A stretch of DNA of 64,000 nt from Candidatus Saccharimonadota bacterium (lineage in GTDB: Bacteria > Patescibacteriota > Saccharimonadia > Saccharimonadales > Saccharimonadaceae), in contig JAFWSN010000002.1 in the NCBI GenBank assembly GCA_017519305.1, positions 62,001 to 126,000 of the forward strand, in the 5' to 3' direction. The notes beneath the pieces were generated by a model, which had not been told where the DNA came from, searched no databases, and saw only the letters and a program-made list of their open reading frames with translations. A program made the position numbers and the translations under genes. Positions 1-64,000 of this stretch are shown here, piece by piece; positions within the stretch are counted from its first letter, which is position 1; every line of letters begins with the position of its first letter.

Positions 1-1997
1 TCTTTAATAGTGACGACCGTACCTTCATAAATCTTACCTACCTCTGGTTCCTCAGTAAGGCCACGAATCCAATCAAGAGCTTTCTTGATTTTCTCTGGGT
101 CATTACCAGAAACAGTCACAAGACCAGAATCTTCGATATCAACTTCAGCACCAGTTTCAGAGGTAATCTTGTTGATCATCTCGCCACCCTTGCCGATCAC
201 AGCACCAATCTTATCTGGGCTAATCATCAATTTCTCAATCTGTGGAGCGTACTTCGAAATCTCCTTACGTGGACCATCGAGAACAGAGAGCATGTGCTCC
301 AAAATGAACATGCGGCCATCATGAGATTGTTTCAAAGCTTTTTCCATGATTTCAACAGGGAGACCATGAACTTTCATATCCATCTGAAGAGCGGTAATAC
401 CCTCGGTGGTACCAGTAACCTTAAAGTCCATATCACCAGCAAAGTCCTCAGCATCCATCAAATCGGTCAAGACATAGGCCTTATCGATGTCAGCAGGGGT
501 AATTTCCTGGCCTTTTGGCACATCAACCATGAGACCCATAGCCACGCCAGAAACTGGGCGAACTAGAGGCACACCAGCGTCCATAAGAGCGAGACATGAA
601 GAACAGGTAGCAGCCATTGAGGTTGAGCCGTTCTGAGACATAATCTCAGTCACGCTGCGGATAGCATATGGGAAATCTTCCTCTGTTGGAAGCACCGGCA
701 TCAAAGCGCGTTCAGCCAAGTAGCCGTGGCCAACCTCACGACGTCCTGGAGAGCCAAGACGGCCACATTCGCCAACAGTGTAAGATGGTGCATTGTAGTG
801 ATGCATATAGCGGCGCTTGCCGTTTGTTACTTCCATCGTATCAACATCTTGTGAGTAAGAAAGTGGAGCCAAGGTTACGATGTTCATAGCCTGAGTAAGA
901 CCACGGGTGAACAGAGATGAACCATGGGTGCGTGGCAAAATGCCAACTTGAGATGAAAGTGGACGTACCTCTGTAAGTTTGCGACCGTCTGGACGAGTGC
1001 CCTCTTCGATGATGGCGCGACGTACTTCATGGTTGCGAGCTAGCTCAAAGGCACCAGAGTAATCAGCCTTAAGATTGGCTTCGTAGTCAGCAATTTTCTC
1101 TTCATCGGTCTCGCCAGCACCAAGCTCTAGAGCGAACTCGGCGTGCATTTTATCTTCGTATTCTTTCAAAATCTGGCTGCGCTCAAGCACATTACCACGA
1201 GCCTTGTGGCCAAGATCTTCTTTGGCCCAGAAAGCATCAACTTTCTCTTGAATTTCCTCTTTTGGCAAGATTAATTCGTATTCCTGAGCAGCGGCAGCTA
1301 CCTTCTCGGCAAGCTCACGTTGCAAATCAAGAGCTGGTTTAACATTTTCAACTGCCCAGTGCATAGCTTCAATCACGGTAGCTTCTGGGACCTCTTTAGC
1401 ACCAGCTTCAACCATCATGATTTTGCCATCTTTACAGGCAACTACGAGATCAAGTGGAGATGCATCACGTTCCTCTGGAGTAAGGAAGGCTTTGAATTCA
1501 CCACCAAGGCGGCCAATACGAAGACCAGCGATTGGGCCATCAAATGGCACACCAGCGTTCATAAGGGCTGCAGAAGCGGCAAGCATAGCCACACAGTCTG
1601 GACGGAAGGCTGGATCCATCGAAAGCACAGTGGTAACCACCTGCACCTCTTGGCGATAGCCTTTCGGGAAGAGTGGACGAATTGGGCGGTCAATCAAACG
1701 ACCAACGAGAATAGCCTCATCAGCTGGTTTGCCTTCACGCTTAATAAATTTACTACCACTGATTTTGCCTGCAGCATAGAACTTTTCTTCATAATCAATA
1801 GAGAGTGGGAAGAAATCCTGTACTACTGGTTTTTGGCCAACCACAACAGAGGCTAAAATCACGGTTTCGCCATAAGTAACAAGCACAGATGACGTAGTAC
1901 GAAAACCGACACGGTTAACTTCGAGAGTCAACTTGCGGCCAAGCCAATCAGTCGACACCTGAAGGGTCTGTTTTCCGTTTGGATTAATAATATCCAT
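1..1997 (-). CDS. pnp: Polyribonucleotide nucleotidyltransferase (PNPase), 3' end outside window
   Basis: This phosphorolytic 3'-5' exoribonuclease degrades mRNA and normally forms a trimer. The frame is open from the ATG at 1997 to the left edge, about 665 codons of a family that is usually near 700. Two RNase PH-like halves are followed by a KH domain (roughly 85-324) and the beginning of an S1 domain, where KIYEGTVVTIK is readable at the edge, so only the S1 tail is missing. A weak purine-rich site (AAAGGAA) precedes the ATG. The gene has its own promoter and a long leader with a hairpin. rpsO, the usual neighbour of pnp, is separated from it here by an oppositely oriented alarmone synthetase gene. 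Identification is secure. Confidence 0.97.
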   Translation of the reverse strand, partial: MDIINPNGKQTLQVSTDWLGRKLTLEVNRVGFRTTSSVLVTYGETVILASVVVGQKPVVQDFFPLSIDYEEKFYAAGKISGSKFIKREGKPADEAILVGRLIDRPIRPLFPKGYRQEVQVVTTVLSMDPAFRPDCVAMLAASAALMNAGVPFDGPIAGLRIGRLGGEFKAFLTPEERDASPLDLVVACKDGKIMMVEAGAKEVPEATVIEAMHWAVENVKPALDLQRELAEKVAAAAQEYELILPKEEIQEKVDAFWAKEDLGHKARGNVLERSQILKEYEDKMHAEFALELGAGETDEEKIADYEANLKADYSGAFELARNHEVRRAIIEEGTRPDGRKLTEVRPLSSQVGILPRTHGSSLFTRGLTQAMNIVTLAPLSYSQDVDTMEVTNGKRRYMHHYNAPSYTVGECGRLGSPGRREVGHGYLAERALMPVLPTEEDFPYAIRSVTEIMSQNGSTSMAATCSSCLALMDAGVPLVRPVSGVAMGLMVDVPKGQEITPADIDKAYVLTDLMDAEDFAGDMDFKVTGTTEGITALQMDMKVHGLPVEIMEKALKQSHDGRMFILEHMLSVLDGPRKEISKYAPQIEKLMISPDKIGAVIGKGGEMINKITSETGAEVDIEDSGLVTVSGNDPEKIKKALDWIRGLTEEPEVGKIYEGTVVTIK

Positions 1998-2012
1998 GAA
2001 AAAATTCCTTTC

Positions 2013-2061
2013 TGGGAAAACATCAGATATGAGCCCCTGTCTCGTATCTGCCGTCTTCCCA
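2013..2061 (-). promoter_or_regulatory. Two-part hairpin in the pnp leader
   Basis: In the pnp mRNA the arms at 2024-2033 and 2041-2050 pair at nine of ten positions (one C-A mismatch) around a 7-nt loop. Below this stem, TGGGAA (2013-2018) and TTCCCA (2056-2061) pair perfectly. The structure lies between the promoter and the start codon. E. coli pnp is autoregulated through a leader hairpin processed by RNase III; a similar role here is inference. Confidence 0.6.
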
Positions 2062-2080
2062 ATGTTAATATTCTGTCTCT

Positions 2081-2089
2081 ATTATACCA
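2081..2089 (-). promoter_or_regulatory. pnp promoter (extended -10)
   Basis: Minus-strand TATAAT (2081-2086) is preceded by TGG, an extended -10. No good -35 is seen. Transcription should start near 2074, which gives a leader of about 75 nt. Confidence 0.6.
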
Positions 2090-2149
2090 TAGTCTGGCCC
2101 AATTCCCTGTTTTATCTTTATTTTAGCCCTTCATCACCCCTGTTAGACC

Positions 2150-2178
2150 TTGAAAAAATCGCCAAACTGTGCTATAAT
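2150..2178 (+). promoter_or_regulatory. Promoter of the alarmone synthetase gene
   Basis: TTGAAA (2150-2155), a 17-nt spacer and TATAAT (2173-2178), with TGC just before the -10. This near-consensus promoter predicts a start near 2185, which rules out the in-frame ATG at 2184 as the translation start. Confidence 0.75.
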
Positions 2179-2216
2179 AATAGATGATTGTCTTACCAGG
2201 AAAGGGAGGTGGTTAC

Positions 2217-2888
2217 ATGACAATCGAAGAAAATATGAGCGTAGAGCAATTCTACAATCAGAACATTAGATTATATCGTTCAGCGTTGGCAGACGTTGAA
2301 CACAAACTCGGGAAGTTAGCGTCCGTTGACGCCTTTGGTATCGTAGAAGTTAAGGCTCGCATCAAAAGTATTGAGTCTCTGACCGAAAAGATTCAGAGGA
2401 AAGAAACGGAAACGACAACAAAGATTCAGACTCAGGACATTCCGGATCGTATTCGGGATATAGCGGGAGCCAGAATCATCTGCCTTTATCTCGACATGGT
2501 CCCGACCATTGTTGCCAAAATTAGGCAAATGGACGGTGTGACCGTCATGAGAGTAAAGGATTATAATACCGAGCCTAAGGAAAACGGCTACCGTGGATAC
2601 CATTTGGAGTGCAAGATTAGCACCCAAACGTACGATCCCGAAACGCTGGAGACGATGTCAGACATCGTCTCAGTCGAGTTCCAGGTCAGAACCCAGCATC
2701 AGCATGACTGGGCTGAATTGGAACACAAGCTCCGTTACAAACCGCAGCAGAACGCGACCAATAACGGAGAGGATCTCGATGACGAGATCAAAAACGAGAA
2801 GCTGAAAGAATACGCAACGCAGATGCACGAAGCAGACCTGAAGCGCATGGAGCTTCGTGATACTTGCGCCTTCACGAAACGTGCATAA
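2217..2888 (+). CDS. Small alarmone synthetase, RelA/SpoT nucleotidyltransferase domain (RelQ/YjbM type)
   Basis: It probably transfers pyrophosphate from ATP to GDP or GTP to make (p)ppGpp. The 223-residue protein has only the synthetase domain: RIRDIAGARIIC, YRGYHLEC and VEFQVRTQHQHDWAELEHKL are the family's conserved blocks. There is no HD hydrolase, TGS or ACT domain. The start at 2217 is set by GGGAGGT (2204-2210) and by the promoter position; the ATG at 2184 would be at the transcription start. The gene is a single-gene unit with its own promoter and terminator, inserted between rpsO and pnp. Codons such as CAG, CCG, GCG, ACG and CGG are commoner than in its neighbours, which suggests transfer. 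No hydrolase partner is visible in the window. Confidence 0.85.
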   Translation: MTIEENMSVEQFYNQNIRLYRSALADVEHKLGKLASVDAFGIVEVKARIKSIESLTEKIQRKETETTTKIQTQDIPDRIRDIAGARIICLYLDMVPTIVAKIRQMDGVTVMRVKDYNTEPKENGYRGYHLECKISTQTYDPETLETMSDIVSVEFQVRTQHQHDWAELEHKLRYKPQQNATNNGEDLDDEIKNEKLKEYATQMHEADLKRMELRDTCAFTKRA

Positions 2889-2910
2889 CAACGGGCTGCC
2901 ACCCGAACAC

Positions 2911-2936
2911 AAAAAAGGCCCCTTTCGGGGTCTTTT
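2911..2936. terminator. Bidirectional terminator between the alarmone synthetase gene and rpsO
   Basis: A run of six A, a GGCCCC/GGGGTC stem with TTTC loop, then five T. It ends the plus-strand gene (stop 2888) and the minus-strand rpsO (stop 2940). Confidence 0.85.
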
Positions 2937-2939
2937 TCA

Positions 2940-3206
2940 TTATTTTCTTAAACCAAGCTTTTGGACAGTCTTCTTGTAGAGTTCGAAGTCAGTCGTTTCG
3001 AGGTATTTGAGCAATTTTTTACGTTTGCCCACCATTTGCATTAAACCTCTTTTAGCCATAAAGTCATGTTTATTCTTCTTCACGTGCTCGGTAACTTCTT
3101 TGATACGAGCAGTGAGAATAGCAACTTGAACTTCAGGAGAACCGACATCGTTCTTGTTACGAGCGACGCTGGCAATAGCTTTGTCTTTATTCTCTTTTGT
3201 TATCAT
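2940..3206 (-). CDS. rpsO: Ribosomal protein uS15
   Basis: This 88-residue protein binds 16S rRNA in the 30S platform. Full length for the family; the NDVGSPEVQVA segment and the basic KRGLMQMVGKRKKLLKYL helix are characteristic. The ATG at 3206 lies 7 nt after an extended -10 and no Shine-Dalgarno sequence is present, so the mRNA is probably leaderless. The gene ends at a terminator shared with the alarmone synthetase gene. Confidence 0.97.
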   Translation of the reverse strand: MITKENKDKAIASVARNKNDVGSPEVQVAILTARIKEVTEHVKKNKHDFMAKRGLMQMVGKRKKLLKYLETTDFELYKKTVQKLGLRK

Positions 3207-3222
3207 AGGGGAGATTATATCA
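3207..3222 (-). promoter_or_regulatory. Leaderless promoter of rpsO
   Basis: Minus-strand TGA-TATAAT with the hexamer at 3214-3219, then 7 nt to the ATG at 3206. The expected transcription start falls on the start codon. Confidence 0.65.
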
Positions 3223-3243
3223 CATCACCCCATATTATTCAAG

Positions 3244-3810
3244 CTAAAACTCGATTTCTTTCAAGATTTCATCTACACGGGCCGCGAGATCGTCAGTTGA
3301 GCCGTTATTTAAAGCATAATAATCTGCCGCTACAATTGGACCACCCTTCTCAAGATTCTCGATTTCCGAACGATCACGCTCCTGAATCGCAGCCGTATCA
3401 AACGAACGTCCTGGGCGCACCGCTACGCGTTTATAGCGCAATTTTTTATCTACTACTACGGCAAGAAAAGTCAAAATGCCCGGGAATTCGTGTTTCAACG
3501 TTTTGTACTCAGTCCAAGAATACACACCATCGAGCACAATGCGTTTCTGACCTGCGTTAATCAAATCCTTCACCTCAGCAATTACCTGGCGCACAACCCA
3601 GTCCTTCCCCTCTGTCTCACGAATCATCTCGCGGAATTTCTTCTCACTCTCACCATCTTCGGTGCGCTCGATCCCGCGTTTTTCCATCTCTTTATAAATC
3701 ATTCCCCCGAAGTAAACTTTTGGATATCCTTTTTCGGTCAGATGGTCAACAACTACAGACTTGCCACTGCCGCTCATTCCAACCACAGCTAAAATTTTTA
3801 CGTTTTCCAT
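3244..3810 (-). CDS. P-loop nucleotide kinase-like protein (dephospho-CoA-kinase-like)
   Basis: A 188-residue P-loop NTPase with Walker A GMSGSGKS near residues 11-18 and a C-terminal RDRSEIENLEKGG segment. The layout recalls the archaeal UPF0200/dephospho-CoA kinase group and other small kinases (AAA_18-like). The VLDGVYSW segment may be the Walker B region. The substrate cannot be decided from sequence; dephospho-CoA is the best guess, and an adenylate-kinase-like role is possible. It has a leaderless promoter that lies close to the divergent promoter of the next P-loop gene. Confidence 0.65.
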   Translation of the reverse strand: MENVKILAVVGMSGSGKSVVVDHLTEKGYPKVYFGGMIYKEMEKRGIERTEDGESEKKFREMIRETEGKDWVVRQVIAEVKDLINAGQKRIVLDGVYSWTEYKTLKHEFPGILTFLAVVVDKKLRYKRVAVRPGRSFDTAAIQERDRSEIENLEKGGPIVAADYYALNNGSTDDLAARVDEILKEIEF

Positions 3811-3816
3811 ACCAAT

Positions 3817-3834
3817 AGTATACCATGCTATAAT
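3817..3834. promoter_or_regulatory. Divergent extended -10 promoters for two P-loop genes
   Basis: Minus-strand TGG-TATACT (hexamer 3817-3822) lies 6 nt from the ATG at 3810. Plus-strand TGC-TATAAT (hexamer 3829-3834) serves the ATG at 3852 with a leader of about 11 nt. The hexamers are 6 bp apart, so the two promoters should compete for polymerase. Confidence 0.6.
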
Positions 3835-3851
3835 AGCGGCATAGATTTTTT

Positions 3852-4655
3852 ATGGACCAAGAGCTACAAATCATCATAAAGTACATGAAGTCTCACTGGC
3901 CAAGCCAAGTCGAAGAGAAATGGCAAATCCCCCTTGAGGCCTATCCTAAAATTGCTCAAAAAATCGTTGCCCTCTGGGCCGAAAACGCCTCTTTAGGCCA
4001 CGAGCTCGTCCGTGTCGCTGGCCTTTCCGGCTCCGGCAAAACCACCCAACTGCTCCCAGCTGTTAATGCTTATTTCGAAAAACAACAGCGCCGACCAATC
4101 TTAGTGGCCGCCCGCCGCTTTGTAGAGTTTCACCCATTTACCAAAGAAATCGAAACCGCCTATGGGTCCGAAAATCTTCGCAAAATGACCGACGAATTCT
4201 CTACTATCATGATGTTTTTTGTGCTCTACGCACTAATCACGAAAGGCTATGACATTATCTTAGATGTCACTTTACTCGATCCAAAAATCGAAGGTGCTCT
4301 TATGCAGCTTCTAAATGCTAATCAGTACAAAACCTGGTTCACCATGATTGCCGTCTCACCAGCCATCACCGAAAAATTCCTCGGCAAACGCGCCTGGCGC
4401 CACGCCAAAGCCACCGAAGAAGAATTTATCCGTGCCACCAACCTCGCCCTTAATTTCTATCAGTCACGCTTCCCTAGCCTACGGATTATACTTTGGAACG
4501 TCTGGGACGAAGCTCCGATCTACGATGGCGAATTCGAAAACGCCCTTAAAATCTACAACCAATATTCCGTCATCGAGTCATACACCAAAAAAGCGTCTAC
4601 CGACGCTCTCGTTCAAGCCAAAATCGACTATCTACTTTCTCATCACGACCTTTAA
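3852..4655 (+). CDS. Zeta-toxin-like P-loop kinase
   Basis: A 267-residue protein with Walker A GLSGSGKT near residues 57-64, an FVEFHPFTKEI segment near residue 94 that resembles the conserved His-Pro site of zeta toxins, and LDVTLLDP followed by an Arg-rich lid-like region (GKRAWRHA). Zeta enzymes phosphorylate UDP-N-acetylglucosamine and poison wall synthesis when released from an epsilon antitoxin. No small antitoxin gene lies next to it, so a toxin role is unsupported; it may be a housekeeping zeta-fold kinase. Its 3' end overlaps the convergent lipid kinase gene by 24 nt with no terminator visible between them. Confidence 0.6.
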   Translation: MDQELQIIIKYMKSHWPSQVEEKWQIPLEAYPKIAQKIVALWAENASLGHELVRVAGLSGSGKTTQLLPAVNAYFEKQQRRPILVAARRFVEFHPFTKEIETAYGSENLRKMTDEFSTIMMFFVLYALITKGYDIILDVTLLDPKIEGALMQLLNANQYKTWFTMIAVSPAITEKFLGKRAWRHAKATEEEFIRATNLALNFYQSRFPSLRIILWNVWDEAPIYDGEFENALKIYNQYSVIESYTKKASTDALVQAKIDYLLSHHDL

Positions 4656-5537
4656 TGGTTTATCAGACTTCCTAATTTCAATCTTTGAAATGTTCGAAAA
4701 TACCTGGTATTCACCCTCAGCTTGAATCTCAACCGTCGAAGGTTTCACAAACTCGAGTACATCGCCCTTAGTCTTACGCCCCGGTACCTGTTTTAGAATG
4801 CTTCTCGCCATCAATCTAAATAAATTCCAAAAATTCACCAATTTACCAGTCATATGATTAAAATATGTCTTATTCAAGAAGTGATCTCCGCCCTTCATCA
4901 CACGACACATCGAACGTCCGTTCACTGCCGCATAATCAGAAGTTTTCCTATGCATCAACTCGCCGTTCAACTTAAATTCTGGCAAAAACACCTTCTTATG
5001 ACGGTTCTTAAAATACCATCTTGCAAGCGAAATATATGAACGCCAAGAGCTTTTGTGCCCTTTCTGCAGATTCTGACGTACCTTAGAATCATCAAATAGC
5101 TCTACTGCCTCAGCCGTCATACCAATCGTTACGTAGCACGTCGCATAACGGAAGTGCTTACCGTCCACCAGAATCTCGAGCGGCCACATCTCTCTGGTTT
5201 TACCATTGAATACGTCATCTAATTTCTTTGAACCAAGCGTTCTAGCTAAATCGTTAAAATTACCATACGGCAATACGGCTAACTTAGCATTCTTTCCAGA
5301 CTTCAAAATACCATTAGCCGCAATGACCGCCGTTGCGTCACCCCCAACCGACAAAACTAAATCGCCATCTTCTACTAGCTTCGCGAACTGTTCAGCATTC
5401 TTATTTACGCCAATACGTTGAATCTCGTATTTGCCAATCATGTAACCATTAAGATTACGCAGATTCACCAACACCTCGCGCTCAACATCCTTAAATCTAG
5501 ATGATTTCAGGTTGTAGACTACGAGCAATCTCTTCAT
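4632..5537 (-). CDS. Diacylglycerol kinase-family lipid kinase
   Basis: A 301-residue member of the DAGK/YegS/sphingosine kinase family, which phosphorylates lipid alcohols with ATP at the membrane. The nucleotide motif reads GGDAT at residues 65-69 (usually GGDGT), followed by PYGNFNDLAR at 90-99, matching the family PxGTxNDxAR. Length is normal. It starts 3 nt after the secreted-protein gene and is third in the rpoD unit. The role may be recycling of diacylglycerol or making a phospholipid precursor; the substrate is not determinable here. Confidence 0.85.
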   Translation of the reverse strand: MKRLLVVYNLKSSRFKDVEREVLVNLRNLNGYMIGKYEIQRIGVNKNAEQFAKLVEDGDLVLSVGGDATAVIAANGILKSGKNAKLAVLPYGNFNDLARTLGSKKLDDVFNGKTREMWPLEILVDGKHFRYATCYVTIGMTAEAVELFDDSKVRQNLQKGHKSSWRSYISLARWYFKNRHKKVFLPEFKLNGELMHRKTSDYAAVNGRSMCRVMKGGDHFLNKTYFNHMTGKLVNFWNLFRLMARSILKQVPGRKTKGDVLEFVKPSTVEIQAEGEYQVFSNISKIEIRKSDKPLKVVMRK

Positions 5538-5540
5538 ATT

Positions 5541-6644
5541 TTATCCGAATTTTGGCAAGAGCCACTTTAGTACTACATATAGAACGACGTACAAACCTAC
5601 GCCAATCACGATTTCAAGCATGCGGCGTTTAGCCTTCTTAGTCTTCTCTTCGCTGCCACCAGCAGTGAGATATTGAATACCAACAACTGTAATGCCAATC
5701 ACGCTAAGAATACCGACACCAACGGTCATAATATCGACTACGAGGTTAATGATACAAACGATACCTTCACCTTTGCCATTTTCAGCGCCAGAACAACCGA
5801 CCAAGATTGATGCCTGATAATCGCCCGCTTTCTCACTCTTGTTTTCATTATATTGGATATCTGGGTTGACAACACCCGGATCAGGATCGCCAGTGCCAGG
5901 AACCTCTGGATTGTTGTTGTTCGGATCCGGATCTTTTTCACCAGAACCTGGAGTCTCAGGAGTCTCAGGTTTTGGAGTCTCAGGAGTCTCAGGATTCGGG
6001 GTCTCAGGCTTCGGAGCATTTTTATCATAAGTCGCCGTAACACCATTTTTAGTAAATTGTTCAGCGATACTCTTTACATTTGCATAATAATAAACTGTAC
6101 TCTGATGACCGCCAGTGTAATCCGAAGTGCTTTTCACCTCGCCACAAGAGCCAAGTTCTACGTTTTCTTCTAAATCAGTAGTGGCATAAACCTTATCGCC
6201 TTTACACTCAACCTTTGCTTCAGTACCATAAACCGTGACCGATGTGCGCACCGTACCAGCATATTTTTCGTACTTGTCAAAATAAATAACCGTTGATTTA
6301 CCAGTATTTATTTTTGGTTTTGTACTGGAAATAGTAAATCCACCATCCCTCAACTGAATCTTTATGTCACTTTTATTGTTTTCATTACACTCGAGATCCG
6401 TTATTCTGATGCCAGAATTAACATTCGTATCAATTCTAATATAGTTTTTCGACCCACTAGATTCACACATGACACTGGCAGTGTCACCATAAATCGTCTT
6501 CGTAGTAGTATATACAGCATTATTTACATGTATGTTGTATTTAATCACCGCCGAATTAGTAGCAAAAACATTACCGTTACCAAACAAGCCAAAACACAAA
6601 GCCAAGCTCAGGACTGCTAAAACTTTTCGAATAACTTTTTTCAT
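5541..6644 (-). CDS. Secreted protein with Pro/Thr/Glu linker and VirB2/TrbC-like C-terminal membrane pair
   Basis: The 367-residue product begins with a signal peptide (KKVIRKVLAVLSLALCFG, cleavage probably after VFA). A Cys-containing N-terminal extracellular part follows, then a low-complexity PETP/DPNN linker around residues 205-260. The C-terminus has two hydrophobic helices separated by a basic loop containing TAGGSEEKTKKAKRR. That last arrangement resembles VirB2/TrbC pilin-like subunits common in CPR genomes. A pilin-like domain at the end of a linker-bearing surface protein is unusual. Its GGAGG site overlaps the rpoD stop codon, so it is translated from the rpoD message. Function unknown; the VirB2 likeness is by pattern only. 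Confidence 0.6.
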   Translation of the reverse strand: MKKVIRKVLAVLSLALCFGLFGNGNVFATNSAVIKYNIHVNNAVYTTTKTIYGDTASVMCESSGSKNYIRIDTNVNSGIRITDLECNENNKSDIKIQLRDGGFTISSTKPKINTGKSTVIYFDKYEKYAGTVRTSVTVYGTEAKVECKGDKVYATTDLEENVELGSCGEVKSTSDYTGGHQSTVYYYANVKSIAEQFTKNGVTATYDKNAPKPETPNPETPETPKPETPETPGSGEKDPDPNNNNPEVPGTGDPDPGVVNPDIQYNENKSEKAGDYQASILVGCSGAENGKGEGIVCIINLVVDIMTVGVGILSVIGITVVGIQYLTAGGSEEKTKKAKRRMLEIVIGVGLYVVLYVVLKWLLPKFG

Positions 6645-6652
6645 TTGGCCTC

Positions 6653-7627
6653 CTATTTCAAATACTCATGTAATTTTTTCGTATCTTTGTTCTTGCGAAG
6701 CTTCGACAAAGCCTTCGCTTCAATCTGACGGATACGTTCACGAGTCACCGCAAATTCGTTCCCCACCTCTTCAAGAGTATGTGGACGACCACCGCCGATA
6801 CCAAAACGTAGGCGGATAATTTTTTGTTCACGCTCAGACAAAGTCGACAAAATCTCAGCGAGTTGCTCTTTCAAAATTTGGTTAGCAGCTGAATCTTCTG
6901 GCGAATCACGCTCTTCGTCTTCAACAAAATCGCCAAGCACAGAATCTTCATCGTCACCTTCATGGCCAACCGATGCATCAAGCGATGCGATATCTTGTTT
7001 GATGCGCATCACATAGTCAACCTTTTCTGGCTCCATGTCGAGTTCTTTAGCAATTTCCTCGTTAGTCGGTTCGCGGTTGAGCTCAGTCGTAAGCTTACGA
7101 GTAGTGCGGAGAACCTTATTAATAGTCTCTACCATGTGTACCGGAATACGAATCGTACGAGCTTGATCAGCAATTGCACGTGTAATAGCCTGACGAATCC
7201 ACCAGGTAGCGTAGGTTGAGAACTTAAAGCCTTTTTCTGGGTCGAATTTCTCAACAGCACGGAGCAAACCCGTATTTCCCTCTTGAATCAAATCGAGAAA
7301 ATCAAGACCTCTACCACCGTAGCGCTTAGCAATCGAAACCACAAGACGCATGTTAGATTCCACCATCTTGTCTTTGGCTTTCTTATCGCCTTTTACGATT
7401 CTCTGGGCAAGCTCTTGCTCTTCTTCGGCAGAAAGTAGAGGTATCTTACCAATCTCTCTAAGATAAAGTCTCACCGAGTCGTCCGCAAAAGAATCGACGT
7501 TCTCAGCCGTAATTGCAAGTTCATCATCGGACAACTCTTCCTCATCTAGGAGGTCATCCGTCTCTGGTTCCTCAAAATCCGAAGGTAATTCCTTCGCATC
7601 TAAAATATCATCTTTGTCAATATCCAT
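6653..7627 (-). CDS. rpoD: RNA polymerase primary sigma factor (sigma-70 family)
   Basis: A 324-residue sigma factor with region 1.2 ([16 protein letters not shown]), region 2 ([29 protein letters not shown]), region 3.0 ([10 protein letters not shown]) and the region 4.2 helix-turn-helix ([20 protein letters not shown]). Region 1.1 is reduced to a short acidic tail. The HMVET segment corresponds to the residues that read extended -10 elements in E. coli, which fits the many TGnTATAAT promoters here. The ATG at 7627 follows a TATACT box by 7 nt with no Shine-Dalgarno. It lies just downstream of dnaG, as in the classic macromolecular synthesis operon, and is followed by two membrane-related genes. 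Confidence 0.96.
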
Positions 7628-7634
7628 TGCTATA

Positions 7635-7640
7635 AGTATA
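7635..7640 (-). promoter_or_regulatory. Leaderless promoter of rpoD
   Basis: Minus-strand TATACT, 7 nt from the rpoD ATG and just upstream of the dnaG stop at 7648 in the minus direction. rpoD can therefore be transcribed independently of dnaG. Confidence 0.55.
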
Positions 7641-7647
7641 ACTAATA

Positions 7648-9291
7648 TTACATTTTTTGCAAGGTTTGGAGCTCTTTAAGTACCTCTTTATATTCGTCAC
7701 TTTCGTCGTCTAATTTTTCCAATTTTTCTGCCAGTTCAGCGCGGCGTACAGCCTTCATTTCGGCATTATAACGTTTCAAAAGTTCTTTGGCCTCTTTTTC
7801 AAGCGCCGTCACTGTCATGTCGCTCTCACCCACCCCTTCGTGATCGTGCGAAAATACCAACTCTAATTCCGCTAGGCGGCCTTCGTCTTCCGGCACTTCG
7901 CAAGGAATATTAATCGTTACGCCACCATACACCTTGAGCGCCAATAAGCTGTCTTCGAGACCTTTCAATTTCTCACTCTTCTGCTCGGTTTTCGCCGATT
8001 TATAGAATTTCCTGCCGCCAGACTCCAGCTTCTCTGCCAAACGATCACCCTTCTTACGCAAATCTTCCACGCTTACGCCCAGCTTCTCGGCCACAGTCTT
8101 CTCATACCCGGCTCGTTCCACCTCGTCCGTAATTTTACTAAGTAATTTCAGAGCTATATCCGAATATTTACGTCTACCGGCTCCGCTACTAAGATCCAGA
8201 CTCTCTTCGTATTTTTTCAAAAGCCAATCCGTTGCTGGAATTTTCTTATTCACGGCCGTCTGCCACAAAGCTGGGTCTTTCTGAATTAGCTCATCCGGGT
8301 CTTTTGCGCCGTGATAATCCGAGATAATCGAAAGATCAAGGCCTAAATCACCCGCCATTTCAATCGCACGCTCCGCTGCTTTCACACCGGCCGCGTCACC
8401 ATCATAGGCTAAGCGAATATCGGAAGTTAAGTTCGACAAAATCTTGAGATGTTGGTCAGTCATTGCTGTCCCCGAAGTCGCCACCGCTGTTTTCACGCCA
8501 GCCTGATGCGACGAAATCACGTCCATGTTTCCTTCCACAATCACCACATAACCTTCGCGACGAATTGCTTCCTTTGCCTGGGCAAGACCAAAGATAAAAC
8601 GGCTCTTATTAAAAAGCAAAGTATCCGACGTGTTCAAATATTTTGGCTCACTTTTATCTAGTACGCGCGCCGTAAAGCCAATTACATTTCCAACGTTGTC
8701 AATGAACGGCACCATCATACGGCCACGGAACATATCCTTGTCATACTGGTTTAGAAGCCCTGCTGTTCTGAGCTCCGCCACTGAAAAACCACGCTTCATT
8801 AAAACTTGCTTCAAAGCCGTACCGGTTTCTGGTGAATAACCAATCTTAAATTCTTCCACCGTCCTGCGATTCAAATTGCGACGATAAAACACATAGTCAC
8901 AAACCTTGCGGCTTTTCATCATGCAAGCTTGATAATATTTGGTTGCAAGCGCCAAAGCCTCACGCGCGCGAGCTTTTCGCTTTGAAACTTCCGCATCACC
9001 ACCCTGATAACGTGACAAATCCACGCCGGCCTGCGCCGCCAACTTTTCAATCGCCTCACGGAAAGTAATCCCCTCAACCTCCATCACAAAAGTAAAAATG
9101 TCACCGCCTTTGTTGGCCGAAAAATCGTGCCAAATTCCCTTTTCCGGTGACACCATAAACGAAGGAGTCTTATCGACACCCCAAGGCGAACGCCCTTTTA
9201 ATGATCTTCCTGCGCGCTTCAACTCTATATATTGCCCAACCACATCTTCAACGGGAAGGCGCGCTTTTATCTCCTCCTTCGCATCGTTCAT
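7648..9291 (-). CDS. dnaG: DNA primase DnaG, zinc ligands absent
   Basis: Makes RNA primers at the replication fork. The TOPRIM core is intact, with EGNMD at 253-257 and DGD at 297-299. The N-terminal CHC2-like domain is recognisable ([21 protein letters not shown]), but the four positions that carry Cys, His, Cys and Cys in bacterial DnaG read Ser35, Gly38, Asp56 and Ala59. The fold is therefore kept without its zinc site. At 547 residues it is slightly shorter than the usual 580-600, and the C-terminal helicase-interaction region is charged and helical. The start at 9291 lies 6 nt from a TGA-TATACT box. Confidence 0.95.
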
Positions 9292-9344
9292 ATCTATAGT
9301 ATATCACACGCCAAAACCCCAGAATCTGTGTTATAATCAAGCTT
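9292..9344. promoter_or_regulatory. Divergent leaderless promoters: dnaG and a membrane-anchored protein
   Basis: Minus-strand TGA-TATACT (hexamer 9298-9303) is 6 nt from the dnaG ATG. Plus-strand TGT-TATAAT (9332-9337) is 7 nt from the ATG at 9345. Neither gene has a Shine-Dalgarno site. Confidence 0.6.
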
Positions 9345-9953
9345 ATGGATAACCAAGCATATCTAGATCAACTTGCGGCGTCTAACCGCCCAACAAAACC
9401 TAGCAAATTTTTCGAGCTTTCCTCGTCTAAAATTTTTAAATTCCTTGCTGCAGCAATTGGTTTATTTATCTTACTTCTTATCTTTGGCAACGTCATGTCC
9501 GGTATCAAAAATGGCAAACGCCAAGAGTTAATTGATTTCAAGGCCCATCTAGACGGCATCAATAGAACTATTGACAGGTACCAAGGTGCGCTCAAATCTT
9601 CATCTCTTCGCTCTCATTCTGCTTCACTCTTTACTATTATTTCTACTACCGCCGACGCAACACAAACCTTCATCGACGCAAACTACAAGCCAGACAAAGA
9701 CACTAAACCTTCTGATTCCGAAGGAAAACTCGCCGACGAACGCGACGCCGACCTTTACAATGCTAAAATCAACGGTCTACTAGATCGTACGTACGCTCGC
9801 AAATTCGCCTATGAAATTTCCGTTCTTATGTCGGACGAATCCAAGCTCGTCAAGCAATTTGATGACGCTGCCTTTAAGAGTGCGATTCAAAGCTCATACA
9901 ACAGCCTTTCAGTCCTCAAAGATTCATTCACTTCTTTCTCCGAAGCAAAATAG
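9345..9953 (+). CDS. Hypothetical single-pass membrane protein
   Basis: I do not recognise this 202-residue protein. It has a short cytoplasmic N-terminus, one membrane helix around residues 32-51 (FKFLAAAIGLFILLLIFGNV), and a mostly helical, polar extracytoplasmic domain rich in Ser, Lys and Asp. There are no cysteines and no lipobox. It is leaderless and ends immediately before the mscL promoter; the stop at 9951 almost touches that -10. Confidence 0.7.
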   Translation: MDNQAYLDQLAASNRPTKPSKFFELSSSKIFKFLAAAIGLFILLLIFGNVMSGIKNGKRQELIDFKAHLDGINRTIDRYQGALKSSSLRSHSASLFTIISTTADATQTFIDANYKPDKDTKPSDSEGKLADERDADLYNAKINGLLDRTYARKFAYEISVLMSDESKLVKQFDDAAFKSAIQSSYNSLSVLKDSFTSFSEAK

Positions 9954-9979
9954 TGCTATAATTTGGGAAAAGGAGTTTT
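9954..9979 (+). promoter_or_regulatory. mscL promoter and Shine-Dalgarno site
   Basis: TGC-TATAAT with the hexamer at 9957-9962, directly after the preceding stop, then AAAAGGAG (9967-9974) 5 nt before the ATG. The leader is about 11 nt, so this gene uses a Shine-Dalgarno site rather than leaderless initiation. Confidence 0.6.
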
Positions 9980-10432
9980 ATGGCAAAAGCAAAAGACAGT
10001 ATTAAAAAAATCTCCGGCAAATCCAAAGGTTTTCGTAAGGAATTTGTCGAATTTATCAACCGTGGTAGCGTGATGGATCTCGCCGTAGGTATCATCATTG
10101 GTTCCGCCTTCACCGCTATCGTTAACTCACTCGTCAACGACATCGTGATGCCACTCGTATCACTCGTCGGTGGTGGTTTTGATTTCACTTCCCTTTCCGT
10201 GCAAATCGGTGACGCCACTCTCACCTATGGCAACTTCATTCAGAACGTTGTCAACTTCCTTATTGTTGCCTTCGTGGTCTTCATCATGATCAAGGCTTTG
10301 AACGCTCTCCGCGCCCGCGCTGAGAAGCTCAAAAAGAAAGAGGAAGAAGAAGCTGCTGCCGAAGAGCAAAAAGCAGAAGACGAAACCGTCAAACTTCTCC
10401 GCGAGATTCGCAACGTATTAATCAAGAAATAA
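9980..10432 (+). CDS. mscL: Large-conductance mechanosensitive channel
   Basis: A 150-residue inner-membrane protein that opens on membrane tension to release solutes after hypo-osmotic shock. The N-terminal amphipathic segment and first helix (FINRGSVMDLAVGIIIGSAFTAIVNSLVND) and the second helix (FLIVAFVVFIMIKALN) fit MscL. A charged Lys/Glu-rich tail ends in LLREIRNVLIKK, the usual C-terminal helical bundle. The length is normal. The stop codon abuts the stop of the convergent YjbR-like gene with no space between. Confidence 0.95.
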   Translation: MAKAKDSIKKISGKSKGFRKEFVEFINRGSVMDLAVGIIIGSAFTAIVNSLVNDIVMPLVSLVGGGFDFTSLSVQIGDATLTYGNFIQNVVNFLIVAFVVFIMIKALNALRARAEKLKKKEEEEAAAEEQKAEDETVKLLREIRNVLIKK

Positions 10433-10729
10433 TTATTCTTGAGATTTGCTCAAGTTATAGCTCAAGCGAACGAGGTCATCGACCTCGTTTTCTTGTAGCT
10501 GGCCGCTCATTACAATTTCAATTCCCCCACGCCCAAAGTAGCGTGATTCCATCACAGACTCATATTTCTCTCTTAAGAATTTGCAAAGCTTTTCGTCTGA
10601 ACGCACTTCCACTGTATTTTTATTCACAACTAAAAATGCTCTGCCGTCCACCAAATATAGCTCGCGTTCCTCTTCTTTTTTATACTCAAACTCACCAATA
10701 CCACTTACTTTAGAAACGTCGTATACCAT
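10433..10729 (-). CDS. YjbR/MmcQ-like small protein
   Basis: A 98-residue protein whose C-terminal half (RYFGRGGIEIVMSG, then ENEVDDLVRLSYNLS) resembles the end of the MmcQ/YjbR (DUF419) family, which has a CyaY-like fold of unknown biochemical role. Its start lies inside the 3' end of orn (25-nt overlap), so translation is probably coupled to that gene. The resemblance is by pattern and the family is short and variable. Confidence 0.55.
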   Translation of the reverse strand: MVYDVSKVSGIGEFEYKKEEERELYLVDGRAFLVVNKNTVEVRSDEKLCKFLREKYESVMESRYFGRGGIEIVMSGQLQENEVDDLVRLSYNLSKSQE

Positions 10730-11229
10730 TTCAGCTCCTCAATTGAACCATTAATATCATCAAGTGCACGATGCATGTCGCGTTTCACAAATTTCTTGCC
10801 AAGGGCATTTTCAAAATAAACCTTCCATGCCGACACATCAAGCATACGATAGTGCAATTTCTCTGCCACCTTTGGCCATTCCTTGTCGATAAACTTGCGA
10901 TCTTGATGAATCGAATTACCAGCTAGATATACTTCTGCGCCAAAATTATCTTCAATAAATTTCAAAACTTCTTTCTCAACCTCTGCGCTTTCCTTGCCGC
11001 TAGCGTTCTGAGCAATCAAAGCATCACGTGACTCGGAATTCTTCTCCCAGAATTCACCCACCATACGTTCCTTCATTAATTCTTCTGGCACTTTCACTAC
11101 AGCTTCAAACTGCGCAATCTCATTAAACTCAAAATCTGTCGCAATTGCAGCTACTTCAATGATTCTATCCTTTTCCGGCGACAAACCGGTCATCTCTAGA
11201 TCCACCCACAAAAGTTTAGCTTTTTTCAT
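10705..11229 (-). CDS. orn: Oligoribonuclease
   Basis: A 3'-5' exonuclease of the DEDDh class that degrades 2-5 nt RNA oligomers, including the linear products of cyclic dinucleotide breakdown. Motifs seen: WVDLEMTGL (Exo I, Asp and Glu), AGNSIHQDRKFI (Exo II) and HRALDDINGSIEEL (Exo III with the catalytic His and Asp). The length of 174 residues is typical. The start overlaps the argS stop in TAATG, so the order argS-orn-yjbR-like forms one unit. In this genome it would complement PNPase in finishing RNA decay. Confidence 0.94.
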   Translation of the reverse strand: MKKAKLLWVDLEMTGLSPEKDRIIEVAAIATDFEFNEIAQFEAVVKVPEELMKERMVGEFWEKNSESRDALIAQNASGKESAEVEKEVLKFIEDNFGAEVYLAGNSIHQDRKFIDKEWPKVAEKLHYRMLDVSAWKVYFENALGKKFVKRDMHRALDDINGSIEELKWYTTFLK

Positions 11230-12875
11230 TACATCTCCTCCGGCACTATCATGCCTAATAAGTTCAAACCGTGTAGCATTGTTTTGTAATAGCTAGTCGT
11301 AATTTTAGCCCTACTTGCTTCAGCTTCACTGCCAACCACTGGACAGCTTTCATAAAAACGCGAGAATTCTTGAGCCAATTCATAAAGGTATGAGCAAATT
11401 TTGTGTGGGGCCATCTCTGTTACAGCCTCCGCTAAAACGTCTTTGTATTGAATAACTTTTTTGATCAAATTGCGTTCTGGGTCTTCCAGCTCGGCAGCCC
11501 AAGTACCATCAACGTTTTGCACTTTTTCCAAAACCTTCTTTGCCCTTAAAGCTGCATACAGTAAATACGGGCCCGAATTACCAGTCATTTTGACCGATTC
11601 TTCCGGTTCAAAAATGATATCGCCACCCATTTTATATTTCAAAAAGGCATACTTCGTCGCACCCAATACAATCTTCTCATCTTCGGAGTTGTACTCAGAC
11701 TTTAACTCATCGCCAATCATATTCAACACGTCCACCGCCTTCAAGAAGTTCCCTTTTCTAGACGACATCTTCACGCTACCAGCTAGTTTTACCTGGCCAT
11801 GCGTCAAATGCGTCGTACGTTCCGGAAGCTCTGGATTCATTTCACTAACAGATGCTAGTACAATCTTCATATAATCGATAATGTCATTTCCGGTAATCAC
11901 TACTGACTTATCGAAACGATAGTCATCCCACTTGGTATAAATTAGGCCCACATCCTTAGCTTCATAAGTTGGCAAACCTTCTTTATTGATAAATACACGT
12001 GTATGAAGGCCAATTTTCTCGTCGCCACGGTAGACTACAGCTCCGTCGCTCATCTCATAAACACCCTGTTCTAGGCCCTTCTTGACCTCGGCAAGACCAC
12101 GCTTCGCCACAGTAGATTCTGGATAATACTTATCAAACTTCACGCCAATGCGCTGATAGAAATCTTCAAAATAGCGATATGACAATTCTCTGCCCTGCCA
12201 ATACATCTTGGCTAGATCAGAATCGTGCAAATCGTTCTCGGCAATCTCATAAACTTTTTTATTAATATCAACAATCTCTGCCTGTGCAGCTTCATCTTCT
12301 TCGTAAGCCCTGGTACCCTCAACGTATTTTGCTGCCACATCTTCAATCGTGAACTCTCTCATATCGGATTTCATAAGCGCCCACATCGTTTTCCCGACGT
12401 GGAGACCTACATCACCACCAAAATTTGCCCTAATTACCTTAGCGCCAGCATACTCAAAAAGACGTGCAATTGAATCACCAACGATCGAAGTATAAAGATG
12501 CCCTACGTGAAGAACCTTGAATGGGTTCGGATCAGAAAACTCGCAAATCACCGTCTTACCGGCATACGCATCACTAGCAACACTTGAATCAAAATCATTA
12601 CAGATGTTATCGATTTTCCCCATAAAATACGCATCAGACAAGGTAAAATTCAAGAAACCAGGACCAGCGATTTCTACCTTAATATCATCAAATTCTTGTG
12701 AAATAAGTTCGGCAACTTCACGCGGATTACGCTTTAAAATACCAGCCAATTTCATCGCGATATTAGATGAAAAATCAGCCCCCGTATTCTTTGGCGCAGG
12801 CGTAATTTCTGGCTCAAAATCCACATCAAAAAGCTTTTTGATAGCGTTTTTTATCTTAAAACTTAGTTCATTCAT
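11229..12875 (-). CDS. argS: Arginyl-tRNA synthetase
   Basis: Class I synthetase charging tRNA-Arg. The signature NPFKVLHVGHLYTS is the HIGH motif and KMSSRKGNFL stands for KMSKS. The N-terminal additional domain is short and the C-terminal DALR anticodon-binding domain is present (LLYAALRAKKVLEKV onward). The ATG at 12875 is chosen over the upstream in-frame GTG/ATG candidates because it begins the conserved MNELSFKIKNA and lies 7 nt from a TGG-TAGAAT box. The protein is 548 residues. Two tRNA-Arg genes lie elsewhere in the window. Confidence 0.95.
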   Translation of the reverse strand: MNELSFKIKNAIKKLFDVDFEPEITPAPKNTGADFSSNIAMKLAGILKRNPREVAELISQEFDDIKVEIAGPGFLNFTLSDAYFMGKIDNICNDFDSSVASDAYAGKTVICEFSDPNPFKVLHVGHLYTSIVGDSIARLFEYAGAKVIRANFGGDVGLHVGKTMWALMKSDMREFTIEDVAAKYVEGTRAYEEDEAAQAEIVDINKKVYEIAENDLHDSDLAKMYWQGRELSYRYFEDFYQRIGVKFDKYYPESTVAKRGLAEVKKGLEQGVYEMSDGAVVYRGDEKIGLHTRVFINKEGLPTYEAKDVGLIYTKWDDYRFDKSVVITGNDIIDYMKIVLASVSEMNPELPERTTHLTHGQVKLAGSVKMSSRKGNFLKAVDVLNMIGDELKSEYNSEDEKIVLGATKYAFLKYKMGGDIIFEPEESVKMTGNSGPYLLYAALRAKKVLEKVQNVDGTWAAELEDPERNLIKKVIQYKDVLAEAVTEMAPHKICSYLYELAQEFSRFYESCPVVGSEAEASRAKITTSYYKTMLHGLNLLGMIVPEEM

Positions 12876-12882
12876 TAAAAAT

Positions 12883-12891
12883 ATTCTACCA
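12883..12891 (-). promoter_or_regulatory. Leaderless promoter of argS
   Basis: Minus-strand TGG-TAGAAT (hexamer 12883-12888) lies 7 nt from the argS ATG. Confidence 0.55.
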
Positions 12892-12906
12892 CAAAAGCGA
12901 GAAACG

Positions 12907-12954
12907 TGATACAATAGGAAAATCCCGCTCATTACGGCACGTGTATAATGAGCG
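12907..12954 (+). promoter_or_regulatory. Promoter region with a perfect 9-bp inverted repeat
   Basis: TGA-TACAAT (hexamer 12910-12915) is a candidate -10. Downstream, CGCTCATTA (12926-12934) is perfectly repeated inverted as TAATGAGCG (12946-12954). A second -10-like TATAAT at 12944-12949 lies partly in the right arm. The repeat could be an operator over the second promoter or a hairpin in RNA from the first. Confidence 0.45.
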
Positions 12955-12983
12955 TTCAATATATACCAGGAGGTAAGTACATT

Positions 12984-13154
12984 ATGAAAATCAGAAGAAC
13001 AGCAGATGTCAAAACCAACCCAAATGCCGCTCGCAGTAGACGCCAGGCTAAAAAAGAGATTAAAAAGTTTCTTGTAACCGGCAAATTCAACGACGACGAT
13101 GGCGACACTTCTGCTCCAACTCTCGAGCTCAAAGAGCTCGAAAATACCGCATAA
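12984..13154 (+). CDS. Hypothetical small basic protein
   Basis: A 56-residue protein that I do not recognise. The N-terminal two thirds are strongly basic (KIRRTADVK, ARSRRQAKKEIKK) and the end is acidic. The start at 12984 is set by a clear GGAGGT site ending 8 nt upstream; the in-frame ATG at 12948 lies inside the inverted repeat and has no such site. The charge pattern would suit nucleic-acid binding, but that is inference. It is a single-gene unit with a terminator and stands divergent from argS. Confidence 0.65.
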   Translation: MKIRRTADVKTNPNAARSRRQAKKEIKKFLVTGKFNDDDGDTSAPTLELKELENTA

Positions 13155-13194
13155 TGCAAACTCGCTAGCTTTTGTCTAGCCTGTCCTCCATTAA

Positions 13195-13224
13195 GGGTGG
13201 AATCGTAAGATTCCGCCCATTTTT
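13195..13224 (+). terminator. Terminator after the small basic protein gene
   Basis: GGGTGGAATC (13195-13204), GTAA loop, GATTCCGCCC (13209-13218), followed by ATTTTTATT. The stem is about 10 bp. Confidence 0.85.
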
Positions 13225-13229
13225 ATTGC

Positions 13230-13853
13230 CTAAATTTCTGTACTTTGGTTTGGTTCTAATACCACAAGCTTAGCGCCAATCTCGTCACACGCCTTACCGA
13301 GCCAATTATTATTGAATGTTTTACCAAGACCAGATAAAACCGCATCGTGAATTGGAACCACTACTTCTGGACGAGCTTTCTTTGCAAAGTCCATCGATTC
13401 CGAAACCTTATTCCACGGACTCGCAATCGGCACAAGCAATACGCGAGCCCGTATCTCTGGTAAATCAAACGAGTCGCCAGGATTCACGATAGCATCATCT
13501 ACTACTACGCCAATATTCTCGCATGGTACTTGCCCAGGAACAATACAAGCATGGTCTTTGCCAAAGAATTCCAACTTAAATTCGCCAACATTATACGAGT
13601 CACCAGCTTTTACGAATGTTGCCCCATCCACAGCATTATCAGAAGTTGTAAAAATCTGCGCATTAGGATTATCCTGCAAGATCTTCGCCAGTACTTCCGG
13701 CTGATAATGATCACCGTGCTTATGTGTCAAAACCACCGCCACTACGTTCTGAAGAGCCGGTAACTTCTCCGCAAATTCCACCGGATCGAACACCAAGGTT
13801 TGACCATTTTTTTCAATAGAGACCCCCGAGTGTTCAAATTTCGTAATTTTCAT
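13230..13853 (-). CDS. Metallo-beta-lactamase-fold hydrolase
   Basis: A 207-residue MBL-fold protein with the metal motif LTHKHGDH near residue 43 and further ligands probably at DH (FFGKDHACI), NPGDSF and PIHDA. It resembles the compact UlaG-like/YycJ-distant hydrolases that act on phosphoesters or lactones; the substrate is unknown. It begins 4 nt after the htrA stop and is the second gene in that unit. It is probably cytoplasmic, since no signal peptide is seen. Confidence 0.8.
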   Translation of the reverse strand: MKITKFEHSGVSIEKNGQTLVFDPVEFAEKLPALQNVVAVVLTHKHGDHYQPEVLAKILQDNPNAQIFTTSDNAVDGATFVKAGDSYNVGEFKLEFFGKDHACIVPGQVPCENIGVVVDDAIVNPGDSFDLPEIRARVLLVPIASPWNKVSESMDFAKKARPEVVVPIHDAVLSGLGKTFNNNWLGKACDEIGAKLVVLEPNQSTEI

Positions 13854-13857
13854 CTTA

Positions 13858-15114
13858 TTAATTTAGCGTTACGCTAATCTCCTTCTCTTTATATTCACTA
13901 TGGTTAGCATATTTAATCACCAAAACAACCTTGTCGCCTCTCCCCTTTTTGTTGATTACTTTTTTGATGGTATCAGTAGAGGTTATTTCGACACCGTCAA
14001 TCGAAACAATGATATTGCCAATCTCTAACTCAGATTTTTCGGCGTTACTATTTGCGGCAATTGCTGAAACGTAAAAACCACTTGGCAACTTGTAATTGGC
14101 TATAGCGCCAGAGTTAGTCATATATCCCTCAATGCCAAGAGAAATTCCTTCATCATCTTCACCGCTAATCAATTTCTCAATAATTGGTGTAATGACTGAC
14201 ATCGGGATAGCAAAACCCATGCCTTCAACGCTGCTGCTAGAGCTAGAGCCATCTGATGAATATTTCACTGCATTAATACCAACTACTTCACCTCTGCTAT
14301 TAAGGAGAGCGCCACCGCTATTGCCGCCGTTAATAGCAGCATCAGTCTGGATCATGTCCTGTACATAAGTATCAGTCGTAACTTCCCTGTTCAAAGCACT
14401 CACGACACCAGTAGTAACCGATTGGCCATAGCCTAAAGCATTGCCGATTGCGATCACGCCGTTCCCTACTTTTAGTTCATCGCTATTACCAATCGTAGCC
14501 AACTTGATTGCTGACAAAGTTTCAGCACTTAAGCTATTGCGATCAACGGCAACAATTGCCACGTCTTTCCACTCAGACACACCTCTCACAACTGCGTCAT
14601 GGCTGCTCTCATCAATAAAGCTTACCGACAATTCATCGGCACCCTCAACAACGTGATAGTTGGTCAAAATGTAGATATTTTCACCATCTTCAGAAACAAT
14701 TACGCCAGAACCAGCCCCCTCAGCAACATAACTGCTGCTACCATAGAAGATATAACCGAATCTACCAGAATTAATCACCGTTTTGCTAGTAATCGCAACG
14801 ATCGACGGCATCACTGCATCGACAACATCAGAAACATCAGTTACGTAAACACCATCAGACTTTACTGCCACCGATTCGGTACGCTTCAGTTCAATCTGCG
14901 AAGTATCAGACTTTGGGTTAAAAATAAAATCGAGCTTACCAGTTTGCGCTGCCCAAATTACCAAGCCCGTAGCAGCGGCAAGCAATATCAGAATAAGAAC
15001 AAATACTGCAACCTTTTTAGACTTCTTGCCTTTCTTCTTTTCGGCTGGCTTTTGGTCGTTTGTTACCGATTTTACCTCAGCCTCAACAATCTTATCTTTT
15101 TCTTCTTTTTCCAC
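13858..15114 (-). CDS. HtrA/DegP-type membrane-anchored serine protease with PDZ domain
   Basis: A 418-residue envelope protease for misfolded proteins. A charged cytoplasmic N-terminus precedes one membrane helix (KKVAVFVLILILLAAATG). The trypsin-like domain shows the triad: His in LTNYHVV, Asp in WKDVAIVAVD, Ser in INGGNSGGAL. A single C-terminal PDZ domain follows (LPSGFYVSAIAANSNA). The start is a GTG at 15114 preceded by TAGGAGGT. It has an independent promoter with a leader of roughly 65 nt. Confidence 0.93.
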   Translation of the reverse strand: MEKEEKDKIVEAEVKSVTNDQKPAEKKKGKKSKKVAVFVLILILLAAATGLVIWAAQTGKLDFIFNPKSDTSQIELKRTESVAVKSDGVYVTDVSDVVDAVMPSIVAITSKTVINSGRFGYIFYGSSSYVAEGAGSGVIVSEDGENIYILTNYHVVEGADELSVSFIDESSHDAVVRGVSEWKDVAIVAVDRNSLSAETLSAIKLATIGNSDELKVGNGVIAIGNALGYGQSVTTGVVSALNREVTTDTYVQDMIQTDAAINGGNSGGALLNSRGEVVGINAVKYSSDGSSSSSSVEGMGFAIPMSVITPIIEKLISGEDDEGISLGIEGYMTNSGAIANYKLPSGFYVSAIAANSNAEKSELEIGNIIVSIDGVEITSTDTIKKVINKKGRGDKVVLVIKYANHSEYKEKEISVTLN

Positions 15115-15188
15115 TTTAATACCTCCTACTTTTTAATACTCTTTCAAACTTAAACAGAACTTAAAACCATAAGTTTTTCTTAACTTTT

Positions 15189-15197
15189 ATAATAGCA
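15189..15197 (-). promoter_or_regulatory. htrA-like gene promoter
   Basis: Minus-strand TGC-TATTAT (hexamer 15189-15194) upstream of the GTG start at 15114. It directly abuts the terminator at 15199-15227. Confidence 0.5.
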
Positions 15198-15198
15198 C

Positions 15199-15227
15199 AA
15201 AAAAGCGAGGCCAAACCCTCGTTTTTT
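15199..15227. terminator. Terminator-like hairpin between tRNA-Gly and the htrA-like gene
   Basis: Six A, a CGAGG/CCTCG stem around CAAAC-type loop, then six T. It can stop minus-strand transcription leaving tRNA-Gly and is symmetric enough to act in both directions. Confidence 0.7.
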
Positions 15228-15237
15228 GATACATCGT

Positions 15238-15310
15238 TTTGGTGCGAGTAGAGGGAGCTAGCCTCCGCTTCGCTCCGGCTATTCGCCTTCGACGAGCGGA
15301 CCCTCGTCTC
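15238..15310 (-). repeat. Partial, interrupted copy of the tRNA-Gly 3' half
   Basis: TGGTGCGAGTAGAGGGAG, the complement of the tRNA-Gly CCA end and T-arm, occurs here at 15238-15255 and again in the real tRNA at 15313-15330. CGGACCCTCGTCTC, the rest of the T-arm and variable region, occurs at 15297-15310 and 15332-15345. In this copy about 40 bp replace a single base in the T loop. The insert holds an AGCC...GGCT hairpin with a GCTTCGC core (15260-15280). The copy cannot make a tRNA. Confidence 0.7.
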
Positions 15311-15312
15311 TG

Positions 15313-15387
15313 TGGTGCGAGTAGAGGGAGTCGGACCCTCGTCTCATCCTTGGGAAGGATACATAATAGCCGTTATACGATACTCGC
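15313..15387 (-). tRNA. tRNA-Gly (anticodon CCC)
   Basis: Cloverleaf with a GCGAGTA/TACTCGC acceptor stem, an anticodon loop TTCCCAA, a T-arm AGGGTCCGACTCCCT, discriminator A and encoded CCA. It reads GGG. A TGA-TATAAT promoter (hexamer 15398-15403) lies 10 nt upstream, just after the foldase stop codon. The 3' half is partly duplicated next door. Confidence 0.93.
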
Positions 15388-15409
15388 AGACAAACTCATT
15401 ATATCACAA

Positions 15410-16411
15410 CTATTCGAGCGTAATCGCTTCAGAGATTTTACCGTTCTCTTTTAATTCAGCGAATAACTGATCAAATTTATTGAACGGTACGAAAATCGAA
15501 ACAAAGTTAACCTCGGTATTAGTCTTGGCAATCAATTTTACAAAGTAATAACCGTCGCCATTAATCGAAATAAACCTGCCGCTTTGTTGTCCAGCCTCAA
15601 GCTTAGTAGCTTCAGATGCACGTCCGCCATCAATGTTCCTACTATCTACTAGACCACCAGTTTCCTCGTAAGTAACCTTGCCGCCCAGCTTTTCATAAGC
15701 ACCCTTGAGATTACCTCCATTCTCTGCCAAAATCTTCTCCACCTGGTCAGCAGTCGCATTTGCTTCATCGTCAATCTTTGCCATTACCTTAGCTCTCAAT
15801 AGATTCAAATGAAGCATTCTTTCGTACTCGGATTTCGAAAGGCCAAAGTTGTCTCTCAAGATTTTGAGGAAACCTTCTTCGTTACGGTCGATACCACCAA
15901 CCTGGCGATGTCTCTCAAACTCAACCGCCACATCCTCATCTGTTACCGTTACGTCATTTTCGCGTGCCAATTTTGCAGCATAGGCATACTGTTCGGCATT
16001 ATCAAGCGCGGCTCTCTTATACTTAGTTCTCACGTAGTCAGCATCCACGTCGTTACCAAGCTTACCAGCTTGCTGTTCAATCGAAGAAAGGCTACTGCGA
16101 TAAAGCATCAAATAATCCGAAAAACGTACTTTTTCGCCATCAACTTCGGCCACTGAAACCGGAATAATTGTTGTCGCACGATATAAAATCTCATCGGTCA
16201 TCTGGAATTTATAAAGAGCCAACCAACCGCCGACTGCGACAAAAGCCATAATGATGAATGCAATCAAAACAGTATTCACGACGATACGGTGTTTGGTATA
16301 TTGCAAAGGATATTTAAATTTACGACCTTGCGCCAAAACCTCCTCGCGTCGCTCTTCAACTTTCTCGAGGTCAGTTTTGTTCTCAACCTTTTTTCTCTTG
16401 AGTAACTTCAT
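15410..16411 (-). CDS. Membrane-anchored SurA/PrsA-like foldase
   Basis: A 333-residue protein with a basic cytoplasmic N-terminus, one membrane helix (TVLIAFIIMAFVAVGGWLALY, about residues 47-67) and an extracytoplasmic SurA-N-like helical region (VSVAEVDGEKVRFSDYLMLY). A C-terminal part may correspond to a degenerate parvulin domain. These proteins help exported proteins fold. The isomerase signature is weak, so it may be a chaperone without activity. It is leaderless, and its -10 is fused with that of the divergent tRNA-Arg gene. Confidence 0.7.
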   Translation of the reverse strand: MKLLKRKKVENKTDLEKVEERREEVLAQGRKFKYPLQYTKHRIVVNTVLIAFIIMAFVAVGGWLALYKFQMTDEILYRATTIIPVSVAEVDGEKVRFSDYLMLYRSSLSSIEQQAGKLGNDVDADYVRTKYKRAALDNAEQYAYAAKLARENDVTVTDEDVAVEFERHRQVGGIDRNEEGFLKILRDNFGLSKSEYERMLHLNLLRAKVMAKIDDEANATADQVEKILAENGGNLKGAYEKLGGKVTYEETGGLVDSRNIDGGRASEATKLEAGQQSGRFISINGDGYYFVKLIAKTNTEVNFVSIFVPFNKFDQLFAELKENGKISEAITLE

Positions 16412-16426
16412 GGTATAATTATAGCA
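16411..16426. promoter_or_regulatory. Fused bidirectional promoter (foldase gene and tRNA-Arg)
   Basis: The 10-bp palindrome TATAATTATA (16414-16423) is flanked by TGG on the left and GCA on the right. It reads as TGG-TATAAT on the plus strand and TGC-TATAAT on the minus strand, the two hexamers sharing 2 bp. The plus promoter serves tRNA-Arg (16431) and the minus promoter serves the ATG at 16411 with a 6-nt gap. Confidence 0.65.
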
Positions 16427-16430
16427 TAAT

Positions 16431-16506
16431 GGCCCGGTGGCTCAATGGATAGAGCAATTCCGTCCTAAGGAAGAGGTTGTGCGTTCGACTCGCACCCGGG
16501 TCACCA
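16431..16506 (+). tRNA. tRNA-Arg (anticodon CCT)
   Basis: Acceptor GGCCCGG/CCGGGTC, D-stem GCTC/GAGC, anticodon loop GTCCTAA, T-stem GTGCG/CGCAC, discriminator A and encoded CCA. It reads AGG. The top base pair of the anticodon stem is an A-G mismatch. Confidence 0.93.
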
Positions 16507-16520
16507 AGATTTCGTATTAA

Positions 16521-16549
16521 AAAGAGAGAGCTTCAGCTCTCTCTTTTTT
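16521..16549 (+). terminator. Terminator of tRNA-Arg(CCT)
   Basis: AAGAGAGAGC, TTCA loop, GCTCTCTCTT, followed by a T run. Confidence 0.85.
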
Positions 16550-16554
16550 ACGAG

Positions 16555-16622
16555 ATCGCAGGTGACCATAGCCAGCAAGCGTAGCGCAGCTGGCGTCGTC
16601 ACCAATCGCAGGTGACCATAGC
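16555..16622. repeat. 18-bp direct repeats flanking a hairpin
   Basis: ATCGCAGGTGACCATAGC occurs at 16555-16572 and 16605-16622. Between them GCCAGC (16571-16576) pairs with GCTGGC (16589-16594), with GCG-TAG-CGC at the tip. The second repeat ends at the stop codon of the next gene. The unit is 50 bp long. The symmetry resembles a small REP-like element. Confidence 0.6.
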
Positions 16623-16623
16623 A

Positions 16624-16893
16624 CTAGTCTACGACGGCCATTTCCCCCTGTTTCGTTTCAACATTGTACCATCCTTCAAAGGTCTGATTCAGCGCATCTT
16701 CCGCCGTAAAATCAAAGATTTTTTCTTCGTTCTTTCGCGGTGTCAAAGACGTAATAGCTACTGCGTAACCAGCTTTTTGATTTCTATACGAAATTAAAAA
16801 CTGGACCCGCTTTTTGTTCCTTCTCGTTACGTTGCCTTTTTCTTTAAGACTCTCCCGAAGCGAGTATTCACCTGGGCCACCCATAATTTTCAT
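16624..16893 (-). CDS. Hypothetical 89-residue protein
   Basis: I do not recognise it. The sequence is basic in the middle (RRNKKRVQFLISYRNQKAGYAVAITS) and acidic near the end, with alternating strands that suggest a small beta-rich domain; there is no membrane segment. The start at 16893 is chosen because GGGAGGTGAA precedes it by 6 nt; an in-frame ATG at 16932 has no such site. It is a single-gene unit with a structured leader. Its strong Shine-Dalgarno site is like that of the alarmone synthetase gene and the 133-residue protein at 40.9 kb. Confidence 0.6.
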   Translation of the reverse strand: MKIMGGPGEYSLRESLKEKGNVTRRNKKRVQFLISYRNQKAGYAVAITSLTPRKNEEKIFDFTAEDALNQTFEGWYNVETKQGEMAVVD

Positions 16894-16962
16894 GTAAGGT
16901 TCACCTCCCAAAAAATAATAAAAACTCTTCAAAAAAGAGCTTCTCTTCTTACAATTATAGCA
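16894..16962 (-). promoter_or_regulatory. Promoter and leader with competing stems
   Basis: Minus-strand TGC-TATAAT (hexamer 16954-16959). The leader contains AAGAG, then CTCTT, then AAGAG followed by a long T-rich run. The central CTCTT can pair with either flank, and the second pairing is terminator-like. The stems are short (5 bp), so an attenuator role is only a possibility. Confidence 0.4.
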
Positions 16963-16985
16963 TGTTTTTAGGGATTTTCAAAGAC

Positions 16986-17011
16986 AAAAAGAACCCCAAA
17001 AGGGGTTCTTT
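16986..17011 (-). terminator. ndk terminator
   Basis: Minus-strand AAGAACCCC, short loop, GGGGTTCTT followed by TTTGTC, 14 nt beyond the ndk stop. Confidence 0.85.
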
Positions 17012-17024
17012 CGTAAAACTAAAC

Positions 17025-17540
17025 TTAACGAGTGTATTTTTCGTTCAAATCTGAATAATCGTAGAGTTCATTCTCGTTGAACCAGAGAGCAATCTCGGCC
17101 TTAGCCTCTTCGAGTGAGCCAGAAGCATGCACCAAGTTAGGCACACCAGTTCCCTTAGCGTCAGAATAACCAAAGCTCATGTGTGAGAAGTCACCACGAA
17201 TGGTACCCATCTCAGCAGATTTCGGTTCAGTTGGGCCAACAATCTTACGAACGAGTGGTTGAGCCTCAACGCCCTCGAGTACCATAGCAATCACTGGACC
17301 AGTCATCATGTACTCGACATTGTATTTGAAAACCTGTTCACCGCGACGAGTAATCATTTTACCGATGTCTTCGTAGTGCATGCGATAAAGTTTTTCATCT
17401 GGCATGACCATCTTCATACCGACAATCTTAAGACCAACACGCTCAAAGCGTTGGACGACTTCACCGATGATACCACGCTGAACTGTATCTGGTTTTAGAA
17501 CCACAAGTGTACGTTGGATATAGTCTTTTGAACTAACCAT
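17025..17540 (-). CDS. ndk: Nucleoside diphosphate kinase
   Basis: Transfers the terminal phosphate between nucleoside tri- and diphosphates through a phospho-histidine. RTLVVLKPDTVQRG, the Kpn-loop region and GTIRGDFS are typical. The active-site His is in NLVHASGSLEEAKAEI (family NxxHGSDS). About seven residues are inserted between RGDF and the active site (SHMSFGYSDAKGTG), and a C-terminal tail makes it 171 residues instead of about 140. AAAGGAG precedes the ATG at 17540. Confidence 0.94.
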   Translation of the reverse strand: MVSSKDYIQRTLVVLKPDTVQRGIIGEVVQRFERVGLKIVGMKMVMPDEKLYRMHYEDIGKMITRRGEQVFKYNVEYMMTGPVIAMVLEGVEAQPLVRKIVGPTEPKSAEMGTIRGDFSHMSFGYSDAKGTGVPNLVHASGSLEEAKAEIALWFNENELYDYSDLNEKYTR

Positions 17541-17564
17541 ATATTCTCCTTTTAGCTTTTGTAA

Positions 17565-17585
17565 ATTATATCATATAATATAGTC
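17565..17585. promoter_or_regulatory. Divergent promoters of ndk and the Xer gene
   Basis: Minus-strand TGA-TATAAT (17565-17570) gives ndk an 18-nt leader with a Shine-Dalgarno site. Plus-strand TATAAT (17574-17579) lies 6 nt from the Xer ATG at 17586, so that message should be leaderless. Both initiation styles start from one 15-bp region. Confidence 0.6.
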
Positions 17586-18521
17586 ATGTACGTATCTGAC
17601 TTAGTCGAAGACTTCCTCGAGGCACTCGAAATCGAATCTGGCCGTAGCAAGAAGACCGTCGAAAACTATCGTCTCTATCTTTATCGTTTCGTCGAAATCG
17701 CTACTGAAATTTTGGACCGTGATCTTAAGCCCGCCGACATCACCCCTGATCTACTTCGCAAATACCGTCTCAAGCTCAATCGTTACGAATCACCAAATGG
17801 CGACGAAAATCTCGCCATCATCACCCAGTCCTACCATCTCATTGCGCTGCGCGGTTTTCTTAAATATCTCGCCAAACGCGACATCAAATCGCTTGATCCT
17901 TCCCTAGTAGAGCTCCCGCACATCATTAGAAAACAGGTCACTTTCCTCACCGTAGATGAAGTCGAGCGCCTATTAAACCAAATTGATCTCACCACCGAAT
18001 CTGGCCTGAGGGACCGCGCTATCATCGAACTACTTTATTCCGGCGGCCTTCGCGTTTCCGAACTAATTAACCTAAACCGCGACTCTATTAACCTAGAACG
18101 CCGCGAATTCGTAGTCCGTGGTAAAGGCAGCAAAGATCGCCCAATTTTCATTTCCGAAGCCGCCGCCGACCGCGTCGCCGAATACCTCGGCGCCCGTAGC
18201 GATTCCCTTCCGGCATTATTCTTAAACAACAGCAAGAACACTGGCACCGTCGACACTTCCGGCAATCACCGTCGTCTCACTGCTCGTTCGGTTGAGCGCA
18301 TCATCGAAAAATATGCCCGCATGGCCGGCATCACTAAACATGTTAGTCCGCACACCTTGCGCCACTCTTTTGCCACAGATCTCTTAATGAACGGTGCCGA
18401 TCTTCGTTCCGTCCAATCACTCCTTGGCCATGCCGATGTTTCAACCACCCAAATTTACACCCACGTCACGGATCAACACTTAAAAGAAATCCACGACAAA
18501 TTTCACAGCGAAACTAATTAG
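17586..18521 (+). CDS. xerC: Tyrosine recombinase XerC/XerD-like
   Basis: A 311-residue site-specific recombinase, probably resolving chromosome dimers with FtsK, which is also encoded in this window. An N-terminal SAM-like core-binding domain is followed by the catalytic domain with Arg in GGLRVSEL, Lys in RGKGSKDR, His-x-x-Arg in HTLRHSFATDLL, His in LGHADVSTTQ and Tyr in IYTHVT. No second Xer gene is seen here. Its stop overlaps the convergent minor pilin gene by 4 nt. The symbol is by family; xerD or a single-Xer system is equally possible. Confidence 0.9.
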   Translation: MYVSDLVEDFLEALEIESGRSKKTVENYRLYLYRFVEIATEILDRDLKPADITPDLLRKYRLKLNRYESPNGDENLAIITQSYHLIALRGFLKYLAKRDIKSLDPSLVELPHIIRKQVTFLTVDEVERLLNQIDLTTESGLRDRAIIELLYSGGLRVSELINLNRDSINLERREFVVRGKGSKDRPIFISEAAADRVAEYLGARSDSLPALFLNNSKNTGTVDTSGNHRRLTARSVERIIEKYARMAGITKHVSPHTLRHSFATDLLMNGADLRSVQSLLGHADVSTTQIYTHVTDQHLKEIHDKFHSETN

Positions 18522-19234
18522 ACTTCTGGATCGTACAAACGAATCACCGTCGAAACAATCGTCGGCACATCAGAGCCCGGAGCTTGCCAACAAGAACGAA
18601 TATAGAAATCAAAGAAAGCCGCAGCTTTTTTCACGCCACCAACTTCTACTATGTTAGTCTTAGCGATGTCTTTTACTGCAATCACATAAATCCCCTCCGC
18701 CGCTGTCATATTTTTCGCAAGGCTAGTTCCACTATACATCTTGTCCTGATTATTAAACATCAACCTTGGATAAAGCGGTGCTTCTTTAAATAGCGCCGGC
18801 GAAGTCTTGCCATCATACAAAATACCGGTCGCGCTAATACTATTACTACCGGTAGTATAGAGATTATGGTAGTTAATTATGAAGCCATATTTCTTCACTT
18901 CCCCCTCATTGCTATAAAGCTCGGCGCAGGTTTTTGGCGCAAACTCTAGCACGCTAGTGTCGGTTGTTGCTTCGTTCTTAATCGCATACCACAAATTCTT
19001 ATAAGCTGAGTCGTCCACGTGTGCATTGATTTCAGATACATATGAAGATTGAATAAATCTTAGCGCTTCCGCCTCGGCATCAATCTCGTTTCTGGCCATC
19101 GTTGATTCGAGCGCCGCCTGAACTTTGGAAGTGCTGTTATTCATCAAGGCCACTACCGAAATTGCGACCATCGAAAAAATTCCTGTTGCAAACATCACCT
19201 CAATTAATGTGTCGCCAGAAAACTTCTTCAACAT
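18518..19234 (-). CDS. Type IV minor pilin / pseudopilin (PilV-like)
   Basis: A 238-residue prepilin-like protein. A short leader ending in KKFSG precedes DTLIEVMFATGIFSMVAIS, so PilD should cut after Gly7, leaving Asp at +1 instead of the usual Phe but keeping Glu at +5. A soluble domain with three cysteines follows. It is placed directly after pilD but has its own extended -10 (TGC-TAAAAT) overlapping the pilD stop, 6 nt from its ATG. Its position and size suit a minor pilin at the pilus tip or base. Confidence 0.75.
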   Translation of the reverse strand: MLKKFSGDTLIEVMFATGIFSMVAISVVALMNNSTSKVQAALESTMARNEIDAEAEALRFIQSSYVSEINAHVDDSAYKNLWYAIKNEATTDTSVLEFAPKTCAELYSNEGEVKKYGFIINYHNLYTTGSNSISATGILYDGKTSPALFKEAPLYPRLMFNNQDKMYSGTSLAKNMTAAEGIYVIAVKDIAKTNIVEVGGVKKAAAFFDFYIRSCWQAPGSDVPTIVSTVIRLYDPEV

Positions 19235-19238
19235 ACAT

Positions 19239-20045
19239 TTATTTTAGCATAAGTTGTTTAAAAATTAGCCCATTTAGCACCTTGGCAAATACCAAAACTA
19301 TCACAAAAGCCATCACCAAAAACGGCCCAAAATAAATCTTTTGATTTTTCTTTTTTCTCACCGTTGGATACATAATAATTAAGCCTAGGCAGTTTGATAA
19401 ACATAGCACAATCAAAGCCAACCATGCTTCACTAAGCGAAAGTGCAATAATAAGCCCCAAAACCCAATCGCCACTACCAACCCATTTCCCGCGCGACACG
19501 AGATAAAGCACCAAATAAATTCCACCAAGAATCGCCACAGCCCCCAAAAGATTCCAAAGCATCGGTAGCGAAAATCCATAAAGCCAAATCTTACACCCCG
19601 CCACGCCGGCCGCCAAAACTAAAGCAATCACCAACATAAAGCTTGGTAATTCCCCCCACATTCCATCATAGATTGCCAAAAATCCCAACGCTGTCACTAG
19701 CAATAAATCTAGTACAAAAATCATTTTTCCCAGCAAAGTCATCTCGAACGGATTCAAGGCCAAGGCAACACCCAGAAAAGCCAGGCCCATCAAGAGCTCT
19801 GCCAAAATTTCCATCATGCCAATTTTCTTCTTACAATAACGACACTTGCCACCAAGCAAAATCCAAGAGAAGATCGGGATATTATCATACCATTTCAACT
19901 GTTTGTTACAGCTAAGGCACACTGAACGTTGGCCAAGTTTTTTCCCGCCAACATCCTTATAATGTAGCCGCCAAGCCTGGCAAGCCAGGAACGAACCCAT
20001 CACGGTTCCTAGCACAAACATCCCTATAAAAAACCCGATTTCCAT
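19239..20045 (-). CDS. pilD: Prepilin peptidase / N-methyltransferase
   Basis: A polytopic inner-membrane aspartyl protease that removes prepilin leaders and methylates the new N-terminus. The cytoplasmic loop carries two CxxC pairs (CLSCNKQ and CRYCKKK). The catalytic aspartates are probably in AIYDGMWGELPS and GSGDWVLG. The length of 268 residues is normal. It would process the major pilin at 20132 and the minor pilin next to it. The start lies 6 nt from a TGG-TAATAT box. Confidence 0.92.
   Translation of the reverse strand: MEIGFFIGMFVLGTVMGSFLACQAWRLHYKDVGGKKLGQRSVCLSCNKQLKWYDNIPIFSWILLGGKCRYCKKKIGMMEILAELLMGLAFLGVALALNPFEMTLLGKMIFVLDLLLVTALGFLAIYDGMWGELPSFMLVIALVLAAGVAGCKIWLYGFSLPMLWNLLGAVAILGGIYLVLYLVSRGKWVGSGDWVLGLIIALSLSEAWLALIVLCLSNCLGLIIMYPTVRKKKNQKIYFGPFLVMAFVIVLVFAKVLNGLIFKQLMLK
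19241..19249 (-). promoter_or_regulatory. Leaderless promoter of the minor pilin gene
   Basis: TGC-TAAAAT (hexamer 19241-19246) overlaps the pilD stop codon and lies 6 nt from the ATG at 19234. Confidence 0.5.
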
Positions 20046-20051
20046 ACGCTT

Positions 20052-20060
20052 ATATTACCA
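20052..20060 (-). promoter_or_regulatory. Leaderless promoter of pilD
   Basis: Minus-strand TGG-TAATAT (hexamer 20052-20057), 6 nt from the pilD ATG at 20045. The hexamer is less consensus than the others. Confidence 0.4.
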
Positions 20061-20068
20061 TAAACACC

Positions 20069-20097
20069 TTGCAAAAAACATTTTTTCCGTATATATT
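20069..20097 (+). promoter_or_regulatory. Major pilin promoter
   Basis: TTGCAA (20069-20074), 17-nt spacer, TATATT (20092-20097). The leader of about 28 nt contains AAGAAAGGA before the ATG. Confidence 0.5.
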
Positions 20098-20131
20098 ATA
20101 AATAATACATAACTATTAAGAAAGGATAGTA

Positions 20132-20722
20132 ATGGCAAAAAATAATATTAAGTCTAAGAAGGGCTTTACCATCATCGAGGTCGTGCTCGTGCTTGCAATC
20201 GCCGGTCTTATCTTCCTCATGGTGTTCATCGCACTTCCTGCACTTCAATCATCTCAGCGTGATACTCAACGCCGCGACGATATGGCTCGCTTCTCGTCAC
20301 AGCTCAACCAGTATTCCGCTAATAACCGTGGTAAAATCCCAAGCGACCAAAAAGAGTGGAACAGCTTCTTGCTTGAGTACCTAGCAAAAGTTGATACCTC
20401 AACCAACTCAAGGACTACCGCTTGTAAAGGCGTTAACACTGCTACTATCGACTCACTCAAACCTTGTCTCCAGGCAGCAGCCAAAGATGGTTCCAACCAA
20501 TTCGTTGATCCAGATGGTGACGCATACATCGTCCAATACGTTGGTTCTATGAACGCTAGCGCCAATGCGAACATGGCTAGAACAAACAGCTTCAACCACT
20601 ACATCTACGTTTATGACTACGCACAATGTGATGGTGAATCTGTCATCACTTCTACTGGTGCTCGTAAAGTTGCTATTTCTTTCCGTCTTGAATCAGCTGG
20701 TGTGTTCTGCGGCACTAACTAA
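20132..20722 (+). CDS. pilA: Type IV major pilin-like prepilin
   Basis: A 196-residue prepilin. The leader ends in KSKKG and the mature N-terminus is FTIIEVVLVLAIAGLIFLMV, the canonical type III signal with Glu at +5. The globular part has four cysteines (TACKG, KPCLQ, AQCDG, VFCGT) that could form two disulfides. It is a single-gene unit between a near-consensus promoter and a strong terminator, which suits a highly expressed fibre subunit. Confidence 0.88.
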   Translation: MAKNNIKSKKGFTIIEVVLVLAIAGLIFLMVFIALPALQSSQRDTQRRDDMARFSSQLNQYSANNRGKIPSDQKEWNSFLLEYLAKVDTSTNSRTTACKGVNTATIDSLKPCLQAAAKDGSNQFVDPDGDAYIVQYVGSMNASANANMARTNSFNHYIYVYDYAQCDGESVITSTGARKVAISFRLESAGVFCGTN

Positions 20723-20736
20723 TTCTAGTGATAGTC

Positions 20737-20763
20737 AAAAAGCTCCCGCAAGGGAGTTTTTTT
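20737..20763. terminator. Terminator between pilA and pilC
   Basis: AAAAAGCTCCC, GCAA loop, GGGAGTTTTTTT. It works for pilA and, read backwards, for the pilMNO-BTC unit. Confidence 0.85.
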
Positions 20764-20785
20764 GATACCTTAAATAAACTATATA

Positions 20786-21988
20786 TTATATAGCACTTAC
20801 TAGTGAGTAGATTGGAAGCAGCGTACCACCAATTACGATACCAATCAAACCAGCCATCACAACCATGAGAACTGGCTCAATCATAGTCGAAATTGCAGCG
20901 ATTTGTTCATCCAGTTCAGATTCATATACTTGTGCAGCCTTGCCCAACATCTCATCAATCTTACCAGACTGCTCACCAATCGAAGCCATCTGTGGCACCA
21001 AAGGAAGCATATAATTACGATTCGTTAGCGCTTCAGACAAAGGTTTACCACCTTTTACAATATCGACTGCTTTCTTATATTCTTCCGACGTCAAAACGTT
21101 ATTAGTTGAATCAGCGGCAATGTTCACCGACTCAATCATCGGCACACCAGTCGCGAGCATCATTTCAAGCGTCCTAGCAAAACGTGAGACATAAAGTTTT
21201 CTAAACAATTTACCAAAGATAATTACTCTTAATTTAAAGCCATCCCAAACCTTGCGACCAGAAGGAGTTTTAACAAATGAAACTGCACCAAACACCGCCA
21301 AAATTACGACAATTACTACTAGCCACCAGAACTGGCCAAAGAAGTTGGTTACGCCAAACAAGAACTTAGTGAGGAATGGTAGCTCTTTACGCATATCAGC
21401 ATAAAGACTTGCCACCTGTGGCACCACCATAATCATCAAGAATGCCAACACTGCAATAATTACCACTAAGATAATTGCTGGATAAATCATTGCGCCACGG
21501 ATTTTCGAAAGCATCGCCTGGTCTTTTTCTTCCTGGTCAGCCAAACGTTTCAAAGCCAAATCAAGCGTACCAGACATTTCACCAGCCGCAATCAAAGAGA
21601 CATAGACATCATTAAACACTTCTGGGTGCAAAGCGAATGCTTCGTGCAAAGACTTACCAGCCTCTACCGAACCCAAAATCTCTTCTACAATAGCGCGCAT
21701 ACCGTTAGAATCAGTCTGATCAATAATCGTACGCAAACTTACCGAAAGTGGCAAACCAGCCGCAATCAAAGTCGAGAATTGCCTCGTAAAAACAATGCGA
21801 TCTTTGGCTTTGATTTTGTTCGAAGCTTTAACTAGAATATTGCCTTTGCCATACTCGACAATCGTATCTGGGATATAACCCTGCTCAAGCAAAAGTTTAC
21901 CGGCCATCCTTTCGTTTTCAGCCTGAATGCTACCCTTAATTATCTTTCCGGAAGCTTTGTCTTTTGCTTTGTAATCAAACCTGCGCAT
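20786..21988 (-). CDS. pilC: Type IV pilus inner-membrane platform protein PilC
   Basis: A 400-residue GspF/PilC protein that couples the cytoplasmic ATPases to pilin movement. It has an N-terminal RRFDYKAKDKASGKIIKGSI segment, two repeated cytoplasmic helical domains (RQFSTLIAAGLPLS and RFARTLEMMLATGVPM) and three membrane helices. The start overlaps the pilT stop by one base in TAATG, which suggests coupled translation. Confidence 0.94.
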   Translation of the reverse strand: MRRFDYKAKDKASGKIIKGSIQAENERMAGKLLLEQGYIPDTIVEYGKGNILVKASNKIKAKDRIVFTRQFSTLIAAGLPLSVSLRTIIDQTDSNGMRAIVEEILGSVEAGKSLHEAFALHPEVFNDVYVSLIAAGEMSGTLDLALKRLADQEEKDQAMLSKIRGAMIYPAIILVVIIAVLAFLMIMVVPQVASLYADMRKELPFLTKFLFGVTNFFGQFWWLVVIVVILAVFGAVSFVKTPSGRKVWDGFKLRVIIFGKLFRKLYVSRFARTLEMMLATGVPMIESVNIAADSTNNVLTSEEYKKAVDIVKGGKPLSEALTNRNYMLPLVPQMASIGEQSGKIDEMLGKAAQVYESELDEQIAAISTMIEPVLMVVMAGLIGIVIGGTLLPIYSLVSAI

Positions 21989-23076
21989 TAACCCCTCACC
22001 AATCTCGTTAATTCATTAATATCTACCGCATACTCACGTGCAACGTCATAAGTAATCACGCCAGTCTTCACTAAACCAGCCAAGGTTCTATCCATTGTCT
22101 GCATGCCCTGGTCGCCACCGGTCTGAATTGCCGTATCAATCTGGTGGGTCTTCCCTTCACGAATCAAAGAGCGAATACCTGGGTTTGCTACCATAATCTC
22201 TGCTGCACAAACTTGACCACCGCCAATTGCTGGCACCAAGCGCTGCGAGCAAATCGCCATCAACATATTTGAAAGCTGTGAACGCACCTGTGGTTGCTGA
22301 TAGGATGGGAATACATCGATAATACGATCAATGGATTGTGCGGCTGAGTTAGTGTGAAGCGTTGCAAATACCAAGTGACCAGTCTCCGCCACCGTAATAG
22401 CTGCCTGAATCGTTTCAAGATCGCGCATCTCACCAATAAGCACTACATCTGGATCTTCACGCAACACCGAACGAAGTGCGGCCGCAAAGCTAAACGTATC
22501 ATAATGCACTTCGCGTTGTACCACGACTGAACGCTTAGATTTATGCGTAAATTCAATTGGATCTTCAATCGTAATGATATGGCGTGCTTTTTCGCTGTTA
22601 ATCTTATCAATCAAAGCCGCCAACGTGGTAGACTTACCAGAACCGGTTGGACCAGTCACTAATACCAAACCACGTGGAAAATCAGCAAAACTTTCTACGA
22701 TATTTGGCATGCCAAGCTCGTTAATAGTTCTAATCTGACTCGGGATCAAACGGAAAGCCGCAGCTAACTTACCACGTTCATGGAAAGCATTAACGCGGAA
22801 GCGTGCCAAATCACCGAAAGCAAACGAGTAGTCAAACTCTTTGTCTTTGATCAATTTTTTACGCTGATCTTCATCAAGGGTTGCAAAAACCAAATCACGC
22901 ACCATTTGTTCGTCAAGAACCGGCGCATTTACAATCGGGGTCAAAGCACCGCTAACACGCAAGATTGGCTGCAAACCACTTTGAATATGAATATCGGAAG
23001 CACGCCTGCGAACACACTCCTCGAGCAAATTCTCAATCTTGATTGTTGGCAGACTGTTTTGCGTATTGTTTTCCAT
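21988..23076 (-). CDS. pilT: Pilus retraction ATPase PilT
   Basis: A 362-residue hexameric ATPase that depolymerises the pilus and drives twitching. Walker A is GPTGSGKS. The Asp-box IEDPIEF, the Walker B region DVVLIGEMRDLET and the His-box GHLVFATLHTNSA are present, as is the PilT-type AIRxLIRE-like segment GIRSLIREGKTHQ. It lies 21 nt after pilB. Having both PilB and PilT implies extendable and retractable pili. Confidence 0.95.
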   Translation of the reverse strand: MENNTQNSLPTIKIENLLEECVRRRASDIHIQSGLQPILRVSGALTPIVNAPVLDEQMVRDLVFATLDEDQRKKLIKDKEFDYSFAFGDLARFRVNAFHERGKLAAAFRLIPSQIRTINELGMPNIVESFADFPRGLVLVTGPTGSGKSTTLAALIDKINSEKARHIITIEDPIEFTHKSKRSVVVQREVHYDTFSFAAALRSVLREDPDVVLIGEMRDLETIQAAITVAETGHLVFATLHTNSAAQSIDRIIDVFPSYQQPQVRSQLSNMLMAICSQRLVPAIGGGQVCAAEIMVANPGIRSLIREGKTHQIDTAIQTGGDQGMQTMDRTLAGLVKTGVITYDVAREYAVDINELTRLVRG

Positions 23077-23097
23077 ATCAAAATTATACCACGAGCG

Positions 23098-24873
23098 TTA
23101 TGCCAAATCGGACGACACGCGGTTTACCTCCTCCATTGTTGTTATTCCAGACAAGGCTTTAAGCATGCCGTCTTGTCTCATCGTTACGGTTCCCTTCTCC
23201 TTCGCGACGCGCATAATTTCTTGTGCTGTCGCACGCGAAGTCAAAAGTTTTTGAATATCTTCATCTACTGTAATCGCTTCATAAATGCCAGTGCGGCCAT
23301 GATAACCGCCCGGAGTCTCTTTAGTCGAAATACCACGTACTAATGAGTAGCCGTTTGTATTCTTCACTGGCAAGCCAGCATAACCGAGATCATTGCTGAC
23401 ACTAATCACCGACCCACTATTACTCGGCAATAGGTCGCCTAGTACCGTGTTAAGCTCTTCTGTTTCAAGTTGAGACGAACGATAAACCTCGCGTTTATCC
23501 GTTACTTTACGCACCAAGCGCTGGCCAATCACCGTGTTAAGCGTCGAGGCGAGCAAGAATGGTTCAATGCCCATATCAAGCATACGTGGCAAAATACCGG
23601 CTGCAGAGTTAGTGTGTAACGTCGAGAATACCAAGTGGCCAGTTAGTGCTGCTTGCACTGCTAGCGATGCGGTTTCTGGATCACGAATCTCACCCACCAT
23701 TACCACGTCTGGATCCTGACGCAAAATTGAACGTAGACCCGAAGCGAATGTCAAACCAGCATCCACATTAACTTGCATCTGGTTGATGCCATCCATCTTA
23801 TATTCAACTGGATCCTCAAGCGTCACAATATTTACCGCTTCACTCTTAATATCCTGCAACAAAGCATAAAGCGTAGTAGATTTACCAGAACCAGTTGGGC
23901 CAGAAGTTAGAATCATACCATTTGGTTTAGAAACGCCAGACCTGACCGCCTTTAATGCACGTCCCACCATGCCCATTTTATCGACCACCATCGCTGAACT
24001 AGACTTATCAAGCAAACGAATCACCACTTGTTCGCCCCAGGTCACTGGCGCCACGGCAATACGAAGGTCAATCTCCTTATCGTTTACTAATACCGTAAAC
24101 TCACCGTCTTGCGGCACACGATGCTCATCAATCTTAAGATCGGATAAGATTTTAATCCTTGATACCAAAGCTGGGGCTACTGATTTCGGCAACTCCATCA
24201 CGCGACGCAACACGCCGTCAATGCGATAACGAATAATTAAGCTATCTTCGAGTGGCTCAATATGGATGTCCGAAGCATTCGAAAGCGTAGCGTGATTCAA
24301 AATATTAGTCAAAGCTTTCGAGATTGGCGAATCTTGTATAATAGTTTTAACTCTACTGTTGCTACGTTTTAGTGCGTTCTCCTCATCAGTTGCGCGCACT
24401 GCCTCATCAACAGACTCAAAGTCACCCTTATATTGAGCCAAAACTTCTTTAATACCTTCTTCGGAAGACATAACAGCGCGTATCGGCCTATTGGCCATAC
24501 TTGCCAAATAATCAATCGCCTGAACATCGGTAACATCAAGCATAGCCACCACGAGCACATCATCGCGTACGCCTAGTGGCACCGCCATCACACGCATCAA
24601 AACGTCTTGTGGCAAAAGCAGCAAAGTATCCTGATCAAGACGCACGCCCTTAAGATTTACATAAGGAACGCCAATCACTACCGCCGTAGCATGAGCAATC
24701 ATTTCATCGTTAACGGCATTTTCTTCAAGCAAAGCCTCGAGCAATTGCTTCTCGTGCTTTGGGTCATTATCAACTTTTTCTTTAACTTTATTTACAACAT
24801 CAACATCAACAAGGCCTTCGCCGATCAAAAGCTCGACGACCTTTTCCTGTGCGGCCTTAGCTAATGTTGCCAT
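23098..24873 (-). CDS. pilB: Pilus extension ATPase PilB
   Basis: A 591-residue GspE/PilB ATPase with an N-terminal GSPII_E domain, Walker A GPTGSGKST, LEDPVEY, DVVMVGEIRDPET and GHLVFSTLHTNSA. The tetracysteine zinc motif usual in PilB/GspE between the His-box and the C-terminus is absent; the segment around VTDKREVYRSS contains no cysteines. Its GGAG site lies inside the end of the preceding small gene, so translation is probably coupled. Confidence 0.94.
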   Translation of the reverse strand: MATLAKAAQEKVVELLIGEGLVDVDVVNKVKEKVDNDPKHEKQLLEALLEENAVNDEMIAHATAVVIGVPYVNLKGVRLDQDTLLLLPQDVLMRVMAVPLGVRDDVLVVAMLDVTDVQAIDYLASMANRPIRAVMSSEEGIKEVLAQYKGDFESVDEAVRATDEENALKRSNSRVKTIIQDSPISKALTNILNHATLSNASDIHIEPLEDSLIIRYRIDGVLRRVMELPKSVAPALVSRIKILSDLKIDEHRVPQDGEFTVLVNDKEIDLRIAVAPVTWGEQVVIRLLDKSSSAMVVDKMGMVGRALKAVRSGVSKPNGMILTSGPTGSGKSTTLYALLQDIKSEAVNIVTLEDPVEYKMDGINQMQVNVDAGLTFASGLRSILRQDPDVVMVGEIRDPETASLAVQAALTGHLVFSTLHTNSAAGILPRMLDMGIEPFLLASTLNTVIGQRLVRKVTDKREVYRSSQLETEELNTVLGDLLPSNSGSVISVSNDLGYAGLPVKNTNGYSLVRGISTKETPGGYHGRTGIYEAITVDEDIQKLLTSRATAQEIMRVAKEKGTVTMRQDGMLKALSGITTMEEVNRVSSDLA

Positions 24874-24876
24874 GGC

Positions 24877-25164
24877 TTATTCTTCTCCTTCAGAATCTTC
24901 TATATCGTCTTCGAGGTTATCTTCTAGGTCAGCCTCATTGCCATTACTACAGCCCACACATACTTCAACCGTTGGGTTAATTGCTTTCGTATTAAAAATC
25001 TCTTCGTCTGGCGTAGCTACACTACTTTCTACGGAATACTCTAGTTTCGAAAAACTTTCATCGCTAATTTTTGGAAGTAGCAAATTGCAAAGAATAAAAG
25101 CAAATGCACCGCCAACCACCACCATCAACACTGCAGTAGCAAGATCAAATTGTGCCGTTTTCAT
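24877..25164 (-). CDS. Small membrane protein of the pilus operon
   Basis: A 95-residue protein with one N-terminal membrane helix (LATAVLMVVVGGAFAFILCNLLL), a short linker with VCVGCS, and an acidic tail (DLEDNLEDDIEDSEGEE). I do not recognise a family. Its place between pilO and pilB is where pilP often stands, but no PilP features are visible. It overlaps the pilO stop in TAATG. Confidence 0.65.
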   Translation of the reverse strand: MKTAQFDLATAVLMVVVGGAFAFILCNLLLPKISDESFSKLEYSVESSVATPDEEIFNTKAINPTVEVCVGCSNGNEADLEDNLEDDIEDSEGEE

Positions 25165-26042
25165 TATTTACTTCCTTTCTCATTAACCAAAACGGTTTCA
25201 GTAACTTCCCTGATTTCCGTTGGCTCAACCCAGTAAGCTTCAGCACGAATCGACATTTCTAGTACTGCGCCGCTGCTTTCAATCGTCGCTTGCTTGATGT
25301 CGAACTCACGCATTGAGTGTTCAATATTATCGAGTACTGTGTATGCCGTCTCCGCATCAGACCTAATTTCCAAATTAATCGATAGCGGCATAACTCCGCT
25401 CACGAGAGAAGAATCACCGTAAAAACCACCTGGTGAAATAGTCTCTGGTACCCATCCTGAAATATTAAAGATTTTGTTCAAGCTAGCGAGCAATGCTTCC
25501 TCATTCTTATGTGATGGCAACGCATCTGGAATCAAACGCAATGCCGAACAACGCTTAATCATATCTGTTGCATCAGAAATTTCTTCTTCGGTTTTTGCTT
25601 TACTATAAATCGTATTCAACTCTTTGTATGTATAGGTCTTACCGGTTTCTGGATTCAAACAAGAATCATCATCACCCTTACTTGGTACATAGCTAAGTGA
25701 TTCGTTGGATGCCAAATTTTGCAAAATATTAGACCTCAGCGTGCCAGGAACTTCACTCGTACTAATAGTGTTCGGATCACAATTCTTTAGTTCATCCAAA
25801 CTATAGACCGTTCCCCTCGGACTCCTGCAGACGCCAGCATTTTTAATCGTATCGGAATAAGTTACAATTGCTTGATCTTTCGCCGAAATCACACGGGCAT
25901 TAAAGCCAATCAACTTCACCCAATGCGTCACCACAGCAATTGCGGCACCGATTACAATACCAGTACCGAACACTGCAAGTAACATATATTGTTGTGCTTT
26001 GGAAATCTTAGCTTTCTTTAAAATCGAAATATCTTTTTTCAT
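25164..26042 (-). CDS. pilO: PilO-like pilus assembly protein
   Basis: A 292-residue bitopic protein with a membrane helix at about residues 18-40 (YMLLAVFGTGIVIGAAIAVVTH) followed by an extracytoplasmic domain. Four cysteines in the middle could pair. The C-terminal ferredoxin-like part (LSINLEIRSDAETAYTVLDNIEHS) is typical of PilO in the PilMNO alignment complex. The assignment rests on operon order and layout more than on motifs. Confidence 0.75.
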   Translation of the reverse strand: MKKDISILKKAKISKAQQYMLLAVFGTGIVIGAAIAVVTHWVKLIGFNARVISAKDQAIVTYSDTIKNAGVCRSPRGTVYSLDELKNCDPNTISTSEVPGTLRSNILQNLASNESLSYVPSKGDDDSCLNPETGKTYTYKELNTIYSKAKTEEEISDATDMIKRCSALRLIPDALPSHKNEEALLASLNKIFNISGWVPETISPGGFYGDSSLVSGVMPLSINLEIRSDAETAYTVLDNIEHSMREFDIKQATIESSGAVLEMSIRAEAYWVEPTEIREVTETVLVNEKGSK

Positions 26043-26045
26043 CTT

Positions 26046-27260
26046 CTATTCCTCCCCTCCTTCTGGCCCATCGACATCCGCCGCACGTTCCTTAAACATA
26101 TTTTGAATCTGGGTATACGAATCGGTTACATTGTATTTGCCGTAAGGAGCAAAAGCAATCAAATGGTAGTTGGCAAATCTAAACACTTCTGGGTCAAAGT
26201 TAATTACCGCCGAGAACCTCAACACTAATTGTCCAGTATCATCAATACCGTTTGAAGAACCATTAATCATAATGCCTTCTTCACCATCTGGCACCAACTT
26301 ACATTTATCGTTTTGTTTTTCCCAAACAATCTCGTCATTTTTCTTGGTGATAATGTAATTCACGCACTCACTTTCAAAATGAGGAACGTTGTAGATATTA
26401 CCTGAAAGGTCCATCTTTTTGCCACTAATCCATTCTTCAAACATTGGTGTACGCCAAATTTTTACTACATTTTCACCTGTTTCATCGTAAATTTCGTATT
26501 CATAACCATAAAGCGTAGCTGACTCTTCTTCCTCTTCTTTAGCTTCTTCAGTTTCTTCTTCTGGCTGGTCAACTACTATTTCAGTTTTTATTAAGCCATC
26601 ATCCTCTTCTTTGTTGGAATCTTTCTCGGCTTCTTTCTTTGGCGCACATCCGTCACGCTCGATCGCCCAATAAGCATACAAATTATCGCCTTCGGCAAAG
26701 AATGTGCCGTTGTAATCTTTTTCGATAATACAGTAAGACGGGATATCGTCGCCATTTTTGTCGACATACTTACCATAATCGTAAGTTAAATAATTCATAC
26801 TCTTTTTGAATGCATCGAGCACGTTGTAATCGATATATGGTTCACTCTTAGCATCAGCCTGTGCACTAAATGCCATCGTTGCGTTAGTTAAGTCAACTGA
26901 AAGATCGGAAAGATCAATGGTGTCGCCATTGGTCGGTTGCAAGACTAAGAGCACGTTGAAGACTCTCGACAACAAATTCTTGTTATCGGCAATTTCATTA
27001 AGTTTTTCGACTTGGTTTTGCAATGTCAAAAAGTCTGTCAAATCTTCGTAGCTATTAATCTTAATTGACATCTCATTTAGTACTTGTTTTTTCTCGTTCA
27101 AAGCAATACTTTGCCCAGCAACAACCATACCGAGAATTGCCATAATGCCAATCGCTGATGCAGAAATTACGATGCAAAGGAAGAAAATGAAATTCCTCAG
27201 CTTCAAGGCCTTAATCATTTCCTTCTTAATGTCTGGTACCAAATTAATTTCACGTGCCAT
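26046..27260 (-). CDS. pilN: PilN-like pilus assembly protein
   Basis: A 404-residue bitopic protein. The N-terminal MAREINLVPD is the PilN INLLP-type motif that binds PilM. A membrane helix follows (FFLCIVISASAIGIMAILGMVV), then a coiled coil and a large extracytoplasmic domain with an acidic insert (EEETEEAKEEEEE). It is about twice the usual PilN length, mainly because of that insert region. Translation is coupled to pilM through a TAATG overlap. Confidence 0.83.
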   Translation of the reverse strand: MAREINLVPDIKKEMIKALKLRNFIFFLCIVISASAIGIMAILGMVVAGQSIALNEKKQVLNEMSIKINSYEDLTDFLTLQNQVEKLNEIADNKNLLSRVFNVLLVLQPTNGDTIDLSDLSVDLTNATMAFSAQADAKSEPYIDYNVLDAFKKSMNYLTYDYGKYVDKNGDDIPSYCIIEKDYNGTFFAEGDNLYAYWAIERDGCAPKKEAEKDSNKEEDDGLIKTEIVVDQPEEETEEAKEEEEESATLYGYEYEIYDETGENVVKIWRTPMFEEWISGKKMDLSGNIYNVPHFESECVNYIITKKNDEIVWEKQNDKCKLVPDGEEGIMINGSSNGIDDTGQLVLRFSAVINFDPEVFRFANYHLIAFAPYGKYNVTDSYTQIQNMFKERAADVDGPEGGEE

Positions 27261-28306
27261 TACTCATTACTCCTCTCCGACAAACCAATTGCTACTGCAA
27301 ATTCACTTGCCACGTTCATCAAAGCCTGTTGTTGTTCGTTGGTCGTTTGAACTAATTGCCACGGATTGCCAACTACAGTCGGAATATTTACCTTTGCTTC
27401 AATGTATTCTGGGAACAACGGAACCCTTGCGGCAAAACTAGAAAGCACAATGCCGCCAATCTTAAGCATCGGGGCCTTAGTCTGCAAGAAGCGAATTGAT
27501 TTCGTAATCTCAGCTACATAGCTCTCGAGCAAATTAGAAAGTACCTTAAATACTTGCCCCTCTACCTGATCTTGGGCTAAACCAAATCTCAAAATAAACT
27601 GTCTGGCCTGGTCTTCTTTTACATTCAAACTGCTAGCAGCCGTCCTAACAAACAAATTGAAACCACCATGTACGCTACGTACCAACCTCGGTTGGTCGTT
27701 ATACATCACGACGATATCAGACGCATTTTCGCCCATATCAATAATTATGCGCCCGTCCATTGCTCCAATTGGGCTAAGTGCGCGTGCCATGGCCAATGCT
27801 TCTGGTTCCATCGCAATCACGTTGAATCCCATTTTTTCAATCAATTCAAGCTGGGTCTCCGCATACTCTTTTGCAGTCGAAGAAACTAGCATGTCTATCT
27901 TGTTCTGATCAGAAAGACTTGGGCCTAGCTTAATGTAATCAACCTTTGCCTCATCCATCGGCATTGGTACATACTTATCAATTTCATAGCCAAAAGCTTT
28001 CTTCAATTCTTTATCTGGCAAGTTATCGGTTTCAACAATGGAGGTAAAAGTCTTGTTTGCTGGAAGGCCTACAGCAATATTTTTGGTTTTAATGCCGGCT
28101 TGATTCACGGCACCAAGAATAGTCTCGCCAAGACGACGACGACCTAACTCACTTGAATCCTGGGCCAATCTCTGATCAATTGGGATATAAGCATACTTAG
28201 ACAGCACAAAACTTCCATTTGCACCTCTGTTCAACTGGACAATTCTTAGCGAATTCGTTCCAATGTCCAATGAAAAGAAGTCGCCCACTCCATGAAGTAA
28301 ATTCAT
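27260..28306 (-). CDS. pilM: PilM actin-like pilus assembly ATPase
   Basis: A 348-residue cytoplasmic actin-fold protein that binds PilN and recruits the ATPases. FSLDIGTNSLRIVQL is the phosphate-1 loop, and RIIIDMGENASDIVVM is the phosphate-2 loop. It is first in the pilM-N-O-x-B-T-C operon. The ATG at 28306 lies 7 nt from a TATAAT box, so the whole pilus operon message should be leaderless. Confidence 0.9.
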   Translation of the reverse strand: MNLLHGVGDFFSLDIGTNSLRIVQLNRGANGSFVLSKYAYIPIDQRLAQDSSELGRRRLGETILGAVNQAGIKTKNIAVGLPANKTFTSIVETDNLPDKELKKAFGYEIDKYVPMPMDEAKVDYIKLGPSLSDQNKIDMLVSSTAKEYAETQLELIEKMGFNVIAMEPEALAMARALSPIGAMDGRIIIDMGENASDIVVMYNDQPRLVRSVHGGFNLFVRTAASSLNVKEDQARQFILRFGLAQDQVEGQVFKVLSNLLESYVAEITKSIRFLQTKAPMLKIGGIVLSSFAARVPLFPEYIEAKVNIPTVVGNPWQLVQTTNEQQQALMNVASEFAVAIGLSERSNE

Positions 28307-28313
28307 ACCCTAA

Positions 28314-28319
28314 ATTATA
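28314..28319 (-). promoter_or_regulatory. Leaderless promoter of the pilus operon
   Basis: Minus-strand TATAAT, 7 nt from the pilM ATG; no TG extension. Confidence 0.55.
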
Positions 28320-28338
28320 AGCGTAAACAATATGAAAA

Positions 28339-28929
28339 TCAAGCTTTTTTAGCGTTTTTCAAAAGATAAAAACGCTCCAAATTTCCCTTTTTTCCAGCCA
28401 CGTCATTGTCGCGTTTTTGAAGCACCAAAAAACCATTCATTTTGAGCCAATTTTCAAAATTTTTCATAATGTCGCGGCGCATTTTTTCATTCTTCACCAC
28501 GCCTTTCACGAGCTGACTTGGTTCTGCCTCAAATTGTGGCTTTAGCATCACCAAAAAATCCGCATCTTTCCCTATAATTTTCTTGGCATGTGCCAAAATT
28601 TTAGTCAAACTGACAAAAGACACATCCGCCACCACCGCGTCGATTTCGCCTACAAAATCGTCTTTTGCAACATCAAAGAAATCCGTCTTCTCACGTAAGT
28701 CCACTCGCGCGTCAAAACGAAGCGGAGCCTTCATTTGATTAGTTCCCTTTTCAATCGCGATAACTTTTTTCGCTCCTAATTTCAGCGCTAGTTCAGTAAA
28801 TCCTCCGGTAGAGGAGCCAATGTCTAGCACTGTCTTATTGCGAAAATCGTAGCGGAAAGCTCGCACTGCCCCCTCGAGCTTTCCCTCCGCGCGTGAAACA
28901 AATTTATTTTCGGCGCTCACGATAGGCAT
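28339..28929 (-). CDS. TlyA-like rRNA 2'-O-methyltransferase without S4 domain
   Basis: A 196-residue FtsJ-fold methyltransferase resembling TlyA: FVSRAEGKLEGAV, the SAM-binding LDIGSSTGGFTELAL, ADVSFVSL and MLKPQFEAE are shared blocks. TlyA usually starts with an S4 RNA-binding domain of about 60 residues, which is missing here. The start at 28929 is inside the 3' end of efp (26-nt overlap), so coupling is likely; GTG at 28920 is an alternative. TlyA methylates 16S and 23S rRNA in mycobacteria; the target here is unknown. Confidence 0.82.
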   Translation of the reverse strand: MPIVSAENKFVSRAEGKLEGAVRAFRYDFRNKTVLDIGSSTGGFTELALKLGAKKVIAIEKGTNQMKAPLRFDARVDLREKTDFFDVAKDDFVGEIDAVVADVSFVSLTKILAHAKKIIGKDADFLVMLKPQFEAEPSQLVKGVVKNEKMRRDIMKNFENWLKMNGFLVLQKRDNDVAGKKGNLERFYLLKNAKKA

Positions 28930-29464
28930 AAGTTTCTGTATCCACCGACACAATGTCGCCTTGTTTGATAAATGCTGGCACTTTGATTACTACACCAGTC
29001 TCAAGCGTTGCATCTTTCATAACTGAAGACGTGGTATCGCCTTTTACGACTGACTCAGTGTAGGTAACTTCAAGCCAAAGATTCTTTGGAAGTACGAGGT
29101 TGATTGGAGTTCCGTTGTAGAACTGAATCTCCATTTCATCACCGTCTTTCATGAAATCTTTGGAATCACCAACCATATCACTGCCAAGTTCGTATTGTTC
29201 GAAAGTTTCTGGGTCCATAAAATAGAACTTCTCACCGTCAGTATAGAGATACTGAACTTTGCGAGTCGTCACTTCTGCTGGCTCAATTTTTTCCTGACCT
29301 TTAAAAGTTTTTGGAAGCAAAGCGCCAGTCATCAAGTTTTTAATCTTGACGTTGACGATTGAGCCGCCACGGCCCATCACTTTTTGTGAATACTCGACCA
29401 CTTTGTATGGTTGACCATCCAAAGTAATCAAAACATTCTTCTTTAAATCTGTTGGTCCGTACAT
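28904..29464 (-). CDS. efp: Translation elongation factor P
   Basis: A 186-residue three-domain factor that relieves ribosome stalling at polyproline. The domain I loop that carries Lys34 in E. coli (PGKG) reads MGRGG here, so an arginine is at the modified tip. This recalls the EarP-rhamnosylated type, though no earP is in the window. AAGGGG precedes the ATG. The proteins nearby include proline-rich surface linkers that may need EF-P. It follows rpsR. Confidence 0.94.
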   Translation of the reverse strand: MYGPTDLKKNVLITLDGQPYKVVEYSQKVMGRGGSIVNVKIKNLMTGALLPKTFKGQEKIEPAEVTTRKVQYLYTDGEKFYFMDPETFEQYELGSDMVGDSKDFMKDGDEMEIQFYNGTPINLVLPKNLWLEVTYTESVVKGDTTSSVMKDATLETGVVIKVPAFIKQGDIVSVDTETYAYRERRK

Positions 29465-29472
29465 AAAACCCC

Positions 29473-29670
29473 TTAATTATTAGAAACAAATGGTAACAAT
29501 GCTAGGTGGCGAGCACGCTTTACAGCGACTGCAAGCTGGCGTTGTTGTTTAGCCGAAAGACCAGTCTTTGAGATTGGTTCAATACGACCATAAACATCGA
29601 TATAACGTTGCAAAGTTTTTACATCGCGATAATCGAAATATAGATCTGGATCATTTTTAATCCTTCTCAT
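29473..29670 (-). CDS. rpsR: Ribosomal protein bS18
   Basis: A 65-residue protein that pairs with bS6 on the 30S platform. [19 protein letters not shown] and [21 protein letters not shown] are diagnostic. There are no cysteines, so it is the zinc-free form. AAGGAG lies upstream of the ATG. It is third in rpsF-ssb-rpsR, the conserved bacterial order. Confidence 0.96.
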
Positions 29671-29706
29671 GATACTCCTTCACTTAAAATTGATATAAAC
29701 CTCTCT

Positions 29707-30147
29707 TTAGAATGGGATCTCAGATAAGTCAATTGGCTCTTCTGGGATGTCATCTGGCACGACTTCTGGTTCGGCCGCTGCGTCAGCGCCTTTACCAGCG
29801 TTATCACCACGTTCCATACCGGTAAGGAAGTTGAAATCTTCGACAACTACTTCCACGCGAGAACGCTTTTGGCCAGTATTTTTGTCTTCCCAGCTGCGTT
29901 GATCGAGACGACCAGATACCAAGACGCCAGTACCTTTTTTAGCATATTGGTTAATCATTTCGCCAAGTTTGCCCCAAGCTGAACAATCAATAAAGGAAAC
30001 GTCTTCCTGTTGATTGCCAGATGAGTCGCGGAAAACACGATTCACTGCAACGGAGAAAGAACAGACTGATGAACCATTAGGAGTAGTCCTAAGTTCTGGA
30101 TCACGAGTTAGGTTTCCGGTGATGATTGCTTTAGAAAAACCGCGCAT
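29707..30147 (-). CDS. ssb: Single-stranded DNA-binding protein
   Basis: A 146-residue OB-fold protein coating single-stranded DNA. KAIITGNLTRDPELRTTPNG and the strand VLVSGRLDQRSWED are typical. The tail ends in DLSEIPF, the acidic tip with terminal Pro-Phe that recruits repair and replication proteins. It lies between rpsF and rpsR. Confidence 0.96.
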   Translation of the reverse strand: MRGFSKAIITGNLTRDPELRTTPNGSSVCSFSVAVNRVFRDSSGNQQEDVSFIDCSAWGKLGEMINQYAKKGTGVLVSGRLDQRSWEDKNTGQKRSRVEVVVEDFNFLTGMERGDNAGKGADAAAEPEVVPDDIPEEPIDLSEIPF

Positions 30148-30167
30148 AATAAATTATCTCCTTTGAC

Positions 30168-30530
30168 TTATTCTTTATCTTCTTCTTTTTCGTCTTCTTC
30201 GCTAGAAGCTTTACGAGCCTTGCGGTGAGCTTCTAATTTGAGCTTACGCTCGTCAACAGAGACCAACAAGTAACGAAGTACTTCGTCGGTAATGTTGAGG
30301 ACACTCGAAATCTTCGCTGAAGCCGTTGTAGGAAGCTCCAATTCGAAGTAATAGTAGACGGCAAATTCTTGAGCAGCGATAGGATAAGCAAGGCGCTTTT
30401 TGCCATCGTTCTCTTCTTTAACAATTTTACCGCCAGTCGACTCAATCAACTTTTTGATCTTGTCTAGTGCAGGATCCAAGTTCATCTCGAGGTCAGGATG
30501 AACTAGAACCGTGAGTTCGTAATTTCTCAT
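30168..30530 (-). CDS. rpsF: Ribosomal protein bS6
   Basis: A 120-residue protein binding bS18 and 16S rRNA. The start at 30530 begins MRNYELTVLVHPDL and follows AAAGGAG by 5 nt; upstream in-frame ATG codons lie inside the leader hairpin. A charged Glu/Lys tail extends the C-terminus. It is the first gene of the rpsF-ssb-rpsR-efp-tlyA-like unit. Confidence 0.95.
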   Translation of the reverse strand: MRNYELTVLVHPDLEMNLDPALDKIKKLIESTGGKIVKEENDGKKRLAYPIAAQEFAVYYYFELELPTTASAKISSVLNITDEVLRYLLVSVDERKLKLEAHRKARKASSEEDEKEEDKE

Positions 30531-30548
30531 TACACTCCTTTGGATTAA

Positions 30549-30575
30549 AGCAAACGCGGACACTTCCCGTTTGCT
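30549..30575 (-). promoter_or_regulatory. Hairpin in the rpsF leader
   Basis: In the rpsF mRNA AGCAAACG pairs perfectly with CGTTTGCT, with a GGA/TCC inner stem and an unpaired G beside TCC. In several bacteria bS6-bS18 bind a leader hairpin with a CCG-containing bulge and repress the operon. The TCCG here is compatible with that motif, but equivalence is inference. Confidence 0.5.
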
Positions 30576-30592
30576 GAGCTAATATTGAGTGC

Positions 30593-30601
30593 ATTATAGC
30601 A
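30593..30601 (-). promoter_or_regulatory. rpsF operon promoter
   Basis: Minus-strand TGC-TATAAT (hexamer 30593-30598); the leader to the rpsF ATG is about 55 nt. Confidence 0.6.
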
Positions 30602-30630
30602 TACTTCTCCCCTAAAGTCCAGCCCTAACG

Positions 30631-31236
30631 CTAATTTATCCCCTCGGCGATTATCGCGGCCAAATTACTATTCACACTATTCGTCATACGCACCAAGCAT
30701 CTTACGACCCAGTCAATCTTTTCGACCTTCACGCCATCGTCGATCCAAACCTTAATAATCCCACGAACACCGGCATAAAACAGCTCAAATAACCGTTCAG
30801 AAAGCTCACTATCGTAACGCTCCAAGTTTGGCGCCACTTCATGCCTAACCAAATAAATCATTTTTCTAAAAAGCCTGTCCCTATCATAACCAAATTTAAA
30901 GATGAATTCCCCCCTGTATTTTATGATGAAAAGCAGGAGTCTACGCCAAACTATTTCTTTACTGTTCCCTGCAAAATCCAGCTTTACAAAAGCCGCCCAC
31001 ATCTCCTCGTCTTTAAACCGAAAAATATCGCCAACTTGGCGATATCTTCTAAAGAATGTAGCTCTCCCCTTATTTGCTTTCTTACATAAATCTACTGAAC
31101 GGATAGAAAGATTATAGCCGTCTTCATTTACTGTTTCTGCAAGAACTGCGAAAAATGAATCACGACTCTTCACCACCCTAGCGTCAGGTCGTTCACACAC
31201 ATACTTTATTTTACAACGAATTTGCGATTTCGTCAA
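30631..31236 (-). CDS. TetR-like transcriptional regulator
   Basis: A 201-residue protein with an N-terminal TetR-type helix-turn-helix (FFAVLAETVNEDGYNLSIRSVDLCKKANKGRATFF by position about 28-62) and a helical ligand or dimer domain. It starts inside the 3' end of ftsK (26-nt overlap) and so is probably read from the ftsK message. Its target and signal are unknown. The exact start is uncertain: GTG codons downstream are possible. Confidence 0.65.
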   Translation of the reverse strand: MTKSQIRCKIKYVCERPDARVVKSRDSFFAVLAETVNEDGYNLSIRSVDLCKKANKGRATFFRRYRQVGDIFRFKDEEMWAAFVKLDFAGNSKEIVWRRLLLFIIKYRGEFIFKFGYDRDRLFRKMIYLVRHEVAPNLERYDSELSERLFELFYAGVRGIIKVWIDDGVKVEKIDWVVRCLVRMTNSVNSNLAAIIAEGIN

Positions 31237-33424
31237 ATTCTTCCATCGACGTAATCAATAAATCGCGTGGTTTGTTGCCATTTGCGGCACCAATTACGCC
31301 AATTTCCTCAAACCAAATTGCAAGACCAGAAACGAACCCATGGCCCTTGCCAAGATATGTCTGGAGCATAGCGGTCGAGAATTTGCCCTTCGCTAACGAA
31401 ATTTCCACTGCACGACGCACGATTGGGTCATTCGGATCATATTTCCTACCAAGATCGCCAAATGCGCCACCATCAGCTGGGCCAAGGCCCTTAATCTGCA
31501 CTGGTTGCGAAATTACATCGTTGTTGTATTCTGGTGGACGTTGCGACTTAAGGAATTCTGCCACCTTCTCTTCTTCCTCATCGGACACCCAAGCGCCCTG
31601 GATACGGCGCGGTTGACCAGACATTTCGGTCGTGAGGAACAACATATCGCCCGAACCGAGCAACTTCTCTGCACCGGCTTTATCAAGCATCACGATTGAA
31701 TCCATCGTGCTACCTACTGAGAAAGCAATACGCGCTGGTACGTTACCCTTAATAAGACCAGTAACCACCTTTACAATTGGCTTCTGCGTTGCAAGCACTA
31801 GATGAAGACCAGCAGCACGGCCCTTCTGTGCTACGCGCACAATCGAAGGCTCTAGTTCCTTGCTTGCCTGCATCATAAGATCGCTCATTTCATCGATCAC
31901 AATCACGATGTATGGCATCTTGCCATTGCTTTGTTCTTTCTCAGCACCAGCTTCATCGCCTTCTTTCTTCTCTTTCGGCTCAGCATTGTCCTTCTCAATC
32001 ATCTTATTGTATTCGGCAATATTCTTAACCCTATTCTTAGCTAAGAGCGTATAACGACGTTCCATCTCGTTTACTGCCCATTTCAAGGCAGACACTGCCT
32101 GCGTTGTCTCAGTAATAATTGGCGTCAAAAGATGCGGAATATCAGTATATTGCACCATTTCCACCTGTTTTGGATCGATCACGATTAACTTCATATCACT
32201 TGGCGAATTGCGATACAAAAGCGACACGATCATTGCGTTCGTCATCACAGATTTACCAGAACCAGTAGTACCAGCGATCAAAAGGTGAGGCATTTTAGCG
32301 AGGTTAGCGATTACAGCACGGCCAGAAATATCCTTACCTACTGCGAAAGTCAAAGGATCAGTAGAATTCTTCCAGTCTGGACTTTCCAAGATGGAGCGGA
32401 GTCTTACGTCGGCGGCTTTCACGTTTGGAATTTCTACACCAACTAAACTCGTGCCAGGGATTGGAGCCTCAATACGCACAGATTTAACTGCCAAGTTGAG
32501 CGCCAACTCCTTATCGTGAGTCAAAATCTTCGAAAGTGCCACACCAGCTGGCGGACGCATCGTATACTGTGTAACACGCGGGCCAACGTTTGCGCCTTCC
32601 ATTTCTACTTCGATACCAAAATCGGCCAAAGTTGAGCGAATCACATACGCATTCTGTTGAATATTACCAGCATCAGCCGGCGACTGCTTCTTGGCCAAAA
32701 GATCAATTGAAGGCATCTTCCAGTTCGGATCAGATACCGCCACAAGTGCTTTTTCTTCTACTGGTTGTGCTGGAGCCTTAGCCACCGCCTTGACCGGAGC
32801 CTTCGACATATCAGCCATCGCTACACCAGAATTAACTTTAATTTCGATATCGCCAAGTTTCTTTCCTTTGACTTTATTGTCGGTTTCCTCATCATCCAAA
32901 TGTTCAACTTTTTTACCAGACTTGAGCAAATTCTTGGTGCCCTTAAAGAATGTCAGAGGTGAAATCTGCAAAATAAACAAAATTGTCGCGAAAATCAGCA
33001 CAATATAAATGAAAATCGAGACACTATTATCAAGCACCTGAGTAGTCATTTTATTCAACCATTCACCCACGATACCACCAGCACTACCAATTCCAGCAAT
33101 ACCAGCAATCCAAACAATCATCAAAAACGAAGCAATCCAAACCACTACGGCAAGTTTGTTATTCTCGCTCCTAAAAATCTTTATCGCAAGATAAACTAAA
33201 AGCATTGGAATAGCATAGGTTGCAACACCGATCGCCCAGTAGGTCCACTTATGAACTTCATTTAAGATACTGCCACCGTGGCCAAACCATGTAACCACCA
33301 AGAACAGGGCGGCCGCCATCATGAATACTGCAAAAATTTGGCGCCAAAAACCACCAGGTAGCTCGTGCTCTGCTGTAAGCTCCTTTTTAGTTGTTTTTTT
33401 CTTTCTACCTCTCTTTTTTGCCAT
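31211..33424 (-). CDS. ftsK: DNA translocase FtsK/SpoIIIE
   Basis: A 737-residue septal DNA pump. Four membrane helices occupy about residues 28-160. A short linker (Ala/Pro/Lys) leads to the motor, with Walker A GTTGSGKS and Walker B YIVIVIDEMSDLM. The C-terminal gamma winged helix (AMLQTYLGKGHGFVSGLAIWF) would recognise orientation sequences and contact Xer recombinase. The linker is far shorter than in E. coli. The ATG at 33424 lies 6 nt from a TGG-TATAAT box. Confidence 0.96.
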   Translation of the reverse strand: MAKKRGRKKKTTKKELTAEHELPGGFWRQIFAVFMMAAALFLVVTWFGHGGSILNEVHKWTYWAIGVATYAIPMLLVYLAIKIFRSENNKLAVVVWIASFLMIVWIAGIAGIGSAGGIVGEWLNKMTTQVLDNSVSIFIYIVLIFATILFILQISPLTFFKGTKNLLKSGKKVEHLDDEETDNKVKGKKLGDIEIKVNSGVAMADMSKAPVKAVAKAPAQPVEEKALVAVSDPNWKMPSIDLLAKKQSPADAGNIQQNAYVIRSTLADFGIEVEMEGANVGPRVTQYTMRPPAGVALSKILTHDKELALNLAVKSVRIEAPIPGTSLVGVEIPNVKAADVRLRSILESPDWKNSTDPLTFAVGKDISGRAVIANLAKMPHLLIAGTTGSGKSVMTNAMIVSLLYRNSPSDMKLIVIDPKQVEMVQYTDIPHLLTPIITETTQAVSALKWAVNEMERRYTLLAKNRVKNIAEYNKMIEKDNAEPKEKKEGDEAGAEKEQSNGKMPYIVIVIDEMSDLMMQASKELEPSIVRVAQKGRAAGLHLVLATQKPIVKVVTGLIKGNVPARIAFSVGSTMDSIVMLDKAGAEKLLGSGDMLFLTTEMSGQPRRIQGAWVSDEEEEKVAEFLKSQRPPEYNNDVISQPVQIKGLGPADGGAFGDLGRKYDPNDPIVRRAVEISLAKGKFSTAMLQTYLGKGHGFVSGLAIWFEEIGVIGAANGNKPRDLLITSMEEFDEIANSL

Positions 33425-33430
33425 AACCTA

Positions 33431-33439
33431 ATTATACCA
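33431..33439 (-). promoter_or_regulatory. Leaderless promoter of ftsK
   Basis: Minus-strand TGG-TATAAT (hexamer 33431-33436), 6 nt from the ftsK ATG. Confidence 0.6.
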
Positions 33440-33455
33440 CAACTTTTTTAGCCAA

Positions 33456-33482
33456 TAAAAAACCGGCTCATCTGAGCCGGCC
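33456..33482 (-). terminator. Terminator of the 166-residue membrane protein gene
   Basis: Minus-strand CCGGCTC, 4-nt loop, GAGCCGG, followed by six T. It insulates ftsK from the upstream gene. Confidence 0.88.
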
Positions 33483-33486
33483 GCTA

Positions 33487-33987
33487 TCATTCTTGGTGCC
33501 ATTTTTCTTCAAACATAGCGTTGCAGTCCATCAGGACTCCCCAAGTAATCAGCGTCATTACCATCGGTATCATAAAATGAAAACCAATGATGGCATTAGC
33601 TGCGGCAGCGAAACTACCAATGGCAAGTGCGAGCAATACTACTTCAATGCCACATATCGCATCATGATACCAATTCCACCTCTTTTTCTTAATCTCCCGA
33701 TCACAAGCCATCCAAACCAAGGAGGCCAACAGGATGTTAAGAAGGGCAATCGCCCAGAGGATGGGTACATTATCATGCGAAGTAAGCTCCGCCGCGAGCG
33801 CGAAAGGTACAAGCGAAGCAAGCACGCCAAACGGCAAAACTTGCCCCCACAAAACAGCGCGACCATAGGATTCATCATTGCCACCGATAACCTTTAAGGC
33901 TTTCCCGTGCAGAAAACCAGTTGCAAAGATCCAACCCAAGATCACTGCGACGATAATTGCGCCGCAAAAAATTCTCAGAAACAGCAT
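33487..33987 (-). CDS. Hypothetical four-helix membrane protein
   Basis: A 166-residue integral membrane protein with about four helices (near residues 5-25, 47-65, 74-94 and 112-150). A basic loop (CDREIKKKRWNWYHD) lies between the second and third pairs. I recognise no family. GGAGGGGGG precedes the ATG at 33987. The gene is a single-gene unit with its own extended -10 promoter, a leader of about 25 nt and a terminator. Confidence 0.65.
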   Translation of the reverse strand: MLFLRIFCGAIIVAVILGWIFATGFLHGKALKVIGGNDESYGRAVLWGQVLPFGVLASLVPFALAAELTSHDNVPILWAIALLNILLASLVWMACDREIKKKRWNWYHDAICGIEVVLLALAIGSFAAAANAIIGFHFMIPMVMTLITWGVLMDCNAMFEEKWHQE

Positions 33988-34019
33988 ATCGACACCCCCC
34001 TCCGCCAGTTTCTCTTTTA

Positions 34020-34028
34020 ATTATAACA
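34020..34028 (-). promoter_or_regulatory. Promoter of the four-helix membrane protein gene
   Basis: Minus-strand TGT-TATAAT (hexamer 34020-34025). Confidence 0.55.
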
Positions 34029-34084
34029 TACTTTACCGCTTCTGTCTAACCGACCCCTTTAAAACGATAGGCGATGAAACAAAA

Positions 34085-34110
34085 AACACACCAAAGCGTC
34101 TGATGTGTTC
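34085..34110 (-). terminator. tRNA-Gln terminator
   Basis: Minus-strand AACACA and TGTGTT arms around a loop of about 13 nt, followed by a T run, just after the tRNA CCA. Confidence 0.6.
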
Positions 34111-34114
34111 ATCA

Positions 34115-34189
34115 TGGCTGGACCGGCAGGATTCGAACCTGCGAATGCTGGGACCAAAACCCAGTGCCTTACCGCTTGGCGACGGTCCA
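34115..34189 (-). tRNA. tRNA-Gln (anticodon TTG)
   Basis: Acceptor TGGACCG/CGGTCCA, anticodon stem CTGGG/CCCAG with loop TTTTGGT, T-arm GCAGGTTCGAATCCTGC, discriminator G and encoded CCA. A TGG-TAGAAT box (34200-34205) lies 10 nt upstream. Confidence 0.95.
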
Positions 34190-34233
34190 ATACCACCATA
34201 TTCTACCACAAATCCCCCTCATCGTAAAGACGA

Positions 34234-35286
34234 CTATTCTGCCTGAAGTATTTCTTCGGTCGCCTTATCGTCTACTTTAGCTTCTTCAGCCAACAAATAC
34301 TTCTTCACTAACTCCCCACTCTCAGACAAATACTCCATAAAATTCTTGTCACTGCCAATTTCATATTCTGGTTTTAGCATCGCGGAAGATTCATCCTTGT
34401 TAGCAAAAGACCAGTAAATCCAACTAATTTTATTCTCGTTCAAATAGTCCATCCAGCGGCCAAATGCCTCATCATAAACTTTGCCGTCACCTTTAAAGTC
34501 AGTCGAACCACATTCGGACACGAACACCGCAAACCCCTGTTCACGGAAATTATCGATCTTGTCCCTCAAAGTTTTGTTATCAGAACCCGCATAGAAATGT
34601 AAAGCGTAGGCTACATTACTATCCTCTAGCGGCGCGCTTGCCACCGCTGCCATATCCCTACTCCAACCAGGCGTGCCAACAACCACCAATGCCTTCGGGG
34701 CATACATGCGAATCACTCCAATAACCTCTTCTGCATACGGTTTAATGTCATTATACCAATCTGTATCGCCGTTCGGCTCATTACAAATCTCGTAAATCAC
34801 ATTTGGATTTTCCTTATATTTTTCCGCCACTTCAGCGAAAAAGCTCATTGCTTCACTTCGGTAAGTCCCCGGGTTATTATCGTTCAAAATATGCCAGTCT
34901 AACACCACATACATGTCCATAGCAATCACGTTATCGATAATTTCATAGACTTTATTTTTAATCTCAGGATTTCCCACGTAGCCACCGTCATCTGGGTTCG
35001 TGTACATCGCCACACGGAAAACACTAATTCCCATCTCATTCTTTAACTTTTCCAAATTTTCCTTCGTATATAAATCACCAAACCACTGCACGCCGTGCGA
35101 GCTTACGCCAGTCAATTGAATTTCCTCGTGCCTCTCATTTACAATCTTGTTGCCCTCCACACTTAACCAACCGCTATAAGAAACGCTTTTATGATCCATT
35201 GTGTTTACCCTGATTAAATCTTTTACAATACCAAAAACCGCCAACGCCGCCACCGCCGCGCCAGCCAACCATTTTACGATTTTCAT
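34234..35286 (-). CDS. GH5-family endoglucanase-like glycoside hydrolase, membrane-anchored
   Basis: A 350-residue protein with an N-terminal signal or anchor helix (WLAGAAVAALAVFGIV) and a TIM-barrel GH5 domain. The acid/base Glu170 is in YEICNEPN and the nucleophile Glu258 in FVSECGSTD; VLDWH and the histidine of YALHFYAG are further family sites. It should cut beta-1,4-glucan outside the cell. Its start overlaps the stop of the GT2 gene in ATGA, which ties it to the polymer that gene makes, as BcsZ-type cellulases are tied to cellulose synthases. Confidence 0.9.
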   Translation of the reverse strand: MKIVKWLAGAAVAALAVFGIVKDLIRVNTMDHKSVSYSGWLSVEGNKIVNERHEEIQLTGVSSHGVQWFGDLYTKENLEKLKNEMGISVFRVAMYTNPDDGGYVGNPEIKNKVYEIIDNVIAMDMYVVLDWHILNDNNPGTYRSEAMSFFAEVAEKYKENPNVIYEICNEPNGDTDWYNDIKPYAEEVIGVIRMYAPKALVVVGTPGWSRDMAAVASAPLEDSNVAYALHFYAGSDNKTLRDKIDNFREQGFAVFVSECGSTDFKGDGKVYDEAFGRWMDYLNENKISWIYWSFANKDESSAMLKPEYEIGSDKNFMEYLSESGELVKKYLLAEEAKVDDKATEEILQAE

Positions 35287-36881
35287 TTGTCACTCCTTCC
35301 TAAAATGTCAAAGAATGCTAATAAATGATATTTTTCCACCCGGTTTGGTGTAAATTTTTTGTATTTCTTATTATTACGTACATCAAAGATAACGGCCGCT
35401 AACATATAAAGGGTATTTGCAAAAAGCCAAATGAGCGGGATGATATAACGCTCAATTCCAAGAATATTTGCCTTGTAGAAAGCTAGTCCAATACCGAAAA
35501 GACTAAGGCTAAGCAATACCAAATGGCTAGCCAATAATTTACCATCCACAACGTTCTTTTCGTTGTTGCTGCCCTTCTTAGTTACTTCAAACTTCGTACT
35601 ACCAAAACCAAGTACCTCTTTGATGATTGGGCCAACCATTAGTGGCGCCTGGATCAACTCGTAAATCTTGCTCCAAGTCGAAGATTTATGTCCATTCTCG
35701 AGCAAATCAATCACGAATCTCTTGATGAAATATTGGGTAAAGAAGATTGAAGCAAAGACCACTAGATTGCCCTGAATTGCAATAATATTAAAGAATACGA
35801 ATAGAAGCGGTAAAAGCAAATAAAGCATCCTTTTGACGCTAAACTGCCAGTAATTGATTGACACGAAATAGTCTAATTTTTGTCTAAAATTCAAACCACG
35901 ATTCCTAAACACGCCGTATCTCTTGATCGTCTGAATACAACCGCGTCCCCACCTTGAACGCTGTTTTAAGAAGCCAGGAACATTATCTACTGCTTCACCA
36001 TGCGCGAGCACATTATTGACCGCAATACCCTGATAGCCCAATGATTCGATTAACATACCAGTTGCTACGTCTTCTGCAATCGACTCTTCGGCGAAACCGC
36101 CAGCATCTTTCAAGGCTTTTCTAGAAATAACACAGTTCGTACCACACAAAATCACTGAGTTATTATTGTTACGCGCCATCTGAATATAGTGGTAGAAATA
36201 ATCCTGCTCAAACGGAATTTTAGAGCTAAGCCTTGCTTGGAAAATATCTGGATTATTAAAGCTCTGCGGAGTTTGCACGAACCCGATATTGTCATATTTC
36301 AAGAAGAACGGCATCGTCTTCATCAAGAAATCTTTGTTTGGTTGCATATCAGCATCAAAAGTCACCACGTATGGAGATTTTGTCTCTTTAAGAGCGTGGT
36401 TATAGTTCCCTGCCTTTGCCCCTTTATTATTCTGTCTAGTTAAGTGTTTTACGCCATATTTTTTGGCAAGACCAGCAAGCTCTTTCCTATTGCCATCATC
36501 GCAGAGGTAAATGTGTACTTTTTTGGTATCCGAATATTTCATCTCAGAGCAAGCTTTCATGGTTTTTTCGAGTAGCTTCGAATCCTCGTCTATGGTAGCA
36601 ATAAACACATCCACCTCTGGACAGTCTTTCATGTTGACCTTTGGAATCTCTGGTGATTTTTTGCTACGACACAAAGTATTAAAGAAGTAGATACAGAATT
36701 CAATCACTTCAATCGTCTCCGCCAAAATCACAATCAAACCGAAGATGATATCAAGCGGACCAAGGTCAAATGGCATCGTAAACGCAAAACGATAGACAAT
36801 ATAAGCTAAAGTTGTCAGAAGTGCCAAAGTATAAACGGCAATCTTAAAAGGATTTTCTCTTCTTTTGACAGAATATTTCAT
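35283..36881 (-). CDS. Cellulose-synthase-like family 2 glycosyltransferase
   Basis: A 532-residue processive GT2 resembling BcsA. Two N-terminal membrane helices precede the cytoplasmic catalytic domain, with VDVFIATIDED, the metal-binding DAD at 176-178, AEDVATGM in place of TED, and the acceptor-site QRSRW. Further membrane helices follow. The C-terminal PilZ domain that makes BcsA respond to c-di-GMP is absent. No BcsB-like partner is next to it. The product is probably a beta-glucan, perhaps cellulose; other linear polymers are possible. Confidence 0.87.
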   Translation of the reverse strand: MKYSVKRRENPFKIAVYTLALLTTLAYIVYRFAFTMPFDLGPLDIIFGLIVILAETIEVIEFCIYFFNTLCRSKKSPEIPKVNMKDCPEVDVFIATIDEDSKLLEKTMKACSEMKYSDTKKVHIYLCDDGNRKELAGLAKKYGVKHLTRQNNKGAKAGNYNHALKETKSPYVVTFDADMQPNKDFLMKTMPFFLKYDNIGFVQTPQSFNNPDIFQARLSSKIPFEQDYFYHYIQMARNNNNSVILCGTNCVISRKALKDAGGFAEESIAEDVATGMLIESLGYQGIAVNNVLAHGEAVDNVPGFLKQRSRWGRGCIQTIKRYGVFRNRGLNFRQKLDYFVSINYWQFSVKRMLYLLLPLLFVFFNIIAIQGNLVVFASIFFTQYFIKRFVIDLLENGHKSSTWSKIYELIQAPLMVGPIIKEVLGFGSTKFEVTKKGSNNEKNVVDGKLLASHLVLLSLSLFGIGLAFYKANILGIERYIIPLIWLFANTLYMLAAVIFDVRNNKKYKKFTPNRVEKYHLLAFFDILGRSDK

Positions 36882-36912
36882 AAAAACGTATCACTCCACT
36901 ATAATATCCTCC

Positions 36913-36918
36913 ATTATA
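36913..36918 (-). promoter_or_regulatory. Promoter of the GT2-GH5 unit
   Basis: Minus-strand TATAAT (36913-36918). The leader to the ATG at 36881 is about 25 nt and contains GGAG 12 nt before the start. Confidence 0.45.
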
Positions 36919-36973
36919 CACCATCACTCAAAATCATCCCAACATAAGTACAATGGAAAAATAAGGGAGTTTA

Positions 36974-36988
36974 TGTTATAATTACCCC
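36974..36988 (+). promoter_or_regulatory. Leaderless promoter of tsaD (GTG start)
   Basis: TGT-TATAAT (hexamer 36977-36982), 6 nt from the GTG at 36989. It is notable because the start is not ATG. Confidence 0.55.
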
Positions 36989-38008
36989 GTGAAAATATTG
37001 GGAATCGAAACCAGTTGTGACGAAACCGCCGCCGCCGTTGTCGAAGACGGCGTTCATATTTTGAGCAATGTCGTCGTTTCCCAAATCGATATCTTTGCCG
37101 AATATGGTGGTGTTATTCCAGAAATTGCCGCTCGCTCTCATCTTGAAGCCATGATGCCAGTCGTGAACCGTGCACTCAAAGATGCAAATTGTACCTGGGA
37201 TGACATTGATGCTATCGCTGTTACACATGCACCGGGCCTACTTGGTTCTCTGCTGATCGGCACTCTTACCGCCCGCACACTCGCCATCCTGCATAGCAAA
37301 CCACTCTATGCCGTCCACCACCTCAAATCCCACATCTACGCCAACTGGCTCGAACGCGATTCTTATCCATCCTTTCCTCTTCTCGCTCTCGTCGTCTCTG
37401 GTGGACATACTCAAATCCTCTCTATGGAGAAACACAATGATTTCAAGATTATCGGCACCACTTTTGATGATGCCGTTGGTGAATGTTTCGATAAAATCGC
37501 CAAGATTCTTGGTCTTCCCTACCCTGGTGGCCCATCTATTGCTAAGGCCGCGGTGAGTGGCGACCCAAATAAATATCGCTTCCCACATCCAAAAGTCGAT
37601 GGTTTAAATTTCTCCTTCTCCGGGCTTAAAACTGCAGTACTCCGCACCGTTCAAAAAGAGCTCGGTCTCCCTATTTCTCACCCTTCGCACGACCTCAAGA
37701 ATCACTTATCTGAGCAACAAGTGGCCGACTTTGCTGCCAGCTTCCAGAAAACCGCTGTCGATATTCTTAAAGAGAAACTTCTCGAGGCCGAAACTAAGTA
37801 TCCAGCCGAATCTATCGTCCTCGCTGGTGGTGTCTCTGCCAATCTTGCCCTAAGAGAGGCTTTAAAAGACGCCTACTTCCCAGAGCTTCGCTTCTCTGGC
37901 GACAACGGCGCCATGGTCGCCGCCGCTTGCTATTTTGAAATTCAGGATGGCAAGAAGCCAACCGATCCATATGAACTAAATATTTACCCACGCATAACCA
38001 TTTCTTAG
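36989..38008 (+). CDS. tsaD: tRNA N6-threonylcarbamoyladenosine transferase TsaD
   Basis: Transfers threonylcarbamoyl to A37 of tRNAs that read ANN codons. A 339-residue ASKHA-fold protein: ILGIETSCDETAAAVV begins it, the metal-binding histidines are in YAVHHLKSHIYAN, and THAPGLLGSL, VSGGHTQIL and AGGVSANLALR are typical. The partners TsaB, TsaC and TsaE are not in the window. GTG at 36989 is the start, set 6 nt from the -10. Confidence 0.96.
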   Translation: MKILGIETSCDETAAAVVEDGVHILSNVVVSQIDIFAEYGGVIPEIAARSHLEAMMPVVNRALKDANCTWDDIDAIAVTHAPGLLGSLLIGTLTARTLAILHSKPLYAVHHLKSHIYANWLERDSYPSFPLLALVVSGGHTQILSMEKHNDFKIIGTTFDDAVGECFDKIAKILGLPYPGGPSIAKAAVSGDPNKYRFPHPKVDGLNFSFSGLKTAVLRTVQKELGLPISHPSHDLKNHLSEQQVADFAASFQKTAVDILKEKLLEAETKYPAESIVLAGGVSANLALREALKDAYFPELRFSGDNGAMVAAACYFEIQDGKKPTDPYELNIYPRITIS

Positions 38009-38013
38009 TAGTG

Positions 38014-38032
38014 TGGTACAATAAAATTAATT
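38014..38032 (+). promoter_or_regulatory. Promoter of the FemAB pair
   Basis: TGG-TACAAT (hexamer 38017-38022), 10 nt from the ATG at 38033; no Shine-Dalgarno, so the leader is at most a few nt. Confidence 0.5.
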
Positions 38033-39337
38033 ATGACTAAAACTTTTGTCACTCTGACCCCTGAGGAATTTGATAAATTCGCCGAAAAATCGCCGATTTC
38101 CAATTTTCAACAATCATCTGCTTGGGCCAAACTTAAAGCCGATAACGGCTGGAAAGCTCACTATATTGGAGTAAAAAACGACAAAAGCGTCGTTGCCGCC
38201 GCTCTTATCCTCGAAAAACCTCTACCAATGCACCGTTCAATGTTCTATGCGCCGCATGGTCCATTACTAGATTATTCCGATACTTCCCTGTTAAAATTCT
38301 TCACCGACCATCTCAAGACCTACGCCAAAGAGCACCGAGCAATTTTTTGTAAAATCAACCCTGAAATCGTCAATATCGAACGAGACATCAATGGCTCACC
38401 TCTAGAAAACGGCGAAAACAACACCAAAATCGTCCAAAATCTCAAAAAACTCGGTTTCAAACACCGCGGTTTTAAAACTGAAGGCAATATCGAGCCACAA
38501 TATACTTTTGTGCTCAATATTAACGGTCGCAACGTCGATGAGCTCTACAACGGCCTTAAAGGCGCTCATCGCACCCGCATCCGCCAAAACGAAAAAAATC
38601 ACGTTACTGTTCGCCAGATTAGTTACGAAGAACTACCTGAATTTAAGAAAATTATGGTTCACACCGCTGATCGCCGCGGTTTCACCGACCGCCCGCTCGA
38701 ATATTACCAAAATTTCTGGAAAGCTCTAGGCGACCGCCATATCATCTATTTTTCAGAGGTCAATCTCAAAGATTACGAAGCTAGCGTCACCGCCGAAAAG
38801 GCTGTTTTGGATGAAAAACTGGCCAAATTGAACCAAAATCTCGAATCCACCTCTCATAAAGAGAAAATCGAAAAACAAATCGCCTCAGTTTGCCAAGACA
38901 TTTCCGAACTCGAAAATCGTCTTAAAAAATGCGCCTCTTATAAAAAACAAGCTAAAAACGATGTTCTTACCCTTGGTGCCCTTCAATTCGTCCGCACTAA
39001 TCGTGAAATTACCTCTGTTTTTGGCGGCAATTATGGCGATTATCGTGAATTTAATTCTGCCTATTCCCTAAACTGGGAAATGATCAAATATGCTGCCGAA
39101 AACGGCTACCAAAAATACAATTTCTACGGTATTTCCGAGTTTAAAAACCCAAAAGATCCAAGCTTTGGCCTTTACGAATTCAAACGTGGTTTTGGCGGCC
39201 AAGTCGAAGAATATATCGGTGAATTCGACCTTATTACTTCTAAATTCTGGTATCTTGGCTATAAATTAGCCTATGAACTCCCTAAAAACCTCCGTCGCCG
39301 CAAAAATAATAAGAAGTTTGCAAAGAAAGAAAGCTAA
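38033..39337 (+). CDS. FemAB/MurM-type aminoacyl-tRNA:peptidoglycan aminoacyltransferase, first copy
   Basis: A 434-residue double-GNAT protein of the FemXAB family, which adds amino acids from aminoacyl-tRNA to the stem peptide. The N-terminal SNFQQSSAWAKLK and GPLLDY blocks are typical. A helical coiled-coil arm near residues 250-310 (KLAKLNQNLES, KQIASVCQDISELENRLKK) fits the tRNA-binding arm of FemA. FGGNYGDYREFNSAYSLNW and YGISEFKNPKDPSFGLYEFKRGF are the conserved C-terminal region. It overlaps the next copy in TAATG. Confidence 0.88.
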   Translation: MTKTFVTLTPEEFDKFAEKSPISNFQQSSAWAKLKADNGWKAHYIGVKNDKSVVAAALILEKPLPMHRSMFYAPHGPLLDYSDTSLLKFFTDHLKTYAKEHRAIFCKINPEIVNIERDINGSPLENGENNTKIVQNLKKLGFKHRGFKTEGNIEPQYTFVLNINGRNVDELYNGLKGAHRTRIRQNEKNHVTVRQISYEELPEFKKIMVHTADRRGFTDRPLEYYQNFWKALGDRHIIYFSEVNLKDYEASVTAEKAVLDEKLAKLNQNLESTSHKEKIEKQIASVCQDISELENRLKKCASYKKQAKNDVLTLGALQFVRTNREITSVFGGNYGDYREFNSAYSLNWEMIKYAAENGYQKYNFYGISEFKNPKDPSFGLYEFKRGFGGQVEEYIGEFDLITSKFWYLGYKLAYELPKNLRRRKNNKKFAKKES

Positions 39338-40281
39338 TGAAAACTCCCCTGTTACAATCCAAAAAATGGCAAAAACTCCAAGACGATTTAAAAGAAGTTA
39401 ATTTTTTCAAAGAAACTGAAGAATTTAGCTATCTTGCAATCCTCAAAGATACCCCTTGCGGCAAATATCTTTATACCCCTTATGGACCGTGCGCCGAAGA
39501 CACCAAAAATTTCAGAAAAGCCGTAGACGACCTAGTTGCTTTAGCTAAAGAAAAACAGGCTCTTTTCGTCCGCATCGAGCCAACTACCCCTAAAAATCCG
39601 GCCGAAATCTTGAAGGGGCTCAAAATCAAAAAGTCCACCGACATTAATCCGGCTCATACCTGGGTTATTGATCTTAACTGCTCAGATGACGAACTTAAAG
39701 CCAAACTCCCTTCCCGCCTCTATCGCTACTACAAAAAATACCAAAAAACTGGTATCACAATTGAAACTTCGAAAAACCCAGAAGACATTAAATATCTCTT
39801 AGATTTGCAAACTAAGCTCGCTAAAACCAAGAAGATCAATACCTTCTCAGAAGATTATCTAAAAACCGAGCTCAGCCAAGATTTTGCCACCCTTTACCTC
39901 GTTAAATACACCGAAGAAGGCGCCAAAGAATCAAAGATCATTGCTGCCGGCTTAGTTTTCGACGACGAAGACACTCGCTATAATCTTCAGGGAGCTCAAG
40001 ATGAAAATTACCGCAAGCTCCACGCCACTGGTATTCTTACGATTCAACTAATTCTAGACGCTAAGGCTAAGGGTCTTTCCCTTTTCGACTGTTGGGGCAT
40101 CGCTCCAGAAGGCGCACCGAAAAATCACCCGTGGCAAGGCTTTACTGAATTCAAAAAGACCTTCGACGGTCGCGCTGTAGAATACGCCGGCGCCTACGAT
40201 ATTATCTTAAGGTCCGGCAAATATCGCCTCTACAATCTTATCCGCTTCATCAATCGCAAACTACGCAAAATCAAAGCTTAA
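39337..40281 (+). CDS. FemAB-type aminoacyltransferase, second copy without coiled-coil arm
   Basis: A 314-residue FemXAB-family protein coupled to the first copy through a 1-nt overlap. It shares TPYGPC, HTWVIDL, LPSRLYRYYKKYQK and FDCWGIAPEGAPKNHPW, but the helical arm is missing. Two coupled enzymes suggest an interpeptide bridge with at least two added residues or positions; this is inference. The unit ends at a strong terminator. Confidence 0.85.
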   Translation: MKTPLLQSKKWQKLQDDLKEVNFFKETEEFSYLAILKDTPCGKYLYTPYGPCAEDTKNFRKAVDDLVALAKEKQALFVRIEPTTPKNPAEILKGLKIKKSTDINPAHTWVIDLNCSDDELKAKLPSRLYRYYKKYQKTGITIETSKNPEDIKYLLDLQTKLAKTKKINTFSEDYLKTELSQDFATLYLVKYTEEGAKESKIIAAGLVFDDEDTRYNLQGAQDENYRKLHATGILTIQLILDAKAKGLSLFDCWGIAPEGAPKNHPWQGFTEFKKTFDGRAVEYAGAYDIILRSGKYRLYNLIRFINRKLRKIKA

Positions 40282-40310
40282 AAAATGCCCCTCCGGGGGC
40301 GTTTTTTATT
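40281..40310. terminator. Bidirectional terminator between femAB genes and the transposase-like gene
   Basis: AAAAAATGCCCC, TCCG loop, GGGGGCGTTTTTTA. It overlaps the start of the 3' region of the convergent gene. Confidence 0.88.
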
Positions 40311-40521
40311 TCTTATTTTTGCGGTCAAAATTTTCCAGTGAAAATAGCGGCACTTTATCCTGATCAATCACGGCCTGCGCCTTCTTTAAAAGCTTCTCGA
40401 TTCCCTGCTCTGTTTTAGCGGAACCGATATGAACAGTCTTTACGACTTTCCCCTGCTCCTTATAGCAAACCTGCACGCCAGTTGCATCGCTGCCAGTCTT
40501 AAATTTTCGGATAAACGCCAT
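40306..40521 (-). CDS. Solitary N-terminal domain of an IS1634-type transposase
   Basis: A 71-residue protein beginning MAFIRKFKTGSDATGVQV, with TVHIGSAKTEQGIEKLLKKAQ. These match the N-terminal segment of IS1634-like transposases (typically xFIRKxKTxSGATAVQ and EHIGSAHTEAEL). The DDE catalytic domain is absent and no inverted repeats are seen. The frame is intact and the ATG lies 6 nt from a TGC-TAAAAT box, the same leaderless style as native genes. It may be a domesticated remnant or a standalone relative of that DNA-binding domain. Confidence 0.6.
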   Translation of the reverse strand: MAFIRKFKTGSDATGVQVCYKEQGKVVKTVHIGSAKTEQGIEKLLKKAQAVIDQDKVPLFSLENFDRKNKK

Positions 40522-40527
40522 ACCGTC

Positions 40528-40536
40528 ATTTTAGCA
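40528..40536 (-). promoter_or_regulatory. Leaderless promoter of the transposase-like gene
   Basis: Minus-strand TGC-TAAAAT (hexamer 40528-40533), 6 nt from the ATG at 40521. Confidence 0.5.
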
Positions 40537-40593
40537 CGATTCCCTGCCCTACTTAAATATCACTGTCTCGAAAAATTTTTCTGGAGCAAATAA

Positions 40594-40616
40594 GGGTTTT
40601 CGCGAAGCGAAAACCC
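40594..40616. repeat. Perfect 10-bp hairpin in the 40.5-40.9 kb gap
   Basis: GGGTTTTCGC, GAA loop, GCGAAAACCC. A weaker hairpin with a T run (GGTAAAATACC then TTTTTT, about 40619-40636) follows. The surrounding gap of 382 nt holds no gene in any frame; a DnaA-box-like TTTTCCACA is at 40671-40679. Confidence 0.7.
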
Positions 40617-40726
40617 AAGGGGTAAAATACCTTTTTTGGCCCTCAAAAAATCCACACCAAATCCTCAAATTTTTCCACAGAAAGCATAACCTTCTTCATG
40701 TACAATCCCTATATATTAGCAACCAC

Positions 40727-40879
40727 TTGACTTAGCATCCCGCTCTCGCTAAAATAAAAATAACCATTATGGCAAAAATAGCCGTAATTGGGAGAAAATA
40801 AACAAAATGGTTATGTTATGACATGAAAACCATTAGCATGTCAATTATAAAAAAGCATAATCATAATTTTGTAAAGAAA
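40727..40879 (+). ncRNA. Candidate small RNA: orphan consensus promoter with a structured downstream region
   Basis: TTGACT (40727-40732), a 17-nt spacer and TAAAAT (40750-40755) form one of the best full promoters in the window, yet no gene of normal size follows on this strand. AATGGTT (40806-40812) can pair with AACCATT at 40762-40768 or at 40828-40834. TGACATG (40819-40825) pairs with CATGTCA (40837-40843), which excludes the second of these. A 10-codon frame (MAKIAVIGRK, from 40769) lies just inside. Expression is unproven. Confidence 0.35.
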
Positions 40880-40905
40880 AATCACGTGTGAAGTATAACG
40901 TGATT
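40880..40905 (-). terminator. Terminator of the 133-residue protein gene
   Basis: AATCACG and CGTGATT arms with a 12-nt loop. On the minus strand it is followed by TTTTCTTT. It overlaps the stop codon. Confidence 0.65.
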
Positions 40906-41305
40906 ATCTTGCGTTGTCATAAAAGGGAATAAAAATAAGGCCGTCTAAAGGGAAGACGACCCATTTTTTTATTGAATGGTAAATATTGCCTTCCAAAACC
41001 CGAAGAACGAACACGCAATCTTCTGGTTTCCCAAAAGAAATTGTCATATTGGCGTATCGTTCATCTGATCCACTATCGCTTTCGAAGCTATATGTGCTAA
41101 TCCTAGCAGCATCGAAAAGTAGTTTGAAAGCGTCTTCACAATCTGCTCGTGCAGACGTAAAGAAAAACACGAGATTAGACTCACCTTGCATTGCCACATT
41201 CTCAATAATCTTGTTAATCCTATAAGCGTGCTCCAGCAAATACTTCTTTTCCTCAATAGTTAATCTATTTAACCTCTCCTGATGGACTTTAGCTCCTTCC
41301 GTCAC
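40904..41305 (-). CDS. Hypothetical 133-residue protein
   Basis: I do not recognise it. The N-terminal half is helical (LTIEEKKYLLEHAYRINKIIENV) and the C-terminal half is strand-rich (CVFVLRVLEGNIYHSIKKWVVFPLDGLIFIPF). No signal peptide or clear membrane helix. The start is taken as GTG at 41305 because GGGAGGTGG lies 5-6 nt upstream, nearly identical to the site of the alarmone synthetase gene. It is a single-gene unit with an extended -10 promoter, a 55-nt leader holding a TGCAG/CTGCA hairpin, and its own terminator. Confidence 0.6.
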   Translation of the reverse strand: MTEGAKVHQERLNRLTIEEKKYLLEHAYRINKIIENVAMQGESNLVFFFTSARADCEDAFKLLFDAARISTYSFESDSGSDERYANMTISFGKPEDCVFVLRVLEGNIYHSIKKWVVFPLDGLIFIPFYDNAR

Positions 41306-41363
41306 TAAAACCACCTCCCTTCTTAAAATGTACAAAAATATGCAGTTACCTGCACTTACCAAC

Positions 41364-41386
41364 ATTATACCACATTGTGCTAAAAT
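41364..41386. promoter_or_regulatory. Divergent promoters of the 133-residue protein gene and tdk
   Basis: Minus-strand TGG-TATAAT (41364-41369) and plus-strand TGC-TAAAAT (41381-41386). Both serve genes with leaders of 35-55 nt and Shine-Dalgarno sites. Confidence 0.6.
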
Positions 41387-41390
41387 TAAG

Positions 41391-41412
41391 AAAAGGTGCC
41401 TAGGGCGCCAAG
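41391..41412 (+). promoter_or_regulatory. tdk leader element shared with hppA
   Basis: AAAAGGTGC, six nt, CGCCAAG. GGTGCC (41395-41400) and GGCGCC (41404-41409) form a hairpin with a 3-nt loop. The same flanking words occur in the hppA leader. GAGAGGT follows 10 nt later as the Shine-Dalgarno site. Confidence 0.5.
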
Positions 41413-41426
41413 TAAGAGAGGTAACT

Positions 41427-42029
41427 ATGGCAAAACTATATTTCAGATACGGCGCAATGGGCTGCGGTAAAACTATGCAGCTTCTTCAGGTAGCATTCAA
41501 CTACGAAGAGCGGGGAATGAAAGTCTGCGTGATCAAACCGGCCACTGACACCAAAAACGGCAAAAAACTTCTCACTCGCATCGGTCCAGAACGCGACACC
41601 GACCTTTGCTTTGACAGGGAAACAAACCTCTATGATGCCATTTCTAAAAAATTCAAAGACGTCGCTTGTGTCTTGGTTGACGAGGCTCAGTTCCTAACCC
41701 CAAAACAAGCTGATGAGCTAGCTTCTGTTACTATCGACTTAGACATTCCGGTTATAGCCTACGGCCTTCGCCTCAACTTCCGCCAAGAAGACGGCGGCTT
41801 TGAAGGTGCCACCAGACTGCTCCAAATCGCCCAAGAAATCGAAGAGCTCAAAACCATCTGTGCGTGCGGCAAAAAAGCTACTAGAAATTGCCGCTTCCTA
41901 GACGGGGAATTAGTCACTGAAGGTCCAGACATTCTAATTGACGACGGCAAAACCAAAATCGAATACCGCGCTCTCTGTCCGGCCTGTTTTGAAAAATACA
42001 AGCGTAAAGCCAAGCTCAATAAAAAGTAG
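41427..42029 (+). CDS. tdk: Thymidine kinase, type II
   Basis: Phosphorylates thymidine to dTMP for nucleotide salvage. The 200-residue protein has a P-loop (YGAMGCGKTMQLL), the Walker B-like ACVLVDEAQFL, the lasso-domain YGLRLNFRQEDGGFEGA and a zinc ribbon with cysteines in ICACGKKATRNCRF and CPACFEKY. The start at 41427 follows GAGAGGT; an in-frame ATG upstream lies before the promoter. A host-dependent organism lacking de novo synthesis would depend on this salvage, which is inference. Confidence 0.95.
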   Translation: MAKLYFRYGAMGCGKTMQLLQVAFNYEERGMKVCVIKPATDTKNGKKLLTRIGPERDTDLCFDRETNLYDAISKKFKDVACVLVDEAQFLTPKQADELASVTIDLDIPVIAYGLRLNFRQEDGGFEGATRLLQIAQEIEELKTICACGKKATRNCRFLDGELVTEGPDILIDDGKTKIEYRALCPACFEKYKRKAKLNKK

Positions 42030-42050
42030 CCCCCTATTAAAGGGAGCTAC
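42020..42050 (-). terminator. hppA terminator
   Basis: On the minus strand GTAGCTCCCT, TTAAT loop, AGGGGGCTAC, then TTTTTATT. It overlaps the tdk stop. A second 9-bp inverted repeat (TTTTACCGT/ACGGTAAAA, 42059-42086) lies between it and the hppA stop. Confidence 0.8.
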
Positions 42051-42091
42051 CAAAGAACTTTTACCGTATTTACGCCCTACGGTAAAACAAA

Positions 42092-44653
42092 TTAACTTGT
42101 GGAAGCAGCAGCAATAGCCGCGCGCTCTGTCGCGAGAGCCGCACGTTCTTCTGCTACAGCCGCCAACTCAGCCTGCAGTTTTGCACGCAGTTCTTCTGCG
42201 ATCTTCTGCAGTGCACGTACCTGATCACTGTAAGCCAAAGCATTCTTAAGCTTCTTAGCCTGTTCTTTCGGATTGTTAGCTGTCAGCTTAGAAACAACAA
42301 TCGCTACAGCAAGCACAACAAGTGCAATAATGGCCACTACGATTCTTGCCGCAACATTGCCAGCCAAAGACCGGAACATCGGTGCAAAGATAACAGCGGT
42401 AGTCGAAGACATCTTAATAAAGATGTCAAACGAAACTCCGACGACATCCTTTCGCGGATCGCCGACAGTATCGCCGACTACCGAAGTCTTGTGGACCTCG
42501 GAACCTTCTCCGAAAATCTTTTCTGCTCTAGCCTCAACCAGAGGATAGTTTGCTTCGAGATCATCTTCGACAAAGTCTTCATCGAGGAACCTCTTGATAG
42601 CTTCTTTACCGCCACCAATGACAAGCTCGACGCGGCTCTTTGTAAACTCGCCACTCTCAATGTACTTCTTGTTGTTGTCGGCGGCTCCACCGGAGTTACC
42701 CATGTAGATTGCGCCAACAATCGCACTCAGTGTCATACCATAAAGCACGCCGCCAACGACTTCTCCACCCAGAGAAATGCCCAAAGCAATGATTGCTACA
42801 ATACAAAGCATTGAGGGTATGATAGTCTTCTTCTGTGCGTACTTCGTCGTCTCAATGATGCCCGTAAAGTAATCAGGCTCACGCTTACCTAAAATAATCT
42901 CGCCATCCGCCAACTGTTCAATAGCACCTTCGGCCATGAACTCGGCGCCTCCGAGAGTATCCCTAAGCAGAAGTCCCTGGAAATAGTAAATCGCAACAGC
43001 ACCAATAATACCACCGATTACTACTCCTGGATCTGTCAGGGAAAGGTTGGCGCCATAAGCGCTTGCAAAGGTTACGTTAAGCGAGATTGCCGCAAAAGCC
43101 GCAGCACCGATAGCCAGACCCTTAGCCTCCGCTGCAGTCGTATTACCTTCCGCATCGCAAACATCGGTTGTTTGTCTGCACTCATGAGGCAGTTTACAAG
43201 ATTCAACGATACCACCAGCGTTGTCACAAATTGGTCCAAATGCGTCAATCGACAGCGTAGCACCAACGAACGACAACATGCCAAGAGCGGCGATTGATAC
43301 ACCATAACTTCCGGCAATGTAGCTAGAGGCATAGACTGAAACAGCCAGCACAAGAGCAGTCACGGTAGACACGGACCCCAGTGAATCGACCATTGTCTGC
43401 AGGAACGCAGGTCCTAACCAAGAGACTTCAGTCAAATCTTTAGTTGGCTTATTTCTTTCAGACGTGTAATATTCAGTTGCTTTTCCAATAATAACTCCGG
43501 AAATGATGCCAATAGAAGCCGTCACAAACAACGACACCCAGCCAAGCTTAAAGTCTGTCGGCAAATCGATCGTACCAAAAGACTTATAAGAAACGACAAA
43601 AGCACATCCCAAGGTCAGGAAAGCTGCAACATAGGTAACCAGGTTAATCTCTTTGCCCGGGTTCTCGCTCATATTCTTGCGGCATAGGATAATAATCAGG
43701 CCAACAATACTCGAGAGCAGTCCGCAAAGCGCAAAGATAATCGGGAACTTACTCATAGCCGCAAACAGTTCTTCGTTCACGACTACTCCAGTAGCCTGCA
43801 GTGCACTAAAGTAGAATACGACTGCAGCCAGCGCAGAAACGATAGTTGCAACATAAGACTCGAGAAGGTCCGGACAATTGCCGGCAATGTCGGAAACGTT
43901 ATCGCCGACAAAATCGGCAAGCGTCGCCGGATTCTTTGCGTCGTCTTCTACAAAACCAAAGAGAACCTTACCTACGATATCGGCCGCCATATCAGCAGCC
44001 TTTGTAAATATGCCTCCCGCAACACGAGAGAACATCGCGACCAACGAACATCCTAATGAGTAGGATGTGTATCTCATGATTGACTCATTACAAGTCAAAA
44101 GCTTAATGATACCGTGGCCGCCTTCGTTTAAAGAAAGGGGATTAAGCAGGTAGATAATCAAGATGCCTAACGTACCAAAAGTTTGGACACAAACACCAAT
44201 GACGCCACCGCCCTTTAATGCTACCCAGATCGTCCAACCAACACGGCCAGACCGGGCGCGTTCTGCTACACGAACGTTCGCTAACGTCGACGTAGATAGT
44301 CCTACGATAATTGAGAGACTGGACATGGCTGCACCTAAAACAAAGGCTGGACCGCTCCACTTCTCAAGGAACATCGTAAAAATAAGACCCATAATCAACG
44401 CTACGAGGGCAACTGTTCGGAACTGGATTCGAATGAATGCTTTAGCGCCACCACGAATAATCGCGGCTAACTTTCGCATCTCGTCTCCCATTCTGAGCAG
44501 TGCTGCCTTCTCCTCGTTGCTATACCCACTGTAGTCCGCACACTCCAACATAATTGGATTCGGCCCCTCGGGCAATTTTTTCAGTCCAATCGAACCTACA
44601 ACGACGAAGAGAACACCGAACATAATGACGAAAATACCGAAAACTGCAATCAT
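42092..44653 (-). CDS. hppA: Membrane-bound ion-translocating pyrophosphatase
   Basis: Hydrolyses pyrophosphate and pumps H+ or Na+. The 853-residue polytopic protein contains DMAADIVGKV, EDDAKNPATLADFVGDNVSD and PICDNAGGIVE-type acidic substrate sites. EGNTTAAEAKG has Ala where potassium-independent enzymes have Lys, so it is probably potassium-dependent. It is longer than the usual 670-770 residues because of a C-terminal Ala/Glu/Arg-rich coiled coil (EELRAKLQAELAAVAEERAALATERAAIAAAS). GGAGG precedes the ATG. Codon use (CCG, GGA, CTG, CGA) differs from its neighbours, which suggests transfer. It could supply ion-motive force where no respiratory chain is seen. Confidence 0.93.
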   Translation of the reverse strand: MIAVFGIFVIMFGVLFVVVGSIGLKKLPEGPNPIMLECADYSGYSNEEKAALLRMGDEMRKLAAIIRGGAKAFIRIQFRTVALVALIMGLIFTMFLEKWSGPAFVLGAAMSSLSIIVGLSTSTLANVRVAERARSGRVGWTIWVALKGGGVIGVCVQTFGTLGILIIYLLNPLSLNEGGHGIIKLLTCNESIMRYTSYSLGCSLVAMFSRVAGGIFTKAADMAADIVGKVLFGFVEDDAKNPATLADFVGDNVSDIAGNCPDLLESYVATIVSALAAVVFYFSALQATGVVVNEELFAAMSKFPIIFALCGLLSSIVGLIIILCRKNMSENPGKEINLVTYVAAFLTLGCAFVVSYKSFGTIDLPTDFKLGWVSLFVTASIGIISGVIIGKATEYYTSERNKPTKDLTEVSWLGPAFLQTMVDSLGSVSTVTALVLAVSVYASSYIAGSYGVSIAALGMLSFVGATLSIDAFGPICDNAGGIVESCKLPHECRQTTDVCDAEGNTTAAEAKGLAIGAAAFAAISLNVTFASAYGANLSLTDPGVVIGGIIGAVAIYYFQGLLLRDTLGGAEFMAEGAIEQLADGEIILGKREPDYFTGIIETTKYAQKKTIIPSMLCIVAIIALGISLGGEVVGGVLYGMTLSAIVGAIYMGNSGGAADNNKKYIESGEFTKSRVELVIGGGKEAIKRFLDEDFVEDDLEANYPLVEARAEKIFGEGSEVHKTSVVGDTVGDPRKDVVGVSFDIFIKMSSTTAVIFAPMFRSLAGNVAARIVVAIIALVVLAVAIVVSKLTANNPKEQAKKLKNALAYSDQVRALQKIAEELRAKLQAELAAVAEERAALATERAAIAAASTS

Positions 44654-44728
44654 TTTGCTCTTCCTCCGTTTTCAACTTCTTAAAAAACTGGGGTCGGCAG
44701 TCATCCAACCCTCCATTTTCTTTCACCA

Positions 44729-44771
44729 GGCGCTTGGCGTAAAAGCACCTTTTGACACCTACATTTTATCA
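44729..44771 (-). promoter_or_regulatory. hppA promoter and leader element shared with tdk
   Basis: Minus-strand TGA-TAAAAT (hexamer 44763-44768) gives a leader of about 100 nt. Near its 5' end stands AAAAGGTGC, five nt, CGCCAAG, the same words as in the tdk leader. GGTGC (44745-44749) can pair with GCGCC (44729-44733). Confidence 0.5.
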
Positions 44772-44816
44772 GCCCCACCCCTATTTTGCAAGCATAAACA
44801 CTCTGTTAGAGCCCAC

Positions 44817-44840
44817 CAAAAAGCGCCCTTTGTGGACGCT
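44817..44840 (-). terminator. valS terminator
   Basis: Minus-strand AGCGTCC, 5-nt loop, GGGCGCT, then TTTT, 16 nt after the valS stop. Confidence 0.75.
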
Positions 44841-44856
44841 CTCTGTTTCACCCCTG

Positions 44857-47472
44857 TTATTTTATAACTTCAAGTTCAGCTTTTAGACGCTCAATAAGCT
44901 TGGTTTTTTCATCAATACCGTTGCGCGTTTCACGCACCAACTCGGCTGGCGCTTTATCGACGTAGCGTGGATTCATCATACGAGCATTAAGGGCATCGAG
45001 CTCACGACCCACCGACAAAATACGCTCAGTCAAAGCCTCCTTGTAATCAGCCACCACTTGTTCTGGCACATCAAGATACAACTCATGATTGGCAAGTGCC
45101 AAACGAATACCTTTTGGTGTACCATTGCAAGCTGCAATTGATGGAACCTGGGCTAAACGCTTTACGAGCAGGGCATTATCCCCGACCAAAACATCGTCGC
45201 CATAGAGAAGAGGCCATTTTTTGCCGCCTGGAATCGCCTGTAAGGTGCCTCTCACTTCAACTACGATATCCATAAGCTTTTCGAACGAAACGGCCGAAAT
45301 TGGGTCAAATTTGAGCTTAGAAGGCCATTTTTGTTCCACGATCATACCCTCAGTCCATGACAAGTTCTGCCAAATGGCTTCCGTCACGAATGGGGCGAAT
45401 GGATGGAGCATAACCAAAATGTCTTCCAAAGTCTTCTTCATTAGGTTAACGTTACGGTAGATCTTCTGGCTTTCAATAAACCAGTCTGCATATTTGTCCC
45501 AAATCGTCGAATAGATTGTCTCTACGGCTTCAGCGAAACGATATTCTTTCATGCAGCGCTCAATCTGTTCTGCGCAAGAATTTAGTTCGCGGCAAATCCA
45601 GTCTTCACCCATATTCTCAGTCTTATAAGAACCAGCTTCGTCGCCAGCCTCATCCACAATCGACTGAATGTAGCGAGAGATATTCCAAAGCTTATTACAG
45701 AGATTTCGTCCGGAAACCACAGAATTCTCCGAGAATGCCTGATTCATGCCAGCCGAACGTCCACGCAAAATACCAAGCCTAAAGGCATCTGAACCATACT
45801 TCGAGATCATCTCCATTGGGTTAATCACGTTACCCTTAGACTTGCTCATCTTCTTACCATGTTCATCGAGCACTAGACCGTGCAAATATACTTCCTTAAA
45901 TGGCACTTCGCCAGTTACATAAACCCCAATCATAATCATGCGGGCTACCCAAGCAAAGAGAATGTCTGCCGCAGTTTCCATCACATTCAAAGGATAGTAA
46001 GGGTTTTCGTTGCCTTCGGACCAGTCCGTACAGACAATCGGCCAATGGGAAGAAGAGAACCAAGTGTCAAAGGTGTCTTCATCGCGCTCGTATTTGACGC
46101 CGCCCACCTCAATCGTCTTGAGGTTGGTACGAGAATCAAAGATCCAATCTGGCTCATCGGTTGCCGCATCGTCAACCTTCCTGAACATTGGGATAGCAAT
46201 ACCCCAAGGAATCTGGCGTGAAATATTCCAATCTTTCAAATTCTCTAGGTAGTTAATCAGAACTTTAAGTTTGTTCTCTGGGTAGAACTTAATCTCACCC
46301 TTCTTAAGATGCTTAACCGCTTCCGTCGCCAAGGTCTTTACGTCGACAAACCATTGTTCCTTAAGCATTGGCTCAATCACCGTACCACACTTGTAACAAT
46401 GGGCCACTGAGTGAACGATTTCTTTTTCACCCCTCAGAAGACCAGCTTCTTCCAAATCTTTCAATACAATTTTGCGGCACTCATCCTTATCAAGACCAAC
46501 ATATTTCTCTGGTACGTTAATCATCTTACCGTCTTCAGAAATTACCTGAACGCGTGGCAAATTATGGCGTTCGCCCACCTCGAAATCATCGAAATCGTGA
46601 GCTGGAGTAATTTTTACTGCACCGGTACCATATTCCGGATCAGCGTGCTCGTCAGCTACCACTGGAATTTCTTTATCGGTAAGTGGCAACTTTACCATCT
46701 TGCCAACAAGGTCAGTATATCTCTTATCTTTTGGATTAACTGCTACGGCAGTATCACCAAACAAAGTCTCTGGACGAGTAGTCGAAACGACCAATTCACC
46801 ACCATCATACTGGTAAGCAATATCCCATAGGGAACCTTTTTCATCAACATGTTCCACCTCAATATCAGCAAAGGCAGTTTGGTGTTTTGGGCAGAAATTC
46901 ACTAGCTTCTCACCACGGTAGATAATGCCATCATTCCACATTTTTTCAAAGGTCTTATAAGCACGGTTAACAACGTTTTCATCAAGTGCAAAAGTCAAAT
47001 CTTTCCAAGAGCAGGAGGCGCCTAGTGCGCGTAATTGCAATTCCATATTGCCGCGCTGCTCAGCCACAAAGTCCCATACTCTAGCATAGAGTTCATCGCG
47101 AGTAAATTCAAAGCGAGTATGACCCTCTTTTTCGAGCGCTCTTTCGTAAACCACCCAGGTTTCAAACCCAGCGTGATCCGCCCCTGGTACATACCAAGTC
47201 GAACGACCTTTCAGGCGATAAAAACGCGTCAAAGCGTCTTCGATACCAATCGTTAAACCGTGGCCAATATGCAAATTTCCATTGGCATTCGGTGGCGGCA
47301 TGACAATTGAATATGTCCTTGCCTTTTTACCCTCTACGCGATCGTCGACACCATCGGCATCATCGTCGACTGGCACGCTGAGCACGCTAGGTGCAAAAAC
47401 GCCACTAGCCTCCCAAGTCGCATAGATTTCTGTTTCAAAGTCCCCCGGTTCATAACTACTCGCGAATTTCAT
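44857..47472 (-). CDS. valS: Valyl-tRNA synthetase
   Basis: An 871-residue class I synthetase. The HIGH motif is in PPPNANGNLHIGHGL and the KMSKS motif in GKKMSKSKGNV. The editing domain (STTRPETLFGDTAVAV), the anticodon-binding domain (LHPFAPFVTEAIW) and a C-terminal coiled-coil arm (RNGIDEKTKLIERLKAELEVIK) are all present. Full length for bacteria. The ATG at 47472 lies 6 nt from a TGA-TATAAT box. Confidence 0.97.
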   Translation of the reverse strand: MKFASSYEPGDFETEIYATWEASGVFAPSVLSVPVDDDADGVDDRVEGKKARTYSIVMPPPNANGNLHIGHGLTIGIEDALTRFYRLKGRSTWYVPGADHAGFETWVVYERALEKEGHTRFEFTRDELYARVWDFVAEQRGNMELQLRALGASCSWKDLTFALDENVVNRAYKTFEKMWNDGIIYRGEKLVNFCPKHQTAFADIEVEHVDEKGSLWDIAYQYDGGELVVSTTRPETLFGDTAVAVNPKDKRYTDLVGKMVKLPLTDKEIPVVADEHADPEYGTGAVKITPAHDFDDFEVGERHNLPRVQVISEDGKMINVPEKYVGLDKDECRKIVLKDLEEAGLLRGEKEIVHSVAHCYKCGTVIEPMLKEQWFVDVKTLATEAVKHLKKGEIKFYPENKLKVLINYLENLKDWNISRQIPWGIAIPMFRKVDDAATDEPDWIFDSRTNLKTIEVGGVKYERDEDTFDTWFSSSHWPIVCTDWSEGNENPYYPLNVMETAADILFAWVARMIMIGVYVTGEVPFKEVYLHGLVLDEHGKKMSKSKGNVINPMEMISKYGSDAFRLGILRGRSAGMNQAFSENSVVSGRNLCNKLWNISRYIQSIVDEAGDEAGSYKTENMGEDWICRELNSCAEQIERCMKEYRFAEAVETIYSTIWDKYADWFIESQKIYRNVNLMKKTLEDILVMLHPFAPFVTEAIWQNLSWTEGMIVEQKWPSKLKFDPISAVSFEKLMDIVVEVRGTLQAIPGGKKWPLLYGDDVLVGDNALLVKRLAQVPSIAACNGTPKGIRLALANHELYLDVPEQVVADYKEALTERILSVGRELDALNARMMNPRYVDKAPAELVRETRNGIDEKTKLIERLKAELEVIK

Positions 47473-47478
47473 AAGTTC

Positions 47479-47487
47479 ATTATATCA
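47479..47487 (-). promoter_or_regulatory. Leaderless promoter of valS
   Basis: Minus-strand TGA-TATAAT (hexamer 47479-47484), 6 nt from the valS ATG; no Shine-Dalgarno site. Confidence 0.6.
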
Positions 47488-47501
47488 CCTTTTAGGGTAT
47501 C

Positions 47502-47531
47502 AAAAAACTCCATCTTAAAGATAGAGTTTTT
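47502..47531. terminator. Terminator of the PAP2-HIT unit
   Basis: AAAAACTC-ATCTT and AGAT-GAGTTTTT arms, symmetric A and T runs, just after the HIT gene stop and upstream of the valS promoter. Confidence 0.75.
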
Positions 47532-47537
47532 GATAAT

Positions 47538-47912
47538 TTAAAACGCCAATTTTGCGCGGATTTCTTCCATTTCTTCGGCTGGAAGTTCCAATGTTCTGCC
47601 GTATTCCCAGGTGTCATCAATCGGCATCAAGTGAATATGCGCATGTGGCACGTCCGTTCCCACCACTTTCCAAACCGTACGAGCCCCCAATACGTCTTCC
47701 ATATGGCGCGCAATCTTCTTGGCTGCCGCCATCAAGGCATTGTAATCCTCGTCTTCAAGGTCATAAACCCTATCAATTTCAACCTTTGGAATCACTAAAG
47801 TGTGGCCTTTGGATTCTGGATGAATATCAAGAAAAGCCAGGACCTTATCATCTTCATAAACCTTATAGCAAGGAATTTCACCTGCTACGATTTTTGCGAA
47901 AACACTAGCCAT
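47538..47912 (-). CDS. HIT-family nucleotide hydrolase
   Basis: A 124-residue histidine-triad protein with the motif HAHIHLMP and the N-terminal FAKIVAGEIPCYKVYEDD typical of the Hint/YcfF branch. These enzymes hydrolyse nucleoside phosphoramidates or AMP-lysine adducts left by aminoacyl-tRNA synthetases. There are no zinc cysteines. It overlaps the PAP2 gene by 8 nt. Confidence 0.93.
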   Translation of the reverse strand: MASVFAKIVAGEIPCYKVYEDDKVLAFLDIHPESKGHTLVIPKVEIDRVYDLEDEDYNALMAAAKKIARHMEDVLGARTVWKVVGTDVPHAHIHLMPIDDTWEYGRTLELPAEEMEEIRAKLAF

Positions 47913-48441
47913 TTTTACGATGCTCCTTCATAAATCTTAAAATTATTCCGTAAACCAACACGAGGTCAGCACCAAAGACTACGCCACCTAGCGCATCAGT
48001 CAACCAGTGCATACCGGAAGCAACACGACCAAATGCCATCACGCCCATCAAAGCAATCAAGACTACCTTAAGAATCACTCTCGCAGCTTTGTTTTTCACG
48101 TATTTAGACAATGCGAGCATTGTCATACCAAAGATTGTCACGGCAACCAGCGTATGAGTGGAAGGGAATGAAGACTCTGCTACGCCATCAATCAAAATTG
48201 GGCGATAGTTCAAGATGCAGAATTTCTCGAAGATTACATAAATAGCGGCCATCAAAACTAAACTTGGCACCATGGCCGTAATTTCTGGATCAACCTTTTT
48301 CAAGCTCTTGCGCTTGATCAACTGAACCAATCCCGTAACTACAAAAATTGCTAGTACTGCAAAAGTTGCAATCAAAAGCATATCGGTTACTTTTTTCCAA
48401 AAATCGTTTACCCCAAAGAAACTAAAAACTATATCATTCAT
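47905..48441 (-). CDS. PAP2-family membrane phosphatase
   Basis: A 178-residue membrane protein with five to six helices and the phosphatase signature: KFCILNYRP (motif 1), SSFPSTHT (motif 2), GRVASGMHWLTDALGG (motif 3 with the nucleophilic His). Likely substrates are undecaprenyl pyrophosphate or phosphatidic acid. In a genome with a lipid kinase and a cell wall, either fits. It is leaderless and is translated together with the HIT protein. Confidence 0.88.
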   Translation of the reverse strand: MNDIVFSFFGVNDFWKKVTDMLLIATFAVLAIFVVTGLVQLIKRKSLKKVDPEITAMVPSLVLMAAIYVIFEKFCILNYRPILIDGVAESSFPSTHTLVAVTIFGMTMLALSKYVKNKAARVILKVVLIALMGVMAFGRVASGMHWLTDALGGVVFGADLVLVYGIILRFMKEHRKNG

Positions 48442-48447
48442 AGTTCA

Positions 48448-48453
48448 ATTATA
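48448..48453 (-). promoter_or_regulatory. Leaderless promoter of the PAP2-HIT unit
   Basis: Minus-strand TATAAT, 6 nt from the ATG at 48441; it lies in the 20-nt gap after pyrG. Confidence 0.55.
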
Positions 48454-48461
48454 CACCAGAA

Positions 48462-50168
48462 CTAATCTTTTAGAGATTTTACAAAATCATAGAAAAGCGG
48501 ATGTACATGTAGTGGTCTCGATTTAAATTCTGGATGCGCTTGGGTAGCCACAAAGAACTTGCAATCTGGCGCCTCTACAAACTCTACCAACTTCTTATCT
48601 GGAGAAGTACCAGATACAATGAGTCCACCTTTCTTAATCTCTGGTAAATATTCTTGGTTTACTTCATAGCGATGGCGATGGCGTTCGACTACTCTCACGT
48701 CACCACTCTTCATCACCTCTGTTCCATACACGTATTCGCCACAATTTTCAACTTCATTGCGATAAATTTCAGCCGTCTTAGTTCCGCGCTTCAAGTTAGC
48801 CGGATAATCACCAAGCCTCATCGTACCACCAGTAGATTCTTTGCCTTCCTGACCAGGCATAATGTAAATCACGTTTTTAAATCCACGTGGCTTCACGAAA
48901 TCCGCATCATTCAAAAACTCTTCACTGCCAGCCGCTTTGAGTCCACCCCTACGAGCCGCCGCAATACAAGCTGCCTGAAGACCTAAGCACAGACCAAGAT
49001 AAGGTTTATCATTCTCGAGACAATAGGTTGCTGCGGCAATTTTACCTTCCACCCCACGCAAACCAAATCCACCCGGCACTACCACGCCATCCATCTCGGC
49101 TAATGTCTGCATCGCTTCAGCATAGGCGCCTGCACCATCTGCATCACCCTTACGACCCAAGTCTTCGGCATTAATCCAATTAACTTCTAGGTTCACTTTG
49201 TTGTGCGCTGCAGCCGCTTTCAAGGCCTCGGTTACACAGATGTAAGTGTCGTCATTGCCAACATATTTTGCTACGAGACCAACCTTCACGGTCTTGTCGT
49301 GCTTAGTTGAACTAAGTTCTGAGAACTTTAGCCACTTAGACATATCCGGCTCAGAATCATCATCCACAAAATCATTCAAAATGCGTAGCACCCCAGATTT
49401 CAAAACGTTAAATGGCACGTCATAAACCGAATCAATATCTGGCAAATTCACCACTGCATCCCCAGAAATACCAGAGAACGCTGCAATCTTTTCACAAATC
49501 GATCTCGGGCATGGCTTCTCGGTTCTTACACAAACAATATCTGGAATAATACCAAAACCACGCAAATCCTTAAGAGCGTTTTGCGCCGGTTTAGTTTTTA
49601 ACTCTTTACTCGTGTTAATAAAAGGCACGTAAACTACAGAGAGATACAAACAATTACGACGACCAACCTTGTTGGCAAAAAGCCTAATCGCTTCAATAAA
49701 CGGCAAACCCTCATAATCACCGACCGTACCGCCAATTTCCACGATATGGACATCGGAATCGGCACTGGCTTTCTCGATTTTTTCCATTACAAGATTGGTA
49801 AAGTGCGGCACCAGCTGCACGGTTTTGCCATGAAAGCCGCCGCTACGTTCTTTTTCAATCAGTTCTTTATAAATTCCACCGGAGAGCGTGATGGAATATT
49901 TCGAAGTTTCAAAATCTAAAAATCTTTCATAATGACCGAGGTCAAGATCCGTCTCAACACCATCATGCGTCACATAGCACTCACCGTGCTCTACAGGATT
50001 CAAAAGGCCCGCATCCACATTGAGATACGGGTCACACTTTTGCATCGTGACATGATAGCCTTTAGCTTTAAGGATTGCACCCATACTCGCGGCTGTAATC
50101 CCTTTTCCCACACCAGAGAGCACCCCACCAGTTACGAAAAGATACTTACATTTTTTGGTCTTTGACAC
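48462..50168 (-). CDS. pyrG: CTP synthase
   Basis: Makes CTP from UTP with glutamine. The 568-residue protein has the synthase domain (KYLFVTGGVLSGVGKGITAAS) and the glutamine amidotransferase domain with Cys in YLGLCLGLQAA and His-Glu in QAHPEFKSRP. The start is GTG at 50168, preceded by AAGGAGGT. The reading frame extends upstream into the tRNA-Ser gene, but that part is not coding. Only 22 nt separate the tRNA 3' end from the GTG, so the mRNA is probably made as a tRNA-mRNA co-transcript. Confidence 0.95.
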   Translation of the reverse strand: MSKTKKCKYLFVTGGVLSGVGKGITAASMGAILKAKGYHVTMQKCDPYLNVDAGLLNPVEHGECYVTHDGVETDLDLGHYERFLDFETSKYSITLSGGIYKELIEKERSGGFHGKTVQLVPHFTNLVMEKIEKASADSDVHIVEIGGTVGDYEGLPFIEAIRLFANKVGRRNCLYLSVVYVPFINTSKELKTKPAQNALKDLRGFGIIPDIVCVRTEKPCPRSICEKIAAFSGISGDAVVNLPDIDSVYDVPFNVLKSGVLRILNDFVDDDSEPDMSKWLKFSELSSTKHDKTVKVGLVAKYVGNDDTYICVTEALKAAAAHNKVNLEVNWINAEDLGRKGDADGAGAYAEAMQTLAEMDGVVVPGGFGLRGVEGKIAAATYCLENDKPYLGLCLGLQAACIAAARRGGLKAAGSEEFLNDADFVKPRGFKNVIYIMPGQEGKESTGGTMRLGDYPANLKRGTKTAEIYRNEVENCGEYVYGTEVMKSGDVRVVERHRHRYEVNQEYLPEIKKGGLIVSGTSPDKKLVEFVEAPDCKFFVATQAHPEFKSRPLHVHPLFYDFVKSLKD

Positions 50169-50190
50169 GGGGCACCTCCTTGAATTAAAC

Positions 50191-50278
50191 TGGCGGAAGC
50201 GAGAGGATTCGAACCTCCGAGACTTTGCAGCCCACACGATTTCGAGTCGTGCGCCTTCAACCACTCGGCCACGCTTCC
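50191..50278 (-). tRNA. tRNA-Ser (anticodon CGA)
   Basis: Acceptor GGAAGCG/CGCTTCC, anticodon loop CTCGAAA, long variable arm (TGGGCTGCAAAGTCTC), T-arm GAGGTTCGAATCCTC, discriminator G and encoded CCA. It reads TCG. A TGT-TAAAAT box (50286-50291) lies 7 nt upstream. pyrG follows within 22 nt. Confidence 0.95.
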
Positions 50279-50344
50279 ACCACTTATTTTAACATATTTC
50301 TCTTGGGCTCATTTCATTTTCTATCTTTATTTTTTAAAAAAATA

Positions 50345-50437
50345 TGCTATAATGACTCTGTCATCTTTTTGATGATGCTCATTTAATTTCTAGGTGGATG
50401 TTTTTGTCTGGAGCGATCCAGGAAGATATCCACATAT
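50345..50437 (+). promoter_or_regulatory. tRNA-Arg promoter and structured leader of about 80 nt
   Basis: TGC-TATAAT (hexamer 50348-50353). The RNA starts near 50360 with TCATC-TTTTT-GATGA (50361-50375). A larger hairpin follows: GTGGAT (50394-50399) pairs with ATCCAC (50428-50433), and inside it CTGGA-GCGA-TCCAG (50408-50421) forms a stem capped by a GNRA tetraloop. The two stems are joined by an asymmetric internal loop. Other tRNA genes here have only 5-10 nt between -10 and tRNA, so this leader is exceptional. Confidence 0.5.
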
Positions 50438-50514
50438 GCACCCGTAGCTCAGCTGGATAGAGCGTTTGCTTGCGGAGCAAAAGGTCGTAGGTTCGAATCC
50501 TGTCGGGTGTACCA
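50438..50514 (+). tRNA. tRNA-Arg (anticodon GCG)
   Basis: Acceptor GCACCCG/CGGGTGT, D-stem GCTC/GAGC, anticodon stem TTTGC/GCAAA with loop TTGCGGA, T-arm GTAGGTTCGAATCCTGT, discriminator A, encoded CCA. It reads CGC and CGT directly. Most bacteria use ACG here, converted to inosine by TadA. Confidence 0.93.
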
Positions 50515-50524
50515 TATTTTAGTA

Positions 50525-50554
50525 AAAAAGCAGGCCATCAGGCCTTGTTTTTTT
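50525..50554 (+). terminator. Terminator of tRNA-Arg(GCG)
   Basis: Six A, AGGCC, ATCA loop, GGCCT, then TGTTTTTTT. Confidence 0.8.
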
Positions 50555-50569
50555 AGAAACCATCAAATA

Positions 50570-50589
50570 GCCCCAGCGAATGCCGGGGC
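50570..50589 (-). terminator. Terminator of the NUDIX gene
   Basis: Minus-strand GCCCC, 10-nt loop, GGGGC, then TATTTG; only a short T stretch, so it is moderate. Confidence 0.5.
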
Positions 50590-50595
50590 GATTTG

Positions 50596-51237
50596 TTAGC
50601 GATTGACATAGAGACTCCAGGCCGAAAGAGTAAAACCATCTGTGATTCTGCCTTCTTTGATGAGGTTTTTAAACTCCTCTTCGGTATAAGCGTCACACTC
50701 GACGATCCCTTCTTTGCCGTAAACCGTACGATAATCGTGAACTCTAAACAAGAACACTTTTACGCGCACGCCGGAAAGCCCTGAATTTGCAACTACTGTA
50801 CCGAGTTCTACCGGACTTTCGTCATCGGCGCCAATTTCTTCGCCCGCTTCTTTACGAGCATTTTCCTCGGCCGTCATCTTCTTCGTTCCGAAACCTCTGG
50901 GCAACGCCAGTTGTTCTTCCCGCATAGCATGCCTAAACTGCTTTAGCAGTACAATCTTACCATCGTCAGTGATAGGTAAAATCACAGCCGCTCCCGGATT
51001 CTGCTCCAGAATCCGTTCATACGTATAGTAATTACAGCCACCGGCATCAATGAGGTCCACTACCATGAGATGATATTTGGACTCATATACTACACCGATA
51101 ACCTTATCAGGATGCTCATTCTGCCACTGCTGCAAGACATCTGTATCTGTTACGATACGAATCAGTCCTTTATCAGATTGGATGAACTCCTCGGGTCTTT
51201 CTGCAATCAGTCTCTGATAACGTTCGATAGAAGTCAT
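50596..51237 (-). CDS. NUDIX hydrolase (ADP-ribose pyrophosphatase-like)
   Basis: A 213-residue protein with a NUDIX fold: PRGFGTKKMTAEENARKEAGEEIGA matches the Nudix box with Lys for the usual Arg, and the spacing before it is slightly irregular. Upstream strands (GAAVILPITDDGKIVLLKQFRHAM) are like ADP-ribose and nucleotide-sugar pyrophosphatases. The start at 51237 follows GGGGGGA. It is a single-gene unit with a TGC-TATAAT promoter, a leader of about 45 nt and a terminator. Codon use (CAG, CTG, GGA, CCG) resembles the alarmone synthetase gene more than its neighbours. Confidence 0.82.
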   Translation of the reverse strand: MTSIERYQRLIAERPEEFIQSDKGLIRIVTDTDVLQQWQNEHPDKVIGVVYESKYHLMVVDLIDAGGCNYYTYERILEQNPGAAVILPITDDGKIVLLKQFRHAMREEQLALPRGFGTKKMTAEENARKEAGEEIGADDESPVELGTVVANSGLSGVRVKVFLFRVHDYRTVYGKEGIVECDAYTEEEFKNLIKEGRITDGFTLSAWSLYVNR

Positions 51238-51287
51238 ATTATATCCCCCCTTCACATAAGCACTATGACAACTATGGCCTATCTTTT

Positions 51288-51296
51288 ATTATAGCA
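51288..51296 (-). promoter_or_regulatory. NUDIX gene promoter
   Basis: Minus-strand TGC-TATAAT (hexamer 51288-51293), about 45 nt upstream of the ATG. Confidence 0.55.
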
Positions 51297-51356
51297 TATT
51301 TTACACAAAAAGTCAATGTAACAAAGAAATCGTCCCTAAAGGTCAATTTTTTGTTA

Positions 51357-51368
51357 TATAATAAAGAT
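51357..51368 (+). promoter_or_regulatory. Leaderless promoter of the Mur-like gene
   Basis: TATAAT (51357-51362), 6 nt from the ATG at 51369. The in-frame TTG further upstream overlaps this box and cannot be the start. Confidence 0.55.
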
Positions 51369-52118
51369 ATGGAAACTGGAAACGCCCCTAAAGTTCAAAA
51401 CAAAAAAGGTGGATTCAAAGCTAAGAGACAGCGTGCTCACGCTAAGCTCCTCAATACCTACTATGGCAAACCAATCCAGGATATGAAACTGGTTGCAGTT
51501 ACCGGTTCTACCGGCAAAACCATCGTAGCTCATTATCTTCATGAAATATTAAATGCCGCCGGTGAGCAGGTCGCCGTTTTTGCTTCCGACCAACCGTTCA
51601 AGGCCGCCACGCTTCACAAATTCTTTAATGATGCCTGGAAAGCTGGCGCCAACTACGTCATCGTCACCACGCCAAACGAATCTTTGCGCGATAACGTCTT
51701 CTACGGTTTACCAATCCATGTCGCCGCTATGACCAATTTTGTCACCTCATCGCTTACCGACATGACCCCAGAAGAATTTCTCGATGACGAAAAAACTCTC
51801 TTCGATATGAAACCAGAGAACGTCGTTTTAAACTACGACGATCTTAACTATGAAACCTTCAAGGATTTTAAAGGTGAAAAGCGCACCATTACCTATGGCC
51901 ACTCTTCTTCCGACGTCAAAATCCTAAGCTCCAAGCTTTACAAAAAGGGTACCGAAGCCACCATTTCCACCCGCGGCGACATCCGCACTTTTGCAACTTT
52001 TGTCCCAGGCGAAACTGCCGTATCTTACATGGCCTGCGCAATTGCCGTTTCCGAAATTCTTGAAATCAGCACCGAAAAAATCCTCGAGGGCATCGCCAAC
52101 TACGAATATAACCAATAA
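51369..52118 (+). CDS. Minimal Mur-ligase-like protein (central ATPase domain only)
   Basis: A 249-residue protein with the Mur ligase P-loop, here VTGSTGKTIVAHYL (usually GTNGKT), followed by a Rossmann-like ATPase domain with MTNFVTSSLTDM where Mur enzymes have TNIxxDHLD. The N-terminal UDP-binding domain and the C-terminal ligand-binding domain are both absent; the Asp-His of the metal site is also changed. It may bind nucleotide without being a ligase. It is followed 11 nt later by an amidinotransferase-fold enzyme with a Shine-Dalgarno site, so the two form one unit. Confidence 0.7.
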   Translation: METGNAPKVQNKKGGFKAKRQRAHAKLLNTYYGKPIQDMKLVAVTGSTGKTIVAHYLHEILNAAGEQVAVFASDQPFKAATLHKFFNDAWKAGANYVIVTTPNESLRDNVFYGLPIHVAAMTNFVTSSLTDMTPEEFLDDEKTLFDMKPENVVLNYDDLNYETFKDFKGEKRTITYGHSSSDVKILSSKLYKKGTEATISTRGDIRTFATFVPGETAVSYMACAIAVSEILEISTEKILEGIANYEYNQ

Positions 52119-52129
52119 ATAAGGAATTT

Positions 52130-52978
52130 ATGATCAACCAACACCTTCTAGTTTCTGACGCAGACTATTTTGCAGACGAATTCAAAATCAACCCATATTA
52201 CAACGATTCAGAGATCAATGTTAAAAAAGCTAAGGCTGAGCACCACGAAATTGTTGATTGTTTCAAAAAAGCCGGCATTAAAATTACCCAAGTTACCCCA
52301 CCAGCTGGCTGCCAAGATGGTGTTTATACCGCTAACTGGGCCCTAGTTAGAAACGGCGTCGCCGTCATGTCTCGTTTACCAAAAGCCCGCAAAGCCGAAG
52401 AGCCTTACGCTAAACAGACTCTCGAATCTCTTGGTTTTAAATGCGTCGAAGTACCAGATGGACTAATGTTCTCCGGTCAAGGCGATTCACTCATTGCAGG
52501 GAACTATCTTCTTGCCGGTAGCGGCTACCGTTCCGATCCAGACGCCCAAAAATTCGCCGCCGACACCCTCGGTCTCGAACTAGTTCAACTTCATGCCAAC
52601 CCACAACTCAACCCAGATGGTACCGAGCACATCAATCCTTATACCGAGCATGCCGATAGCTTCTGGTACGACCTCGATCTCGCTATCGCCGTCATCGACG
52701 AGCACACTATCGCTTATTGCAAAGAAGCCCTGGACGCAGAATCTAACGCCAAAATCGAAGCCTTGCCTCTTGATAAAATCATCGTAGACTACGACGAGTG
52801 CACCAAGGGTTTCGCCTGTAATATGGTCAGCACTAGCAAATATGCCATCATGTCTAACAAAGCCCCGAAATTCCAAAAAGAGCTCGAGAATCGCGGCATC
52901 ATCTGCCTCACCCCAGATGTTACTGAGCTTAAAGAAGGCGGTGGCTACATCCGCTGCGTCAGTCTTTGGTTGAGTTAA
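52130..52978 (+). CDS. Amidinotransferase/dimethylargininase-fold enzyme
   Basis: A 282-residue GME-fold protein of the DDAH/arginine deiminase/amidinotransferase superfamily. Sites seen: TANWALVRNG, SGQGDSLIAG (family GGD), the likely catalytic His in EHADSFWYDLDLAI, and a C-terminal Cys in GGGYIRCVSLWLS. It probably hydrolyses a guanidino compound such as arginine or a methylated arginine, releasing citrulline-type product and ammonia or amine. The substrate cannot be fixed from sequence. AAGGA precedes the ATG. Pairing with a Mur-like protein is unusual. Confidence 0.8.
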   Translation: MINQHLLVSDADYFADEFKINPYYNDSEINVKKAKAEHHEIVDCFKKAGIKITQVTPPAGCQDGVYTANWALVRNGVAVMSRLPKARKAEEPYAKQTLESLGFKCVEVPDGLMFSGQGDSLIAGNYLLAGSGYRSDPDAQKFAADTLGLELVQLHANPQLNPDGTEHINPYTEHADSFWYDLDLAIAVIDEHTIAYCKEALDAESNAKIEALPLDKIIVDYDECTKGFACNMVSTSKYAIMSNKAPKFQKELENRGIICLTPDVTELKEGGGYIRCVSLWLS

Positions 52979-53008
52979 AAAAGAACCCCTACGGGGGTCT
53001 TTTTTATT
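52977..53008. terminator. Bidirectional terminator between the amidinotransferase gene and murE
   Basis: AAAAAAGAACCCC, TAC loop, GGGGGTCTTTTTT. It lies between two convergent stops and overlaps the murE stop. Confidence 0.88.
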
Positions 53009-54284
53009 TTTTCACTACTTTTTTCAGAGCTTTCTTAATTTCGTCTGGCTCATAATAAGGTTCTTCGCCACCAGCACGTTCAATCGTCTTCTCATGACCC
53101 TTACCAAGGAATAATACTGTATCACCTTTCTTTGCCATCTCAAGAGACATGAGAATTGCCTTTGGGCGGTTTAATTCAAAGAATAGATTTTTACCATCCT
53201 CTTTGCCAGATTTACGTGCACCAACTGCAATCTGTTCCAAAATCTCCATACCTGGCGTATCACGATCATCCTCTTCGGTTAAGACTACAATATCAGCATA
53301 TTTGCCGGCAATTTCACCCTGTGGTTCACGCTTAGACGGATCGCGACGACCACCAGCCGATCCAAACATCACAATCAAACGGCCCTTGGTGGCTTTCTTA
53401 ATATCTGGCAAAAGCTTCTCAAAAGCATCTGGCGTGTGTGCATAATCAATCATCACGTCAAAGTTTTGACCTTCGTTAAAGCTCGTCGTACGTCCCTCGA
53501 CGCCAGCAAGTGCCGCCAAGCCGTTTTCGATTTGCTCATCAGTGAGACCCAGTCTTTTACCAACGCAAATTGTAGCGAGGGAATTATAAATATTAAAGAT
53601 GCCAGGCATTTTTAACTCTACATTTATATCACCACACGAATATTTCGTCTTGGAAATTCCCATTTTTACGCCTTTTGCAAGATTTTCGCCATTTTCAATA
53701 CCATAGGTCGCATATTTCTTGATATCTTTTTTGAAGAATTCAGCAGACGGATCATCAGCATTAATCACGCCAAACCCGCCCTTCTTAAACAACTTCCTCT
53801 TAGCGTCGCGATAGCGTTCGAAAGTCTTATGATAATCGAGGTGCTCGTGTGTAACATTAGTCATCACGGCAATTTCAATCGGTACGCCAAGCGTACGATA
53901 TTGTGCCAAAGCGTGCGAAGTAACCTCTAATACCAAGAATTCGGCACCAGCCTTTTTGATCTCTTTAATCCTTTGATTGAGTACCTTTGGGCTTACCGTG
54001 GTCATATGCTCGACCTGCTCATGTAAGTCTTTTTCACGACCAGACACACCGCCCCAAGCCACCGTTGTCATCAATCCAGTCTTATGACCAGCTTCATTCA
54101 GCATTTTCCAAATCATAAAACAGGTGGTAGTTTTACCGTTCGTACCAGTCACACCAATCACGCGGAGTTTTCTACCTGGAAAACCATGCGTAGTGGCTGC
54201 CACGAACGCCTTAGACCAGTGATAAGGCAACACTAAACTATCATAAAGCGGTACTTTTTCTAAAACTTTTTTGACTTTAGACAT
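53004..54284 (-). CDS. murE: MurE-like UDP-MurNAc-tripeptide ligase lacking domain 1
   Basis: Adds the third residue to the peptidoglycan stem. The 426-residue protein has GVTGTNGKTTT, the carbamylated-Lys and metal region (TNVTHEHLDYH) and IDYAHTPDAF. The N-terminal Mur domain of about 90 residues is missing. The substrate-selecting motif, DNPR for diaminopimelate enzymes, reads DDRD here, so third-residue specificity is uncertain. The ATG at 54284 follows AAGGAG, which overlaps the ABC permease stop codon, so murE is translated from the ABC transporter message. The GTG two codons upstream is inside that site. Confidence 0.87.
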   Translation of the reverse strand: MSKVKKVLEKVPLYDSLVLPYHWSKAFVAATTHGFPGRKLRVIGVTGTNGKTTTCFMIWKMLNEAGHKTGLMTTVAWGGVSGREKDLHEQVEHMTTVSPKVLNQRIKEIKKAGAEFLVLEVTSHALAQYRTLGVPIEIAVMTNVTHEHLDYHKTFERYRDAKRKLFKKGGFGVINADDPSAEFFKKDIKKYATYGIENGENLAKGVKMGISKTKYSCGDINVELKMPGIFNIYNSLATICVGKRLGLTDEQIENGLAALAGVEGRTTSFNEGQNFDVMIDYAHTPDAFEKLLPDIKKATKGRLIVMFGSAGGRRDPSKREPQGEIAGKYADIVVLTEEDDRDTPGMEILEQIAVGARKSGKEDGKNLFFELNRPKAILMSLEMAKKGDTVLFLGKGHEKTIERAGGEEPYYEPDEIKKALKKVVKK

Positions 54285-54293
54285 ACCCACTCC

Positions 54294-55526
54294 TTAACGA
54301 TAATGTTTCAACGATTCAATCGGATTCTTCGAAGCAGCCTTGAGGGCTGGATAAATACCGAAAATTACACCAACAGCGAGAGATGTGCAGAAAGTTATTA
54401 CCAAAATCCAAATATTGATATAAGGCGCAAATGGTGTAGCGATCGAGACAAAGAAGGCGAAGATATAACCAAGTACTAAGCCAAACAAGCCGCCAAGTAT
54501 CGAGAGAATCAAAGCCTCAAACATAAACTGAGCTAGGATGTTTTGACTTGAAGCGCCCACAGATTTACGAATACCAATCTCGTGAGTACGTTCACCAACC
54601 GACACTAGCATAATATTCATTACGCCAATACCGCCAACTACGAGAGCAACTGCTGCTACCGTCGTGAGCATACCGGAAACCACTGTAAATAGTGAGCTAG
54701 CTGGATGAGTAATTTCATCGCCATAATAGACGCCAAAGTTGGTTTCACCCGCCTTGGCCTCTACTAGAGCGTTTTTGATTTTATCAGAAACCTCAGCCAA
54801 GCTATCCGTATTAGATGCCTTCACGTTAATCTGTTGAACTTGCAAACCACCTACTGCATTAGCGAGAGCACTAGCGTTCAAAATTACCGCATTATCAAAA
54901 TCGACATTATTGAAGTTAATTGATTCCTCAACCTCACGCAACACGCCAACCACTACAAATCTCTCACCATGAATGGTCAAAGTTTTACCAATTGGATTAT
55001 TCGTATTAAAGAGTAGAAGAGACATAGTATGACCAACCACTGCAGTATTGCTTTCGAAAGTGTTATTAATAAACGAACCATCCTTCAAAGAAAGTGGCTG
55101 GATATCAATAAAACTAGGGGTCGTACCGAGCAGGGTCACTGAATCCAAAGTGTTTTTCTCGGTTTTAACCGTGCTGGTAGCTACCGCAATTGGAGCAGCC
55201 GCTACTACATTTTCAATGCCGGTGATCGTTGAGACATCAGAAAGCGCCAAATTACTCTTTTGATAAGCATTCGAAGAAGTAAGTTCTGCCACCACCGAGC
55301 TAACAGTGTCCTTATTCGTATTTGGACGCACCACAATTAAGTCTGCACCAATACCCTTAACTTGCTCTGAGACCAAGCGAGAAATGCTGCCCATCAAAGA
55401 CAAAATTAAGATAATACAAGCCACGCCAATCGCAATGCCAAGGCATGTAAGGAAAGAGCGCGTGCGATTTTCTTTGATAGCAGTTTTTGCTAGATTAAAA
55501 TGTGTTTTAACAAGTGCTACTGACAT
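54294..55526 (-). CDS. ABC transporter permease, MacB/FtsX type
   Basis: A 410-residue permease with an N-terminal helix (FLTCLGIAIGVACIILILSLMGSI), a large periplasmic-type MacB core domain, and three C-terminal helices in the FtsX domain (VGERTHEIGIRKSVGAS is the conserved cytoplasmic loop). Such proteins export peptides or lipoproteins, or respond to antimicrobial peptides by mechanotransmission. No adaptor protein (MacA-like) is next to it. Confidence 0.9.
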   Translation of the reverse strand: MSVALVKTHFNLAKTAIKENRTRSFLTCLGIAIGVACIILILSLMGSISRLVSEQVKGIGADLIVVRPNTNKDTVSSVVAELTSSNAYQKSNLALSDVSTITGIENVVAAAPIAVATSTVKTEKNTLDSVTLLGTTPSFIDIQPLSLKDGSFINNTFESNTAVVGHTMSLLLFNTNNPIGKTLTIHGERFVVVGVLREVEESINFNNVDFDNAVILNASALANAVGGLQVQQINVKASNTDSLAEVSDKIKNALVEAKAGETNFGVYYGDEITHPASSLFTVVSGMLTTVAAVALVVGGIGVMNIMLVSVGERTHEIGIRKSVGASSQNILAQFMFEALILSILGGLFGLVLGYIFAFFVSIATPFAPYINIWILVITFCTSLAVGVIFGIYPALKAASKNPIESLKHYR

Positions 55527-56299
55527 TATTTTTTCCTCCCACTCTTTTTACGCGTGCGGCGCGTGGTTTTTCTTTCTTCGACTGGTTTTGGTAAATTCTG
55601 ATCCGAAACCGTCTTTACATCGGTATCAATCTGGCCATCAAGCATATTAATTACACGAGTAGCATAAGTTGTAAGGGAAGGGTTGTGGGTAACCATGATA
55701 ATCGTATTGCCTTCTTCATGAATGGCTTTAAGCTCTTCCATCACGATATGAGAGCTACGCGAATCAAGGTTACCAGTTGGCTCATCAGCAAGAATAATCT
55801 CTGGATCAGAGACAATTGCACGTGCAATTGCTACGCGTTGTTGCTGGCCGCCAGAAAGTTGGTATGGGAAATAATATTCACGCTCTTGCAAATGGAAACG
55901 ACTAAGCGCCGAGGAAGCTTGCTTAAGTTGTGCGGTCTTTGAATGACCAGTATAAACTAGTGGCAAAGCTACATTTTCAATAATCGGTAAATCAGCAATT
56001 AGGTTAAAGTCTTGGAAAATAAAGCCAATCTTCTTGGCACGAAGCTTAGCTTGCCTGCGTGAAGAGATGCTGGCTACATTCTCCCCGTTCAAAACATAAG
56101 AACCCTCAGTTGCACGATCAAGAAGACCAATCGTATTAAGAAGAGTCGTCTTGCCGCAGCCTGAAGGCCCCATAATCATAATAAATTCACCGCGTCTAAC
56201 GGTTAAATCAACATTTTTGAGAGCAAAAGATTCGGTATCGCCGTAACCATACCTTTTCGTGATGCCCTTTAATTCTATTACAGTGTTAGTTGTTCCCAT
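55526..56299 (-). CDS. ABC transporter ATP-binding protein, MacB/LolD type
   Basis: A 257-residue ATPase: Walker [10 protein letters not shown], signature LSGGQQQR, Walker [12 protein letters not shown], with the H-loop in MVTHNPS. A basic tail ([15 protein letters not shown]) extends the C-terminus. The ATG at 56299 follows AGAGGGAG; an upstream in-frame ATG overlaps a palindrome. Its stop overlaps the permease start by one base. It is the first gene of the ABC-murE unit, immediately downstream of tRNA-Ser. Confidence 0.92.
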
Positions 56300-56317
56300 A
56301 CTCCCTCTTAAAAAATT

Positions 56318-56334
56318 ATGCATTTATAATGCAT
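56318..56334. promoter_or_regulatory. Perfect 17-bp palindrome between tRNA-Ser and the ABC genes
   Basis: ATGCATT-TAT-AATGCAT. On the minus strand it is followed by AATTTTTT, so it may be a tRNA terminator with a tight 3-nt loop. It could equally be an operator, since TATAAA inside it is -10-like for the ABC unit. Confidence 0.5.
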
Positions 56335-56423
56335 GGCGGAAGCGAGAGGATTCGAACCTCCGGTACGGTTGCCCGCACACACGCTTTCCAAGCGTGCTCC
56401 TTAAACCACTCGGACACACTTCC
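56334..56423 (-). tRNA. tRNA-Ser (anticodon GGA)
   Basis: Acceptor GGAAGTG/CGCTTCC with one wobble, anticodon stem CACGC/GCGTG with loop TTGGAAA, long variable arm, T-arm GAGGTTCGAATCCTC, discriminator G, encoded CCA. It reads TCC and TCT. A TGA-TATAAT box (56434-56439) lies 10 nt upstream. Confidence 0.95.
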
Positions 56424-56451
56424 ATCTGGGAAAATTATATCATAAAGTTGG

Positions 56452-57042
56452 TCAATTTAGGACAAAAGAATCCTTTTCCAAAGCTTCATACAAATCTTTG
56501 CCCATTTTTTGCTCAAAATAAGTCTTCAGAGCTAAGTTTGTATCCCATTTTTGCTGGTCATATGAGCCATAACGCTCTTTCACGTCACTCATCCTATCAA
56601 CAACATCCACCACCCTATCGGCTCCAGCAATCGCATCGCAAAGTTGAATCAATCGATCATAATCATCAATCTGCACTTCTTTAAGGACTTTGCTCATTTT
56701 TTTCTTTTCATCATCCGTGATGTCAGCATTACCAATAAACCTTTTCACTTCCGGATATTCATCAAAAGAATGCGTCAAACAAACCTTTGCCACCGCATCA
56801 TAACCAAGCGACATCATAAAATTATATCCGTCGCTAACGTGTTTTAGGTGGCTCCTACCGTATCTCCTGCCAATATCATGTAGAAGCCCCAACACATAAG
56901 CCTTGTCAGCGTCGAGACCAGACAAGCTTGCAATTCTTTCTGCAGAGTAAGCCACCACTCGACTATGATTTCCCCATGACCCTGGATTCATCGTCTCAGC
57001 TTCTTTTAATAATCTTTCAGCTTCTTGCCTATCAGGGAACAT
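56452..57042 (-). CDS. HD-domain phosphohydrolase
   Basis: A 196-residue HD-superfamily protein: His in WGNHSRVV, the HD pair in GLLHDIGRRYG, a later His in CLTHSFDEYPE and Asp in LCDAIAGADRV. The order H...HD...H...D fits a metal-dependent phosphohydrolase, possibly acting on nucleotides. Substrate unknown. AAGGAGG overlaps the rlmD-like stop, so it is the second gene in that unit. Confidence 0.82.
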   Translation of the reverse strand: MFPDRQEAERLLKEAETMNPGSWGNHSRVVAYSAERIASLSGLDADKAYVLGLLHDIGRRYGRSHLKHVSDGYNFMMSLGYDAVAKVCLTHSFDEYPEVKRFIGNADITDDEKKKMSKVLKEVQIDDYDRLIQLCDAIAGADRVVDVVDRMSDVKERYGSYDQQKWDTNLALKTYFEQKMGKDLYEALEKDSFVLN

Positions 57043-57050
57043 TTGCCTCC

Positions 57051-58199
57051 TTATTTTGATAATATTACTAAGTTTTCAATGTGTGGCGTACGCGGGAAGA
57101 AGTTAAATGTCTTCATTGCCTCAATTTTATAGCCATCAAGCAACATCTTTACGTCACGCGCCTGAGTTGCCGGATTACAAGAAAGATAAATAATCTTTTT
57201 AGGTTTTACCTCTAATAATTTCTCAATCAACTTAACGTCACAACCAGCCCTTGGCGGATCCACAATCACTGTCATATCTGGTTCGATATAATCCAAAACT
57301 TCCTCTGACTTTGCCAGTACCGCTTTTGCGCCAGTACCCTTAATATTCTCAATCGCCTCCATATAAGCTGCTTTATTGCTCTCTACTAAGATCGCATCCT
57401 CAGCTACCGACAAACCAATTGTCCCTACACCAGAGTAAAGATCTAGCACGCGACCCGGTTCTACATGCTTTTTAATCTCAGTTAAAGCCATCTCATAAAC
57501 TGGTAAATTAATCTGGAAAAAACCATTTGGAGAATATGAATATTCATGCCCCAGAATCGTATCTTTCAAATTTTTAAATACCGGATGCGGTTGATGATTT
57601 TCAAACAAACCACCACTCACTTCGCCAGCCTGATTGCAGCGAAGAAGTAAAGATTGATATTTGCGCGCCTCTTCACCGCGTGCATTCAAATCATCCACTA
57701 CGCCCTGAGCATAAGCAAAGATTTCTGGCCGTTCAATCGAAGACTTTTTAATTGGCATCTTGCGATGCGAACCACGCTGATGAAACGCTAAGTGAATTTT
57801 TTCATCGCCAAAATCATAGAAAAGGGAATACTCCATCTTATTACGATAACCATACTCCTTACCATCGGTCACCACTTCTGGTGCCTCGATTTCAATCTGA
57901 TTTTGTCTAAATACTTCTTGCACAAGCTCACCCTTTAATTGTTGCTCATATTTAAAGTCCACCATTTGCCATGGTGAAGTAGCCAAAAAACAGGTGTCAC
58001 TAGGCTCTACGCGGTGCAAGGAGTCGTTCTTTATTTTTATAGCAACTGCTTCTACATAATGAGATTTTTTCTTGGTAATTTCATATTGAGTTACTGTCTC
58101 TCCCGGCAAAGCATTCCAAAAGAAAATTTTGCACCCGTCTCGCATCGTACCAAGCGCCTGTCCACCAGGGATAATTTTATCAACAAAAATCTCTTCCAT
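57051..58199 (-). CDS. 23S rRNA (uracil-C5)-methyltransferase, RlmD/RlmCD type
   Basis: A 382-residue TRAM plus methyltransferase protein that puts a methyl on C5 of uridine in 23S rRNA (or tRNA). SAM motif LDLYSGVGTIGLSV, IVDPPRAGCD and the catalytic Cys in IIYLSCNPATQARD are seen. The N-terminal iron-sulfur cysteines of E. coli RlmD are not obvious. The start is taken as ATG 58199, 8 nt from a TGG-TATAAT box; GTG at 58205 is only 2 nt from the box and cannot be in the message. Confidence 0.88.
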   Translation of the reverse strand: MEEIFVDKIIPGGQALGTMRDGCKIFFWNALPGETVTQYEITKKKSHYVEAVAIKIKNDSLHRVEPSDTCFLATSPWQMVDFKYEQQLKGELVQEVFRQNQIEIEAPEVVTDGKEYGYRNKMEYSLFYDFGDEKIHLAFHQRGSHRKMPIKKSSIERPEIFAYAQGVVDDLNARGEEARKYQSLLLRCNQAGEVSGGLFENHQPHPVFKNLKDTILGHEYSYSPNGFFQINLPVYEMALTEIKKHVEPGRVLDLYSGVGTIGLSVAEDAILVESNKAAYMEAIENIKGTGAKAVLAKSEEVLDYIEPDMTVIVDPPRAGCDVKLIEKLLEVKPKKIIYLSCNPATQARDVKMLLDGYKIEAMKTFNFFPRTPHIENLVILSK

Positions 58200-58207
58200 T
58201 GCCACTA

Positions 58208-58254
58208 ATTATACCACGTCCTCTCTTTACTTTTCGCTTATTTTTTGTTATAAT
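58208..58254. promoter_or_regulatory. Divergent promoters of the rlmD-like gene and the large surface protein gene
   Basis: Minus-strand TGG-TATAAT (58208-58213), 8 nt from the ATG at 58199. Plus-strand TGT-TATAAT (58249-58254), 9 nt from the ATG at 58264. Both are nearly leaderless. Confidence 0.5.
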
Positions 58255-58263
58255 ATTGATATT

Positions 58264-60666
58264 ATGGTCGACGAACTTAGAGCACTTGAGCATAGTCCTT
58301 CTTTTTATAATCCGCTTGGCTCCAAGAAAAAGAAAAAAACTGGCTTCAAAAAAGGTAGCGCATTAGCCGGTATCTTTGGCTTGTTTTTCATTGCCGTCGG
58401 CGCAATTTTTTATGGTTACGGCAACGCCGCTCCAGATACAATTAAAACCAACCTTGTCGAAGCTACCGATATTCAATGTGCTAACGGCACTATTGATAAA
58501 GAATGGGCCTTCATCGAAACCTTAAGAACCGGCGACGTCCCAAGCGACACCGTTTCATATCTTAAACAATCCAATATTTTAATCGGCCGTCTAGATGAAA
58601 ACAATAACTTTATCGAAGACGCACATGGTACGCTCCTTAAAAGAGGCGATCAACTCCTATCTGGTGACGCGCTTTTCGACGCTTTCCAAACCGATGTGGG
58701 TCTTTATGATGCTTTTAATAACGCTACCTATTCTTGTACTGCTTTCTATTATGACGACGCAGCTCAAACCGCCTTCTCCAGTATTGGTACCAACCGCAAC
58801 AACTTAGGTGAAGACATTAATTTCGAAGAGCTTCTCAATAATACTAATGAAAAAAGTAACATTACTATCGATAGCGCCACCAAAAAGACTCGTACTGTCA
58901 CTGATGAAAATGGCGACCAGGCTACCGAAGTCTACTATGAACAAACCGGCGATCTCATTAATTCAAGCGGCGCTACCGCCGAAGAATTAGTCGACGCCGC
59001 TCGTATTCAAAATCCAGCCGCTACCGAAACGGAATCCGCTCTTAATACTGCCGACGTCCTAAAGGTTGCTGACACCGCCTCAAAAGAACAACGTTCTAGT
59101 CTGTTCTTCCTCTACTTCATGGAAAGTATCGACAAAATGAAATCTGGGGAAGGTGATAGTTCTAATCTTAATGACGCAATGAATTTCCTTACCACCCCAA
59201 CTACCACTCAGGTTGTTGATGTAGAAACTGGTGAAATCATCGAAACCACCGGCACACCGCTCGACGCCCCATCGCTTAATTCAATTCTTTCTGGCGAACC
59301 AGTAGTAGCGGAAAAATCAAAAAATTATTCATCAGATCGTGTAATTCAAACCGTTGCTAACCAACTCAATCTAGAAGTAGCCGAAACAAAACCAGTCAAT
59401 AATGTTGTCTCATCTTCTATTGGTTCCACTATCTCATCATTTACTAAAAATATTAGTGGCTGTATCTCGAGGTTCATTACCAGTAGCGCCCAAACTGTCG
59501 AATTCTCAGTGCTCTCGCCAATCATTCCGACCATTTCTAGTTCATTAATCAAAGGTTCTTCTACAAACTCCATTTATGGTATTGCTGGCGGGGAAATGCT
59601 TGTGGAAGGCGCCGTTAATGTTGGCCGTAAACTTGCTATGCAAGGTAGTGGCGCCACCGCTGGTGATGGCGAAGCCGTACTTGGCTACCATGAACAAATC
59701 AAGCAAATTGCCGCACTTAATGCTGAAGTAGAAAGGAAAAATCTTAGCCCATTTGATATTACTTCAAAAAATACCTTCCTTGGTTCTATTACTTCTAAAC
59801 TATTGCCGATTACAACAGGAACAAACTCACTAACATCAGTCGTAACCAAATCCCTCGCTCTACTTTCACCATCCACTTATGCTGATGGTGAATCTACTAG
59901 TATCCTCACTAACTTCGGCGACTGCTCAACCTACTCTACTATCGGCGCCGTTGGTTCGGCTCACTGTTCATTAATCGCCACCTTCGATACTTCCACGCAG
60001 CATGACCCATATAATAACCCAGAATATCTTGCCTTTGTCGAGGAAAACACCTATTTAGACTCTAATGGTAACCGCCAAATCAAAGATGGCTCATACCTAG
60101 CAGACTTCATTATCTTTAACAATAACCGTATCTCACCATTTGGCACCATCGACCCGGGTGTCCTATCCGCCAAACAACAAGGTTCTGGTATCTTGAAATA
60201 CTTTACCAATATTGCTATTTCAGTTTCACTATATGATAACGCTTCTGAAGCTGATAAAAATCTCGCTTCCGGTGCTGCCTTCGTAAACTCAGCCTCCAAC
60301 CCTCTCTGGGATCAATACAAATACGCTCAACGCTATGTTTCAATCAACCGCGCCGTCAATATCTTACGTGAATACTCAACCGATGACCTAGCCTACCAAA
60401 ACCTTAAAGGTTGCGAAGGTGACATTAACCCAGTTGTAGCTTTTACAGAGCGTTATTTTGAAGCTCACCCACAAACCAGTATCGCTTACACTGTAGAACA
60501 AAAAACCACCCATAAAACTACCGCAAAATATCCATCAGCTACCGAAAGCTTCGACGCTAGTGATTATCACTTGGTTATCCCTGAAGTTCTCAACCAAACA
60601 CTTGCGCCTAGCGTCATCAAGTTCGGAGAATACGTCGTCAAGCAAAATAATTGGACGCTTGCTTAA
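58264..60666 (+). CDS. Large membrane-anchored surface protein of unknown function
   Basis: An 800-residue protein with a cytoplasmic Lys-rich segment (SKKKKKTGFKKG), one membrane helix (ALAGIFGLFFIAVGAIFYGYG, about residues 31-54) and a long Ser/Thr/Asn-rich extracytoplasmic region. Several cysteines (IQCANG, YSCTAF, SGCISR, FGDCST, AHCSL, GCEGD) may form disulfides. A central weakly hydrophobic stretch (FSVLSPIIPTISSSL) could touch a membrane. I recognise no domain. The start at 58264 is 9 nt from the -10; the longer frame from 58129 runs through the divergent rlmD-like gene. Its last 44 codons overlap recF on the other strand. Confidence 0.75.
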   Translation: MVDELRALEHSPSFYNPLGSKKKKKTGFKKGSALAGIFGLFFIAVGAIFYGYGNAAPDTIKTNLVEATDIQCANGTIDKEWAFIETLRTGDVPSDTVSYLKQSNILIGRLDENNNFIEDAHGTLLKRGDQLLSGDALFDAFQTDVGLYDAFNNATYSCTAFYYDDAAQTAFSSIGTNRNNLGEDINFEELLNNTNEKSNITIDSATKKTRTVTDENGDQATEVYYEQTGDLINSSGATAEELVDAARIQNPAATETESALNTADVLKVADTASKEQRSSLFFLYFMESIDKMKSGEGDSSNLNDAMNFLTTPTTTQVVDVETGEIIETTGTPLDAPSLNSILSGEPVVAEKSKNYSSDRVIQTVANQLNLEVAETKPVNNVVSSSIGSTISSFTKNISGCISRFITSSAQTVEFSVLSPIIPTISSSLIKGSSTNSIYGIAGGEMLVEGAVNVGRKLAMQGSGATAGDGEAVLGYHEQIKQIAALNAEVERKNLSPFDITSKNTFLGSITSKLLPITTGTNSLTSVVTKSLALLSPSTYADGESTSILTNFGDCSTYSTIGAVGSAHCSLIATFDTSTQHDPYNNPEYLAFVEENTYLDSNGNRQIKDGSYLADFIIFNNNRISPFGTIDPGVLSAKQQGSGILKYFTNIAISVSLYDNASEADKNLASGAAFVNSASNPLWDQYKYAQRYVSINRAVNILREYSTDDLAYQNLKGCEGDINPVVAFTERYFEAHPQTSIAYTVEQKTTHKTTAKYPSATESFDASDYHLVIPEVLNQTLAPSVIKFGEYVVKQNNWTLA

Positions 60667-61533
60667 TTTTTCCAAAATCATCTCCGCCTCGATAAATTTT
60701 AATGCCAAGATTATCGATCTTACTTCACCACGCGATGCTGAACCATCCGCTTCATTCTGATTAAATAGAAAAACAAAATCATCTCTATGTACCCCAAAAC
60801 TCGTATGACCCAAAATTCGATCTTTTTCAAAATTAGCCTCAAGCGACCTTAGATATTCATCACTATCCTCACTAGTAGTACTATCAAGTTTAATTAAAAC
60901 CTCATCGTCATTATTTGCAATTGAACGATACACCTTAGTAATTCGTTTATTAATTTCTTCAATAAACTGTTTTCTGAGATGTTCGATTTCTGCACCATAC
61001 TTAGCGAGTAATATATTCCATGAAAACATCATGTCTGGCTTTAAATAATCGCTTTTTAAAAGCTCATTACGTTGTTTTAAGGCTTTCTCATACCTTAATA
61101 AATCATCGCTGTATTTTTCATTAAATTGGCTAAAAATACGATCAAAATATTCCCGCCTTCTCACTGGGGAAGAAGAAACCAAATTTAAATCAGAAGGTAA
61201 AAACAATACCACCGGATATTTATTTTTCTTTGGTAAACGCTTGGTTTTTTTATCGAGAATAATAAAGGTCTTATCTTTACCATCGAAGGTGACGATACTT
61301 TTTTCACCATTACAAAATTCAATCTCTACTCGGTAAAATTCCTCACCCCTCTTCAAAATTTCCGCATCTACCGCACGAAAACTTTTACCTCTAGTTAAGA
61401 TATAAATCGCCTCAAGCACAGAAGTTTTTCCGCACCCATTTTCGCCCAAAATCAAAGAAGTCGAATCTTTACACTCCAATAAATACTCAGAATGATTACG
61501 AAAATTAACTAATTTTACCGACTTTATAATCAT
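60535..61533 (-). CDS. recF: DNA replication and repair protein RecF
   Basis: An SMC-like ATPase that loads RecA at gaps. The 332-residue protein has KSVKLVNFRNH, Walker A LGENGCGKTS, a signature region (GSASRGEVRSIILALK) and Walker B PIILLDDVFSELDD. It is a little shorter than the usual 350-370. The start overlaps the dnaN stop in ATGA. The 3' end, including Walker B, lies antisense within the end of the surface protein gene. Confidence 0.94.
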   Translation of the reverse strand: MIIKSVKLVNFRNHSEYLLECKDSTSLILGENGCGKTSVLEAIYILTRGKSFRAVDAEILKRGEEFYRVEIEFCNGEKSIVTFDGKDKTFIILDKKTKRLPKKNKYPVVLFLPSDLNLVSSSPVRRREYFDRIFSQFNEKYSDDLLRYEKALKQRNELLKSDYLKPDMMFSWNILLAKYGAEIEHLRKQFIEEINKRITKVYRSIANNDDEVLIKLDSTTSEDSDEYLRSLEANFEKDRILGHTSFGVHRDDFVFLFNQNEADGSASRGEVRSIILALKFIEAEMILEKLSKRPIILLDDVFSELDDARRKCLVENFRDNQVIITSVEAFGS

Positions 61534-62630
61534 GAATTTAGAGGCATAATAATATGCGTATATTTTTTACTCTTCTTATTTTTAATTAGGATTGGTGAAA
61601 TCTTAGAAGCGAAAGTAAAGATAATCTTATTTTCTTCGAGAGCATTCAAAGCATCAAGTAAGAACCTTGAGTTCAAATTAACTTTACCCTCAGTATTAAC
61701 CTCGGTCTCAATCTCAGAATCATTCTCACCAAACTCATTAGCCACAGATTTAACCGAGAAACTACCAGGTTTTTTGGTTTCACAAATAATCGATCCGCCT
61801 ACTTCACGAGAGAATAAAGCGGCTAGTTTAGCTACACGAGTCAATTCATCCTTAGGAAGTTCTACTTCAATATCATTATCGGCAGGGAATAGTTTACGAT
61901 ATTCCGGGAAGGAACCATCAATCAACTTAGAAATAATTTCAACTTCACCCATCCTAAAGCGTACTAAGTCTTCACTAAACGAAATTTCAATTTCTTCCAC
62001 ATCCTCACCAAGGGAGCGCATAACTTCTTGTAGGGAATTAGTTGGTACAATTGCAGCGACTTCACTCTCAACTTTATCTACTAAGATTTTTTCAGCCAAA
62101 CGATAACCATCAGTAGCAGCCACCGCAAGCTCATTATTAATAGTATTAAAATATACACCAGTTAAAGCTGGACGAGTTAAATCGTTAGAGCTAGCAATAA
62201 TTACTTGATTGATACCAGTCTTAAACTCATCCACACCCATTTTAAAGACCACAGCTTCTTTTTCATTAATTTCTGGAAGTTCAGGGAAGTCATCGGCCAA
62301 AGTACCATTAATAGTAGAGGAATATTTACCAGCTGAGATAGTGATCTTAGTATCCTTAGCTGAAATAGTAATATTCTCACCCTTAGGAAGATTTGAAACA
62401 AACTCAGCTAAAAGCCTTGCCGGTACCGTAACTACACCATCCGAAGAGCTTGAAACTGGAAGATAATCAACTACTGCCATATCTAGATTAGTAGTAGTAA
62501 ATGTTACTTTCTTATTATCAACCCTAATTAATACATTATTTAATACTGGCAAGGTAACTTTTCCTGTCGCGATCCTACTCACCAAATTTAACGCTTTTGA
62601 TAATTTTTCTTGTGTTACTTCAATTTTCAT
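61530..62630 (-). CDS. dnaN: DNA polymerase III beta subunit (sliding clamp)
   Basis: A 366-residue clamp that tethers the polymerase. KIEVTQEKLSKALNLVSRIA and LPVLNNVLIRV at the N-terminus, the central DFPELPEI segment, and the C-terminal HIIMPLNS peptide that closes the protein-binding pocket (usually MPMRL) are recognisable. AAAGGAG precedes the ATG. It follows dnaA across the probable origin and leads into recF. Confidence 0.97.
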   Translation of the reverse strand: MKIEVTQEKLSKALNLVSRIATGKVTLPVLNNVLIRVDNKKVTFTTTNLDMAVVDYLPVSSSSDGVVTVPARLLAEFVSNLPKGENITISAKDTKITISAGKYSSTINGTLADDFPELPEINEKEAVVFKMGVDEFKTGINQVIIASSNDLTRPALTGVYFNTINNELAVAATDGYRLAEKILVDKVESEVAAIVPTNSLQEVMRSLGEDVEEIEISFSEDLVRFRMGEVEIISKLIDGSFPEYRKLFPADNDIEVELPKDELTRVAKLAALFSREVGGSIICETKKPGSFSVKSVANEFGENDSEIETEVNTEGKVNLNSRFLLDALNALEENKIIFTFASKISPILIKNKKSKKYTHIIMPLNS

Positions 62631-62639
62631 TTCAAACTC

Positions 62640-62878
62640 CTTTCCTTAATTAATTAAATAATTTAATAGTAGTAATAATAGGCTGTGTGGAAAACGTGTA
62701 AAACATACTATTCAATAGATAAGAATTTCTGTTTAAAACTATGTTTGAAACTTTTGAATTCTTATGTGAATAACTCACTTTTTCCACTAATTTTAATGTC
62801 CTAAATTTTTTTCCACTTTTTAATTCACAATTTTTCAACGTACTTTTTGACAGGTTTTTACACAACTTTATCCACATT
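62640..62878. other. Probable replication origin (oriC) between dnaA and dnaN
   Basis: A 248-nt AT-rich gap holds no gene. TTATCCACA (62868-62876) is a perfect DnaA box. TGTGAATAA (62765-62773, box TTATTCACA on the other strand) also fits TTATNCACA, and TGTGGAAAA (62686-62694) and TAATTCACA (62821-62829) are near matches. Beside the box at 62686 stand six TAA/TAG triplets (62664-62681), then the AT tract 62646-62663. This is the order of box, GC-containing spacer, DnaA-trios and unwinding region known in B. subtilis. Confidence 0.75.
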
Positions 62879-64000
62879 TCACCCATAAATCTTTTCCTTT
62901 ATCTCTTCAATTTGATCACGTAGGGTAAAATTCAGCTTTAAATTATTTTCGATTTTTTCAATACCATGCATCACTGTTGAGTGGTCTCTTCCTCCTACTT
63001 CAGCACCGATTTTATTAGTAGATAAACCAAGCTCCTTGGATAGTAAGAACATAGCTACTTGTCTAGCATTATTAATATTGGAAACACGACTCTGGCCACA
63101 GAGTTCTTTAGTAGTGATTTGATAATATCTAGCTACCTTATCGATAATATTACGCGCTGAAACAGAATGCATCTTAGAAGTCTTCTGAACGCTTACGGCA
63201 CCACTTCTGATGAGCTCGAGAGGAGTTAATCCGCGTACATCAGCTATGAGGTTGATTTTTGCGAGTTCACTTTCGAGGTCACGAATATTAGTATTAATAT
63301 TTTCTGCAATATATTCGATGGCTTCATCTTCAATCTCGATTCCATCAAATTCAGCCTTGGATTTAAGGATTGCGCATTTATCTTCAAACTTAGGTAACTG
63401 TAAATCAAACGCACCACCCCAGGTTAATCTTGAGGCAAGACGTTCATCCATGGTTTTAATTTGATTTGGTAGACGATCGGAAGCGATAATAATTTGTTTA
63501 TTAAGTTGATAAAGGTCATTGAAGATCGTAAAGAACTCTTCCTGACTCTTTTCCTTACCGACAATCGACTGAATATCATCCACAATTAAAACATCAAGTT
63601 TTTGGAATTTTTTATGGAACTCTTTACCCTTATTATTTTGTACAGCATCTACGAAATCTGCGTAGAAATGAGGCATTGGAATATATAAAACTTTAGCCTT
63701 AGGATTATTCTTTAAAATCTCATTACCAATTGCTTGGATTAAGTGGGTTTTACCAAGACCAGAACCACCATAAAGGAAGAACGGGTTGTAGCTAGTGCCG
63801 GGCGCATTAATAATACTACGTGCCGCTGATACAGCTAGGTCGTTATTGGAGCCAATCACGAAATTAGATAGAGTATAGCGGCCATTTAAACCAGTCTCTT
63901 GGCTAGCGACATCTTTAAGTTGAGCTCGTTTAGCAGTGATGTGTTGACGCATAGTATCATCACTGCGAGTAACCTCGCGTGGCTTAATCTTTGGTTTATT
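62879..64000 (-). CDS. dnaA: Chromosomal replication initiator DnaA, 5' end outside window
   Basis: The frame is open to the right edge, so the N-terminal domain I is cut; readable sequence starts before the linker. Domain III has Walker A LYGGSGLGKTH, Walker B LIVDDIQSI, box VII and sensor regions (SRLTWGGAFDLQLP). Domain IV ends with the DNA-binding signature (AEVGGRDHSTVMHGIEKI). An internal ATG at 63952 is not the start, because coding sequence continues upstream of it without a stop. About 373 codons are inside the window. Confidence 0.97.
   Translation of the reverse strand, partial: NKPKIKPREVTRSDDTMRQHITAKRAQLKDVASQETGLNGRYTLSNFVIGSNNDLAVSAARSIINAPGTSYNPFFLYGGSGLGKTHLIQAIGNEILKNNPKAKVLYIPMPHFYADFVDAVQNNKGKEFHKKFQKLDVLIVDDIQSIVGKEKSQEEFFTIFNDLYQLNKQIIIASDRLPNQIKTMDERLASRLTWGGAFDLQLPKFEDKCAILKSKAEFDGIEIEDEAIEYIAENINTNIRDLESELAKINLIADVRGLTPLELIRSGAVSVQKTSKMHSVSARNIIDKVARYYQITTKELCGQSRVSNINNARQVAMFLLSKELGLSTNKIGAEVGGRDHSTVMHGIEKIENNLKLNFTLRDQIEEIKEKIYG

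Follow-up and report, generated by a model that had tools for sequence, protein, structure and literature searches.

Loss of the four zinc ligands from the DnaG primase of a Saccharimonadales bacterium and its relatives

In DNA primases that bind zinc, a Cys, a His and two further Cys residues (CHCC) occupy the four ligand positions, and the zinc normally holds the DNA-reading domain together. A structural zinc site can be replaced without loss of function, as in the C-minus ribosomal proteins, in most cases paralogues that are turned on when zinc is scarce. Among primases the closest described system is bacterial DnaG (TIGR01391; 1d0q, 2au3), and the zinc-bearing DnaG of Aquifex (2au3), which served as the reference in our alignment, reads CPFHPDDTPSF...FKCFGCGVGGD across the metal site. 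Metazoan Twinkle, a mitochondrial helicase of the same superfamily and a relative of T7 gp4, has also lost its zinc cysteines, together with its primase activity (PMC3610141). The primase of T7 no longer recognizes its template once the zinc motif is lost (reviewed in PMC6163395).

We analyzed a stretch of 64,000 nucleotides, referred to here as the window, from a genome of the order Saccharimonadales (contig JAFWSN010000002.1). It contains a primase gene whose product resembles bacterial DnaG in domain order, in the TOPRIM and catalytic residues, in the motifs around the metal site and in the predicted fold of the ribbon, but that differs from it at all four ligand positions. The gene and its domains are as follows.

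7648 to 9291, minus strand: dnaG, DNA primase of 547 amino acids, with TIGR01391, PF01807, PF08275, Toprim and DnaB_bind matches in the usual domain order
9007 to 9291, minus strand: CHC2-type N-terminal ribbon domain without zinc ligands, residues 1-95 (PF01807, and match of the model to 1d0q_A)
8572 to 8934, minus strand: N-terminal domain of the catalytic core, residues 120-240 (PF08275, 100.9 bits; R209, K217)
8284 to 8547, minus strand: TOPRIM domain, residues 249-336 (PF13155, 72.3 bits; E253, D297, D299, D331, D333)
8065 to 8229, minus strand: DnaB-helicase binding segment, residues 355-409 (PF10410, 43 bits)

The protein is clearly a DnaG; it scores 358 bits against the curated family model TIGR01391 (cut-off 283.6) over residues 5-404 and 81.7 bits against PF01807 (cut-off 24.9) over residues 6-94. 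In a whole-genome profile search of the assembly, which is 97% complete, the window DnaG was the one match to PF01807, and no further, zinc-bearing DnaG was found in this way. In contrast to the C-minus ribosomal proteins, then, the zinc-free DnaG is the only copy in its genome. It is a variant form of DnaG and not a new kind of enzyme.

Where the CHC2 zinc finger has its CHCC signature, the window DnaG carries Ser, Gly, Asp and Ala, at these positions.

9187 to 9189, minus strand: Ser35, in place of the first zinc cysteine (translation and alignment with 2au3)
9178 to 9180, minus strand: Gly38, in place of the zinc histidine (translation and alignment with 2au3)
9124 to 9126, minus strand: Asp56, in place of the third zinc ligand, a cysteine (translation and alignment with 2au3)
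9115 to 9117, minus strand: Ala59, in place of the fourth zinc ligand, a cysteine (translation and alignment; most relatives have Ser)

These are exactly the four replacements that the initial annotation of this DNA had proposed. It had also raised the prospect of a displaced site formed by other cysteines or histidines. Because residues 1-120 hold no Cys and a single His (H55), such a site inside the ribbon domain can be ruled out.

The initial annotation had suggested a structure prediction of residues 1-100. A structure predicted with AlphaFold for the full-length protein had a mean pLDDT of 82.8 (78-90 over residues 1-80) and, with support from Foldseek, matched the zinc domain of Bacillus stearothermophilus DnaG (1d0q_A) with a Z of 16.5 and an rmsd of 1.5 Å over 96 residues; the match to the catalytic domain of B. 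subtilis DnaG had a Z of 35.7. The ribbon domain modeled alone was of low confidence (pLDDT 60) and was left out of the argument. Note that AlphaFold models contain no metals and follow the fold of the family, and that the alignment included one CHCC homologue; the predicted retention of the zinc-domain fold is weak evidence, and indicates only that the sequence was read as that same fold.

Evolutionary rates were obtained from 18 near relatives, in which dS was near saturation, so that dN alone was compared. The ribbon (codons 33-64) was the slowest part of DnaG, with a median dN of 0.076, as against 0.121 for the whole N-terminal domain and 0.251 for the catalytic domain. This low dN argues that the ribbon domain is under strong constraint, which fits a domain that is still in use. 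Moreover, E253, D297, D299, D331, R209 and K217 were invariant in 151 zinc-free rows of the alignment and D333 was kept in 149, and the motif TPSF.VSP.K.IWHDFS..KGGD was shared between families, in line with the earlier statement that the TOPRIM residues and the surrounding motifs are kept. (The C-terminus, at 7648 to 8050 on the minus strand, lies past the DnaB-binding segment and has no Pfam match there; it evolves very fast, with a median dN of 0.667.)

The ligand positions were read in 146 genomes from the phylum of the window, as well as in named relatives and phages, with families designated by the labels f17, f64 and so on. Among genomes without a PF01807 match, in which a DnaG devoid of the ribbon was sought, most yielded fragments or no DnaG match. 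Every genome read in the genus, family and order of the window lacked the ligands. Of the 59 genomes examined in the order, all 59 have other residues there; S-[STNG]-D-S is the prevailing pattern, and S-G-D-A that of the genus to which the window belongs. (Two records named Candidatus Nomurabacteria have a DnaG that falls inside this order; their names are probably wrong.) Among the 29 genomes from elsewhere in the class, 16 lacked the ligands (families f17, f19, f21, f23 and f27) and 13 had CHCC (f18, f20, f22, f24, f25 and f26). Elsewhere in the phylum, CHCC was present in 53 of 58 genomes, and the other five belonged to f64 (SRDA, SRDS), f35 (SRDS, SKCT) and f51 (STCT); because these 58 genomes were taken from the two ends of the score range, as the best and the worst matches, no frequency can be read from 5 of 58. 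Primases of the Flavobacterium phages laban6-1 and FPSV-D35, which lie on a different branch, show the same kind of replacement (SVDS and STDS, within SPFVEEKSPSF...IWKDFSSGKGG), and that of a Cellulophaga phage reads SVCS. The DnaG of cellular Flavobacteriia presumably has a similar motif, with which the phage sequences fit.

Across these sequences the replacements follow a narrow pattern. Where all four ligands are replaced, Ser35 and Asp56 are always present and position 59 is Ser, Thr or Ala; in the relatives read, the third ligand cysteine, whenever lost, is constantly Asp. At the histidine position, Lys or Arg occurs in f17, f21, f64 and f35. Cysteines are otherwise scarce: residues 4-95 contain none in 137 of 148 zinc-free rows and one in each of the other 11. 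Some primases are replaced in part, with SHDA and SHDT keeping the His and STCT, SKCT, SVCS and SSCS keeping the third Cys; these states look like steps from a zinc-bound to a zinc-free form.

Trees were built from the catalytic domain alone, so that the ligand trait could not influence them, and in these trees zinc-free and CHCC forms were interleaved. In particular, CHCC and zinc-free members of f35 grouped together, and in the reduced Patescibacteria set a common origin for all zinc-free forms was rejected (p-AU 3e-69), which rules out a single origin of these forms and makes it firm that there was more than one loss in Patescibacteria. We do not claim an exact count. One loss within Saccharimonadia was not rejected (p-AU 0.33), although the best tree, which has five changes of state, puts two CHCC groups between zinc-free ones, and one origin for Saccharimonadia together with f64 was not rejected either (p-AU 0.11). 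Because a change from Cys to Asp takes two base changes, the repeated appearance of Asp56 is more striking than that of Ser35. Recurrent loss with the same replacement residues would be an uncommon example of protein evolution that can be predicted.

Other proteins that commonly come up in connection with zinc were read in the same genome. RpoC (contig C10, about 163678-164832) has GPTKDINPHDSKLKGVRSREAAVDKEGNLVTKS at the zinc ribbon, with all four cysteines gone. All 12 members of the order whose RpoC was read lack the cysteines of this N-terminal ribbon, and all 17 other Patescibacteria read keep them; among those 17, nine have a DnaG that has lost its ligands fully or partly. The first cysteine of a second RpoC zinc site (DCGD) was lost in 11 of 11 members of the order, the stretch that was read covering this first cysteine only. 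The loss of zinc from RpoC looks like a single event and so does not lend itself to statistics. The window's own genome gave no match to ZnuA, to the RecR zinc finger or to the Top1 zinc ribbon, and the DnaJ zinc domain had no match above the cut-off there, the weak match being UvrA. That UvrA keeps its CPTC/CQTC and CENC/CPAC pairs. Three further genes in the window bear on the question.

29473 to 29670, minus strand: bS18, no cysteine (sequence read)
23098 to 24873, minus strand: PilB-type ATPase (T2SSE and MshEN domains), no cysteine (sequence read)
19239 to 20045, minus strand: PilD-type prepilin peptidase, keeping its CLSC...CRYC pairs (PF06750, 85.2 bits)

The initial annotation had described bS18 as lacking cysteines and PilB as lacking its tetracysteine motif, and neither protein contains any Cys. 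Note that cysteine-free forms of bS18 are common, and are thus weak evidence for a loss of zinc. Since UvrA and PilD retain their cysteine pairs, the loss of zinc sites in this genome is selective.

We put at roughly 70% the probability that the window protein is a replicative primase whose ribbon domain keeps its fold and its job without zinc, with polar side chains in zinc's place. Small polar residues (Ser35, Asp56 and Ser or Ala at 59) would have taken over the zinc site, and where the histidine stood, Ser, Thr, Asn, Gly, Lys or Arg occurs. Judging from this pattern of residues, the two loops of the ribbon are probably joined by hydrogen bonds between polar residues or, in some families, by a salt bridge, since a Lys or Arg at position 38 could pair with Asp56 (f17, f21, f64 and f35). 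Against such a replacement, Gly38 and Ala59 of the window protein can form no side-chain hydrogen bonds, which leaves Ser35 and Asp56. Template reading probably persists in zinc-free DnaG, after which the primer would pass to the catalytic domain as in ordinary DnaG. That no metal is bound, that hydrogen bonds stand in for it and that priming is unaltered are inferences. The changed priming mechanism suggested earlier finds no support here; the model has the fold of the domain with zinc, which points to the same job done without the metal. A literature search, most subscription journals being outside its scope, returned no report that Saccharibacteria, Patescibacteria or Flavobacterium have a DnaG or an RpoC free of zinc, and neither a metal analysis nor a solved structure of a zinc-free member came to light. 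Primases that lack zinc in nature but keep their catalytic residues would offer a direct test of the role of zinc, as features that are unchanged in its absence are not due to the metal.

Were the ribbon to have given up template reading altogether, the choice of primer start would be relaxed and possibly guided by the helicase or by SSB, and the precedents of T7 primase and of Twinkle, in which loss of the zinc motif or of the cysteines goes together with loss of template recognition or of primase activity, speak for such a change. However, no part of the protein is more conserved than the ribbon, and its motif is kept across families, unlike a domain released from its job, and Twinkle has lost its catalytic motifs and priming as well, whereas those motifs are intact in zinc-free DnaG; we consider this reading unlikely. 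The constancy with which Asp takes the place of the third cysteine might instead reflect a metal other than zinc (Mg, Ca or Mn), bound by Asp56 together with the hydroxyls of serines, or zinc held between two molecules. A single carboxylate, the lack of Cys and the Ala at the fourth position of the window DnaG argue against this, as does the Lys or Arg at the histidine position of the four families named above, which would disfavor a nearby cation, and we regard a substitute metal as quite improbable. The chance that the gene is a pseudogene or an assembly error, or that a second, zinc-bearing primase lies elsewhere in the genome, is negligible as far as a 97% complete assembly can tell, and nothing was found in favor of any of these: the reading frame is open, 59 genomes are alike, PF01807 has its one match, each catalytic residue is present in 149-151 of 151 zinc-free rows and the ribbon is the slowest-evolving part. 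A pseudogene, in agreement with the initial annotation, and an assembly error are ruled out.

A different kind of explanation, compatible with a ribbon that keeps its job without zinc, concerns the cause of the loss. Under long-term zinc limitation the order would have rid its abundant machines, among them DnaG, of structural zinc; the initial annotation had likewise offered a lineage adapted to low zinc. The order-wide loss of the RpoC ribbon cysteines, set against none of 17 outside the order, the lack of matches to ZnuA and to a Top1 zinc ribbon and the cysteine-free bS18 and PilB lend this idea support. Against it, UvrA and PilD have their cysteine pairs, and members of f17, f19, f21, f23, f27, f35, f51 and f64 have lost DnaG ligands while retaining the zinc of RpoC. 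Because of these two observations zinc shortage alone is insufficient, and we hold it to be a possible explanation with somewhat less than an even chance, although zinc saving is reasonable as the cause in this order. Evenly balanced, in our estimation, is the broader proposal that the whole order does without structural zinc in primase and in RpoC (both at the ribbon and at the second site), and that the loss from DnaG follows a repeatable route, taken stepwise in unrelated lineages and in phages, in which the first and fourth Cys become small residues and the third becomes Asp. That RNA polymerase shares the loss points to selection acting on the use of zinc in these bacteria, which are small and probably host-dependent.
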